Of a DNA stretch of 64,000 nucleotides, positions 1 to 64,000 are shown in pieces; the first letter of the stretch is position 1, and every line of letters begins with the position of its first letter. The position numbers were made by a program, and so were the translations under genes. A model generated the notes under the pieces. That model made no database searches. It was not told the origin of the DNA and was given only the letters and a program-made list of their open reading frames with translations. Origin of the DNA: Paracyclopina nana (taxonomy: Eukaryota; Arthropoda; Copepoda; Cyclopoida; Cyclopettidae); NCBI GenBank assembly GCA_019096065.1, contig JAGUCH010000004.1, forward strand, positions 4,836,001 to 4,900,000, given 5' to 3'.

Positions 1-2318
1 ATTTGAGGCATTGCCTCGAAGCCTGGAGAAAGCTCTCGATACAAGGCCTGGTTTGCTTCACAGGCTCACTGCAAGGAAACAAACAGAAATCTGGTTAAGT
101 ATATCTCCTTTTGTGATGGATGAAGACAGCGGTCGGATGATCAAATCTAGCATGATAATAGCAAAAAGCCTTCCCAAGACCCGAATTACACAACGCTTAC
201 ATGCAATTCCTCCATCATGTATTTTAAGCCATCAGTTACGCTCCAGCTGGCAAATGGGATAAAAGGTAAGCGAAAAAAAATTGTTCGCGCTTACCCGCAA
301 TACTTTTTGAACACCAGATCCAGATCGCCAGTCTGCTTTTTGGTCTCAATCTCATTTTTGATTTGGGTGACGTCAAAGTTTTGCATGACACAATAGACGA
401 GCTCTTCTTGCGATCGAAGCCACCTGTCAAGCGCTTCTTGACCGCCAACTTTCAAGCACCGATCTTCCCATTTCTCGAGGCCAGCATCGATGTTGTCGTG
501 AAGCCGGTCCTTCCGGTCCATTTCCTCGAAATCGGACGACAGCTCGTCCCCAAAGTTGGCGAATGGATCATCGCTCGCTTTTTGCTGGGCAGGCGAGGCT
601 GAAATTGCACGACTTTTAGTTAACGATGCATAAATAGAGAGAAAGGAGAAAAGGGCCCCGCTTAGCATTTAAAGTAAGGGAAACGGCAGCTTGTTTTTCT
701 TGGCAACATTTTAAAGCGGAATATGTACTGTCTACATGCTTTCTCTCTTTATATGCGTGAGCCTCGCATTTTCAACGAAGGGCGTTTCTGCAGATAGCTA
801 CAATGACCTATTGTTGAAAACGCGACCATTATTCAGCCAAATGCAAGAAGCTCTGCTACACGATAACATTTTCAATTTCCACAACAAAACTTTCCTTTCT
901 TGGCTGAGGCTGGACAAAGAGAGATACACAACAAGCTTGCACGAAAGCCAGAAAATGCACAGATTATGCTTATGCGTACTACTACTTTAGAGTTGCTAAT
1001 GGGTCATTCGTCAAACTCGTTCCACGGCAGCTGGTGCTAATTCTGCACTTGCTTCTAAACTACAGAAATCGCAGTCGTTCATGAGCTAGTGCAATTCGCG
1101 TGAGAAAGAAGGACCTCTCCGAAGGCTTTATTAAATCAAAAAATAATGAACAACGGACCTGTCAGCCAGCTGCTCTATTTTTCAAAGCAATCAAAAACAG
1201 AAGACAGTAGTTGCCTTGCTCATGTGACCGACAGAGTGGAAAGCTATTTGCACTCACTGCCACTTCTTCCCAAGTTGTTTGGGAACGCAGGACATCACCA
1301 GTAGACAGCTCGGTTCAATATTGACATATTAATGCTCAGCGAGATGATCGCGAATGAAAGCTGGAGAAGAGCTGGGCCTACCAAATTGTAGTATGTGGCA
1401 GTTACAGCTCAATTCATGGCTAACTGACATGCAAAGCCAATTTCCATCATGCAACCGCAGCAAAAAAAAAGAGAGAGAATAGAATTGGAAAATAGCAAGC
1501 TGGGGAAAGACTCGTGTTTGCGCAAGAGTATGCTAATTACGAACAGCATCACTCCAAATCTGGAGGCAATCATCGTGATCGATCGTAGTGACAGAAATCC
1601 TAGCATAATGCTCCTCCCCCTTTTGTGAGCTCGAAATTATGACTCAATCTGGCACCTGCCAAAAAAGATTGACTTTCTACGATTCCCTCGGCTAATGAAG
1701 CCCCTAATGCAGCCTTGACACAAACACACTTTCCTCCTTAATTAAAGTAAAGCTAGCAATGCGGATACTCCCCGAGCTCTCTGCACAAAATGAGTAAAAT
1801 GTACTACATGTTGAGACAATTTTTTCCTCTTACTACATTCTCGCCCCGCTTGCAAGTAATACAAGAGTCTAGATGGCAGCTAGATAATCCGGCGTGAAAT
1901 TTCTCTCTCGAAATGGGCTAGATGTTAACTGGCGTTGACCTAAAACTCCGCCCCTGTTTTTACAAGGAATTCCATTGCACGTGCGAATGAATATCATCGC
2001 CATGGATGTTGTAACGTTGAAAACTTGGCTGCCACGCTTCATCTACTGAATTCAAGTGACTTTCTACTGCTACCATCTACTTCAATGGGAATGGCTTGCC
2101 AAAGACGTGAGTTGGAACTCAAGATAAGGCCCGCAGCAATGCGAGCCTCCGAAATGACATTAAGATCCGTTTCAATTGGAAAGTTGACCCAGCTTGAGAG
2201 GGAGAGAGCGAGAAAATCTTTCCTTCTTCCTCCTTTCTTTCGTGCACTCACCCCATTGAATAATTTGAAGAAAAACGAGGAGAATGAGGCTCGTCTTCTT
2301 CATAATGGCCACTCTCAT
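1..2318 (-). CDS. Secreted protein of the 27 kDa hemolymph glycoprotein type (3' end beyond window)
   Basis: Three exons on the minus strand: 2252-2318, 295-598 and 1-68, running off the left edge. The first encodes MRVAIMKKTSLILLVFLQIIQW, a clear signal peptide, and ends at a GTGAGT donor in phase 1. The second starts after TTTCAG in the matching phase and carries an acidic stretch, then ...GDLDLVFKKYC. The third follows a strong TTGCAG acceptor and continues with GEPVKQTRPC, so the cysteine spacing carries on across the junction. The GDLD-VF-KYC motif with spaced cysteines is what I associate with the insect 27 kDa hemolymph glycoprotein family (DUF1397), whose function is poorly known. A second in-frame ATG lies at 2303. 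The first intron is about 1.65 kb; the ORF at 736-990 within it is probably chance. Confidence is good for the secreted exon chain and moderate for the family. Confidence 0.6.
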
Positions 2319-3181
2319 AAATTCGGTCACTTGCTCGCACAATAAAGTCAGCGTCGACCTCAAAGGGATTCCTGGACACTTTTTTTGTTCTCTTCTTTTG
2401 GCACAAGAAGCCCCCAAAGCCAACTGAATTTTGTATCAAATAGTTCTCATAAATGCGTTCGTCTATCGGGCAACTGAGAGCTCAACTGCTGCGACTTGCG
2501 AGGAACGACCGCCGAGGACGACGGAACGGGTCAGCTGAGACCCTGGAAACGAACAGAACAAAATAGGGCAAATTCAGGGGATACTTGAACTTCACTAGAG
2601 CTAGTTACGGCATAATTTAAACACAACGTACTCTTTTATGCCCATTTTGTCAATTTTGACTACATCTGTAAAAGTAAACACTGTTCGACGGAATATTTAT
2701 TTTCCACTTCAGCTGAATTTATTGTAGCTCGAGCCCAATGAAAAAGGTCGATGTCTAGTTTTGTTTTGCTACTCTTCTTTCACCAATCTGATTTGACGGA
2801 TTTTTATAAAACTTGCCTGAATGCGAGCGCTAGCCGGTCTTATTGCTTTGCAGTGGCTGCTTACCTAACTATTTAAGGCTTTTCAAGACCATCTCATGTT
2901 CTTACGTATTGTTTATTCTCACTCATTTAGACGCTTTTTGGATTTTTTTTAGCTTTTTAAAAATTGAATAGCTTTCTCAGCTACTCAATAATATTAAAAT
3001 GATTGAGGATTTTGTGGTTTGAGGATCAAATTGGTTGTGATCGGGGTAGAGATGTAAATAGAGCTTTGGCTAATCCAAAGGCAAAATATCCTCGAATTTT
3101 CTAGACTTCTAGAAAAAGTCCTCGTATTTAATCCCTGTCGGTCGTTGCATTCACTTGTCAGTCCTTTCAGTTCGTTGTAGC
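2319..3181. other. Intergenic region between divergent genes
   Basis: This separates the start of the hemolymph-type gene (leftward) from cyclophilin 40 (rightward), so it should hold both promoters. I see AT-rich sequence and no ORF with convincing splice sites or domain content. No TATA box or initiator can be assigned with confidence. Confidence 0.5.
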
Positions 3182-4327
3182 ATGCCTGCTGAAGAGCTAC
3201 AAAACATGGACAAGCCCGATGCTTCGAGGCCATTGGTGTTTCTGGACATAGCAGTGGACGGTGAGGGACACTTTGGCCGGATTGTCATAGAACTGTTCAA
3301 CGATTTGGTGCCGAAGACCGCTGAAAATTTTCGAGCCTTATGCACGGGCGAGAAGGGCGAAGGTGCAACCACAGGGAAACCTTTGCATTACAAAGGCTGC
3401 ACCTTCCATAGAGTCATCAAGCAATTTATGCTGCAAGGTGGAGATTTTCAGTATGGCAATGGCACCGGTGGCGAGAGCATTTACGGCTCCAAGTTTGACG
3501 ACGAAGGTTTCCCGTTAAAGCATGATGCTCCCGGACTTTTGAGCATGGCTAATTCTGGCCCCAACACAAACGGATCTCAGTTCTTCATCACCACTGTGAA
3601 AACGCCCCACTTGGATGGGAAGCACGTTGTCTTTGGCAAAGTCATCAAGGGCATGGGCACTGTCCACGAGATCGAGGACATGGAGACGGACTCTAGTGAC
3701 AAGCCGGTTAAGTCAGTTGTCATTGCTGATTGCGGAGAAATGTCCAGAGATCAACTGGATACTGGTCTGGTTGAAAATGACGGCACTGAGGATGTGTTTC
3801 CCCACCATCCAACTGACTTGGAGGGCATTGATTGGTTCCACCAAGAAAACTTTCCCAAAATACTGGAGATCATCACGAAAATCAAGGATTCGGGCAACCA
3901 TTTCTACAAGTCCAAGGATTTCCCCAAAGCCGTGAAAAAGTACAAGAAAGCATGCAAGTATATTGAGCATTTACGTGACAGCATGGGGGGCACTGAAGAC
4001 AACGAGGAGGAAGCTATTCGTAAAGTGGAAGTCCCTTGTTGCCTGAACATAGCTGCTGCCATGATTTGCGAGAAGAAGTGGGATGAGGCGAAGAAGGAGT
4101 GCGACAAAGTCATTGAGATTCAAGAGAACAACACCAAGGCTCTTTTCAGAAGAGGCCAGTGCCATTTGGGAAAACGAGACTATGACTTGGCTCTGGCTGA
4201 CTTGAAAAAGGCCCAAGAGCTGGAGCCCACGGACAAAGGTATCCTCGGTGAGATTGCCAAGGTGAAGAAGGCCAAATTGGATTATGCCCAGAAGGAGAAG
4301 GCTATGTATGGCAAGCTGTTCAAGTAA
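3182..4327 (+). CDS. PPID: Cyclophilin 40, peptidyl-prolyl isomerase D
   Basis: An intronless ORF of 381 residues from ATG 3182; the frame is open upstream but only through a TTG. The N-terminal half is a cyclophilin domain with the catalytic [14 protein letters not shown] segment (Arg, Phe and Gln of the active site) and the NGSQFF motif. At the cyclosporin-contact position it reads [13 protein letters not shown]: His replaces the Trp of cyclophilin A, as in vertebrate CyP40. The C-terminal half is a TPR region with helix pairs such as [19 protein letters not shown] and [19 protein letters not shown]. CyP40 is an Hsp90 co-chaperone that uses the TPR groove to bind the EEVD tail and acts in the cytosol and nucleus. 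Length and domain order match the family. It is tail to tail with the Myb/SANT-like gene, with about 220 bases between the stops. Confidence 0.95.
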
Positions 4328-4546
4328 CCCCTTTTCGCATTTTTCATGAATATTTCAAGCATCTCAAGTAGCCAAGGATCGAGTACTCAATTACAATTAG
4401 TTTCTTTCACCGGAAATCTCAGCAAAATACTTACTATAAAATAGTGTAATTATACCGCGATGTCATCAAGACTAGGTCATGACACGTAACTTAAAAGTAG
4501 GTATTTGGCTTGTGCGAAATGACAAAAGAAGCGAGTGATTTCCTCT

Positions 4547-5968
4547 CTAAGTACTGGCCTCTCCTCGTTCGTGCGAGGACGGACTTTTTTCGTCATTGCT
4601 CGGCGTTGAGGGTCGGTCCGAGGACGAAGAGGTTGTTGACTTGCCGGCTCTGCATGATTCATCTTGGTCATGTCTTCCCTTGAGTAGGATGTTGAGTGCA
4701 GCATTGCATTGTGACAACGCTCCGCAGAAAATGTTGAACATTTGCCGCTCGTGGTCTCTGGCCTCCGACCTCCATTGCTCGATGGCAAGCTGTTCTTGTC
4801 GATAACGCTCTTGCTCCCATCGAGTTTGATTGGCTGCCACTCTCCTTTGATAGTCCATAAATTGGTCCATCATGTCACGGTTGAATTTCTCGATAAATCT
4901 GTAGCCATCGAGCATCGATCCAGTCAATAATTCGCTCAAGTCACCGTATTGGCTGCTGTTCGAGGCTGAAGTAGCGGAGGCCATTTTTCGTCTCTTGCGA
5001 ACAGGATCCGATGTTGGATCATCCTGGATCAATCGGATCCCACTCGACAAGGGCGTCGATGGTGGAGAGACCGACTCGCTGTCGTCAATGATGAGATTCT
5101 CGGCTAGGATTAAGCAAAATAGTTTTTAATCCATCATCCGTTACTGATAATCCTACATGCTATATGCTGCACGGTACGTAAAGCGCTTCAAAACTGTGCT
5201 GTAAAGAACCGAGCATTAAAAACTTACAGTCATGTTCACTGGTTCTCATATATGGGGAGGACCTTTCATATATGGAGGGTCTAGATGAATTGTTGCTGCC
5301 AGAGTGCTGCAAATCAGTCCTTAGATCTAGTGAGCTCGGTGACTTGAAATGGCTGGTCGTCACCTGATCCGAAGTCTTTTGAAGGAACCTTCTCAAATAT
5401 CTGAGATGCTTGATATTGGAAGGAGAAATTCCTCTTCCTTGACACTTGAAAAAAGAGCTTGTCAGTGTACAGTGCGCAGGGTTGCTTTAGAGAAAAAGCC
5501 ATACCTCTGCAATGAGCTGCTTGAGCACTTCATCATCGTCCAGGTCAACCTCATCAATGTTAGGGATCCGGTCTTTGACGTAGCGGTATTGTGACTTGAG
5601 ATTCTTGAGCTTAATCCTGCATTGATCCCAGGTCTTTTCTGATCCCTCCATAGTCATCCTCTGTGCCACATAGCAGAACACCTCAAAGTACCAATGTAAT
5701 AATCAACACACTCGCTTATCCCAAGCAATAGTGATCGACGCACCTGTTTGTTCCTCTGAGCCATGAGGTCCTTGAGGACCTTTTCTTCCTGGAGGATCTC
5801 GAGGAATCGTATGATCTCATGGTCAGTCCAGTTGGGATTCCTGTTTCGCTTGTCAGCAAACCCGAGGCCAAGATCCGTCGGTGCCATGTGCATGGTGGGC
5901 GCAAAATAGACCTTAGGATTGTGATGGTGGTGATGATGATGCGCCGCCGACGCAGACGAGGCCAACAT
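4547..5968 (-). CDS. Myb/SANT-like (trihelix-type) DNA-binding protein
   Basis: Four exons (5744-5968, 5505-5681, 5228-5444, 4547-5103) give 391 residues with consistent phases. The N-terminus has a short His run and then NRNPNWTDHEIIRFLEIL, continuing across the first junction to SEKTWDQCRIKLKNLKSQYR. This tryptophan/amphipathic-helix pattern is that of the Myb/SANT-like (Myb_DNA-bind_4) domain found in many arthropod regulators and domesticated transposon proteins. The middle is Ser-rich. The last exon has a basic VRKRRKM stretch and a long predicted helix rich in Gln, Arg and Glu (residues about 270-330), a likely coiled coil. This suggests a nuclear DNA-binding protein that self-associates. 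The target is unknown and I do not recognise a specific orthologue. The 5' end is uncertain, because the frame stays open upstream of the chosen ATG. Confidence 0.75.
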
Positions 5969-7093
5969 TGTAATGAATCGGTAATATGCAGTAGCACAGA
6001 ACTGTTCAACTCGAAGTCGTATGAACGAATGGCAGCTTGATCCTCTGAATCCTCTTAGGCAAGCTGCTCTCCAATAGTATACGACGTCGACGACGACGAC
6101 TCTGAGGCCGTAGTGCTCTCGCGAGCCGGTTCTACTAATCCCGATAAGACCGCTTATGCTCCGGAGCGCACTCTCGTTCCCACCGCGGGACCTCGAGAGC
6201 CTCCAAAAGAAGGCAAATTCTCGAATTATTATTACATCAGGTCACCTACGCCTACATATCTTTCACGGCACTCTGATATGATGCGCGCGCGCATTTGTAC
6301 TCTTGGCTATGATGCAACGCGCGTTTGCTCCCAAGGGAATACGAGTGCTAGCAAATTGTTAAATCATGGTAATAGTTGGGAGATATTTTGTAAAACGAAG
6401 TAGTTTGTTGGTGGGGGCTATAAAGTACAGTATATACAGTAGGGCGCGTTCTTGATCCCCTCCTAAATCCCCAGGAAAGAGCTAGCAGCTTAGGCTTAAA
6501 GCAGCTTGCGAACTTAAGCCTCTCTTCTTCTTCTCCTCCTCCTGCTTCTTCTGCATGTCGACCGACGACGACTTCAACGACGACGACGACGCTTAGCTGT
6601 CGGCCAACTTTAAGTCCTTCTTCCTACATCACACGAATGATTTTGATCATCTTATTTTCTGAGAATTCATCGACGTCACACGATATTTTGTGGGACCTAA
6701 GGCGTACGCTCAAAAGATTAATATAATAGTTACAACTCTCTTGGCCATTAGATAGAAAATATAAGCATTAGGCAATGCGGCTAAAGCCTATGCGTATCTG
6801 CTTTGGGATTGTCTAACTAAAGTTACGCAATAATGAAGCTGCGTTAGGTGAGCATCGCAGAAAATGGTGGCTCAATCAATATTAGCTAAGCTACCAAATA
6901 TCTGAATTCTATGAACGATAGAACTCAATTTTTTCCTAGGAGAATACACACCAAACTTCACCAGCGCCCGCGTTGCGTGTGCTTTACATTTAAGAATATT
7001 TAGGCTATGTCTTATCTTATCAGGACTTGCCATGCTCAAAGTGCACAAATCGGCCAATTATCATCCATGAGCAGCTGGAAATAATCCCTAAAA
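5969..7093. other. Intergenic region between divergent genes
   Basis: This holds the presumed promoters of the Myb/SANT-like gene (leftward) and the C-type lectin (rightward). It includes a CGACGACGACGACGAC-like trinucleotide run near 6555-6595 and a short ORF at 6113-6403 that looks like chance. No splice-supported exon is seen. Confidence 0.45.
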
Positions 7094-8203
7094 ATGAAGC
7101 ATTTCACTCTGGCTCTAATCCTCGCCAGCTTAAGCTGGGTCAAATCGGCACCAGGTACAAAGAGCGCACTTTAATCTCGTACCTACGAGAGCACAAGCAT
7201 AAAAAGTCACTCCTTATTTTGAAGCTCCAGTGCTGCAGCCAGCCGCTTATGATTATTACTCCTGGCCTTGTGGGAACTTCCAGCAGGGACAATGGACTCC
7301 TCAATTAAATATCGACCCTTGCCAACAGCAATTGGATTATCCAGGATATTGGAACGGGCAGATTTTTCCCGATTGCTGCTATCAAGGATGCTATCCACGA
7401 GACTGCTCCCCACCATACCCAGCTCAGCCTCCTCCACCCGCACCCGCACCCGCACCTGTTCCTCAGTGCCCGTACCATGTGTCAGGGTGGAACACCATCC
7501 TCGGAAAAACTGTGTATTTAAGCCAAACGATGGACGGATTGTCTTGGTTTGCGGCTGACGCGAAATCTCTGGAACTTGGCGCGAGATTGCTCAAAATCAA
7601 ATCTGCCAATGATAATCTCCTTTTTGAAGCCATCAGACCTTGTGAGAAAGGATACATGGAATTTTTATGGAATTGATTTAATTATTGCTTTATTGCGGTA
7701 TAGGCTATCCCTCAGGTACTAAAGTGTGGATTGGAGGGAATGATTTGGCACGCCAAGGATCGTGGGTCTGGTCCGATGGATCTCCGATCACAGGCTATAC
7801 CAATTTCGCATCGACTATCGAACATCATGGTCGCTGCTTGGCGGCATCAGTTGACTCTCCAGAATGGAGGAAATCAAAATGCCATGGCAGGCAACATGCC
7901 CATATTTTCATATCTGAAAAGGGTATGTTTTCTCACCGATCCAGATAGTAATCCCTCAACTGTATATGTGCGTGCATGGCAAAACTTGAGATCATTCATT
8001 GACATTTTCTTTCAATTTAATATCCATTTTCAGTTACGGATGTATCAGAAGATGCAGGCGAATCAACAACTCAAAAACCTGTCATAACTTCAACGAGACC
8101 ACCTACAGTATCTTCAACGGCCAGACCACCTTTTTCAACAGCTAGGCCCTTATTTTCTACCACACCAGGATTCATCTACTCTCCCACACCCTCAAGGAAA
8201 TGA
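7094..8203 (+). CDS. Secreted C-type lectin-like protein with Pro/Thr-rich tail
   Basis: Four exons: 7094-7154, 7231-7641, 7704-7922 and 8034-8203. Exon 1 encodes a signal peptide, MKHFTLALILASLSWVKSAP. Exon 2 starts with a Cys/Tyr/Pro-rich segment and a PPPPAPAPAPVPQ linker, then enters the lectin fold (CPYHVSGWNTILGK). Exon 3 has WIGGNDLARQGSWVWSDG and ends GRCLAASVDSPEWRKSKC, which are the core WIG, W-W-DG and paired-Cys features of the C-type lectin domain. The usual Ca/sugar motifs are not seen: there is no clear EPN or QPD, and WRK stands where WND is expected, so calcium-dependent sugar binding is doubtful. The last exon is a Thr/Pro/Ser mucin-like tail ending SPTPSRK. Expected to be extracellular, possibly immune or extracellular-matrix related; the role is inferred only. 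Introns are 62-111 bases. Confidence 0.8.
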
Positions 8204-8727
8204 AGGAAAGCCAACGTCACAATGTATACAATAAAATTCCATTTGGATGCATTTGCCCTGTTTCAAAACTCGGAAATGAACTACATGCGCGGCACTCCCT
8301 TAATTCCTCCTGGCTTTTACTTGCGCTGCACTTCATACTATAGAAGCTCAGAGTTGGCAGTTTGCCCTCATTCGTTCGGGAAAGTTCAGCTTGAGCAGTG
8401 TACCTACTCCATATGATGTGAGCTATTTTCAGTAAATATGCGGCGCGGCGCGAGCGCGCGATTCCGCGCACCTTACACATGCAGAAATGCTCAGTTCATT
8501 TCACAATTGAGTTCCAGAGGCTGGAATTTTGTCAGAAAGCTGCTCTGAAAAATATTTGCATATTCAAGATATATCAATTAAGGCTCCAATTAACGCTCCT
8601 GTGGACGCGAAGCAGTGTGCGATTGTACATACTCAAAGCTCGTCTATTACAGCTGGGGAAATCCCCGCAAAGTCTTCTGCTGCGAAAAAAGAAAGCATAT
8701 TCATAGTACTACAAAAAAGATTGAGCC
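8204..8727. other. Intergenic spacer
   Basis: Between the lectin stop and the start of the LIM gene on the same strand. It contains a GGCGCGGCGCGAGCGCGCG-like CG-rich patch near 8440-8460, possibly part of the LIM gene promoter. No exon could be supported. Confidence 0.4.
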
Positions 8728-11700
8728 ATGGCGGATGTGAGCGAAAAGCCCAACGAGGAAAATGTAAGCATACTTTCAGTATTTCTATGAAGATATTGCA
8801 TTATGACTTATTGCGCGCGCGCGAGAGAGAGATGTTGTTGCAACTTGCAATGACCTGATTTTAAGTGAAATATGCACTTTTTCGAAAGTGGGAGTATGAA
8901 GACGAAGAAGCCGAGGATTACGAGTGGGAATATGAAACTGAAGAGGAGGAGGCAGCAGCAGGCGATGAAGAAGAAGAAGAGGACGAAGATGCAGAAAAGG
9001 AGTCCGAAGTTCCGCTTGACGAGCAAGAATTGCCGGATCCCTTCAGTCCGGTTGTAGCAGCAACAACAAAGACGACAAATGCCCACGTGAGAGAGCAGAT
9101 TAATATGGGCAAATCACGAGACAATTTGCCATAGACTTATTGCTTTTCCTTTACATATATTCCCCTCTGCGATCCAATACGATTATGCTTGATTATTAGC
9201 TTCTTTGGAAACTGATAGCTGTTGCATCGTTTTTCCAGGGTGGTGCTAATGGACACCAAGACAATAACGGCGAGGACAAGAAAAAGCACCATAAAAAGCA
9301 TCACAAGAAATCACGTCACCTTGAGCGAATTGTGAGTCATCATCTGCCCCTTTTTTGCTGCATATCTTAATTTTTCATGGTAGGAGCTTTTCAAGGAGAA
9401 GGAAAAAGGCGGAGATGAGTATCGCAACAAGAAAATCCACGTGCGATCCAAAGACCCATCCAGGATTGCTCGCCAATTTGAAAAGGCTGAAAAGAAATCG
9501 AGCAAGCTCAGCATGAGTAGTAGTAGCAAAAATGGAGGCAAAAAAGTTGTCGCGCCGCCACCCCAAAAAATCAACCAAATCTGCAAAGTGTGTAACAAAG
9601 AGCCTTACCTCGTCGAACGAGTTGTGGCGGAAAAATCCTGGTGGCACAAAAATTGCTTCCGATGCAAGCAGTGCAACAAAATTCTCACGTGAGCAATCTT
9701 ATCGCTATATTGCATCTGAAAGCCACTTTTTAGCTAATTTTCCCCCAGTTTGGATACCTACATGAGTCACGAGGGCGTGCTCTACTGCAAGCCGCACCAT
9801 AAAGAGCTTTTCCAGCCGAAAGTGGTCAAGGGAGACATCATCGATGTTGAGCACGTCACCAAGACACAAGAAGCCATTTTGAGGCATCAGGAGCAGCAGA
9901 GGAAAATGGAGACAATTGTGAGGGAAAGCAACCCTGTCGACCTGGGCGACTCAGTCGTCAAGTGTTCCACCTATGACAAGTTTGCTGGCCTGGAGAACCT
10001 CGACGTGGGCTCCAAGTATAAAATGTTTGAGTCGGCTTCTAACGAGCAAGCCGACCGAGGTCCAAGCTCGGATCGGTATGGAATCATGGAGAAGCTGAAG
10101 AGATTGCAAGAGGGCGCGGATTTGGACGAGCTTTTGGCTGAAATGGACGAGGAATTGCCTTCTGATGAGAATGAGGAGGAGTACGACGAAGAAGATGCTT
10201 ACTTAACTGAAGTTCAAAAGAAGGTATGCTTTCTTAACAAAAGAGCTGTAGAGCGTTTCCCCGCGCTGTAATTCAGTTATTTTGCGTAGCTCAGCTTTTT
10301 TCTAGCTACTTATGGAAAATATAAACTGTAGTCAAAAGATTTTGCATCACTTAAAGAGCGGACGTTCAATTTTGTGGGTCGAAAAAAGCCAGCCCGTGCT
10401 CAGCGATTTTCTGCGCTAATAGCCTTAGTGGAACTTAGTTGCGATATTTTAGCACAGAGTGGCGCTTCAGTCGCTCATCGGGGCAGTCCGAAAAAAAATG
10501 CTCTAAAACTCGGTTTACACTTAGCTGAAAATGCCAAACTCCCTTCAATGCGTCGAAATATCATCAAGTTTGCCTCAAAAGTCCATTAAAACCCACTGAA
10601 ACCCTTGAATTACGGAAAATAATCTGCCCCGATGGAGCTCCCAGCGCCATCTCGCGTAGGAATTATCCCTACTCAAAACTGTTGTTCCACTAAGGCTATA
10701 GGGAACAAAAGACAAACAAAATGCAATAGATGGGGCGGAATTTTGGTTCCTTTAGCGTGCGTGTAAGCGCGCGTAGCAATTGCATAAAAATAGCGCTTCT
10801 GACTAAAAGTAAACAAAACGTTTTTTGGAATTGTTGGGAACAAAATGGCAAAGAAAATGCTCATTTTGAGCTTGTAACAGTACAATTGATTCAAGGAACA
10901 GATTGGTACCATTTTGAGTAAGATTCATGAAAGTCAAGGAATTTTGGATCATGAGTCACATCATATCCAGACCTGAGCATGATGGATCAAATCAGAAGAA
11001 ACAGCCTTACTTTTTGTAGCTCTGCTCTGTGTGAGTTCTAAGCAAAAAAGTTCATCTGGTGTGGGTTCAATGAAAATGGCCAATTTTTCAGCAAATTAGC
11101 CATTACTTGTAATAAGTTGAGGAACAACAGAATTTTCTGGTAATCATGATTGCCATGCTATAGTTGTTGTACTGGCATGGAAAAACTGGGAAAACGCAAG
11201 CCTTAAAGTAGCAATGTTGCAAATAGTTCTTGCAAAAATTGGCAAAATCTTTGATTCTTAATGGTGAAAAATAGGTGTTCAATATAAGTGAAAAGCTTAA
11301 AATAGTGAGTAGTGTCTGTTTCTTCTGTGAAACCAATTCAGCATTAAAGCAGAACATAGATTATGAACACTTTTAGTTACTGCCTCCCAACGCACGGCAG
11401 AGCGCGACCAACCAAAATTTATGCCTCACACCACCAGCCTGAATATGCCTCTTCTATTATCACCCTATAGCTGTTTAAAGTGTAGTTGAGTGATAATAAC
11501 TTATAAGTTCCGCCGAGATGCTGCTGCTTCAGGAAAGGTTTGACTAACTGAGCCAAGCAATTTTCTTTTGCAGAACTTAAGCAAAAATGCGACTAAAATG
11601 GTGAAAATGAAAGCTTGTGTTAGGAATTGCCCAACTATGATGATTTTTAATTATATGCTCCTATTTCATTAAAGAAATTAAGTCATTGTTTAATCGAAAA

Positions 11701-14328
11701 CATGCAATTTTTTTGGCCCAAATAAGTTGGCTCGTTTCATCAAAATCATAATTCCGACCCACTCTAATAAAATTTCAGTCTACGCGCTGAGATCGCAAAA
11801 TAGCTTGTCCACTCTTTAAGTGATGCAAAATCTTTTCTGTAGTCTAAAAGCAATGACTAATTAATGTGGCGTTCATCTACGTCATCTTTCCTTACCATAA
11901 GGAAACTTATGATTTCATGACTCCGCCATTTTCATGCTTAGGAACATTATTTCACATTAAAACTATTGGGAATCTTAAAAAATCCAACTTTTAAGAATAA
12001 TTTCTAACTCTTGGTTTTTTAGCTCAACCTCTCAATACTTAGGTTACTCGCTAAAGATAAGGATTGTCCTATCCGTAAGAGTTGAACACCACATAAAGTA
12101 ACTCCGAACGCTGACTGTTCTCGCAGATTAAATAATTGTTTTCCAACTGAAAATCTTAGCTTTTGAATGTCCCGTTTTATGTCCACTCTCCAGATAAAAG
12201 TAGCTATGGCAACATTAGGTATCATTGCGTCACCATATACATAGTTACTAGGCTACTCAATCTAAAAGTGCGTGATGCAACACTGACAATTACTATACAC
12301 GCAACGGATTATTATGTTTCCTCTAAAAGAGTGCTGTCAACTCTCTGTTTCAGAGCAAGCATGCCGAAAAGCTTTTCTCTGAAGATGTCAAGAAAGCTAG
12401 GAAGGACGAGTCTACGAGACGCGAATTGCAAGCCCTACGAAAGCGTCTCAACTGCGGCGGAACTTCAAATGCAATTGAGGCCTTTGATGATCTACTCAAT
12501 GCCTCCTCGCACAAGGTTCAAAAGACCAAGGTGGATGTGCGTAGCGAAAATGCCAAAAAGTTTCGAGAAATGTTTGATAAGGGCGAGGTGCCCGAGGCGG
12601 AAAAAGCCGAAAAGCAACTATCCGAAAAGGACGCGGAGCTGGAAATGATGCGAAAATCACGCAGACAGCAGCGAGACTTTTTCAAGCTGATGGAAGCAGG
12701 AAAATTGGACCAAGACGACAAGGGACCAAAAGAGCCGAAGCTACTCGTGGGAAAGCTCAAAGAAGTAAAATTACAGATTTTATGCATGCCTAGGTACAGA
12801 ATCAGTTTTTTTCCCATCACATAGAAGACCAAAGGAGAAGCCAATGGGGAGGAAATACCCGAGGAGCTGCCAGAATTGGCCTCTCTTTCTCATCGCTTTT
12901 CCTACTTTGAACATTTTAACGAGCAAGATGGCAAGGATCGGAAAAAGAAGTCGGAAGCTGATGAGCAGCATGAGGCGGATTTGGCACGACGGGAATGCAA
13001 GGCAAAAAGCGTCCTCAACAAATTCAAAGAGATGGAAAATCGAGTGCTGAACGGCGAGGAGGACGGTAAGAACATTTCCAACTTAAACTTTCTCTCTTCA
13101 TCACAAATGAGCATGACACGACTATAAATTAAAAACTTGCTAAAAAATAAATCTTGCCTGCGCTTCTCTAAACGTGACATTAACTTTTGCTCAACAAAAT
13201 CTAGTAATGTAGATCAGCATGATTATAATTTGTATAATTTCAAGTACCACACGCCCATAATAATAATCCCTCAAAAAGACACTTGACCAATATTCTAATA
13301 GCCATACCACTACTCATGCATTATTTTTGTAATTTTGAGGGAGAAAGAGAGCATGTATTACATTCCACGTACAAAAAAGAGCCCATATGTAGCATATCTT
13401 TGATGATGATCATAATTTTCTGAGGCCAATCTATATATCTGTTTCAGTCCCCCCTGCACAAGATCCAGATAAGCCAATCTTTACCGCATTAGGCTTTCTT
13501 GGCAAATTACCAGGTGGTAAGTTAACGAGAAAAGTAGCGAATCATACACACTTCTTCAACGTTCTATGTTGACAACCACAAAGATCGACAAAAAAACCAA
13601 CAGAAAAGATTAGAAATTGCCTCCTCTCCTTCTACGTTCTGATTTGAAAAATCTCCTAGACGATCAGCAGTGTTGATGATGGATACTCACACTAACACTT
13701 CTTGACATTTTTGCTGAATGTTTGCACGCGTACTACCCCACCTAAAAGATTGATCGTTATTTTACCTTCCTCCCCTGCTGTTACTCTTCCAGTTGAAGAC
13801 CGACGACGACCTTTGAAAAGGTTCACTCCGCCAAGAAAATTGGGCAGTGACTCGGACTCAGGAAGCGAATACTCAGACAGCGAATACAGCGAGTCATCAT
13901 ATACGTAAGCACAATTATCCTCTCAAAATCACCCTATTATTACGTATATCTGTTTTCACAGCTCCGGCTACTCTAGATCCACGTCTGATTCAGAGGAAGA
14001 AGAGGATGAAACACTCAAAGCAATTAGGGTGAGTTGAAAAATTGCCAAGAAAGCTACGATGTATGGCAGTAAAATGTCATCTTTTGTGCAGAGTGCTCAA
14101 AGAGCGAAAGAGCTGCGAGCGAAATTTGAAGAATGGGAACAAAGTCAAGATGCTAAGGATCAAATGGCTCAAATGGCAGCTTATGATGAAAATGGCGAGC
14201 CTCTTGAGACAGCTGGCATCCTAAGGAGAAAGTTCGAGGCTCTCAGGATGCACGAAGAAATGGCCAATCAAAGGCCCACCCCTTTGAAAGCAGAATTTAG
14301 ACCCAAAAGATTCAAAGTAAGTCAGTGA
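8728..14328 (+). CDS. Single-LIM actin-associated protein, EPLIN/LIMA1-like
   Basis: Eleven exons (8728-8763, 8889-9086, 9239-9331, 9384-9688, 9749-10223, 12354-12764, 12825-13065, 13448-13516, 13793-13904, 13962-14028, 14092-14328) read as about 747 residues with matching phases throughout. The N-terminus is strongly acidic, then a His/Lys-rich stretch. One LIM domain (about residues 176-235) has all zinc ligands visible, from CKVC through HKNCFRCKQC to YCKPHHKELF, and is split by a phase-2 intron. After it come helical charged segments, a SKYKMFE motif, Ser/Tyr repeats and a C-terminal coil with ELRAKFEEWE. One LIM domain in a long charged protein is typical of EPLIN/LIMA1 and Xin-type actin cross-linkers; assignment within that group is inferred. 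Alternative ends are possible: the frame runs on to a stop at 9134, and GTAAGT overlaps the final codons at 14319. Confidence 0.75.
10331..11839. mobile_element. Degenerate Tc1/mariner-like DNA transposon in an intron
   Basis: The two ends carry inverted repeats sharing AAAAGATTTTGCATCACTT and a following AAAGAG(C/T)GGAC, and each end abuts a TA dinucleotide, the target of Tc1/mariner elements. The size, about 1.5 kb, fits the class. A broken plus-strand frame from about 10374 begins GRKKPARAQRFSALIALVE, reminiscent of a transposase N-terminal helix-turn-helix, but no intact transposase is present. It lies wholly inside the 2.1 kb intron of the LIM gene. Confidence 0.6.
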
Positions 14329-14566
14329 AGAACTATTAGGAAACAAAAAAATTCTACATTTTAAAGAAAAGGCTGCTTTGAGTTATGTTTTAGTTAAGTT
14401 AACGCTATTTGGGAAGGAAGGTCTTGGATAATGTTATGCAATAAGTATGATCTATGCTTTGAAAATGACGAACCCTGAGGGAAAAACAGAGCTCAATTGA
14501 AATTTCGATATTCTGGGAGAGTTTATTAATGTTACGCATAATTTGATTCGAGTTTTCCTCGTCTAA

Positions 14567-17500
14567 TTAAGTGGATTTCAATTGGTTCAGTTGATCATAA
14601 GTATTTTGAGCATTTGATTTGATGGCATCTAATTGATTGATGAATTGCAGGAGAAAATTTTGTTGGATTTGGATATTTTTCCTAAGTGGATTTTCCTCTA
14701 TGGCCATTTTAGGCACCTTTTTCAGAGGCTCTTGCTCTGGAGAAAATCGAATGCGCCGGCGACTAGATACGGGACTACGATACTTTCTCGTCACGGGAGT
14801 TTCGAGCGGTGCATCATTTTCATGAAATAACGGTAGAGAATCTTCCTTATCGTTACTCACGTGGTCACCATGATTTTCGATGCGAGTTGATTCAGCGAGG
14901 GGATCAGTTTTCCTTGTGGTAGGCATAACAGTTGATTGGAGTAGATCAAATGAGTTTACCGCAACATTTGCGGTAGGCAATGGGGATTCAAAGGAGTCCC
15001 GAAGGAGCGACCTTGATGATCCAGATGTGACTGATGATGGTTTCCTATTGATAGGAACAGCAACTTTTGGCGTTGATTTTCTAGGAGATGCTCGTCTATA
15101 CGAATAATCGGAGCTCGACACACTAAACATAAAAAAAACATAATAGATAGCAACCCACGAGCAATGATTTTGAAGCATTACCTAATGGAGTCAAAAAGAG
15201 AGTATCCTTGATTCTTCTTAGGTCGAAGGCCTGGCCTTCGGTCAACGGGCGCAACTGACTTTTCCTCCTGAGGTAGCGGCGGCTCAGATGATTTCTGTTT
15301 CGGGCCTTTGCTGCTCGACGAGTCTGAGCCATCAGTACTAAAATCACAAGAAAGAGCAATTTAGTACTTCATTTCATTGATGAACATCAAAAAAGCGTCA
15401 TTTTACCTGAGATTGTCAAAGATTGAGTAGATCTGATCAATGTTCGGCTTTGCAGCTTTGGAGTAAGTCTTTGATAGTTTGTTCTTGAAAAATTTAAAAC
15501 TCTTTGTATGAACGTCGAAATTGTCATCTTTTGGTGGGGGAGACCTGATGGACGCTTCATGATTCCTAAAGAGACATCAGCCTTAAAAATCAACACTAAA
15601 TAAATAGGTTGAAAATTCTACCTCGTACTATGGGCAACTGGGTTGGGAATGCTGTCTAGAGAGGCATTGGTTAGGTTTTGCAAGGGTGCTCGGGGTATCT
15701 TCGAGCTGCTCTTCGTTCCACTGACATTTCTAGCAACGGGCCTAGAAGGGAAAATCGAGTAAGACAAGCTCAAAAGGAAAATACACTACGCGAACTTGTA
15801 GGTGAGGAAACTTTTCGCAGTTTTGTTGTTGCGTCTGTAATAATAATTATTCAGAACATAACTGGACCGGACTTGCTATGTAAAAAGTAAATATACTCTT
15901 ACTTGCTCTTTGTAGCCTTTCTCATAGTTGGCTTAGCATCTGCTTTCGTAGTACGCTTTAGCCCAAGGGGCCCATCCACTATGTCTGAGGTAGGGCTGCT
16001 TCCGAAATTTAAAAATCAAGCCATTCAGTAAAAAAAATATATACTAAGTAAATACCTCTTTTTGGAACGACGGTTGTCTTCGATGGCATGAGCCTTCGAA
16101 ACCTCCTCCTTCTTTTCCGGCACAGTCTTCACTTTGGCAGTATTGGTCCTAAAAAAGAGGATTATCACATGCATTTTTAAGCAGCGTATTATCTATTATT
16201 ACGTGATTTTTGATGTCCGGCTCTTCTTAGGCTTAGCATTAGCCGTCATTACATTTGCATCCTTAGCCCTTGCTTTGGCGTTAGGCTTTCCTTGGCTATA
16301 AGAAACCATGATTAGAGAAAGCTTACTATTAGGTAATATTGCTATATTACTTTTTGGGCGGTCGGCCACGCTTTGGCTTGGAGGTAGGCTCGATCGATGG
16401 GGCCTTTTTCGCGGCACTTTCAGTAGGACCTCCGGAGCTTCTTTCGTCATAGGCAAGGGGGAACTTCGGGCCTACACATACGGGTAGCTTAGATGCATCA
16501 TGATTAAGTTGCGTTTGTAGTCCTCCCGCTTCCAGTTCATCACTCCTCTCTGCCGACAGTGTTGCGGCCTGCATAGGCGTTCCTCCCATTTTGGAGCGTT
16601 CGTCAGTTTCAGCAATAGGAATGACAACATTGCTTAAGATCAGAGTCACGTGAACAGTATATTTAAAAAGTGTAGATTTGCTGAACTAACCTTTCATTAA
16701 CTGGAGTGTCAACTGCCAACTTAAGGGCAGAAAGGAACTTCAGCTTAGAGCATCTCACAGGCTTCATAACTGGATTTTGGCTGCTACCAATGATTTCTTC
16801 AGATGGCACAGAGAAACTATTAGATTCCGCGACGCTGAAAGTTGGCTTGTTAGCTGACAGGTTAATTCAGTAATTACACCACTTACTTTTCAACACTTGC
16901 ACGGAGCGACAAGGGATCCAGGAGCGTTTGCGCTGATCTTACTGGCTGTTTAGAATGACTTTGGCTGTTGCCAATTAGTTCTCCGGATGGCATGGACGGA
17001 CTGATAAGTTCCATAATGGTGGAAATCGGATACCTGGTAGAAAATACCATCTCCACTATGAAGCCAGAAAATTGAGATGGCTTGGTCGAGTCGAACACGA
17101 GGTATGCTTCTTTCTTCAGATGAATATCCAACGTAATGGTGTCACGACCGTAGGATATTTTGTGCTGCAAAATGTCTTGAGCCTCAATTATGATGGTTTC
17201 CCATTTATCGTCAGTTGCTGTCTTGGAGCAATACACCCAAATAGATTTCGGCAGCAGGTTGAAGTCTACCCACAGATCACTATAGATGTCGTCATTTGGC
17301 TTTTGAATGATCCGTTCGCCGGCCGTCATTTTAATGCAAGCGAAAGAGAATACGGACCTTTGATCCCCACAATTCTCATTGAAGTAGTTAAGGAAAGGCC
17401 TGCACATGGGCTCAAACAGGGCAATGTCAAGACTGCAAAACCTCTTGGTAATGTCTGGTCGATTAAACCACCTGAGGGCAGCTTGGTAATCGGTATGTCC

Positions 17501-18013
17501 AAGATACCGGACCAAAACTTCAACGATAGCAACTTGCGCCTCATATTCTCCGACTGTTGACAGCTGAGCGGCCAACAGCTGTAAGTCAGTGGTCAGCTTT
17601 TGCCTGACTGCTGCTCTGATTTCAGGGCTGATGGAGAGCCTGCAAGTTGTTGCGATGATTTTGAGTAGCGTCTTTTTCGAAACGATTGGAATTTCGGGGG
17701 CTGCGAACGCATGGATCAAACTTGAAGTCAAAGCAATCGAGCTCAAAATCAAAGCTCTTGTTTGAGGCTTCTTGCCCAAAGTCGCGGCAATCCTCATAAC
17801 ATTTTCGAGAACATCCTCTAAGTCGGAGCCACATTCGGGCGTTCGTTGAACGACATAGCGGGCCAGACTTTCGCAAAAAGTTTCCACGGGAAATCGCTGA
17901 TAATCCGTGCAATCCTGAACCAAGCCGAGGTATTCATAGGACAAATGGCTAATGGTCAGGCTTTTCCGCTCGATTTTCCTTATTTCTATTTCCATTTCGA
18001 GCCGGGTGGCCAT
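14567..18013 (-). CDS. SYCP2-like: SYCP2-like synaptonemal complex / chromosome axis protein
   Basis: Eleven exons: 16887-18013, 16691-16834, 16351-16632, 16203-16295, 16056-16148, 15903-15998, 15796-15834, 15622-15741, 15407-15565, 15182-15337 and 14567-15122, giving about 954 residues. Exon 1 encodes an N-terminal helical, armadillo-like region (about residues 1-210) followed by a beta-rich segment with VFSFACIKMTAGERI, LWVDFNLLPKSIWVY and DDKWETIIIEAQDI. This matches the Spt16M-like domain of vertebrate SYCP2/SYCP2L. The middle is basic and Ser/Pro-rich, with an AT-hook-type KRGRPPKK at the end of exon 3. The C-terminus has RRRIRFSPEQ and a last coiled-coil-like helix, where vertebrate SYCP2 binds SYCP3. 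All ten introns are in phase 2 and most are 45-90 bases. It likely acts on meiotic chromosome axes. The N-terminal identity is strong; the small middle exons are less certain. Confidence 0.8.
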
Positions 18014-18784
18014 TTTTTGGTTGCCACAAAAAGTTGTAGCCGTTGCTGTTCGCTTGCGACGTTCACCGGAAACGGAGGTTATCAGACTTTCAGAATTAGT
18101 CCGTTGTGATTTCGCGAAAAATTGAATCGGGAGATTTCACGAACAAAAAAAGGCTAACCATTGACTTCATTCATAATTCATAAGCAATCCGTACTTCGTT
18201 AAATTTTTTACCTTTTATCAGCGGTGCTGTGATGCCTGCGCAATTTTTTAGATGCATCTTGTCAAAGTTACACAATAAGAAAATACTTGTGTGATTCTTT
18301 TTTCATTTTGCTTCCTGTGCAATGGGGATGTTTTGGGAACCCTGTAAAATTTCGCGTAAATGATGGTATATCTGCTAGAATAATCAGCCTTTATAATGTA
18401 GCATTGAGACATAAAAAATAGCTTCCCTTTTTGAAAAAGGTATACCTAGTTATTTTTGTAAGTGCTTTTGTAAATTGAAGAGTTGATATTGTTTTAGCTT
18501 TTAGCCGAATTAGTACCATCACCAATTAGGGTTGTAATGCTACCATTTGCAGACAAATGTATCCATAATAAGCTGTGTATTTGCTTTTGCTTTCAGTGAG
18601 ATGAGAAAATGTCCAATAAATGACCTGATATTAGAAGATGTTATGTGTCTATTCAACATTTGAAGATTTTCTCCATAACGGCAATCATGTAACCAAAAAA
18701 CAAGTTAGATCAGCATTGATTGCAAACCTTTAATCTTACTTGTATTTGCATTGACATTTCTACTCGATATTAATAAATCCAAGC
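18014..18784. other. Intergenic spacer
   Basis: AT-rich sequence between the SYCP2-like start and the ADAMTS stop. It must contain the SYCP2-like promoter and the ADAMTS 3' UTR. I see no gene or strong repeat. Confidence 0.4.
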
Positions 18785-21700
18785 TTAAGCACATTGCAAT
18801 AATAGAAAAGGCAGTAACAACAATTGTATCAAATAAGCATCAATATTTACTGTAATGGATGAGCTGATTTCAAAATCAGCTGTGGGAATGGCATCATGGG
18901 TGTCAATTGGCTCATGGAACGCAATATCACTGACTGAGGCCACCTCTTTAGAAATGGATCTTGGATTAGCAAAGTGTGTTGCATTGATTTGGGACACAAG
19001 GTCTTGCAGGTGCCTGACCCCCATGGCAACACATTGAGGTGGCTCAACCCATTGTTCTCTTTTAAACCTTAACAATCTTGGCCTCACCATGAGGTTTTTG
19101 AGGCCCATCATCTCCTCAACTGTGAGGTGGTATATAGGTGTGAGATCCTCCCCGAATGCCAAGCATTTACCCATGACACAAAATGCACTGAAGGAGCAAG
19201 TTGTACCCAAAGGAAACCAACCATCTTTACTGGAAACCACATAAAACCTGAAAAGCATCATCTGCAAGTTGCTGCTTCCTTCCCTTAATCCCAATCATGT
19301 ACCTATAATCAATATTGGCATCTTGGCAAGAGACCTTGCAAGCTCTGTCAGGATCATCGGATATTGCTTTAAGCTGCATGCCTTTTCCTGAAAGCCTATC
19401 ACCCTACACGAACAAATTATTATAACAAATCATTGAATTGTTGGATTTGGATGGAAAAGCTGCACTGGGTCATCTCGAAGTCACCTCCCAGTCTACTTTA
19501 AAATGCGCCCTCTACAAAATCATTCTTTTTTGTTGGCATGAAATAAGGCCATATTGTTTGAAAATTTACCACAATGTAAAGGGCGCTTTTTTGTGTCGTT
19601 TTTTATCTGTTAAACTAAGTTGACTCAACCCAAATTTTTTAAATGGTACTTGTCAGAGACTTAATATATAAGTCTCGGGTACTTGTTTTATATAACATAG
19701 TGCATATTTAGAGCACACATCAGATGCATATTGCTGAGGTGTCCTCACATTTTGGCAATGGAAATTCGAGGCTGCAATTCTTTCTGCGCATAACTGCACC
19801 AAATGCTGCAACCCCCGACATTTGGATGTCAAACACTCGCGTGTCACCAGCCTGAGACCAGCTCCTAGAGACAAGCACGGATTGTTGCATCCCATTAAAG
19901 TCTTCCAATGCATCCATACATCATGCCTTTGGGTCCTCTCTTGCCACTATGAATTCACTCCCCAAATCACACGTAAATATCTGTTTAACGCAACAAAAGT
20001 AACATGTGTGTATGTATGGCTTAAAAAATTCATTGTCATTTATATACCTGACATTGTCCTGTAACGCAAAAGTGCTGACCATCATCTTTGCACTTTGTTC
20101 CATCAGGGAATAGCCACTTAGGATTGGAAAATGATCCACCATCTCTACCAGCCTTGAAGCAGTGAATTTGGCAAGAGGAAGTATTTTGCGCATCATCAAA
20201 GGGCAAAATGTCTGGGTCTATTAAGCTGGCCTGTCAGCAAATTTTCTCCACATTATTATCAGCACTTGCATCATTACTGCAATCACCACTATCAGAGCAC
20301 AAAATGAACTTTTCTGCATGGCCAGTGCAGGAACCTCCATTTTGGGGTGAAGGGTTGTGACACTTTCTGATGGCCTTTTTGAGGCCCACAATGCCTGGCC
20401 ATGATTGGCAAGAGCAATTGGAATAATCCAACCAGGATGACCATTGACCATCAATTTTCTTGGGTACAATTAATGTTGCTGGTCCTTCAGATGCAAGTAG
20501 GTCTTCCAAAGGATCATGGCTCACTTTGTCTTTCCTTGCACAAACTCCCCTTCTGCACCAGTGAAAAAGCCCTTTATTATCTCATAAGTGGCATTTTGCA
20601 ATTTCAGTTGAAGTACCTTGCCAAGGCCATAATCTGTTCCTTCTAGAGCAGAATGTGATGCCCATGTGTAATGATCCTTGAAACAATGGAGATCAGTGCA
20701 AATGTCCAGGCCACTTTGAAACTTTGAGTGATGACTATTGGGACCAAATTGGAGCTGGCATTGGGTGTCAGCATCAAATACTTCTCCAGGTAACCCAGTT
20801 TTATACCCACTTGTTCCAATTCCACTTTTGCTACTTGAAGATGATGAAAGGCAATCGGATTGTGAGCTCCTAAGTAAGATATGCAATGGTCAACTTGTCA
20901 TTATTTAGAATAACTTTAAATCAATGATTACTTGAGAAATTCATCAAGGTACTTTCTACTGCAAGCTGACCAAGAGTTTTTCCCATTTCCCAAAGTGGGT
21001 GACATTAGGTAACCGTCAGGGTAGCACTCATTCAAGTCATTTCTCCCATCATGTTTCATACCCAGGCTATGGCCCAACTCGTGGGCAATGACAAAAGCAC
21101 TTTCAAAATGGCTTCCTTCACTTACAGTGCAAGAGGATTGGGATTCGCACATGCCAGACACAGGTGAAAGTCCGACAATCTTATTTGAGTAGATGCCTTG
21201 TTTTGTGAGCGATTTTAGGTCCTGTCCAGTCAGGAAAAGAGCATGATCCCAATGAAGCTTGTCTTCAAAGCCAGGGCTGTTAAGAGTGGCTTGCCACTAG
21301 AAAAACATACTTCATAACTAACTTTTCTGACCAACAAATTGTTCCTTCTAGTGCAAATACTTAAAAAGTTGATAAAAAATTAATTGGCTCAAAAAATAAG
21401 CTCTCTGAAAATTAATTAGCCAACTTTGACAGCAAAGAAGCAAGTAAGAATGGTTGATGGAAGATATTGCATGATGATACTTTCAAAAATAAAATGTTAC
21501 CTCACAAAAGTTTTTCAATAAGTCTTGGATGTCAATGCTTTTTTTCAACTCTGGTGGCTCCTCCTTCAACACTTCCAGCCTTTTGATTACAAGTACAACC
21601 TTATGGCCAAGTGAGTCATCATCAAACAGAATTTGCACTGCACTCATCATGGCAGTAATCACTTTGATCACATGTATGTCAGTATCTTGCAGAAAGGTCT

Positions 21701-22431
21701 CTTGCAATCCCAGAAACAAATCCCTGTCTACAAATATGGCCAATTCAATGGTAGCATTTAGCCTGGGCTCATCATCGTCTACATTTCTGTGTAATTTTTT
21801 GTCAGAGCTACTTTTAGCGCTAGCTGGGTTTGCAGGAGAAAATAATGAGCTTAGAAAGTTTTTCATCGCATGAAAATGGGAGACCATGGAATCTGGGAAA
21901 AAGTGGAACTTTTTTCCTTGCTCTACTCTCACCGTATCAATGAGTTTTGAGCTCTCTGCAGCTTTGAAAATTTTCTTCTTGATTCCTGACTTAGTTTCCA
22001 CATATTCGTAAATTATGAGGACATGTGGTGACTCAATTGATGCTGATGTGCAAAACTTGCAACATCATCTGACCTCCAGTAGCCTTCCTACAAGAGTGAA
22101 ATAATATCCTCATTATGGTCAAGAAAAAATGAATACTGGATAATTGGGATCTCACTATTCCATGGCAAACATTGAGTATTCCAATGACTGTATCGAGTTT
22201 ACCAGCCTCTCGAAGAATTTTGTAAGAGCATTGATTACCATTATTTGGGTTTTGTAAGACAACTTCAGTGCAAAGGCTACTATAGTGTAAAAGTTAATTG
22301 TATCAATGACATAACATTATTGTGGGTGTGCTTCAAAAAATATACCCTCTAGAAAGGAAAATGAAATCATTGGAGAGCCATGAGCGCGGTGAGAGGGCTA
22401 ATTGGATTCTTTGGCCCAATGCTTCCAGAGA
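18785..22431 (-). CDS. ADAMTS-type metalloprotease (5' end unresolved, possible frame break)
   Basis: Predicted exons: 22346-22431, 22156-22279, 21501-22055 (prodomain and start of the catalytic domain), 20932-21296 (catalytic), 20617-20869 (disintegrin-like), 20278-20552 (thrombospondin repeat), 20048-20217 (Cys-rich), 19749-19946 (second thrombospondin-like), 19303-19403 and 18785-19247. The zinc site HELGHSLGMKHDG is intact (HExxHxxGxxHD) and the domain order is that of ADAMTS. Introns of 60-64 bases explain two apparent frame problems. However, the junction between 20617 and 20552 joins phase 0 to an exon that needs phase 2, so the full chain is out of frame there. The last exon ends in a hydrophobic run (LIQLLLLPFLLLQCA) that resembles a GPI-attachment signal. 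The start exon and signal peptide were not found. It is probably secreted or cell-surface and cleaves extracellular matrix; the substrate is unknown. Confidence 0.75.
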
Positions 22432-22654
22432 CAAAGTGGTATATTTTCCCGTTATTTAAGCATCTATTGCAACCAACTTGTGCTTTACTGATAAATGTGG
22501 CCAAGTGATTGCACAATCTGGAAGCAAAGTATTTTGGATTATTTTCAGATTGGGTCCTACTAAAAGGAACACAATGCCCACAATACCCACATGGCACACA
22601 TACAGCACTCAATTACTAAAAAGCACACAAAAAATAAAAAATAGGGGCAAAAAT

Positions 22655-22785
22655 GTTGGCAATGCACACAATCATGGCACATAACGGCATACAATGGCTT
22701 ACAATGGCCCACAATGGCTCACAATCATGGCTCACCATGGCACACAACAGCTCACAATGGCACACAATGGAACATAACAGCTCTT
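22655..22785. repeat. Minisatellite of a CACAATGG-like unit
   Basis: A run of imperfect 10-13 base units of the form (T/G)(G/C)(C/T)(A/T)CACAATGG appears about ten times, with variants such as GCTCACAATCATGGCTCACC. It lies just upstream of the ADAMTS gene. Confidence 0.7.
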
Positions 22786-24570
22786 AATACTTTTTTATAT
22801 ACTGTAATATGTTAATTAAAAAATGAAAAGTATTTATTAGGGAGTACCCCAAAATGCTGCCAAAATAAACAAATGACAAAAATAAATATTTTTCATGTGA
22901 CCCTATAATTATAATAAAAGGGGATGCTATATCATTTCAATGATGGTGCAGTTTGGGTGTATCTCGGAGTTGGCTAAATAGATTTACCTAAAAATTGGTA
23001 TACATACTGCGAATTAGATTCTAAGCTACTTTTGCTTAAATAACTTTTTTATTGAATGACTTTTTCTGAATCTTAAAAAGTAAAAATATAATATATTACA
23101 TAACAGCTACTCTAAAAATGTTTTGTGCACTTTTTTGTCAAAAGTATAGTGACATGTTGAATAAATCTAAGTTTTAAGCAAGTTTAATTTAATGTTTGTT
23201 ACTTAATATTGTTAAGGAATATCATTTTGAAAATCAGAGTTTGAATTTCCCGCCGAGAGGCATGACAGCTGTTTTTGTTTGTTTAGGTGTCCAAAGTCAA
23301 AATTCAAATGCAATAAATTGATTTTCAACATTTTTATCTAAAGTCACTCAACCTTTCCAAAATATGAAATACATGCAGCTATATCCCTAATAAAATAGCT
23401 TAAAAGTGAGGCAGTTTAGCTTCATTTCATGATTTTTTTGGTAGCAAAAATAACATGACACATTGGGAAGCTCTTAAAAAAATAATTCATATAACTTTTT
23501 TTGTAGCTTGTGCAGTGCTCCACATTTCAGTTTGCTTCGCTCTTTTGAAGAGTCAGCAGATTCTGGAGCGCCTCCTGGTGATGAGTGATTGAAACTGCAA
23601 AAACTAAAAAAGTAAAAATGTAGCATTAATAGCAACTTAAGAACATAATTCATTAAATGTTTCTCAAAGATACTTGTAAAATCATCAGATTATAAAAGTT
23701 TTTAAGAGCTAAAAAGTTATACTTACTGAAATAATAGTGATTAAAGCTTAAAAGTTTAAAAAATCATAGTTTCATTAAGGATTGTATTTCAAAAAAGTTA
23801 TTTAAGCAAAATTTCATTTTTAGCTCTTCTATACAAAGTCTGTTTAACAAAGTTATTAGGGCCAAAATTGGCTAACTTTGACAGACAATATTTGCCCTCA
23901 AACAGTTATTTTAAGTAATAAGTAAGTACAAATCTTTTGCTGACTCTATGCAAAAAAAGAAAAAAAAAATTCCACCGGTGGGAAGGTTGCTCAATTTTGC
24001 TCCAAAGTTTCCCCCTAAAAAACACTGGAGCATAGTGGGCATGCAAGACAACCACTGTTTGCCCATTCTCTGTGACACCCATAGGGGGCCTAACAATGCA
24101 CAAAAAATGGGTAAATAAAAGTTGATTTATATGGCAGCAAGAGGGGTCCAAAGTTTTACTACATGAGAATTTCCCCAAACTTTGAGGGCCCATATCTCCC
24201 CTCCCAGGGGCCCGAAGGCAAAACCCTTTGGCACAGCTACTATCTAGGGGTACACCTTCCAAATGGCCCACTTTAATTGTGCTCTTGAACTATTGGAGTG
24301 TGCATAGCACAGTCTACCAATTCTGAAGAAAGTGAGCATGAGTCTTCCAATGAGATGGATGCTCACAATTTTGCTGCAAAAAAACCAAAAGGACAAAACA
24401 GGAGGGCGATCTCATATTCAAATTTTTATTCTCATTACCTTGCTAAAACAGCAGCCTTAATTGATCAATTAAGTTCAGCTTATTCTAGCAAACTTTTCTA
24501 TCTTTGACCTATCAAACTTTTGCAGATTCAAACTTTGTCTGGTCAAACTTTTGCGGATTCGAACCGATAT
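22786..24570. other. AT-rich intergenic DNA without recognised genes
   Basis: Many AAAAGT, TTTTTA and TAAAAA words, no splice-supported exons and no domain content. The minus-strand ORF at 23906-24271 (121 residues) has a Pro/Cys/His-rich reading without a recognisable fold; it may be a repeat remnant. A short direct repeat of TCAAACTTTTGC(A/G)GATTC(A/G)AA occurs near 24506-24563. Confidence 0.4.
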
Positions 24571-24939
24571 ATCTATTTATATATGTAAACAATTTATAAA
24601 ACAAGCTAATAAAATAGCTGAGCAAATTTTGTAAAGTAAAAATCAAGTGGCATTTTTGCGGGCTCGAGCTTGCAAGAGCCAAGTAATGCTACGTTTGCTA
24701 GCATTTGATCCATTACTTTGAAGGCTAGGGATGAGAGGTCCTCAGTAGGGCAAGAGTAGTTGAAAGCGTTAATCAATCAATTAAAAATTGTGCATTTTGA
24801 ATTTGGCACTTTTTGGAGCTTAAAGATCTGTTAGCTAAAGTTTTGTCTGGTATCTCTAATAGAGACTCTACTCTTCTACTAAGCTTAGCTCAGCTAAGAA
24901 GAAGAATAAAATGGAATTCTAACAGCAATTTATCTAACT

Positions 24940-25010
24940 GTAATGGTAGCTCAGTCAGTAGAGCGCCGGATTTCTAATCCTGGCGTCCAGGGTTTGATCC
25001 CCATACTTGG
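24940..25010 (+). tRNA. tRNA-like sequence, Arg(TCT)-like anticodon loop, probably a pseudogene
   Basis: A GGTAGCTCAGTCAGTAGAGC D-arm (box A) is followed by an anticodon arm with loop TTTCTAA and then GGTTTGATCC (box B-like). The D-arm is canonical. The acceptor stem pairs poorly and the T stem is degenerate, so it is probably a tRNA-derived repeat or a pseudogene rather than a working gene. Confidence 0.45.
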
Positions 25011-25303
25011 CATTTTTTCTCCTTTTTTCTGCAATCGGATTTACTTCTTGGGACAATATCATTGTAACAGAGGAGCAACACACCTTATAAAATACTTTTA
25101 TATACTGTAATACAATTTCCTCGTGTTATAATTCAGTTTACCGATCCGACTCAGCTCTTTTATATCACAGTTCTTTCTAAGCAATTTGAGGGATATTAAA
25201 TACTTAACAGCCCTTGAATCAAATTTGAGGGATTTTAAGTAATTTTATGCCACTCATATTCCATGGAACTAGTCCAAAATCCAAAGAAGTTGGAAAAAGA
25301 GAG

Positions 25304-25372
25304 GATCATCCTAGATTTGAGCCTCCGACAGTTGGATTAGCATTCCAATGCTCTAACCTCTGAGCTTTGGAA
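25304..25372 (-). tRNA. tRNA-like sequence, GCT anticodon loop, probably a pseudogene
   Basis: The minus strand reads AGCTCAGAGGTTAGAGC (D-arm) and then TTGGAATGCTAATCCAA, a perfect 5-base stem around loop ATGCTAA. The T-arm is poor (GGAGGCTCAAATC) and the acceptor stem does not pair convincingly. A Ser(GCT) tRNA should also have a long variable arm, which is missing. Confidence 0.4.
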
Positions 25373-25451
25373 ACATCAAGAAACTAGCATGTTATGTAAA
25401 GGACTTTACCATAATTTTTTAAGCCAGATAAAGCACTAAAAGTAAGTTAAG

Positions 25452-25524
25452 GTATGACTGGGGTTTGAACCCTAGACCTCTGATTCAAGAGCCTAGCGCT
25501 CTAACCATTATGCCATAGAAGCAC
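25452..25524 (-). tRNA. tRNA-like sequence, TGA anticodon loop
   Basis: The minus strand has TGGCATAATGGTTAGAGC (box A), an anticodon loop CTTGAAT and GGGTTCAAACCCC, an almost perfect T-arm (box B). The acceptor stem is weak. It is the best preserved of the three tRNA-like copies, but the missing long variable arm argues against a functional Ser tRNA. Confidence 0.4.
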
Positions 25525-26734
25525 ATCTGAAGAAATGGATTTTAAAAGTCTATTTAATTGGTCCCAAACCACTGGATGCTAGCTAATGAGAGCCAGTGAT
25601 TTATTTACATAGCAACTAAAAACGGAGCAGTATTTTCTAGGGCACGGGGCAGCCCGTTAACTTCATTAAAACACTCAAAAATCGCATTACAGAATATAAA
25701 ATTGTATATTTCGAGCTGGGGCATGTAAAATTGGGTCATTTAATAGCTGACGTCAGATTTAAAAATGGAAAAACACTCATACAATTACAGCCCTCGCAGG
25801 CTCGGGCTAGTAAAGCTGTACTCGAGTTTTCCCATTTTAAAATCCTCGCTCAGCTATTTAATGACCCTACTTTAAGTGCCCCAGTTCGAAATAAATAACT
25901 ATATAATGTGTGTCACTTGATAAAGTTAAACTTCAGAGCTTTTATATATGTGTAGTAATATGAACTGAGACGAATTGGTAAACTGAATTATACATGCGAA
26001 AATTGCTTTCCATCATATAAAAATGCATTTTAAGCTTCTTGTTTCTTTGCTACGTAGGCTATAAAAGCCGCAATTTCAGTCAAGACTTAATTAAGAATTC
26101 TTACTAATACCAAAATGACTAGTATTTTCTTAAACTTAATAGTCTTAGCTAATGTTCTCTTAGCACAGTTTCAAAAAAGTCACTTGATAGCTCGTAGTCA
26201 AAATTGCATTTTAAGATTTTTGTTTCTTTGGTACGTAGCGCTCTATAAGCTCTGAGATTTCTTTTGACAGATACAACTGACATTTTGACTCTTTGGCTTG
26301 GTCAAGTAATTAGTGTTTTCTCATCAGTTAAGTAGTAGCATATAATGCAATGCGTAAATTCTCGCCATTATTGCAAAATCAAAATGTATATTTATCATTG
26401 CCCAAGATGATCAAGAATATAAGGTGACCCACCATCTCGTAGCATCACTTGGCTCTCGCAAGCTCGAGCCCGCAAAGTTGCCACTCGATTTTTACTTTAC
26501 AAAAGCTCAGCTTTTTTATTAGCTGGTTTTATAAATTGTTTACATACATATAGATAGATAAAATAAGATGAGCCAAGTTTCAAGTTTCAATTCTTGTATT
26601 TTCAAAAGCTATTTCATTTTTGGCATACAACAAGCACACAAAGGTTTCTTTCTGCCCGAATTTTGTTTTTATCTAAGCAATGCAATGTCTGAAAATGATT
26701 CTGTTAGCATTTTCAAAAGCTACATACTTTTTTT

Positions 26735-26815
26735 TATATACTGTAATACAATTTCCTCGTGTTAGAATTCAGTTTACCGATCCGACTCAGCTCTTTTATA
26801 ACACGGTTATTTCTA
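26735..26815 (+). repeat. Second direct copy of an ~80-base repeat
   Basis: About 80 bases starting TATATACTGTAATACAATTT nearly repeat 25093-25172 in the same orientation, including AGTTTACCGATCCGACTCAG. A diverged inverted copy lies near 25960-26035. This looks like the end sequence of a dispersed repeat family. Confidence 0.65.
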
Positions 26816-26921
26816 AGGAACCTATAATAGCTTGTTCTCTTTTTCATTTTGGCAACACAACAAGCGCGCATATATCTCAGTGCTAATTGCCCGAATTTTA
26901 TCATTATTTTAAACGGTATAT

Positions 26922-27539
26922 CTGTTGAAATCGGTGCCGTTATATCCTGTTCCGAAAAAATCCTCACCATGAAAATCTGTTCAATCAAAATCATCTCATA
27001 TAAAAACCATTCAATATATTTTGGTTAACGTCATCTTTAAGTAAAAATAATATGTGGAAGTGGAATAATAAGTGGAAGAGCTGTAATGTCCCATAATCCA
27101 TATCTTGGAAATATAAATGAGCAATCCAAAAGCTTGTTACTCTTTCTCCATACTTAGTGCAATTCTCCTTTGAATCCATGCCTTCTGTTTGTCTGTCTAA
27201 TGGAACAAATGCCAAGACAATAGCTGATTGAATCAAAGATGTCAGCTTCTCATTTTCAGGACCTGGAATAATAAAAGTGGAAGTCTAATCAATTAGATTA
27301 TTTTAAAAAGACTTGACATTCAATGCAATATTTTATAAAAAGAAAAAAAAGCTGAGAAGCGAGCAATCATCACTGTAGCAACTTTTTAAATTGAACTCAT
27401 CAAACCTTCTAAAGAAAAAGACTACCTGTATGTATTTGCGGATAACAGGAGATTTGCGGAGCTGAACAGATTTTTAAGGAATGGAATATAACAGCATGGA
27501 TTTTTCCGGAACAGAATATAATGACACGGATTTTAACAG
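26922..27539. repeat. MITE-like element with ~65-base inverted ends
   Basis: The left end reads CTGTTGAAATCGGTGCCG and continues with CCTGTTCCGAAAAAATCC. The reverse complement of the right end reads CTGTTAAAATCCGTGTCA, then TCTGTTCCGGAAAAATCC, with further matching AAAATCTGTTCA inside. The size is about 620 bases. There is no coding capacity. Confidence 0.55.
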
Positions 27540-27930
27540 TACATTCTTTTAAACTACTATCATATTTGCCACACAGCTAAGCTAAAAATAGACAACCATG
27601 GCTCCATATTTTGAGAATTTTACGGAACCATTTTTAGACTCCTATTCTTGCAACCACTTTGTAGCTTACATTTAGAATTAATTTAATTTTTATTTTTTAA
27701 CTTGATGTGCTCCTTTTAGTAATTGTGTGCCGGTTGTGGGCATTGTGAGTGTTTTAGTAGGAGCGTTCAGGTCTAAATATGCTTGTACTATTATCAGCAT
27801 TTTTTGCAGCTTCCGATACATACCCTTGATGAGTTTGCCACCATCACTTTCTAGACTGATTCCAAACATCGAACCACTGATTGCTTCATTGCACCAATCC
27901 TTATTTCAATTTATGATGTCCACAATGATT

Positions 27931-30507
27931 ATTAAGAGTCTATGCAGGAGCCAGGTGGCAAATTCATGGTAAGCCAAAATTCTAGAATGAAATGACACCT
28001 ATCCCAATAGTACCCCCATATAGTGGGATGATTAAGTTATTATGCAACATGGGCTTAGAAATGGTCCTGGGCTGAGCTAGAGGCCAATTTTTGGACCTAG
28101 GTGGAAAATTGGCGATTTTTTGGCCCTTTTTAGAAAGCATTATAAATTCAATTGCTCCAGCTAGGCAAGGCAGATCAAAAAAAAATTTTTACCACTTGAT
28201 TATTGGGTTATGAGGAGTTTTTTGACAGCAAATTATTTTCACTAGGCTTATTGGTTTGTCAGCTGAAAGAGAAAACGCTCAAAACTGTTTTTATTAAGAA
28301 ATTTTTTTGCGGTCGATGGTTTTGGCATAAATCTTTGGCTCTTTGGAAAGCTCTGATCAAGCCACATGTTATGGCCGGTAGCCTAGGTTGAACTGACCCC
28401 ATAGCCGCTGAGCTATTCAAGCTTGAATGTGGAAAAAATGGGCATTTTTCTTTTCTGGTGCATTTATGGACATTTTTACTTCATAAAATATTTTTTTCAT
28501 AAAATAAGAATTACTTAAATTGAAAAAGGAAACAAAAAATATTTATGGTGTTTTGGATTTCTAACACTTAAATACATTGTGCAAGGCTTGGTACACCTAG
28601 CAATAAGAACAGAATAAGTTAAACAGAGAGAATTTAAAAAATTAGTTTCAAAATGGCCCCTGAGGCCACCATTTTTTGTGGACCCACTTCTAATTTTGTT
28701 GGATGTATTTCCATGGTTAGAATAATCTATGGCATCTTCCATCAACCTTGATGATCTAGACTTTTGAGCTCAATTCTTTCATTAATGTCCACTTTGTGTC
28801 ATGCATTTGTGTCAGTTTTTGAAATTCAATTTTCAATTCAAAAATCAATGTTGATGACTATCAAATCTATTCAAATGAAGTAAGGAAGCCAAAAAACATA
28901 GTAAAGCTATTGAATTTGGAGACAATTGTTATTCATTTTTAGTTAAATAGACTGTCCCTTATATGAACTTGGGCTAACCTTTTGAGCTAACTCACATTTG
29001 TCTTGTGGCTGTACTTAGATTTGGTAGAACATACTGTCCCTGGATAGACTGCAACAGAAAGTCCCTTGATTGGCACACAGTCCTTGGATTGATAAGATGG
29101 GACAATACTTGTATCAACTGCTGTGACTGAGCAGGACCTGGGTCTACTAAAAGAAACTGTAAATTGATAGACTAGCAGAAAAACTCATTTTCCTTGGATC
29201 TACTGTGACAATGTACTTGATACTACTGGGGAATCCTATCTACAAAGGTTGGGTGGCCAGGACATTCCCAGCTGGGCTTGGGTGACAGAGCAAGACTTTC
29301 AAAGTTGGCTTGGGTGGCCAGGTTAAGTTAGCTTTCTTAGCCTTCTCTTTGGAAGAGCTTGTTAACGTAGTCAGTTCTGGTTTATCAAAGACCTTGCTCT
29401 TGTAGGTGATCCAAGGATGATTAATTTTGTGGATCCAAGTCTGGTTCATTATAGTCTATCCACATACAATATGTTGTTGATCCAAGGCTATAAGTTCCAT
29501 TTGTGATCTAACTTGTGCATCAATGATCCAATGTGGAATCTTACCTGGTACTACCAGAATGCATCGTTTATGGAACAACTGCAACAGATCATCCCTGAAA
29601 ATACTGTCAAGGCAGATTGTACTTGGTGCCACAAAAAGCAATTGTATGCCATGATACTGGCTCCAGGTGCAGTGCATGTTGCAAGTAGTGCGAGGTGTGC
29701 GTTTTGTAGCACCAGGTATCTGTGGCAGTACCAGGAACGGAACTGGCACCAAATCCAATTGGATGCCTGGGTTATGTCTTTTCAAAAACTAGAGCAATTG
29801 GGGCCACTCTCTGTTTAACTTATTCTGTTCTTATTGCTAGGTGTACCAAGCCTTGCACAATGTATTTAAGTGTTAGAAATCCAAAACACCATAAATATTT
29901 TTTGTTTCCTTTTTCAATTTAAGTAATTCTTATTTTATGAAAAAAATATTTTATGAAGTAAAAATGTCCATAAATGCACCAGAAAAGAAAAATGCCCATT
30001 TTTTCCACATTCAAGCTTGAATAGCTCAGCGGCTATGGGGTCAGTTCAACCTAGGCTACCGGCCATAACATGTGGCTTGATCAGAGCTTTCCAAAGAGCC
30101 AAAGATTTATGCCAAAACCATCGACCGCAAAAAAGTTTTCTTAATAAAAACAGTTTTGAGCATTTTCTCTTTCAGCTGACAAACCAATAAGCCTAGTGAA
30201 AATAATTTGCTGTCAAAAAACTCCTCATAACCCAATAATCAAGTGGTAAAAATTTTTTTTTGATCTGCCTTGCCTAGCTGGAGCAATTGAATTTTTAATG
30301 CTTTCTAAAAAGGGCCAAAAAATCGCCAATTTTCCACCTAGGTCCAAAAATTGGCCTCTAGCTCAGCCCAGGACCATTTCTAAGCCCATGTTGCATAATA
30401 ACTTAATCATCCCACTATATGGGGGTACTATTGGGATAGGTGTCATTTCATTCTAGAATTTTGGCTTACCATGAATTTGCCACCTGGCTCCTGCATAGAC
30501 TCTTAAT
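27931..30507. repeat. Large palindrome: two ~700-base inverted arms around a 1.2 kb core
   Basis: Left arm 27931-28629 and right arm 29808-30507 are reverse complements over their whole length, with only scattered differences. For example AGAAATTTTTTTGCGG pairs with AGAAAACTTTTTTGCGG, and TATAAATTCAATTGCTCC with TAAAAATTCAATTGCTCC. The outer ends are ATTAAGAGTCTATGCAGG and its complement. The core (28630-29807) has no recognisable gene. A non-autonomous transposon with long inverted repeats fits best, but no target duplication was found, so a local inverted duplication is the alternative. Confidence 0.8.
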
Positions 30508-31763
30508 GTCACCTGTAGCAAAAATTTTCAACTATGATGAATTGTCTAGCTAAAAGATTGCAAATTGTTCTGTTCCTAAAACACATCCAATTATTGGGAT
30601 ATGGTAGAGTGAATCTACTTTTTCCATTTTATTGAAGCCGTCCTCCTGCCTACTCGTTTTTTACTTTATTGGCTCAATTTTCTTATTAGGATGAAATCAA
30701 AACGCCAATGACACTTTGCACCAATTACTTGTGCCTCACTATTTTTTTCAATTATAAAACTTGATGGGATGATCATGGCATTTTTTGTAATCATGGCTTG
30801 TCATGAAGTTTGTTGTTGTTTTACAACATACTAATCCTGCCTAGATAGTATGCTGAAGTTATGTCCAATTTTTCCAGTTTCAAACTCCTCAATTGGCATG
30901 GTTTACTTTGATTAGGGCAAGTCGATTGTTTGGAAGGATGCACAATATTGATGATGCACACTCTAATAGAGCTTCAAAAAAAGTAAACTTTTCAAATTGT
31001 CAGCCTCATGATCAGATGATCTAATTGTGGCTTTGATTTCTATTTGTTTGCCAAAATGGTCACATTACCCTGACAAAATATTAAGTAATTCTGAAACCAT
31101 GTGTAAATGTAACACTATCCTTGGCATGATAATGCGAGAATCTTTTTCGTGGTTACAAGTTTTTCTCAATCAACAAGCAAAATTGAAAGAAGACCTATGC
31201 AGAGCTAACATTGCTTAAAAGACTTTTCAAGATGTTTTAAATGACCATATAATTTTTTAAATGCTATTCAAATTAGCAAAAGTGATGCTCAAGAAAGCTG
31301 CTAATCTGCCACTTTTTTAACCTATTCTCAAGAGGATTTCCAATAAACAGAGGTAATTCATATGTCTATTACTTACAGCATGTAATGATATGATGCGAGT
31401 TTTTGGTTGTAACTTATCCATGATGATCCGTAATGAACTCACACCTTGACATATTTTACAATTTCCTTTTTTGTAATTATCTTGCACATATTGATTTTAT
31501 GGATGTGTGGTTTAGTGACACTTTGGCGACTAAAATAGTAGGAAGAAAAGCATGCAACTTGTCATGGTGCTTTTAGCCTGATTATGAGTGCGACTAGTAG
31601 CGTAGCAGCGCACACTTTATTAGCTTTATCATCTACCTTGATCCCCACCACCTGCGTACTTAACAAGTGATGAGAACACCCATTTAGAAATCCTTTATTT
31701 GTTACTTTATTTTCCCAGCATTATTGTAGAATCTCTGCATGTATGGAGCTTTCATGGTAATAT
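30508..31763. other. AT-rich intergenic region
   Basis: Between the palindrome and the NDUFV2 stop. No splice-supported exon or recognisable domain was seen; the short ORF at 31027-31218 is not persuasive. Confidence 0.4.
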
Positions 31764-33107
31764 TTATAGGTCTTTTCGGACCTTGAAACCAGGCCCAGCT
31801 GGGGTTTCTGTCAATGACGTGAGACCAGTGAAAGGCTCAGCAGCAAATCGTCCACTTCTGGGTCCTTTGGGAGGATTTTTACCTTTCTTCAAGTCATCCA
31901 GAATCTCATTCATGTCCTTTTCTGTAAGATCTTCATAGTAGTCATCGTTGATCTGTAGATGATAAAATATACTGATAAAAGAAACACAAATCTAGCAGCT
32001 TGTTTATAGAGGTGTATCGGGCTCAGGCCCGAGCCCGAAAGCCCGATACCAATTTCTGGCCCGAGCTAAATAAGACCCCAGCCCGAGCCCGACTCGGGCC
32101 GATTTTCAGAAAGCCCGAAAAAGCCCGAAGTCATTTCAAAAAGCCCGAAGTGGCCCGAATGACATTTTTTAAATTCAAAAACTTGTTCAAAATCAGAAAA
32201 ACAATTGCTTCAGATTATGACCTTTAATGTTGAGTTTGATTGTTAAGCATCCCTTCATTTGCGTAACCTTTAGTACTTGAGATGAATTTCTTAACAAAAA
32301 AGTTATTTTTATTCAGATTTTTCCTGAAAAATTGTAGATTTTGTCTCGGCCCGAAAAGCCCGTAACATTTTTTGACTGGCCCGAAAAAGCCCGAAGCCTG
32401 AAAAAAAAGTTCAGGCCCGGCCCGACCTGACCCGAGTCATTTTTTGAAAGCCCGAGCCCGACCCGAGCCCGACTTTTCTTGGCCCGATACACCTCTACTT
32501 GTTTACCTGAACCATTGGCGCATTGACACATGCTCCAAGACACTCCACTTCAGACAAGGTGAACAGCTTGTCCTTAGTAGTTTCACCCACTTGAATTCCA
32601 AGACTGCCTTTGATAGCATTCACAATTTCATCTGAACCTCGCAACCAACATGGCGTAGTTGTGCAAACTTGAATGTGATACTTTCCAACAGGGTTCCTGA
32701 TGAACATTGTGTAAAACGTTGCCACCTTAAAATCAAATAATTTCAAAAGCCACAATGAAAAAAATGGAAAGCTGATTTACTTCATAAACGCGCATCCTGG
32801 GCATGCCAATGAATTCAGCAACATGGTGCATGGCTGAAATGGGAAGCCAACCCCCAGACTGACGCTGAGCCAGATCAAGAAGGGGAATCACTGCAGCTCT
32901 CTTATGACCGTCAGGGTAGTTTTCCATGATGGCATCTGCTCTTTTCTTATTTTCAGCAGTGAACTCAAACTTGATGTTTGGGTTGTTTTCCGGGGTGTCC
33001 TTATGAAGGACCAGTGTGTCACCGCCATTGACAGAGGCTGATGTCTGCAGTGACCTTGATGCAAGCAGACGAGTCCCTAGGCGACGAGTAAACCCCAGCA
33101 GTGACAT
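31764..33107 (-). CDS. NDUFV2: NADH dehydrogenase flavoprotein 2, complex I 24 kDa subunit
   Basis: Three exons (32781-33107, 32507-32725, 31764-31952), all joined in phase 0, give 244 residues. The N-terminus ([20 protein letters not shown]) is Arg/Ser/Leu-rich and looks like a mitochondrial presequence; an alternative ATG lies at 33122. The mature part carries [15 protein letters not shown], the first cysteine pair of the 2Fe-2S cluster in VCTTTPC and the second in [10 protein letters not shown], and ends RSGRF...GLTSL...GPGF as in the human protein. It holds cluster N1a in the NADH-oxidising module of complex I at the matrix side of the inner membrane. The last intron contains a small hAT-like element. 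The length matches the family. Confidence 0.96.
32007..32497. mobile_element. hAT-like MITE in the last NDUFV2 intron
   Basis: 491 bases with perfect 16-base inverted ends (TAGAGGTGTATCGGGC) flanked by an 8-base direct duplication CTTGTTTA at 31999-32006 and 32498-32505. Eight-base target duplications and TAGAGGTG-like ends are typical of the hAT superfamily. Inside are many CCCGAGCCCGA words and no transposase. The right-hand duplication overlaps the splice donor of the host intron. Confidence 0.85.
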
Positions 33108-34194
33108 GTTCACCCAACACAATTGATTTGTTTTCCTAGAACTTGAACAACTTATGCAATGGAGGATTGAAAAATGGATCGAGTAGTAACAGCTGGAAAA
33201 AGGTTGATTTATGCTAAAATAATTATTATTGTCAAAACATCAACTGGAATTAGCAAAAGAAATATTAACAGGAAAACTTTTTCTCAGCTCTATAATATCA
33301 AACACTCCATTTGGCGTGAAATATACTGCAATTAGTCCAAGCAAAATTGCCTTTAAAAGTGTTTACAACTCCTTTAACATAGATGAAAGCAAGAGTCAAA
33401 ACAAAGGCATAAAAGAAAATCTTCGAAAAAAACTCTATTTCAAATTCTGCGAAATCAGTATTGGTTAAAAAACATCTAATTTGGGTGTGAAAACAATTGT
33501 TTGAGATAATTTTTGCGCTAAGGTGAAATTTTTCGCTGCTAGGAAGCCTCTTTGATTCGAGCGACGCTACAGCGAACACCGCCAGCATTGCAGTCGTTAT
33601 CATTTTGGCCATTTGCTCTCTCAAAATTGGGCGTTTTTGGCGTATTCTCTACAATCATTTGTATAGTCGCAAAAGTTTCTCTGGGAATAATCATTAAGCA
33701 GCCAATGGCGAAGAATACTGCAAAGTGAGTGATTTCTGTTTTCTGATAATTCTGAGCCGATTGCTGAAACCTCGTGAGTAGTGCCCGCTCCTGAAACTGC
33801 GTGTAGTAAAGTTTTCTTCACTTAAAAGTTGCGGCCCGTACACAGTTCCTCGCATAAATTCAGGGTTCTTGGCTCGCTCACAAAGAACCTCACCTTTTTC
33901 CCCAAAGAATGCTGCAAAAAAAGCAAGCGTTTTTGTTGCTCTCGGCTTTCATTGTGGCGATTGCACCAAGCATTAATCATCGGCCTAATCATTTTCTTCT
34001 TCATTTCAGGAATCAAGATACTTTTAATACTTTTCCAAGCATATTTTAAGCTCGATACTTGCTAGCATCTCAACAACCATCACGACGACTTTGAATACAA
34101 ACAAAGCAAACGTAAGTTCCCCTTATGCGAGTGCCGTCAAAAGCACCTAAGTAATTATTGTCTTCGCAGGAGTGTTTGCGATCATCATTTGGAT
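33108..34194. other. Divergent promoter region with the SMG6 5' non-coding exon
   Basis: Between the starts of NDUFV2 (leftward) and SMG6 (rightward). A likely untranslated first exon of SMG6 ends at 34111 with a GTAAGT donor and joins a CTTCGCAG acceptor just before 34171. A minus-strand ORF starting near 33612 (MAKMITTAMLAVFAVASLES...) has a signal-like N-terminus and a later hydrophobic stretch. It could be the first exon of a small membrane protein, but I cannot confirm it. Confidence 0.4.
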
Positions 34195-37100
34195 ATGGCG
34201 GATGTCAAACCTGCCCAACCAGCTGCTTCTTCAGCAGCAGTGTTGAGCGTTGGGCCAACTGACAATGTCGTTCCTCAGGAGCCCAGCAAATCCCGATCTT
34301 CTAAGGGTGGAGGAAAACGCCGTGGTCAAGGAGGTCAGGCAACGGGTGATCACATGGAAAATGGGAATAATCAGAGGAGGAAAAAACCTGAGCTTGAGCA
34401 TTACAAGCCGGGAGCCTTCTCTTCACGAAAGCCTGATGAGGAAGGGGGTAACCAGGATCAGGAGATTCACGAGGATTCACAGCAGCAGCCTCCTCAACAG
34501 GGAAACAGCAAGAGAGACCACCATTCTAAAGGAGACCGCAGAAAGGGAAATAATAACCAGATTGCTGTTGAACAGATAGCTCAAAAGGTCGCCTCTTTGA
34601 ACATAGAGAGTGGCTCGGCAAATGTCAAAGAGGAAAAGTCAGGTGGTGGAAACCGACGCAATAGGAAGAAGCCCGAGCAGCCACACTATGTGCCCAAAAA
34701 GGCTGGTAGTGAAGGTGCTGAAGATGTCAAGGCCTGTGACAAACCTGCCAAAGATACACCATCTGAAAGCAAGAATGACGACGCCACCAAAAGCCAACAA
34801 CAGCCATCCATCAAAACGGACCAAAAGCCCTCTTCCGAACCCAATAGAAAGAAGAACAAAGGGAGGAGAGACGGAACCAAAGGTGGTGGTGGTGTAGGTG
34901 GCAGCACCAAAACCAACAAGCCAGAGGACAGTTCCAAAGTTATTGATGAGACACAGAGGAACGGGCATTCTGATGACACAAACAGCAAGCTACCCTCATC
35001 ACAGAGGAGCAATAACCGAAGGGGAGAAAACAACCGTGGTCAAGGTGGCAATGCCAATCAGCAAGACCACCACGAAGAAAATTTGCCTCCTAGGCTTAGG
35101 CAGAAAGATGGCGAAAGCAGCAGAGGGCGAAATCGTGGCAACCACAGAAACAACCGAGGTGGGACTGTGCACGGCTCTTCACCCAATAACGGCTTCAAGT
35201 CCTCCTCGACGAAAGCATCAGCTACTGCGTCCCAAAATGTAGACCATGAAGAGTATCCTCGCGTAGGAAAACGTGGCCAACAGTTCAATCATAACAATCG
35301 AAGAGTTGGTGACGAACATTTGGAAAGAGAGTCTTCGTCTCCTATGGTGTCAAGTGAGGCCAGAAGCCCCAGTCCACAACTCCACAATCATGCTGTTCGT
35401 CGGGATTCCGCCTCTTCACGCAACAACCGTCGAAGTCACAGCCCTCAGCATAATAGCAGAAACAGCCCCAGCATTCGCAGGGGTGGAGGCAGTGCACGAG
35501 ACTCGCGTGGAGGTCGAGGCGCTTCAACCAACAGCTCACGCCGTGATTACAACAATCGTAGCAGCAAGGAATCGTCTGATTGGAGATCATATGATGACCA
35601 CCGCGACTATGGCGGTCGAGGTTATGGAGGAGGAAAGGTCATGCAACAACCGCCAAAGTCGCTAGCCCCGAGGTTTCAAAAATCACGAGAGTATTCATCC
35701 TCCTCGACTTCGAATTGGTCGAAGCATGATGACTACAGAGGACACTCAGAATGGAGAGGTGGACACCAACAAGCATCTTCGATTCAGCCGAGACGGCGAC
35801 AGCAGTTGCGTGATTACGAGGTAGATGATTCAAGAGCGTACGACTACGAGAAGGATGATGACGATGATCTCGAGCCTCCTAAAGTGACTGATTGGAGTCT
35901 CGATATTGATGAGATTGAACAGGAAGAAAAAATGCTTCGGCTTGAGGCTGCTAAGAAGGAGGCAAATCGGGGTGGAATTATTCGACTGCCTCCTGATGTA
36001 GTGACAAGCTCAACAACGTCCATGCCTACTTCATCAGCAGCCCCAAGCGGTAGCAGCGGCAATTGGAGGGCTCATCCTCAGCCGCTGCATTATAAGGATC
36101 ACAACAATGCTCCTCCTCCCTCTTCAGTTGGTCCGTCTCAACATTATGATAATGAAAACCCAGCTTGGAGAGGGGTTCAGCAGCAGCGATATTTGTATGA
36201 CCACAAGAACCCTAAAAAGCCAATTCTTGCTCAAAGGTCCATGCGACCTCCCATCGACCCTGCTGCAGCTGGCACCCGATTTCCAATGGATCCACGTTTT
36301 GCACCACCTCCCAGTGGACCTAGAATGCCTGGGTACAGGCCACCCTTCCCCTCTCAGGCCAGACCCACCGCGGCCATTATTAGTGATGCCAAAACGCTGG
36401 CTGCTGAGGGAGGCGAGGCTGCTAAGGTATTGGGCACCAATGAGCTTCGACTCATGGCCATTGTCCAAACTGGAGGCCCTCAGAAGCTATGCCAGCTATG
36501 GAATCAGGATGTACGTGAGGCGAGACACAACATTATGCGCACTTTCAAGCATCTGCTTCAAACCGACCTCGTATTTTGTGCAAAGTCTGATGTGGAGTTC
36601 TTTGTGTGGAAAATCTGCTTTTATAATCTGGTCGCTACCCTCAAAACTTGGATACATGGTGGTACCATTCCATCATCAGAGAGGCAGGTAGTGGAAGAAA
36701 ATGTCATTGAGCTGTTGGAAGAGGGCCTAGATTTCTACTCAGAAATGTTGGAAACCCTTGATGCGACCTATCGCATTGGTCTCGAGCGCTACTATGATGT
36801 ATTGGAGCCTCGTTCGTCTGAAACTTCCATTCGGTGCGCTCTCGTATCTGCCCAAAAGTGCCTCCTTTGCCTGGGTGACCTCGCCAGATATAAGGAAATG
36901 ATCCAAAACACCTCCAACTACGGGAAGGCACGACAGTATTACCAAAAAGCTAGTCACATTGATACTCGCAATGCCAAGCCCTTTAACCAGCTCGCGATTC
37001 TTGCATGGACGGCCAAACGAAAGTTTGAGGCGGTATACTATCATATGAGGTGTCTCACTACCAAGGCACCCGTGGAATCGAGTAGGCAGAGCTTGGTTGA

Positions 37101-39016
37101 GATTTTTGAAGACATCCGCAAACGATGGGAGGGAAGTGAGAAGAAGAGGCTTGAAGAACGAGCCCAACGAAAGAAAGAGGCTGACAGTGAACGAGATCGA
37201 ATGCACTTGATTAAGGGTACGAGGCTGAGAAAGGAAATTTGGCTCAGGCCCGACGGGGGTAGAAGGCTGCATAGGACAACTTCGGCGCAAGAGGGTGCAC
37301 CTGACTCAGAGGAGACTGAGCTCAAGGAGATGTCAACGACAGAGCTCAACAGACGGTTCAATAATGCTTTCTTGCACCTCATAGGATCCCTCTACTCGCA
37401 CATCAACATTGACTCTTTTCCGATCGGCTGCGACTTGCTGCAAAAAGAATTTCGAATTCTGCTTTCGAGGCTGCCGCTCCCAATCGACTGTAAACGGTTG
37501 GTGCAAATCATGGCGCTTAACATGTTCATCATAGAGCATACCAAGATGAAGTCTGGGGACCAAGAGCATTACGTTTCTGTTACGCAGAACTATGCACTGC
37601 AGCTGGCATTTGAAATGTTTGGCATACTCGTCGAAAGGTGCAACACGCTGATGCTGAGCTTCATCCCAACCGCGGAGCTAACCAGTCAGAGCCAAACTAT
37701 TTTCCACGACGATGATTTGCCCAACCTTTTGTCGGCAGTGAAAGTATGGTGTGACTGGCTGCTAGGTAACAACGACACATGGTATCCTGTCATCTGTGAT
37801 GAGCCTTTCAACGAGCTCGCCAAACTCGCCACGCATTTGGAAAAGCTGAATCCCATCATAGCCCCCATTCTGAAGCAATGCATCAACGAGGAAGCATACT
37901 TGGCTCTGCCAGCGTCAAACAGGGAGGAGTATGAAATGATCAAGCTGGATGAAGACGCAGTTCTGTGCGGGTTTGCACCGTGGTCTTTGGGCGTCAATTG
38001 GTCCATCTACCGACGCTATGCGCCCAAGTCCATCCCCATTACTTTGCTGCAAGATGCTCGTCGCCTCGATGCAATCAATTTCTGCGTGGACTACTTGGAG
38101 GGCTTAGAGCCACCAATTCTCAAATGGTCGCCACCTGACAACGCGCACATTTCTCTAGTGGAAAATATTGGTTCCACCGCAGAAAAAGTGAATGCAAAGT
38201 TGACTCACATGCTTTCGCGAGAGCAAGATATTTTGGAAGAATCTTACAGTGATGACGAGTCAAAGCACCTAGCGAGCGTTGAGGCCAAGTCTGAGGAAGT
38301 GATCGATAGGAGCAGCAAAATTGGCCAATTGAAGATGCGCAAGGAAGAGCTAGAGCGACGCAAAAAGGAGGACGCAGAAACGCGAAAATTGCAGCAGCAG
38401 ATTCTCTCCGAGCATGTTTCCGTGACCCTCGAAGTATGTCCAAAGTACATCATTCCTGACACCAATTGTTTTGTGGACTATTTGCCAGAAATCAGCAGGC
38501 TCGCCACAAACAGTCCCTTCCAGCTGAGGGTGCCTTTGGTTGTTCTCAAGGTAAGCCTATATTGCTCAAAGCACATTTTTCTTGATGATTAACGCGTTCC
38601 TTTATCTGCAGGAATTAGATGGATTGGCGAAGGGGGCACGTCCAGCAAAATATGCCAGCCCTGAGCACGCCACTATGGTGGCAGAAAATGCCCGTCACGC
38701 TTTGGCTTTTTTGAAAGACAGGCCACCAAATACTCGATGCGTTACATCGAGAGGCACAGTCCTCCAGTCCCTCGGTGTAACAACCGAGGATGACTATGAC
38801 CAGGACAAGAATAACGATGACCTGATTCTCGATGCGTGCATCAACTTGGCCCTGCATAAAGAGGAGATTCGCGGAAATATGCGAGTTGTCTATCGCGACT
38901 TGGTCCTCCTGACCGAGGACCGCAACTTGAAGCTCAAGGCTCACATGACGGACATTCCTGTGAACAAGTTGTCAGACTTCATTCATTGGGCTTACAGTAC
39001 CAGCATCGTGTCGTAA
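34195..39016 (+). CDS. SMG6: SMG6 (EST1A-type), PIN-domain endonuclease of nonsense-mediated decay
   Basis: Two coding exons (34195-38550 and 38612-39016) give 1586 residues. The N-terminus is long, basic and low-complexity, and contains two similar motifs, KKPELEHYKPG (about residue 63) and KKPEQPHYVPK (about 159). These resemble the two exon-junction-complex binding motifs of human SMG6. The middle (about 760-1200) is the 14-3-3-like/TPR helical domain of the EST1/SMG5-7 family. The C-terminal PIN domain (about 1418-1586) keeps the three catalytic acids: PDTN, NNDD and LLTEDRN. SMG6 cleaves mRNAs near premature stops; the family also has EST1A telomere links. ATG 34195 is chosen because upstream only a TTG is in frame and a splice acceptor lies at 34170. 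It is head to head with NDUFV2. Confidence 0.95.
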
Positions 39017-39440
39017 TTTTTGTCTTTTTCAGCGTCAGTTTTTAAAAGAAATACTACTTGCACCCACCCATACACAATACTATATTTTGATGCAAGCTTT
39101 CCTTGCGCGTACACTTGCTATTAAGTTTCTTTCCCTGATTATTGCTTTATTCGTGCAGTGTTCATAGATTTGAGCTTTGATTATCAGAATGGTTGACATT
39201 CTACTAATACATTCATCCAGGTACAATTTCACCACAAATACCCACCACCGCTCTAGATTCAGTTGCATGCTGGTAACCAATGAAATGAACATTTTCCTCT
39301 CCAAATTATGATGCAGTTCTTGTTGGCTGATGTATACTAATAAATAAAAGATGATTAGTGGCGATTTGTGCAAAAGTAACAATAAAGGCTACTGCAAATT
39401 TCAAGTTTCTTCTTTTCACTTTAGGTTATCCCTGTGCTTG

Positions 39441-39761
39441 ATGCCGATGCTGGTGACTACAGACTCTGTGCAAAAGTTGGTCCAGCTCCTGAGAAAGCAC
39501 ATACCCGAGAGGACGCTGAAGCAAAAAGAAGAAACTCCCCGAGTGCTGGTACCAACAACAGATAGAGAGCTTAGTGGCGGAGGAGCAAGACGTCCCACTT
39601 GGTTCGGTCTGATCATCCTATTTTTCTCGCCACAGTTTGTGAACAGAGCTCTAAGATCTTACCTTTGGCCCTTGAGTTTGTATGTGCCAAAGCAATTTTT
39701 ACCCATCACGGCCATCGTATTCACCTACGTTGTTGTTTATTCACGAGTGGCCCTGCTATGA
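39441..39761 (+). CDS. Small hydrophobic ORF overlapping the OMA1 start
   Basis: 106 residues from ATG 39441, inside an exon that begins after a CACTTTAG acceptor at 39424. The N-terminal half is charged (VQKLVQLLRKHIPERTLK, then a GGGARRP turn). The C-terminal half has two hydrophobic stretches, FGLIILFFSPQF and [21 protein letters not shown], likely membrane segments. The stop TGA overlaps the first OMA1 ATG as ATGA. It could be a real small membrane protein translated from a two-ORF mRNA, or an upstream ORF that regulates OMA1. I do not recognise the family. The short SMG6-to-acceptor distance (about 400 bases, no obvious first exon) also leaves spliced-leader use open. Confidence 0.45.
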   Translation: MPMLVTTDSVQKLVQLLRKHIPERTLKQKEETPRVLVPTTDRELSGGGARRPTWFGLIILFFSPQFVNRALRSYLWPLSLYVPKQFLPITAIVFTYVVVYSRVALL

Positions 39762-42700
39762 TGATGAGTTCATTTCTGAAACTTCGGAGGACTGTTCCAC
39801 ATCAGTTGGTCAAAAGTCAAGGCTTTTCAACATCACCTGTCAGAAAAATTCCTCCAGTCCTGATGGCGCTTGTGAAGCCTGCGTCAAGGCTTTTCGCTGC
39901 TCTTTTGGGCCGACGCTTACGAGTATGGTGGAAAAAACTGCCAGAGAACGAGAAAAGCCTTCTTATTCAGAAGACCAACAAAAACGGCAGACTTATTGGA
40001 GGTTAGCATGATTTTTGTACCCTTCCTTTTTTTGCTATGGCTTATTCTATTCTTTTAAGGGGCTGGTTTTTTTCTCACTGCATTGGCTCTCTACGGATAC
40101 GAAACGGTATGACTCATCGTGTATTGTTTTGAGGAAAAGAAAGAAAAAGTAATTTTACTTCCATAGCACATTGAAGAATGTCCTATTACGAAAAGGAAAA
40201 GGTTTGTGGCCCTGCGAAAAGATCAAATGGAAAAGATATCAAGCGCCGAATTCGAGCAGGTAAAAAATACCTGGACAATCTGAATAGCTTCCTACTACCT
40301 CCTGCTTTATTTCAGCTTTTGGCTAGTTACGAGGGCCAAATTTTGGCCGAGAAGCATCATTCCTATGACAGAGTGGCTAATGTGGTGACAAGAATCTTAA
40401 AGTCGAACCTTGACGTAGAAGAGATAAAAACGAAAAATTGGACAATTTCCGTGATAGATGATGAGGAGAACCAAAATGCTTTCGTTCTACCAGTAAGTAC
40501 ATTTTTGATTACGCAGCATATTTAGCAAGTTTAGCTGAGGTGGAATTTGCGCTATCGTTTTCTCGCTTCCTTTTTGGAATCCTTGGAGTCTTGTAGCTTT
40601 CCTTCTCCTCTTTGTTCATGCCTTGCCATATGCTTAAGCAATGCGAGTGCAACCTGTCATGGTCGATTATATTTTCCTCTTGAGAAATTGTTTGGGAGTT
40701 TTCTTCGAACCACAGAAGAAATCCTTTCATGGCCTTTTCTGCAAGAGAAAAGTTGGCCATGTAACAGTAGAGCATGAATCTAAAAAGTAGTTTTACCTTC
40801 ACTTGAGGGTTGAGTTGGGGTCATTTGGTTAAAACTTGACTTATTTTCCTTCTCCGACTTTTTGCCCAAAGTAAGTTTTCTTGAAGGCGTGGTTTTGCTA
40901 GGGTCGATTTTTCTGTCACCAAAAGACGTCCGCGTCGATTTTGCGGCGATCAAGTCTTTCTTGGCCATTTCATCGAAAACAATCCCAGATCTCGATTGGC
41001 TAGTTTAAGTCAATTTAACATGTACATTGCATTTTTAAGCATAAGCGAATTTGCTTACCTAGATGCAGAAGACGGCGTATTGGATTTTTTGAATGGATTC
41101 CTTGCTCCACCCACAGGAGTTAGATTATTTTTCATCGCACCCGAGAGCGCTTTTTTTGCTTGAGCGGCTAAAAATGGATTTTGATGGACTTCCATGTCGA
41201 TGTCTTCCTCCTGACTGGCAAAAATGTCCTCACTAGCTTGGCTTTGGCTGGTCTCTCTTTCCAAGTCTTTTTGACGCTCCATTTCTTCCTCAGCTTCTTG
41301 CTTATCGCAAGCCATTTGAGAAATTTTGCTAGCCAGTTGCATCCTCCTGCATTTTGAGGCATATTTAATGGCCAACTGGAGTCCGACTGCAGACATCAGT
41401 TTGCAAATGTCAATAGCTCTAGCATCGTGGTCCAATTGGCAGGCATGTGCGAAAAGTTTGATGAGAGCCTCATTTTCCATCTGCTCAATTTCATCTGCGC
41501 TCATTGTCGGAGTGAAATCAACTGGATCTTCTATTGCACGTGAAATAATCCTCGCCTTCCAATAAGATTGCTCAATCACGGTTTTCTCATTTTCGTCGCC
41601 GCATAAGGGCAGCTTCAAGGGAAGTACACTGATGACGGGCCTTGGCATAGTGGCCGGAAAGCGAGACCCTTTCACCAAAATGCATCTAGTAGTGAATTCC
41701 TGCAAATTTGCCCCAACCATGAAGTAGTTGTCGGACTTCCCTTTAGCAATGGCTTTTGAGTCGCAGACTTGAGCCCAATTGCTCCCACTTAAAACTCGAA
41801 TAAAGCCAGCACTATCCATAATGCACGGCTAGAAAAAGAAAAATATGGCAATTTCTTAAGACCAAAATATTATATGTTTCCAAGTTTGTTGTCCTACCGT
41901 TCCCTCGTCAGTGAATCCTTGCCAAGCCAAAATGGATTTTGGTGCCAAAGGAAGAGGCGTAAAAGAGGGCATAGCGTTAATCTCATTTTTGCCAAGGTTC
42001 AAGATGCAAACTCCAATCGACTGATTTCCAGGCAATGGCATTCCAATATGAACAGTGATCAGGATTTTACTTCCAAATCCAGACAAAGCTACGACGGGGC
42101 CAGGCAATGAGATAATTTCTCGTTGCATTCCTCCAACGGAAAAAATCCTCAAGTTCCTCCGATCGGTAGCAGCAGCCACCTATGGAAAAACATAGACATT
42201 TACTAAAAGTTGTGTAGGCTTAAATTAATGCTCACCCATCCAAGCCCACAACAAATGGCAAGAATGTCCTCTTCCGAAGGCATGTCCACGGACCAATCTT
42301 TGGAGGTACCAGACGCAGCAAAGTGATGGCACATGAGCTTGCTTGGCACGCTAGAGCCCTCTGCTTCGTCAGCCTCACTCGCCAAGAGAACGGCCTCCAC
42401 TGATAAATCAGCCATTGTATATCCACTGCTGTTGCCCAAGTGAATAGGGTGGTGAATGGCGGCATCATGAAACTCCACATTTATGGAGCTCTCCTCTTCA
42501 GAGTTGAAGCTTTGCACGATCCCCACTGAGTTCCACACCATATATCTTGACTCCAAGTGGGCCGGGGTTGATCCTGGCTGAAAAGACTCTTGAATGTCGA
42601 CCTCTACAGCTTGAGGTGCAATGGAAGGTGCGGAACCGACTTTTTGCTTCGCGGCATCGGTTGCTACACTCGTCGCAGATGCAACGCTCATCACTGATGC

Positions 42701-45700
42701 AGCATCGTCATCAAGAATATTTTTGCTGCTGCCACCGCCTTTCTTGTCCTCTTCTTGGTCGTCCAAAAAGCCCGCCTCTTTCTTGATACGACGGATAGAA
42801 AAGGAGTTTTCATTATCGTCGTCGTCGTCGTCATCAAAGAGAGCCGCAGCCAATTCGTCCGGGTCCATGTTATCCTCATCGACGGGCTTTTCGGAAACTT
42901 TCGAATCTGCGGTAGTAGCAGTTTGCTTAGAGGACGAGATAAGCTGTAGAAATTCACTGATGACTCCCCAGTAGCCATCCTCTCTCATGAAAGCGATTTC
43001 ATCTCGATTCTTCGGGTTCCAATCTAGGCCACAAATTTCAGTATCCTTGTCACACTTTGCTTCATGAAACTTCTCCTTGGTCTCGAGGCTCCAAAACACG
43101 AGTTTGCCCTTAGAAGTTCCACCCACAATGTAGCTGCCACATGGAGAAAAGGCAGTTGAGGTGAAAATGTCCTCAATAGATTCTGATTTCAGAACGCAGC
43201 TTTCCTCCCATCCAGTTTCCTTGCACATGACTTTAATGCAAGAGAAAGTGGGAATGGCAAACTTGTCTCCCTTGGGATGCCAAGCGACCAATCCTGATGA
43301 CTTTGATCTGCACACATCGTTAGCGGTGGGCCAACAATTAGGAATTGTTTTTACGCAAGATTCAGCATTTATGTTCCACAATTTCACTGATCCATCACAA
43401 GATGAAGAAAGCACAAAGTCGCCCGTAGGATTGAGAGCTACGCACAGAATGGGAGCAGAGTGGCCTTCAAACCTTTTGCTTGAGAAATTTTCACTATTGA
43501 CCAGCTGTATGGTCATGTCAGCAGATCCAGCCAAAATGTGCGTGCCATCTTTGGACGCATCCACGCAAGTGGGCTCGGCGGTGAACTTGATCAAAACTTT
43601 GTCGCGCGTAGCTTCATCATTTTTGAACACGAAACTCACAACATCATTGCAGTACTTAGCACCCGGTGGCACTTTGGGAGCCACGTAAATTCGCCCCTTA
43701 TCATCTGCCACGGCACCAAGAATTTCATCACCAGCAGTGATAGGCTCCAAATCAAGGAGCTCCTCGTCACGAATCCCACCGTAAACTCGTATATCTCCAT
43801 CAGGTCCACCCGTGAGAATCCTTGATGCGTCAGGGAAATATTTGACGCATCCTCGTCCTTGCGAGTGCGCGTAGCGTTCCTTGATGCTCATCTGAAATTT
43901 AAAAAAAATTTATTACTATAGCTCATCCTTTAAAGGTAATAATCTTGTACTGGCATATGTAATAATTCTACACTTTACAAATTTGTTGTCATAAGAAGGT
44001 GGGCACGATTTATGCCTCGCCTCTAATTCGTCGAGCAAGGTGCATGTCTTTTGGCATTATTGTCACTCTACGAGCGTGAATAGAGCATAATACACAGTCT
44101 TCAAATAACTGCACGAGGTAAGCTTCAGCAGCCTCTTGAAGCGCCATCAGTGCACTAGATTGAAATCGCATTCCTACTGAGGATGTCGATTGGGCAATTT
44201 CCTTGATTAGCCTCGAAAATGGCAACCGAGGGATCAATAAGTCTGTCGACTTTTGGTACGCTCTGATTTCTCGCAGAGCAACAGTTCCAGGTCGATATCG
44301 TCGTTTGGGAGTTTGACCACCCACATTTTTCTTTTGGTGAACTGGTAATTTGACTCGAGGCGTTTTCAGTCCAATTGAGCTTCTGGCTGGCTCTTTGGTG
44401 GCCGCTGGAAGTGTCTTTCTTGCCACGTGGGCAGTATTCTTGGGAGATTTTCGCACTGAGGGCTGCTGCGCTGACGAGGAGGCAACGGTCAAAAATCCCG
44501 AGGACTCGGAAGCGTCAGATTCAGATGATGTGTCGCTGGTTGCGTTTGACGGTGGCTGTGCTGGCTTTGGTGGCGTTTTTTTGTTTGCTGGTAACTTTTT
44601 CTTCCCTAGAACTTTTCTCGCTTTCGGGTCAGGCGTCCGCCCTGGCGTTTGATTCCGATCTTTTTGCGTACGAGCCATTTTTCAAATAGCGTCAAACTTC
44701 AGTCAACCACTCACATCTAAAATCTAAACACAAACAGACTTTTCCCGCTTGTACAGTTTATTATTGATGTTGGCGGCAGCGCTTGGCTTGAAACACGTCA
44801 ATTATTGCCTAAAAGTGCCAAAACATTGATTCCGACAATCTATTATGTTCACTCGCGCAACCTTGATCGAATTTAGCGTACAATGAGTAGAAAGCAAACG
44901 AGGTTTCGTGGCCGAGGGACCATAGCTATTGATTTGAGTCCCAACTTAATTTAATCATTATGGGGAAAAGTCATTGCAATATTATTGATATAGGCAAGGG
45001 ATTCATCGTGTAATCAAAAACAATGGGTGACTTCACTAAAGTTGCACCCTGAGACTGTAATAGCTTGAAGAGCACTCCTCGGGTATTTCATAGACTTGCA
45101 TATTTTCCATGAGTTCGAGGCCTCGTCGTAGACTTCAACGCACTTCGTCACTCCTTCTCCGTCGTAACCACCCATAGCATACAATTTATCACCGGCAACG
45201 GTGAGTCCAAAGTTGGACCGAGGCAAATTAAGCTCGCCAGCCATTTCCCAAGAGTTGGATGTACTTGGATCCAGGAATTCTACACTCTTGAGCCGGTTGA
45301 TCCCATCATAACCGCCAACAACATAGATTTTTCCATGATAAACCGCTGCATTGACTCCAGATCTGCGAACCTGTAAAGTAGGTCCAAATCGCCATATGTT
45401 CGTGGCTGGATCGAAGATTTCGACGCTGTCGTGAATTTGATCTCCATTGAATCCTCCAATGACATATAGGGTACTATTTATGGCTACTGCACAGGCATCA
45501 GATCTGATTTCGATCATTTGAGGCAAAGCATCCCAGGTGTCTGTGTCCGGATCATAAACCTCCGCAGTTCTGAATCGGTGATGACCATTGAAGCCACCAA
45601 AAGCAAATATTTTTCCATTGAGGACAGTTGAAGATAGGTAGCATCGTTCTTGAAACATGGAACTTTTTTCTACCATAATCCCAGTTAGAGGGTCGTAAGC

Positions 45701-47522
45701 AATCATACTTTTGCGATAGTCCCTCTCATCGTCGCCTCTCGAGTATCCACCAAAAACGAACAATTTCCCACTGACAATCTGGGTTGCATGATATGCCAGC
45801 CTCAAATGGCCACCGATGAGGGATGTCTTCAGTTGTACCCATTTGCCAGAATTGATATTTAAGGCTTCTACCATTGTGCAAGGACCTCCCTCACTCCACC
45901 CTTTGATTGCAAGTACAATTTCCCATGGGACTCTAACTTCATGGAGGCTTTTCATACGTTTTCCTTTCGCCCCTGTCAGTTTGTCAAAATAGTCACTTGA
46001 CATTTTGATTAAGCTGTCCACCTCTTTGTTACCCATACAGGTGACTTTCTCGCGAAAAATTGTCTCATCCATTATGGTGAACCTAACATGCTTAAAGAGA
46101 TTGATTCTTTTTGGATCGACCTGTTCAGTCCAATGCTTGATGATTTGGAAAAGCGCATCTTCTTTTACATTTAGAAGGTCATCGGCTAAAAGTTCGTCCA
46201 ATTCTTCGGCAGTGAATTTAGCAAAATGGTTCGATTTGGCATCAAGCAATTGAAAGTTTTCCAGGATATAACGTCTCAAAGAGTGTATCGCAGATCCACA
46301 GCAGAATTTCAATGCGGTTTGGTAATAGTCCCCGGCTCTCTCTGGGTAATTCAAGCCAAGCATGTAATTTTGGGCTCTTTGTCTAAGGACATCCAATCCA
46401 TATTCTTTGGCTACCCATATAAGATCCTGATAGTTTTGCTCAGTGAAACGGGCATCATAGGTATAAGTGTAATCAAGAATATCGTCAATCAAAGTTTCGC
46501 CTTTGTCAAGAATAGCCTGTGGCAAAGGTACCAGGTCCTCAGAAACATAAGCCAAAGAAAGGTAGTGGTCCTCATAAGAATTGTGAATTGGATTCCTTTC
46601 GATGGCTGCCCGTATTTTAGAGGTTATTTGGAGCATCGTAGGCCTTACTTCAAAGGTTTTATTGCAAAAGCAGATGCTGCTGCACCTTTTCTTGCTCCTA
46701 ATTTGAATCCTATTCATCTTAAAAAGTTTAAATGCCAAGCTGCCCGGGATTTTGTACGCCACTTAATTTGGCAAGAAATCAATTGTCACCTAGCAACAAT
46801 AAGATAATTAATCATGTCTGAACACATTAATATTTTTTTATAGTCTGGAAACATCTTTGTTTTTTCCGGGATGCTCAATGTGTGCACCAATGATGATCAA
46901 CTTGGATTTGTGCTCAGTCATGAGGTTGCCCACTCCTTACTAAACCATGCAGTAAGTCAATTTTAGCGCACAACTTGTTCCATCATTATTAGTGACCATT
47001 TCATAGGCAGAAAATCTGAGCTACATCAATCTACTAAGTGGACTCATGATCATTCCTTTGGCTGTTGCTTGGGCTTTCCTTCCTAATGATGGAATAGCTT
47101 TGGTGGCAGACTGGTTTTTCAACAAAGTTTCGACCATACTTTGGGAGTTACCGTTCGCAAGACACATGGAAACAGAAGCCGATGAAGTGGGGCTGAAGCT
47201 TGCGAGTAAGGCCTGCTTTGATGTGAGAGAAGCGCCAGTTTTCTGGGCTAAAATGCAAATTGTCTCAGAAATGTCGAACCAATTCGACCCTCCAGAGTTT
47301 TTGTCAACCCACCCAAGCCATGAATCCAGAGAGAAACATCTCGCACAATTGGTACCAGATGCACTGCAGCTAAGAACGAGCTGTGGATGTCACAGACTGG
47401 TGTCAGCCGATCCTGGATATCAATTGAAGATATTTATTGATGCCATGAGGAGGGAAGCAGCCAAACGACAAGCGGAAGCCCAGGCCAAAAAACCGCGCAT
47501 AGTCATCGTTCGAGGAGGATAA
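39758..47522 (+). CDS. OMA1: OMA1 mitochondrial inner-membrane zinc metalloprotease
   Basis: Six exons (39758-40001, 40060-40106, 40167-40259, 40316-40492, 46844-46951, 47007-47522) give 394 residues. The N-terminus is basic with a presequence-like [19 protein letters not shown]; exon 2 encodes a membrane segment ([16 protein letters not shown]). The peptidase M48 site is [10 protein letters not shown] (HExxH), with the third ligand Glu in [10 protein letters not shown] and the conserved [10 protein letters not shown] downstream. OMA1 cleaves OPA1 and other inner-membrane proteins under stress. Exon 4 ends NAFVLP and exon 5 begins [10 protein letters not shown] in matching phase 0, the same continuity seen in human OMA1, so the 6351-base intron between them is well supported. 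That intron holds three minus-strand genes. The start is one of three consecutive ATGs; OMA1 converges on HCCS, with 41 bases between stops. Confidence 0.93.
40509..43891 (-). CDS. WDHD1: WDHD1/AND-1 (Ctf4) replication adaptor
   Basis: Five exons (42236-43891, 41898-42179, 41059-41828, 40797-40999, 40509-40738) give 1046 residues. The N-terminus is a WD40 propeller (about 1-310) with repeats such as [15 protein letters not shown] and [15 protein letters not shown]. An acidic linker with a [10 protein letters not shown] run leads to the SepB/Ctf4-type beta-propeller (about 440-750). A charged helical region follows, and the last exon is HMG-box-like ([16 protein letters not shown]... then [17 protein letters not shown]). 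This is the WD40-SepB-HMG order of animal AND-1, which links the CMG helicase to polymerase alpha. In vertebrates AND-1 has also been linked to CENP-A assembly. The gene is nested in an OMA1 intron on the opposite strand; its stop is 16 bases from OMA1 exon 4, so its 3' UTR must run antisense into OMA1 exons. Confidence 0.94.
44010..44678 (-). CDS. CENPA: Centromeric histone H3 variant (CENP-A/cenH3)
   Basis: A single-exon ORF of 222 residues. The last ~95 residues are an H3 histone fold: [18 protein letters not shown] (alpha N), [33 protein letters not shown] (alpha 2) and [20 protein letters not shown]. The N-terminal tail is about 125 residues, against about 40 in canonical H3, has no H3 tail homology beyond MART, and is Lys/Pro/Ser-rich. 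Loop 1 ([13 protein letters not shown]) is one residue longer than in H3 (IAQDFKTDLRFQ). A long divergent tail plus a longer loop 1 is the usual signature of cenH3. It would form centromeric nucleosomes. It is intronless, 118 bases downstream of the WDHD1 start, on the same strand and in the same OMA1 intron. Confidence 0.9.
45014..46762 (-). CDS. Kelch-like protein, KLHL10-like, with diverged N-terminus
   Basis: An intronless ORF of 582 residues. The C-terminal half has six kelch repeats with the GG, YD and W pattern, for example [51 protein letters not shown] and [13 protein letters not shown]. The repeat spacing and wording ([22 protein letters not shown]) are closest to animal KLHL10, a testis-enriched Cullin-3 adaptor. 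The BACK domain is clear ([20 protein letters not shown]). The BTB region is poorly conserved: from about residue 40 it reads [20 protein letters not shown] and lacks the usual CDV and AHR-VLAA motifs. A 5' exon could exist, but no acceptor was evident, and the ORF starts only 81 bases from OMA1 exon 5 on the other strand. Cul3 binding by this protein is uncertain. Confidence 0.85.
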   Translation of the reverse strand: MAYKIPGSLAFKLFKMNRIQIRSKKRCSSICFCNKTFEVRPTMLQITSKIRAAIERNPIHNSYEDHYLSLAYVSEDLVPLPQAILDKGETLIDDILDYTYTYDARFTEQNYQDLIWVAKEYGLDVLRQRAQNYMLGLNYPERAGDYYQTALKFCCGSAIHSLRRYILENFQLLDAKSNHFAKFTAEELDELLADDLLNVKEDALFQIIKHWTEQVDPKRINLFKHVRFTIMDETIFREKVTCMGNKEVDSLIKMSSDYFDKLTGAKGKRMKSLHEVRVPWEIVLAIKGWSEGGPCTMVEALNINSGKWVQLKTSLIGGHLRLAYHATQIVSGKLFVFGGYSRGDDERDYRKSMIAYDPLTGIMVEKSSMFQERCYLSSTVLNGKIFAFGGFNGHHRFRTAEVYDPDTDTWDALPQMIEIRSDACAVAINSTLYVIGGFNGDQIHDSVEIFDPATNIWRFGPTLQVRRSGVNAAVYHGKIYVVGGYDGINRLKSVEFLDPSTSNSWEMAGELNLPRSNFGLTVAGDKLYAMGGYDGEGVTKCVEVYDEASNSWKICKSMKYPRSALQAITVSGCNFSEVTHCF

Positions 47523-47563
47523 GATTTTTGGTCTACTATTCAGCAACTGCTTCGAAATACAAT

Positions 47564-48385
47564 TTAGTGTTCTACTTTTTGAGGCATCTGCACTTGGTCT
47601 TCGGGTCCCGCATACCTCCATCGCCACCACGCAACTTTCATTCGGTCCCACACTGCATCAAAAGAGTCAATGGCAGGGCGTACATCAAGTACAGCAAAGG
47701 TATGAGTGTTGGGATCGACTGGTCCGCAGTCGTAGTAGTCAATGACGTATCTGACTTCTCTCCCACATCTGTCGATGATCCAGTCATGCCTGTCAAAAGG
47801 CAGCTGATATCCCATCAAATTCCTAAACCGGGCTCTTGGAGAGAAGTCAGTCGCTTTTCCTCCAAAGCTCTTCAGCTTAGGGTTGCCGCACTCACGCGCA
47901 TGAAGAGCTTCCCATTTGAGCACTTCTTGCCAAGCGTGCTCGTTATTGATGTTATGAATCTTGATGATATGCTCCATGGTTTGGGGAGTCATATTCTGTG
48001 GCTCTTCTTTCCAGCGCCATCCTTTTCTGAGCATAGCATTCCAGAACATTTGAGGGGAAGGGTAGACCCAAGTCTCTTCAGTGCCAGCCTTGGGTATAGT
48101 TGACTTTTGACGCTCAATCGGTAGAGAAAAAGGCTGATCTGGCGAAGGCCTTTGGTTTGGAGGCGGCATCATGTTTCTTGGATCAATGTCCCCATGAGGA
48201 GCTGATGCTGCTGTGGCCGCATTAGAAGGACACTCAGATTGCCAAGTTTGTTGAGCAGTGTTATTCGCAGCATGCATAGGACACTCGGAGGGAATGCTCT
48301 CAACAACGGGAACTGTTGGTTTGTTATGCATCGGGCACTCCGACGGAATTTCGGAAGCACTTAAGGTTGAACCCGTGGCTCCCAT
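47564..48385 (-). CDS. HCCS: Holocytochrome c-type synthase (cytochrome c heme lyase)
   Basis: A single exon of 273 residues from the ATG at 48385 ([12 protein letters not shown]...). The frame extends upstream to 48463, but the shorter start matches the human protein. Two heme-regulatory Cys-Pro motifs are clear, both SECPMH, with a third, degraded copy SECPSN. The core shows [49 protein letters not shown] (with the His that ligates heme), [14 protein letters not shown] and [11 protein letters not shown], essentially as in human HCCS. It attaches heme covalently to cytochromes c and c1 in the intermembrane space. It is tail to tail with OMA1, another mitochondrial gene. Confidence 0.97.
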
Positions 48386-48652
48386 TTTGCTTGGTCGGCA
48401 AATACAACTGATAATCGCGAGGGCTGCCTTTCTCAAAAATGGCGTTTCGTAACGAAACTTCACTTGAGTAAGCCGAAATGTTTATTTACTTTGTCGGTAC
48501 TTAAATGCAATTTTATCACGCAACCGTTTAGCGGAACTTTTTCAAAACCAAATTCAAACCAATTACGCTTTTTCACGAGTTTATTAATATCTGCTTTCTT
48601 ATGTTGGATAGTTTGTCATACGCATTACAATACATTCCTTTTTGTACAAAAA

Positions 48653-51600
48653 TTATTCACGTCCGGTCACTTTCTTCTGGATCAATTCAGCTGCCTTAGA
48701 TATAACCTCGGATAGCTCTGCTACACTGAAATTTTCTAAAGCAGCCATCGTTTCAGATATGGACAGATCGAGCTTGTCTGTCTGGCAGTTAGCTTCTAAA
48801 ATGCTTGTTATCGTAGTTGAAATGCCTACTTCCGTATTTGACACGTCCTTTTGATGAGAAAAGTCCACCATCACTTTATCAGCAGTCATGGTTTCTGATG
48901 TAGAAACACTAGGACCAGCTTGTACTGCAGTCGTCGAAAATTCTTTCTCCTCAATGATAGCGCTGATTTCTTCTGGCTCCACTTCTTTGACCTGGTAACC
49001 TTCCTTGGCTGCCAAATCTACATGCTCCAACGATTCAGTGGGAGATGGAGATGGCCTTTCGTAAATCTCCTTCATGGCTTCCTCTTCTTCCTCGGGTGTA
49101 CATTCGTTGTCAATGACAGGGGCAGCCGTGGGGCTTTGCTCTTTCTGCGACCGCGACAAGAGCTCCTCATCAAGTTCACTAGAGGCTTCAGTTGTTACCT
49201 TTTTCTCTCGCTCTTTCCCCCTCTTGAGCCAATTTTTCTCGTATTTCCGCAAAGCTTCTTTGATGGTAAACAAGTTATTAGGCGGCTTGAGGGATTTGAT
49301 TGCATTAGCTTTAACAGCAGTGAGCTTACTCAAATCCCCAATTGTTTGAATGCCATTGTCCGACAAGCTCTTTTCTGCTGCCTTGTGCCACGTCTTGGTT
49401 GTCAGGTTATTCAATATGGTTGAGACAGGGTCATCGCAATCAACCAACGAAGGATAAATGCAATTGGGAGACACGTGCGACAATGGCGGAGTAGGTTCAT
49501 ATAGCCCCGCTGAATTTTCGCTCTCTTCTGAGCTGTTGATGTCGGTGGCTTCAAATTGGGTCTTGGACAAGTCCTTCGAAATAGGGCCCAAGAACATTTC
49601 TCTGTTGAAGCGCGTCTCCTGAAGCCTCTGCCTGGTAGCCTTTCCAGATGGGCATCTGGGAATGACCACTTGGTCGGAAACTGGCGGATCAGTAAACTGG
49701 ACCCGCCTTCGCTTCACGGGAGGCGCTTCATTGTGGTCTTTAGCATTCTCGGAAGTTGTGCTCTCAGAAGTAGCCGCGTCTGAATTTGAAGATCGCTTCA
49801 GAATTCCAGCTGAGGGGGAAGCATCGCAAGGAGAAGGAGCAAACTTTTGCCAAGGTTGGTTGCCAGATTGAGTTGGAGTGGTAACGCCTGGCTCTAGAGT
49901 TTTAGTGGGCAACTCTGGCCTAGGAGACATGAGCATAGGGTTGGGGCTGCTACTGAGCCCACCAGCTGATGTGGGTGACTCTGCTTTTGCCTTAGACATC
50001 TCAAGAAGGCGTGCACCACGTGAGCTAAAAACAGACGTGAGGACCTTGGCCTTAGCTGGTTTGAAAACAGGCAAAGGTGGCTTGATCAGGCCAGTGCTGT
50101 CATTTTTTTCGGAGTGAGGCTAAAATAAAAAAACGATTAATGAGCACCATAATAAATTGGAGCAAAATTAAGATATTACCTGAGGCAAGGAACCATCTTT
50201 TCCATTGACACCAACTGATTCTTGATCATCATGATTGCCCGTAAGTGACTCTTGCTGGACATCCATAGCCTCAACTGACTCTTGATGAACATCCATAGCC
50301 TCAACTGACTCCTGTTGCTCGCATATGATTTCAACAGAGTCTTGTTGCTCTGAACGTGCTGATGGAGGAAATTCAGAAGGAGGCATTTCGGATCGAGCAT
50401 CCAAGTCACCATCATGCGAAACATCTAAAGGGGTCGCCAATACGCTATTTGATGAGTCATTGAGATTTTCTGATGCCTCATCACTGTCCTTGATGGGCTC
50501 ATCGATTGCATTTTCGGCGGAAATTACCCAAGATTCAGAAACTGCTTTGCTGGGAGACGGAATTGCATTGGGTTTGATTTTATCAAATAGCCCTTGCAAA
50601 TGCTCTGGTGCGAGTGAACGCGCCGTTTTTCCATCTTTGTTTTCAATCATTGGATCAGCACCATTCTCGAGCAGGAACTGAACGCAATCTTGAGACATGA
50701 AAGCAATCGCATCATGCAGCGGAGTGGCCCCGTTATTAGCTGCTGCGTTAATTTCAGCACCATTCGATACTAACAGCTCAATTATGTCCTTGGCATGAGA
50801 TCCGACATGAGCAGCAGCTTCATGAAGCGGAGTCCAACCTGCATGATCCTTGACATTGATATCAGCACCACTTGCAACGAGAGTCTTCACCTTGTCAAAG
50901 TCACCTTTCTTTATTGCAACGTGCAATGGCGACTCTCCGTACTTGTTGGTCTTAGTTTTGGGTTTGATTTGGCCAGCTAATGGGCCTTCGTTCTCTTTGC
51001 CAGGCACATTGATGGTACTGGAAATGCTGTGCTTGAGCGCAGCCTTTCTAGTAGGTCGTTTGTCAGCTGGATCCGACCCTTCAATGACATTTTCCACAGT
51101 CTTAGACAATCCTGCAAAGCTGTGCCTCCTCCGCTTGCGACTCTTAGTGCTTTCCTCCTCCAAAGTTTGACTGCTCTCAATGATTTCATTGTCAATATCA
51201 AAACTGACCGGTGCAGTTTGAACAGGCTCAAGTATGAGCGGAACTTCTTTGACAACCTTGACGGGGGAATGGGTACTCATTTTCATTTGATTTGGAGAAA
51301 GCTGTAGAATGTGAACTTTGGTTTGCGAAGTTAACTGAGCACTTAATGCAGTTATAGAGGAATCAGGCACAACCTTAGCAACGTCATCATCGTTAGTGTC
51401 AATGCCATTTTCGTCTGGAGTGCCATCAGTCAGGAGTGGCGATACAGACCGTTTTCTTTTCTTGCTTCCATTCTCCAACAAAATGGGCGTAGCATCAACC
51501 AAGGTTGATTTGGCTTTCTTTGGAGGTCGTCCTCTCCTTTTCTTAGGTTGCGAGTCTTCTTCTACAGGCTGAGAGGACAAAACTTCGACTTCCGAACTCA

Positions 51601-54600
51601 CGGTATCAATTTGTCCCTGGTTTTCTCCAAGGGTTTTCGTCACTCTACCTCTCTTTTGACGCTTAACCTTTGATTGTTCCGCTTCAAGCAATTTTTTGGG
51701 CTTACGGCCCTTTCGACGAGGCCTGCTTTGGTTGGCCTCTTCGTCATCCTGGCTATCTGTGTCTGTATTTTCAGGAGCGCTATGACGTTCACCATCTGGC
51801 TGGCTGTTGATATTAACAATAAGCACATCACTATCTTTGGGCTCTTCAGCCGGAGTTACTACGACGGGAGGAGGGACTTCTGGTTGACTGGAAGATGTGG
51901 CATCAATGATGCTCACTGAATTTTGCGAATGAAACATTGCTGAGAGAGATGTAGAGTCGTCTCGGGATAGCTCTGAGTACAACGCAGGAATGTCATCTTT
52001 GCGCTGTCTCATGACCTCTTTCTGATGCTCGGTCAATATTCGCTTTTTGCTCGCAGGGCTCGCGATTTTGACAAAATCTTGGCTGTTTTCCTCATCGATG
52101 CTCACCTTTGATGACTTGGCACTCTTTTTTGAAGGATTTGGCACTTGTTTTTTGTCCGGTGTGCTCGTTTTGGCAGCCACTTTATTGACGTGAGTCAGCT
52201 TTTGCTTGTCAAAAATATGCCCAAAAGTCACTGGAACTGCAAATTCAGGCGTGTCGCCATCACCAATGGCAGGCTGAGGTCCTTGTGGTGATGGGTCTAA
52301 GGCCTTCATTCTAAGGAAGTAGTACAAGAGACTGTCGATTCCCTTATCAACCTCGTCTTCCTTGAGGGTCGAACCAAAAGTGAGCTGCCACATTTGGCCC
52401 GTCTTTGATTTCACTTCACTATTAGGGTGACACAAAGCGGCCGTGATGAATGTCTTCATGTCATTTTGGAGGTCCACATCGAAAGGGCCGTCATATTGTG
52501 ACTGGAAACGAGTCACGACAACGTTATGTGCACTCTTCACAAGGGCCTCAAACTTGGGTCCGTGGCTTTCAAGCTGCTTGTTGCCAAACACGACTTCGAA
52601 CGTAGGACCCAAAAGCTTGAGTAAAGGCCGCTGAAGTCTTTGGCAAGAAATTTGGGTAAGCACCTGCAGAAGTTGTTGGGCCAAAGCCAGAGCAGCATTT
52701 TTGTCATCATATTGAGGCAAAAGTAGAAGCAGCTTCACTAATACGTCTAAAATTTTTTGAAGCACTCCAAGAGGATTGTCAGAGCACTCACCACTAATAG
52801 CAACCTGAGACTCTTGGCTCAATGACTGGAAGGGGATTGAGTTGAGCAGATTCTGCGACACTATCGTGGTTAGGCTTATCCATTCTTGGGACCTGAATGT
52901 TTGTTGTTCCTTCTCGTGCAGCAGCTTGAGAACCTCTTCAGCAAGCTTCTCCTCCATTTGTAGAGTAGTATAAGTTAGCAACAAGGGGGCTTTTTCATTG
53001 AACTTGTTCAGCGCTTCGACCCAGAGTTTCCAAAATAGTTTAGACGGAGAATTGAGGCAGTAGCGGATGGGGAAAAAGAGCAGCACTATTGACGAGTTGT
53101 AATGGGGCTTGTAGTGAATCGACACCTTGTGGATAACATCATTGAACTTGTCGACGTAAGCCACATAGGTTTGAGCATACATTTTCCACATGTTGCACAC
53201 AACACCATCTCTGGTATTGCTCGGTATGCTAGTCGCCCATCTATCTTTCAGAATTTCCATGCCATCTTCGAAAACAACCAATTGTCCAGGTTTGTGGAGA
53301 CAAGCGGCGTTCAAAAACCGCGACAGGAGACTGAAGAATTTGTCTTTGTTGGTGCTAGCAAAGTTATCCGAGAAAATGTGAGGCATCAGGGTCTGAATGT
53401 ACAAAAACTTGAGCATCACTCTGGCAGGGGTCTCACGGCCAACGTGCGGACCATTGAAGCTGACTCTTTCCCAAGTTGCGCTAACAGATAAAATAAAGTC
53501 GGGTAGCTTAGAAATTTGCTGCAAAACGAACAAAATGTGTTCGTTAGCCTCGGCGCAATTGAAAGCTTTCATGGCTCTCATCACATCGAGTGCCAATTCA
53601 AGGAAATATGAAATGGCATGAATGGTAGAGCCATGTTCAGGCGTGATACCATGCGCAGACTCAACGTTGATTTTGCAAACTGCCTTGAGAATTGCAGTGA
53701 AATTGTCATTTTCGCTCTTCTTTTTGATATGAAGGGTCTCAAGCAAGTCTGTCACAACTTTGATGATGGAATTGTAATGCACTCTGAAATGGTCAGCCTT
53801 GATTACACCTTGACTGAGGCTGTTGGCAACGGCTGTAATGTCGAGGTGAATGGCTTTCACCTCGTTGAGCCCACTAAAGAGTATTGCAGTGGCCTCAAGA
53901 CAAACAGCTCTAAGAGAATCGTACTTCTTAGCCGGACTTTGCGCCAAACCAGAAGTTGTCGCAACCGACGAGGAGTAGCAGAACTTGAGAAACGGTAAAA
54001 CAACAGTATCGACTTGCTTGTGTATGCTCAGGCCAAGAAGGCCAATGTAATGCCACCAGGTCAAAAACTTGAGTTTGACTTGCTCCTCATTTCTATTGCT
54101 TATTGATCCCTAAAATAATAAAGGAATGCAATGTTAAAAAAACTACCAGGAAAAGTCAAAGACAGTGTGTCACTTACAAGAAGAGGCCGAACTATTAGCC
54201 GAACACGCTTCGAGCTAGTCAGAACGGAAGGGTTGAGTGCAAAGTTGTCCATGAGTGTCATCCAGGATTGGTAAGCCTGCTTGCGAATGTCATTGCTTTG
54301 ATGCTTGAAGGCTCTTTCAACCACCTGTAGGAGGCTGTTCAATAACGTGGTGCCATCTCCTTGCAAGTGAAGTACTTCACCCAAGGCCTTTACAAGAGTG
54401 CACCACACAGAGAGACCTTCTTTGCTTCCACTTTCAACAGCCTTGAACATCCACTCCTTTAGCTCTCCTTTTGGCAAAATGAGCTGAGAAAAATCGCAGT
54501 TAGTAGCATCGAGCCCAGAGGGCAAAGCTTTGATTTTTCCAAGGAACTGGAGAGCTTGTTGTCGATGTTCGTCTACGCACAGCCGTTTTAGGATTTGCAA

Positions 54601-54705
54601 AAAAGCGGGGGTATCTTGTTCACTCATGATGACAAGGTCTTCTTTTTCCGAGCGGAGCAAAAGCTCAGACACCGTGAGGTCGTCCTCGGTCGCCATGCCT
54701 ACCAT
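48653..54705 (-). CDS. RIF1: RIF1 with an embedded ankyrin-repeat domain
   Basis: Three exons (54178-54705, 50180-54109, 48653-50119), phase 0 throughout, give about 1974 residues. Residues 1 to about 770 are the helical HEAT-type Rif1 region. Then come ILTEHQKEVMRQRKDDIPAL (about 867), a basic tract with GRKPKK and KKRRGRPPKK AT-hook-like motifs, and three ankyrin repeats (about 1230-1345): YGESPLHVAIKKGDFDKV, GWTPLHEAAAH and NGATPLHDAIAF. Glu/Gln/Ser-rich repeats (QQESVEAMDV) follow. The last exon has the PP1 docking pair GILK and RVQF (KRRRVQFTDPP) in the animal order, then the Rif1 C-terminal domain (SLVDCDDPVSTILNNLT, then GIQTIGDLSKLTAVKANAIK). RIF1 controls replication timing through PP1, and repair-pathway choice. 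The ankyrin repeats lie inside an uninterrupted exon. The start could also be the ATG at 54696. Confidence 0.94.
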
Positions 54706-55999
54706 GCACGAGGAGAGGGAGTTGTGTCAACACGACGTAAGTTTGTCTTCTACGCCTTTTTTCCAGCGTCGCCGTTGAGGACCAAGCAACAGCTAATGTC
54801 GATAAAGAGAGAAGCATTAAATTTCTTTGCTTAGGGAGCGCGCGCAGTCAATGCTTACGTTCCCGCCATCGTCGGCATTATATCAAGGTAGCGGCAAATA
54901 GATTTATAAGATATGGTGCATCACAAGACATTCTTACCTCTTTTAAAATAGGTCAAAGGAAAGGAAAAAATTTGGTCCAAGTGATTTGACGAGAAAATTC
55001 GTGCCCACTCTTATTGTTTCGTGGAGCAAAAAATCCGCGAAAGAGAAGGGTGTTCGTATTGTTGATGTTGATTCTGGCGCTAAACTGCTATGTTATTGAA
55101 AACTTTAACGATGCTTCGGAAATTAGGTCGAGCCGAAAATGTTACGCGTCGCATTGATGATATTTTCAGAAAAGTTAGCGAAAATGAAAACTTATCACGA
55201 GCAATTTAGCTGGTATTAAAATTTTTTTCACCACTTCTTATCTAAAAGAAGCAATAATGAAGCAAGAAATCGACGAGAATTTTTTTACCAGAGCCTTTTC
55301 TTAATGAGTCGTTTCATCGCTTTTTACTGAGAGGACAGCGTTATTTTGTGATTCAAAAATCTTGGTAGCATGAATGATTTCAAATTACGCCAAATTCGTA
55401 CCCAGCAATTTTGATACGGCCTGTAAAGATTGCTGAGACCTGAATAGTGAATAAAAACTAAAAAGTAAAAACACCTTGTTGATGCTTTGAGCTTGGCTTT
55501 GAGTTGAAGTTGAAGGCTTGAAAATTGACTGTATTCTTGAGTTTAAGTCAATCCAATGTTCCCGGAGCCAATTTTGAAAATGTCATGCCAAAATTAGCTA
55601 AAGAAGCAATTGAACCGCTTGAGTCAGAATGCGCTCCAACTTCTGCTGGTAAGTACAAATTTCAAAGTTCAAAGCATTAAGTTGAGACTTAAAGACTTTC
55701 TGATAATGGCTGTCTCAAGAGTGTAGCATAGTGAGTGAAAGTCAAGTCCGCCTATGTCAAACAGTTCAATACAAATCAATATTCCAACCTTAAGCGCAAA
55801 CAAATCAACTGATGGATAGGGCAAATAGACTCTATTGCATTAATGACATATCCTTCTCAAAACTAGGCCATACAAGGGAGACTCGTTTATTATTAATGGT
55901 ATTGCAGAAACTTTCCCTTTAAAAACACATGAGCTTCAATTTGAGTAAGCTTTACAATTATTGGAGTTAATCAAAGATGAGAGTCGAAATGCATTGGAC
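54706..55999. other. Intergenic region with one possible orphan exon
   Basis: Between the RIF1 start and the beta-catenin stop. On the plus strand, 55544-55649 reads open between a TTTAAG acceptor and a GTAAGT donor (containing MPKLAKEAIEPLESECAPTS), but no partner exons were found, so it is not called a gene. The rest is AT-rich with no recognisable content. Confidence 0.35.
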
Positions 56000-58900
56000 T
56001 TACAAGTCTGTATCGAACCATGCTTGATTGCTATTTTTATGCTGGTTATTGGGCAAATCATTATTTGCTAAAGGAGGTTGGTGTAAGCTGTAATAGGTAT
56101 TTTCATTATCACTAGTGGGTTCGTATTGACTGCTGCGTCCCGAGTTGTTGATATCCAGGCCCTGCAATGATTCTATTGGAATCCCATCATATCCTGAAAA
56201 GAAAATATAAAAGTCATTTTTAAAATGCATACCTTGACTTCATACTTTTAAGCCTATTATTAGTTTTGCAAACCTTTAGTTAACCAAGCAAACAAATAGT
56301 TACCCAAAACAAACAAAATATACCTTGGAAATACACCATTGGATAGTCATAGTAGCCATAATCTTAATCAAAAGCATAAAGAAATATAAAAAATGTCTCA
56401 AGAGCATATTTTGGAGATGAAGTTTACCTCCTGAATGACCATAGCTAAGAGATCCATTTAGTGACTCCAGTTCAAAAAGACCCTATTTTTGAACAAAAAT
56501 AAAGAAAAATAAAAATGAAGTGAAGATGAAGAAGATGGAAATAACAAAATCAGTAGAAAAGAAGAAAAGTAAAATACAAATATATGTGAAAAATTGCATA
56601 AAAAAGTGTTACCTGCAAATCTGGAGGTGGAACATCTCCATTCCACAATTGTTGATGTATGTCCCGTTGGTACAAAGTGCTTCGGAGCTCTTGAGAGAGC
56701 CTCTTGGTGTACTCACCCCCTTTGTCACTTGACATCCTGAACAAAACTGCAGCTGCATATGTTGCTGAAAGATAGCAAATTGATTTTCATGTTAGGAAGT
56801 ATTTACTTATAATATGGCTTACCAACTCCTTCATTTCTTGAGTGCAATAATTCTGTCAGTGGCGCAGTTGCACCTTCACTTTCAATTGCAACAGCACCTT
56901 CCTTGTCAGCAGCAAGCTCGCACAGAACCCCAGCAGCCACTCTCTGTATGTTTTCAATCTCATTGTACAAAAGCTGTACAAAGATTGGAATTACTGAGAG
57001 ACCTCTGATTATTGTGCGATTATGGAAATCTCTGCCCAAAATGTGCAACGCTCCAACAGTTCCTTCTACAATTTCTTCCATTCTTACTCCATCAGCATAA
57101 GATCCGGCTGCCTGACCCCTGCTTGTTCTCTGAAAAATATTTTCATTTTATATAAAGATTCCTTAATTGATATGATATTGCATACCCCTTCAATGTCCTG
57201 GAAAGCTCTTATGAGCAAGTGAACCAGTCTTGGAATTGTTCCATTTTCTCTCAGAGGGGCTTCATTGGCAGGACAAAGAGCTAGGTTTCTTATGAGTCCA
57301 ATGACTGCTTTGACTAAAGGCCACCTTGAGGGTGGGTGCAAAAGTCTAGCGATTGTTGCCACTCCTCCTTGGAGTCTCACTGCATTTTGTGCAACCTCAC
57401 AATCAGGGTGTCTTGAGGTGAGATGTCTGACAAAATTTGTAAAATGAATTTCCTGGTCTCAAATAAAATAACTTCAAATTACCGTAATGCACAAACTGCT
57501 GGCTCTGTAATTTCCTCTCGGTCACCAGCTGCAATTATTGTTCCAACCAAGGCCTCAATGCCTCCAAATTGGCAAACAATTATCTTATTCTTTTGGTTGT
57601 TGCAAGTCAAATTAGAAAGAATTCCTGCAGCGCAAGTGACAATATTCACATCATTGCTTCCAAGAAGGCCAACAAGACCTTGCATCAAATGTTCCATATT
57701 GTCAAGTTTGGTTCCAGCATCAGACAAGTTTCTCAAAGTCCATAAGCAGTTTTGAACCAACCTTGTGCTTGGATGATTCAAATGTATTGATAGAGCCTGC
57801 ATGCCTCCAGCATCGACAATAGCTGGCTTGTTGCTTGAGCACACAGACAAGACTAAAAGCAGCCATTAATATTTTATAAAGGTTTATTAACTTCATTAAA
57901 AATTGTTTACCTTTCAATACTCTTGATGTGGTCCACAAGAGCTTTTCATAATCATAGGATCTCATGATCCTCACCAATTCTAATGGGCCCTGGCTTGCTA
58001 GGATTATCAGTTTTGATTCTTGATTTCCATAGGCCATAATTTGTAGACAATCTGTCACGATAGCCAAAAATTTGACGTTGTTCCTCTGCAGCAGAGCCAC
58101 CATTTTTGGGATTCCACCCGCCAAGCGAACCACATTCTTTGATCCTTCCTGATGCAATAGCAAATTGTGCAGAGTTGTAATTGTGTAGAATAGAACACTT
58201 TCGACAGGAGATGACAGGAGCTTGATCAGGGCATTAATACCACCAGATTTAAAAATTGCAATCAATCCTGAAATATAGAGAATTTTTAAATAATACAGCC
58301 ACTTCATGCTAAAATATATTCTAATTTTGATCCACCTTGGCGATGGTGGCTCAAGTTGTGCAAAGTTCCAACTGCCCCCTTGGTTGACTCTAGGTCTGCT
58401 GGGTTTGATAGAGCCTTCACCAATGCTTGAATCATTTGAGGTGAACTCATTATTGCATGTCTTGATGCTTCCTTTTTGCTCAATTGATGAACCATCATCG
58501 CAGCTTGCGAAACAACCACTTGATCCTCATCATTAAGGAGCTTGATGAGCTCTGGAATTGCCCGTGTAGCCAAGTCAGCATCATCTTGATAGTTGATCAA
58601 ATTGACAACTGCATGCTTGAGCATTTGGCTGGGCTCAGCCAATCTTTGCACTGCAGTTGGTTGAGAAGGGTCTAGCTGAGTTGATGGAATCTCGATGCCT
58701 TCCTCCAGGGTCTCAGGAAACATTGCAGCCCTGACTCTCTGTGATCTTGTTTGGTTCAGTTGCTGGTTCATGTCTGTCCAAAGATAGATACTGTAAAGCT
58801 ACCGAGTGCCTACTTTAATATATATTTATTAATTAACCTACCTGCCATCTCTTTCTTAGAGTATCCTGCATTAAACGATTTCTCCATGGCGGAATTTGAG

Positions 58901-59570
58901 CCTGAGTTGTAACCAGAGTCTGAGCCAAATGTGTCAAAATGACAGAACTGCCAGTATGTTGTCTGTGAAATGGTAGCGTTAAAAAGAAAGCTAGTTTCAC
59001 CTTTCAAGTAAGAGGACTTACATAGAACAAATCTGAAGAATGTCTCTTCAATGAGCTCTTTTTGGTATGACCGCCAACACCAGAATTTGAGTTCAAGAGC
59101 AGCCTGCAAATGGGTGCAAATTCATTTTATATCCTCTAGTATTGATTTTCAGCATCCAGAGTTGTTGACTTTGGCCTGCTTTCTCTTTTTTTGGGTACCT
59201 CAGAAGCAAGGGAGGGTGGTGAAAAATGGATCGGGAAGGTAAGCCTATCCTTCATTCATTTTAGAAAGCATCTCCAACTTACCAGTAAACGCGACCGCAA
59301 TTGTGATATTTATAACCATAAAATGTACTATCGGCTAAATATTCCGTTTTTGTTGCCTGCAGGCGGCTATGTGCATAATGCCAATTTTTCAGCTCTTATT
59401 GTTTTTCATAGAATTAATTAATTTAAAAAACCTTTTTCGCACTCTTAACGCATAATTAGAAATTACATAGAGTTATTTTGGAAACAAAGCCAATAGATCT
59501 GAACATATCTCACTTACCTGCAAAGCTTTCTTTCCCTTGCCTCAACTTTAACAAATTTTGACCTTTTCAT
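56000..59570 (-). CDS. CTNNB1/arm: Beta-catenin / Armadillo
   Basis: Twelve exons: 59518-59570, 59022-59103, 58842-58962, 58336-58773, 57911-58267, 57483-57852, 57186-57426, 56823-57129, 56613-56764, 56428-56482, 56324-56362 and 56000-56193, with consistent phases, about 802 residues. The N-terminus has a DSGYNSG phosphodegron equivalent to the human DSGIHSG. Twelve armadillo repeats follow with near-identical stretches, such as [26 protein letters not shown] [39 protein letters not shown] and [16 protein letters not shown]. The C-terminus ends WFDTDL, the PDZ-binding tail. It works in cadherin adhesion and Wnt signalling. The first exon ([17 protein letters not shown]) is the least certain; the ATG was chosen because it is followed by a strong GTAAGT donor in the required phase. 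Confidence 0.93.
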
Positions 59571-60339
59571 TATGATTACAATCAGACAGCCTGTTAAGTT
59601 TGATGTTCGTATTAGCACTGCTGCCACTGAAAGACTTTCAGCCTTTGTTGTCCACACAAAAGTACTCAAGCGCTTTTAATCTCCGTTAATATCTTTCTCA
59701 ACAGAATTCATTAGATTCCAGACTTAATCTCAGCCGTTACAAGAGTTTGCTAGGTGAAAAAGTCGAAAAAAGACTATCCTGTCACTCGGCAAATAAATTT
59801 ATTTGCTCACGCTTAAGATAAAATCGCCATTTGCGCCTAGCAAAAAAAAGGTGTCAGAACTCAGAGGTTGTACTGATTCAAAATGTGCGGACATACGGAC
59901 AAAAATCACACAAATGTCAGAACTTAAATAGTATAGAAATTATGTATGGCTTTTAGTCGCATGTGTTTTTCCTTAACGTATCTAGTTAATGAAACGCATA
60001 TTTGCAAACTGTGAAAAATTGTGACAATCAGCAATCGTTGGGAATTAACTTATCAGTACGTAGCCTTTATGGTGATTGAAAGGTATTCGTAAATGTGCAC
60101 CATATTTATAGGTTCAAAAATTATCCATCAATATAAACTAGGTATTTTTCTTTCTGAAAACTGCTGGTGTATTTTAATATGCTATTCACGTTTCTTAGCT
60201 TTTTATCTTATCATTCCTTTTAAAAGTTGGAGAAACAGGGACTTTTTATGAAATGGATAAGTAAATGTTTCAATTTTCATTGCAAAGTGTATTAATTTTC
60301 ATCAGGAGCAAACAAATGCATCAAGAACGGTGACCACGG
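59571..60339. other. Intergenic region
   Basis: Between the beta-catenin start and the dynactin p27 stop, both on the minus strand. It should hold the beta-catenin promoter and 5' UTR and the DCTN6 3' UTR. AT-rich; no exon seen. Confidence 0.4.
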
Positions 60340-60876
60340 TCATTTTTTCTGGGGCTTCTTTAAATGGTGGTAGTTGGGTAGAATCTTTGACAAGTACTCA
60401 ATTTGCAGCGTTTGCGGTCCTGGCCTATCGCCTTGTATTCTTCGCTCATTTTTCGATCCAAAAATGACGCAATTTTCCGGCAAAGTTTCCTCAGTGGAAA
60501 TACAACAGCCAGCTCCTATGATGCAGCCACTTGTCAAGACGGTCGACTTGCCCACAGAGGACTTGGCTTCCAGGCAATTATGGTCGCCAATTTTTAACGC
60601 GTATGATTCACAGTCCACTTCAAATACATTATTGTTTCCTATTATCATCACTCTTGTGGTATCATTGGTGGCGTTGGGATCTTTGGCGTTGATGATTTTC
60701 GCTCGTTCTTCTATCAAATTATTTTCACCAATAATGATTGGGCCAGCTTCGGCAATTATTTGAGCTTTTGGATGAACAACGGAGCGCGTGCCAATTGATA
60801 TTTCCCCAATCAGCTCACTTTCGTTGCAAACAATTGCGCCAGGCGCGATTGTCAATGACATTTTCACGGAAAACAC
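60340..60876 (-). CDS. DCTN6: Dynactin subunit 6 (p27)
   Basis: A single exon of 178 residues from ATG 60876, or 173 from the ATG at 60861. It is a left-handed beta-helix protein with hexapeptide-type repeats: [67 protein letters not shown]. It ends with the family-specific [17 protein letters not shown], as in human p27. It is part of the pointed-end complex of dynactin, which supports dynein-driven cargo transport and spindle roles. It is slightly shorter than human DCTN6 (190) because the middle insert and C-terminal tail are shorter. Confidence 0.95.
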
Positions 60877-61353
60877 ACACCTACAAAACCTTCAGAGCCC
60901 GAATTTTCTGCAACTTTTTCGGCACAACAAACTCGTTATCTGAAATAGGAACAAATATTGAGGAGCTTTTTCATTTTTTGAGCTACCGCTCTATAAAAAT
61001 TTGATAACATAAGTCGAGCTACTACTTTTTAGGCTCTTAAAAAATCTTAAAAAAAGCTTTTTTCACTGAAACTTTTGAACCTTTCCAGCATGCTCTTATT
61101 TAAGAATATTAATTCACAGAATATTATTAATCTACATTAAACAGAAGATAAAAAATCGAATGAATTGAGAATGTTACGAACTATTCGATTCGGCTGTCTG
61201 TTGTCGGGTCTATTTCCCGAGCTTTTAGCTTACGTTAGATTATTTGTCAAAAATTCTAGAAAGCCTCCCGAGTTTGCGGTAGGAGAAGCAAAAGCCGACC
61301 GCAAGACTCGGATCGAATAGTTTTCAAGGCCAATTGTTGAGGAGTGCAAAATC
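60877..61353. other. Divergent promoter region between DCTN6 and the VIP36-like gene
   Basis: It contains a short imperfect inverted repeat: GAACTATTCGATTCG near 61178 and its counterpart CGGATCGAATAGTTTTC near 61309. No coding exon seen. Confidence 0.4.
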
Positions 61354-62621
61354 ATGTCGTTTGAAACCAGATTGCACTTCATTGTCGGCTTTTTGGTGGC
61401 TTTTTCGAACGCAGAATGGAACACTCAAGATTATATGAAACGAGAACACTCGTTAGTCAAGCCCTACCAGAGTATGTATCGCCATAATGTTCGTTTTGAG
61501 AGCCCTTTCAATGGTCTTTGTAGGTTCTGGATTCGGGATAACAAATTGGGACTTTCAGGGCAACACTATAGTAACAGCCACGCACATTATGCTCACACCT
61601 AATGAGCAGAGCAAACAGGGCGCTATTTGGAACACTATTGTGAGTACCACAAAGTGACTTTTCAAGCATGCCTCCAAAGTTTCCATTTTGCAGCCAGTCA
61701 AAGTCCGAAATTGGGAGCTGCAAGTTCAATTTCGAGTCTCGGGTACCACGAAAGATCTGTTTGGTGATGGATTTGCCATTTGGTATACAAGAGACCGAAT
61801 GCAATCTGGACCAGTGTTTGGCTCCAAAGACTTCTTTTCTGGCCTTGCTATCATCGCTGATACCTACAGTAACCATAATGGGCCGCACAACGTAAAACTG
61901 CATTTGCCTATGATGATTTAAACCAGTTTTCCACTTTTGTGATATCTTGCAGCATAATCATCCCTACTTGTCCGCAATGATTAACAACGGGTCGATGCAT
62001 TATGATCATGACAGAGATGGAACTCACACCACCATTGGAGGCTGTGAGGTCAAATTCCGAAACTTTCAACATGACACTTACATTTCCATACGTTATGAAA
62101 ATGACGTACTCACAGGTAAGCCTTTTCTTTGCGAACTATATGAATTACGTGATACTCATTCGTTGTTGTTCGTTCTTAGTAACGCACGATTTGGAAAATA
62201 AGAGGGCTTGGGCTCCCTGCTTACGAGTTGAGGGAGTCAAGTTACCGACAAATTACTATTTCGGAGCCTCAGCTGCTACAGGTATAGTAGCTTACAACGG
62301 TACATGTTAATGTGCTGCATATGAAGTTTATCTCCTGCAGGTGATCTATCGGATCAACATGACATCGTGTCAATGAAGTTGTATGAGCTAGATGCCCCTG
62401 AAGGTGGAGACTCTGACGATGAGAGGGCTCGTATTCAGCCCTCTTCTGCGTACTTTGAGTCTCCTCGTGATCATGTGGACGATCCCAAGCCCTCGTCAAT
62501 GTCTGGAGTCAAACTGTTCTTCCTTCTCCTCCTCGGAGTCATTGGATGCATAGCTTGTGTCGTCATTGGCATCATGATCTATCAGAAACAGCAGGAAAAT
62601 TCTCGGAAGCGCTTTTATTGA
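61354..62621 (+). CDS. LMAN2: VIP36/LMAN2-type L-type lectin cargo receptor
   Basis: Six exons (61354-61471, 61524-61639, 61694-61891, 61953-62115, 62180-62281, 62341-62621) give 325 residues. It has a signal peptide (RLHFIVGFLVAFSNA) and then a leguminous-type lectin domain: REHSLVKPYQ, WDFQGNTIVTA, GDGFAIWYTRDRM, GPVFGSKDFF, NNGSMHYDHDRDG and LPTNYYFGASAATGDLSDQHD. One membrane span (FFLLLLGVIGCIACVVIGIMI) and a short cytosolic tail ending KRFY follow, matching the trafficking tail of VIP36. It cycles in the early secretory pathway and binds high-mannose glycoproteins. The Asp and Asn residues that bind calcium and sugar in the family appear kept (DTYSNHNG, HDHDRDG context). All junction phases agree. 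Confidence 0.95.
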
Positions 62622-63394
62622 ACCCAAGGTTGTGCCAATTTACATGCTACTACTACTACAACTCTAAATGGAACTATAAAGTGTGCGAGTGTGTGCGCGT
62701 GGCAGTTTTTCTTTTGCTAAAGTGCTGTGAACACTTTGCCATCGTTGCTACTGCTTTGAAGTAGTCCAACAGTGTTACTGGAGCTGAATGCAGCTCTAGA
62801 TGAAGAACACTGATATTGTCTGAAAATCACATTCCTGTTGCACTTTGATACAATCGAAAGCTATGTGCTTGTTTTGCAGAAATACATTTTGTAGGATGCT
62901 TTTTTAATAATTAGCCTCGTCACTGTTTTTAAAATATTTAACGGATTTTAAATTTAATTTTGACAGCTATTTTTTCTTTTATCACACTCTTAGTGATATG
63001 GTTGCTTCTCCACCACCTTTTTTGTGTCAATCAGTGATGCAAACTTATTCAAAATGCCGATAATATTTTCGCAGCGTTTATTTTTATCCTGTCGAAACAG
63101 ATTGCGTCAAAAATGCGGATAATTCGTCGAAAAGGCACGGAAAGTTATCCATTTTGCGGTCACCTGACAGCCATAAAAGCCTCCAGTTTGAGAAAAAGTA
63201 AAGCAGATGTCGCTGCCGACACTTCCTGATTCTCTCATGTCGTATTTTGTTTACAATTCTGCCCTTCTGATTGGTCGAAACAGCTCTGGGTCGAAGAGGG
63301 AGAAAATCAGCTTGTGATTGGTCGGCGTTAACTTCCAACTCACACACGTCAAATTTTTTCCATCTTGGCAACTTGCACCGGAATAAAGGCCAAC
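62622..63394. other. Intergenic region
   Basis: Between two same-strand genes. It holds the VIP36-like 3' UTR and the presumed promoter of the next gene. The large minus-strand ORF at 63084-63752 overlaps the next gene antisense and shows no domain, so it is treated as a shadow. Confidence 0.4.
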
Positions 63395-64000
63395 ATGAAC
63401 GGAGAAGCGAGCAAATCGAAGTCGAAAAAGGCCACAGCTGCCAAAAGTGGCAAGCAGGGTAAAAATCAAGCGGTAACCCAGAAAGTCGCTGCGAAGAAGA
63501 AGTCAAAAGAGAAAAAGATGAGCGGCGGCCGAAGGTCCGGTTGCTGCCCCTGTTCTGGCACTTTTCTAGTTTTGGCCTTGATTTTCGTGACAACAGCGGG
63601 CTACAAGGCTTATCCAGAGAAATTCCTTGAAGCGTACGAGAAATTGCCGCCCCAAGTAAGTTTACTGAGATTGAAACCTTGACTTGACAACCACTAACAA
63701 GCTTATTTAGGTTCAAGATGGTCTGGTGCAAGCTCGAGAGATGGTCTTCCATACGGTGGATATTGTGTCATCAAAGTCCACTCAGATCTACGGCCAAGGC
63801 GTTGGAATGGTGAAAGAGGGCTACTCAATGTTGCCCCCTGCGGTCACTGAATACACTGATCCTGCCATTGAGGCCGTTGGTCAGTATTCAGCTGTGGCCG
63901 CCACTAAGGTCAAAGAAGGCTACGTAAAAGTTGCTGATTGGATTGTTGAGCAGGAACCTGTTGCACGGGTTTACTACGAACAAGCCATGAGTACTGCTTC
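63395..64000 (+). CDS. Unrecognised single-pass membrane protein (3' end beyond window)
   Basis: Exons 63395-63655 and 63711 to the right edge, joined in phase 0 by a 55-base intron. The first ~50 residues are extremely Lys/Ser-rich (KSKSKKATAAKSGKQGKNQ...), then a CCPC motif and one hydrophobic span (GTFLVLALIFVTTAGY), which suggests a type II membrane protein with a basic cytosolic tail. After it comes a long alpha-helical, Val/Tyr/Ala/Glu-rich region with a loose repeat (GMVKEGYSMLPP, TKVKEGYVKVAD), possibly an amphipathic, lipid-contacting helix. I do not recognise the family. The ATG was chosen because the upstream in-frame codon at 63365 is TTG only. Confidence 0.65.

Follow-up and report, generated by a model that had tools for sequence, protein, structure and literature searches.

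The RIF1 gene of the copepod Paracyclopina nana encodes an ankyrin repeat domain fused in frame between the HEAT region and the C-terminal module of the protein, and our analysis confirms that this fusion is real. The gene lies in a stretch of 64,000 nucleotides, referred to here as the window. RIF1 is a regulator of DNA replication and repair, and the ankyrin domain of BARD1, the partner of BRCA1, recognises freshly replicated chromatin. We put at about even the chances that the window encodes a RIF1 orthologue whose linker carries an ankyrin domain of the BARD1/SLF1/ANKRD11 type and that this domain would tether RIF1-PP1 to the H4 tails of new nucleosomes.

Gene model and conserved RIF1 features

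By reading the open reading frames and splice junctions, we identified a RIF1 gene of three exons on the minus strand (54705-48653), whose product has 1,974 residues. Exon 1 (54178..54705, minus strand; residues 1-176) holds the start of the HEAT region, has a GT-AG junction and exceeds the Pfam cut-off for Rif1_N (40 bits against 23). Exon 2 (50180..54109, minus strand; residues 177-1486) carries the HEAT repeats, the DIPALY motif and the ankyrin domain, the last within the poorly conserved linker that separates the HEAT region from the PP1/CTD module. Exon 3 (48653..50119, minus strand; residues 1487-1974) contains the PP1-docking motifs, the C-terminal domain and the tail, with a stop codon at its end. 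Both introns are GT-AG and join the exons in phase; they measure 68 nt between exons 1 and 2 and 60 nt between exons 2 and 3. An earlier note on this DNA had placed the Rif1 helical region, the DIPALY motif and the ankyrin repeats in a single uninterrupted exon of 3.9 kb, followed in phase by an exon with GILK, RVQF and the Rif1 C-terminal domain. Both statements hold: 54109..50180 is open over its full length, and the three elements of the next exon lie at residues 1591, 1625 and about 1706-1790. At its N-terminus the protein is some 150 residues shorter than vertebrate RIF1, BLASTP placing its residue 98 against residue 250 of the frog protein; mollusc and sea-urchin RIF1s likewise have about 150 more N-terminal residues. 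Among the open reading frames between 54600 and 56900, no obvious extra N-terminal RIF1 exon lies upstream of 54705 ahead of the apparent 3' end of a beta-catenin-like gene.

In BLASTP comparisons, the window protein matched all 30 non-copepod RIF1s, a set of vertebrate, mollusc and sea-urchin sequences. Among the seven with printed rows, the HEAT region was matched in every case (residues 98-920, E down to 1e-37) and the PP1/C-terminal part in six, P0129 being the exception, in the same order and within residues 1586-1804. The features held in common are the HEAT region, LTxHQKEV..DIPAxY, SILK/RVxF PP1 docking and the C-terminal domain, as well as their order. The conserved motif ILTEHQKEVMRQRKDDIPALY (ILTEHQKEV..DIPALY; 51977..52039, minus strand; residues 867-887) is located in a region, residues 845-905, that is 61-79% identical to seven relatives, and DIPA[LM]Y was found in 20 of the 30 non-copepod RIF1s. 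The PP1-docking pair GILK and RVQF (49694..49807, minus strand; residues 1591 and 1625) has counterparts in nearly all of them ([SG]ILK in 28/30, RV[SQT]F in 27/30). The C-terminal domain (49208..49462, minus strand; residues 1706-1790) is the part matched in six of the seven printed RIF1s. As for the AT-hook-like motifs mentioned previously, the plural has to be corrected: the window protein has a single core, RRGRPPKK (51515..51538, minus strand), recognised by its RGRP pattern, and window RIF1 gives no Pfam match to the AT-hook. RGRP is present in 8 of 11 copepod-type rows and in 6 of the 30 other RIF1s.

The ankyrin domain, its distribution and its age

The ankyrin domain, consisting of ANK1-3 and a C-terminal cap, occupies 50603..50947 on the minus strand (residues 1231-1345) and is supported by Pfam, AlphaFold2, the pocket alignment and the rare motif described below. 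The profile search that the earlier note had proposed for this segment returned Ank_2 with an E value of 1.6e-24 and 86.7 bits, against a cut-off of 27.3. AlphaFold2 predicted four helix pairs, corresponding to three canonical repeats and a cap, with block means of 90-97 pLDDT over model residues 21-130. The three repeats described earlier are present at the stated location, flanked by the HEAT region and the PP1/CTD module, and their count has to be extended by the fourth, capping repeat.

In the salmon louse RIF1 and in seven further relatives, one of which ends inside the domain, the conserved RIF1 motif is likewise followed by ankyrin repeats, and the eight RIF1 ankyrin domains that we compared form one group in the tree (support 84/94). 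The salmon louse RIF1-like protein (P0009, P0151) has the same domain, after DIPALY and before the PP1 motifs; unlike window RIF1, it has a partly changed H4 pocket and no RGRP core. No ankyrin repeats were found in any of the 30 vertebrate, mollusc and sea-urchin RIF1s, either by pattern or among their listed Pfam domains, in agreement with the earlier statement that vertebrate RIF1 has no such domain. The matches listed from the three word-based protein searches (the best 120 of 895 in one) include no RIF1 of a non-copepod arthropod, a gap due to the sensitivity of the searches and to that cut, and not to a lack of such proteins. The idea of an insertion peculiar to this organism had to be abandoned, given that the salmon louse protein with the same domain was already in a public database. 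Because that protein carries it, the insertion predates the lineage of the window; most simply, from the sequences and the tree, a single insertion probably took place, no later than the point at which the salmon louse and that lineage diverged. Among the matches listed in our literature searches, there is no report of ankyrin repeats in RIF1, and the word 'ankyrin' occurs 0 times in the text of a comparison of Rif1 across 92 organisms. A match to RIF1 in a salmon louse paper was discarded, being an unrelated statistic and not the protein.

H4-pocket residues and a possible role at new nucleosomes

The published H4 pocket of SLF1 comprises the triad that holds K20 (E808, D838 and E847), together with W842 and D881, and the asparagine N850 contacts H4 R17; a review describes the asparagine as key in TONSL and BARD1 (N571/N470). 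According to our alignment, window RIF1 has five of the six published pocket residues (E, D, W, E and D), including all three that hold K20, and an alanine in place of the sixth, the asparagine (SLF1 N850, BARD1 N470). At this position, the BARD1-like and SLF1-like domains of the same genome have T and C, respectively. The five residues are complete in six of the eight rows (the window and P0001-P0005); the salmon louse shows the changes D to C, E to D and D to E, and P0007 the change E to N. The BARD1 domain, which like those of TONSL and SLF1 reads H4K20me0, has in common with the window domain three repeats and a cap, the E/D/W/E/D pocket and a close fold. The window domain differs from it in the alanine, in a repeat-2 loop that in the RIF1 rows is 2-3 residues longer than in human BARD1, and in its setting in the RIF1 linker, whereas that of BARD1 precedes the tandem BRCT. 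The likeness of the repeats to BARD1, pointed out previously, is borne out on four counts: the motif, the residues of the pocket, the score by profile and the fold. ANKRD11/ANKRD12 also has the full pocket signature and, outside RIF1, the highest profile score in this genome; it is, however, a co-repressor protein unlike RIF1. Since ANKRD11 combines the whole pocket with H4 binding that is a hypothesis only, the signature is no proof of such binding.

In the proposed mechanism, the concave acidic face of the domain would bind the H4 tail with Lys20 unmethylated, and RIF1, with PP1 docked on GILK/RVQF, would be retained on freshly assembled nucleosomes, both behind forks and along sister chromatids. 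It would in this way gain a 53BP1-independent chromatin address, the same as that of its usual opponent, BRCA1-BARD1. By inference, the domain may bind histone tails and take part in replication timing or repair, as the earlier note suggested. The more specific proposal, that copepod RIF1 itself reads new nucleosomes, with a captured BARD1-type ankyrin domain docking PP1 on H4K20me0 tails and recruitment set by replication status without 53BP1, is tentative, and we rate it somewhat short of an even chance.

How RIF1 reaches the correct chromatin at the correct moment is a central question both in replication timing and in deciding between end joining and recombination. Human RIF1 interacts with damaged chromatin via phosphorylated 53BP1. 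The HEAT repeats of human RIF1 are also reported to bind methylated H3K4 (PMC9616806), and a publication of 2025 offers the speculation that BRCA1 and 53BP1 allow RIF1-L to link H4K20me0 chromatin with H4K20me2 chromatin (PMC12214830). Nature would here provide a ready test of this BRCA1/53BP1 wiring, in the form of a RIF1 whose single chain apparently includes an H4K20me0-type reader; the same protein also offers a simple construct for asking what effect RIF1-PP1 has when sent to new chromatin. If the proposal is true, RIF1, elsewhere an opponent of BRCA1-BARD1, would rely on the chromatin address that belongs to BARD1 itself.

Kinship of the domain and competing readings

Across the genome of 92 Mb, the motif D-x3-W-[ST]-P-L-H-E is confined to exactly four sites, which lie in RIF1 and the BARD1-, SLF1- and ANKRD11-like genes. 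A stricter one-frame pattern (E, D, W and E plus LHD; 52 loci) matched only RIF1 and the ANKRD11-like gene; the BARD1-like gene was missed owing to a likely intron within repeat 1, and the SLF1-like gene owing to its LQE where the pattern requires LHD. As a control, none of the 1,534 [ST]P[LI]H units in 112 ankyrin proteins had D-x3-W-x4-E; because this set is redundant, being made up mostly of ankyrin-2 isoforms, we give more weight to the count across the genome. The SLF1-like domain was rejected as the nearest own-genome relative by profile: once all segments were cut alike, its score (70.5) was tied with those of an unrelated ankyrin (70.9) and tankyrase (68.8). A search of this genome for a TONSL orthologue, with an approximate human TONSL segment, ranked the ANKRD11-like gene and the SLF1-like gene highest, with RIF1 in fourth place. 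In the tree, RIF1 grouped with BARD1/ANKRD11/SLF1 (support 57/81); grouping it with tankyrase was not rejected (p 0.47), and a tree constrained to join RIF1 with BARD1/ANKRD11 scored slightly above that of the unconstrained search (p 0.57). The donor may have been of the BARD1/SLF1/ANKRD11 type, but the tree does not single it out. PDB sequence searches, where long ankyrins and designed proteins rank high, were set aside as uninformative for kinship because repeat matches are summed. The best 50 Foldseek rows were mostly designed ankyrins, many of which fit the fold no worse than BARD1 (rank 28), and the TONSL and SLF1 structures were not among the 50 matches listed in either structure comparison. 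A fold common to hundreds of ankyrin chains shows no function.

These results also bear on a different reading of the domain, as a generic adaptor through which RIF1 binds something other than a histone, such as a peptide within a protein of replication or repair. Ankyrin domains mostly bind proteins, and the widely shared fold, the longer repeat-2 loop, the tankyrase grouping and the partial loss of the pocket in the salmon louse and P0007 are all in keeping with such an adaptor, the main rival, which we place somewhat below even. It leaves unexplained, however, why, in the whole genome, only the BARD1-, SLF1- and ANKRD11-like genes have D-x3-W-[ST]PLHE in common with RIF1, and why the pocket E and W are invariant in all eight rows. 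A domain with no specific ligand, which stabilises RIF1 assemblies or spaces the linker, would suit a large scaffold such as RIF1 and a location in a poorly conserved linker, but it is improbable: the domain is better conserved than the flanking linkers in 7/7 rows, and most of the acidic residues on its concave face are retained. Finally, although the gene model was predicted from genomic sequence alone, it is very unlikely that the ankyrin segment comes from another gene or is always spliced out, because the repeats follow the same RIF1 motif in the salmon louse and seven relatives; fused neighbours or a wrong exon are contradicted by RIF1 sequence that precedes the domain in the same exon and continues in phase in the next, and by eight relatives, including the database salmon louse protein, that keep it in place, while the predicted proteins P0006 and P0121 run off or stop inside the domain at what looks like an intron.

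Structure and identity of the gene

Sequence comparison identifies the window gene as RIF1. Our gene model, built from genomic sequence, joins in phase three exons on the minus strand (54705..54178, 54109..50180, and 50119..48653) across two GT-AG introns of 68 and 60 bases. The product is 1,974 residues long and contains no stop other than the terminal one. Exon 1 matches Pfam Rif1_N above its cut-off, and BLASTP with the window protein matched all 30 non-copepod RIF1s, a set made up of vertebrates, two molluscs, and one sea urchin, with no non-copepod arthropod among them. Seven non-copepod RIF1s were among the matches listed; all of them align over the HEAT region, and six also over the PP1-docking or C-terminal part, with the order preserved. 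Compared with vertebrate RIF1s, the protein lacks about 150 residues at the N-terminus, since window residue 98 pairs with about residue 250.

Residues 1231-1345, inside exon 2, match Pfam Ank_2 (E 1.6e-24). An AlphaFold2 model, built from an alignment of eight copepod-type sequences, predicts four helix pairs, which make up three complete repeats followed by a cap at the C-terminus. Block means of pLDDT are 90-97 across model residues 21-130, the overall mean is 87.8, and pTM is 0.81. The in-phase gene model, the Pfam match, and the predicted fold together confirm the observation in the earlier note that ankyrin repeats lie within RIF1. In seven relatives, the domain is 43-73% identical to the window protein, compared with 28-47% for the linkers on either side, so that its surroundings are weakly conserved; the corresponding values are 21-46% for the HEAT region and 61-79% for the segment carrying the conserved DIPALY motif.

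Distribution of the ankyrin domain among RIF1 relatives

The full-protein search gave 895 matches, and the best 120 of them included at least eight RIF1s: seven unnamed relatives (P0001-P0007) and P0009, the salmon louse "telomere-associated protein RIF1-like". Ankyrin sequence follows the DIPALY motif in all eight, with the predicted protein of P0006 running off within the domain, and PP1 motifs (GILK and RVQF in the window protein) come after it in P0001, P0003, P0007, and P0009, the only four long enough. We also used residues 90-930 as a HEAT-only query, in which the repeats cannot favour ankyrin carriers. It found 33 proteins, four of them copepod-type with ankyrin Pfam domains (P0001-P0003 and P0121); in the other 29, Rif1_N is the sole Pfam domain listed. 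With residues 840-910, five of six proteins had ankyrin domains (two from salmon louse) and one, a fish RIF1, had none. The ankyrin pattern G.[ST][PA]LH.A occurs in 0/30 non-copepod RIF1s (vertebrates, two molluscs, sea urchin).

When 48 ankyrin segments were placed in a tree, the eight from RIF1 grouped together (support 84/94); therefore, a single origin of the insertion, preceding the split of salmon louse from the window's lineage, would fit. The fusion is not a single-species feature but a RIF1 variant common to a lineage that includes salmon louse and the seven unnamed relatives. The open-access literature searched, judged mostly from listings, contained no report of ankyrin repeats in RIF1.

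The putative histone H4 pocket and its possible role

The paper on the SLF1-H4 crystal structure describes unmethylated Lys20 held by E808, D838, and E847, His18 held by W842 and D881, and Arg17 contacted by N850, in a central cavity reported to be conserved in TONSL and BARD1; a D874-Arg19 contact lies outside it, in a variable loop (PMC11551741). We compared the six central positions. The window RIF1 has E, D, W, E, A, D, as do P0001-P0005; P0007 has E, D, W, N, R, D, and salmon louse has E, C, W, D, K, E. Across these eight RIF1 rows, of which P0004 and P0005 are near-copies, 30 of the 32 cells at the four acidic positions hold an acidic residue. The earlier guess, from the wording of the repeats, of a likeness to BARD1 held up under these further tests; the protein combines the PP1-docking motifs of a RIF1 with a conserved ankyrin insertion whose pocket is of BARD1 type.

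Reading the domain as an H4 reader meets objections. The asparagine that a review calls key (PMC12066720) is missing, being alanine in the window RIF1, but the BARD1-like and SLF1-like genes of the same genome also lack it, with T and C at that position. In addition, ANKRD11 indicates that a complete pocket can occur without proven H4 binding (PMC13385800).

The genome supplies the components that an H4K20me0 reader would require. It contains four H4 copies 99% identical to human H4, a KMT5A-like SET gene (matching a human segment at 59% and 62% in two stretches), a 53BP1-like protein with tudor and BRCT domains (L052:592-1929, minus strand; tudor 23 bits against a cut-off of 22, and 26 bits in another search), and, by domain matches, a BARD1-like gene with ankyrin and BRCT domains (L062:3464-5432, contig C2), whose first ankyrin repeat is likely split by an intron. 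Because the 53BP1-like protein was found, both ends of the 53BP1-RIF1 axis seem to be present in P. nana. The presence of the 53BP1-like and BARD1-like genes also rules out the insertion as a mere substitute for the loss of either.

We infer that the ankyrin domain binds the H4 tail on nucleosomes still unmethylated at Lys20, which would keep RIF1-PP1 on new chromatin once the fork has passed. An RGRP AT-hook-like core upstream of the domain (8/11 copepod-type rows versus 6/30 other RIF1s) could contribute DNA contact. The effect could be to protect nascent DNA, to draw RIF1-PP1 locally away from unreplicated origins, or to bias repair in S/G2. Human RIF1 HEAT repeats are reported to bind methylated H3K4, a precedent for direct histone reading by RIF1 (PMC9616806).

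RIF1 tail, neighbouring genes, and TTAGG repeats

The RIF1 tail carries the motif ERPSPSPTE (residues 1840-1848; window 49034-49060, minus strand), possibly a phospho-docking site. It is present in 6/11 copepod-type rows, which are the six with PP1 motifs, the remaining five ending sooner; PSPSPTE occurs in 0/30 non-copepod RIF1s.

At 44013-44681 (minus strand), a protein of 223 residues combines an H3-type histone fold (Pfam Histone 1.1e-39) with a long, basic N-terminal tail; it is a candidate centromeric H3 (CENP-A). An armadillo-repeat, beta-catenin-like gene (56000-58526, minus strand), in the same orientation as RIF1, is its immediate upstream neighbour, and the two are separated by a short intergenic gap. 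The ordinary neighbours are a cytochrome c heme lyase (47567-48481, minus strand), a BACK/Kelch protein (45017-46762, minus strand), and an M48 peptidase exon (47007-47519, plus strand). Arrays of TTAGG, the arthropod-type repeat, which together with the RIF1 relatives suggest a copepod, gave 9,278 overlapping matches to a five-unit pattern genome-wide, and those listed sit towards both ends of contig C1 of the same genome.
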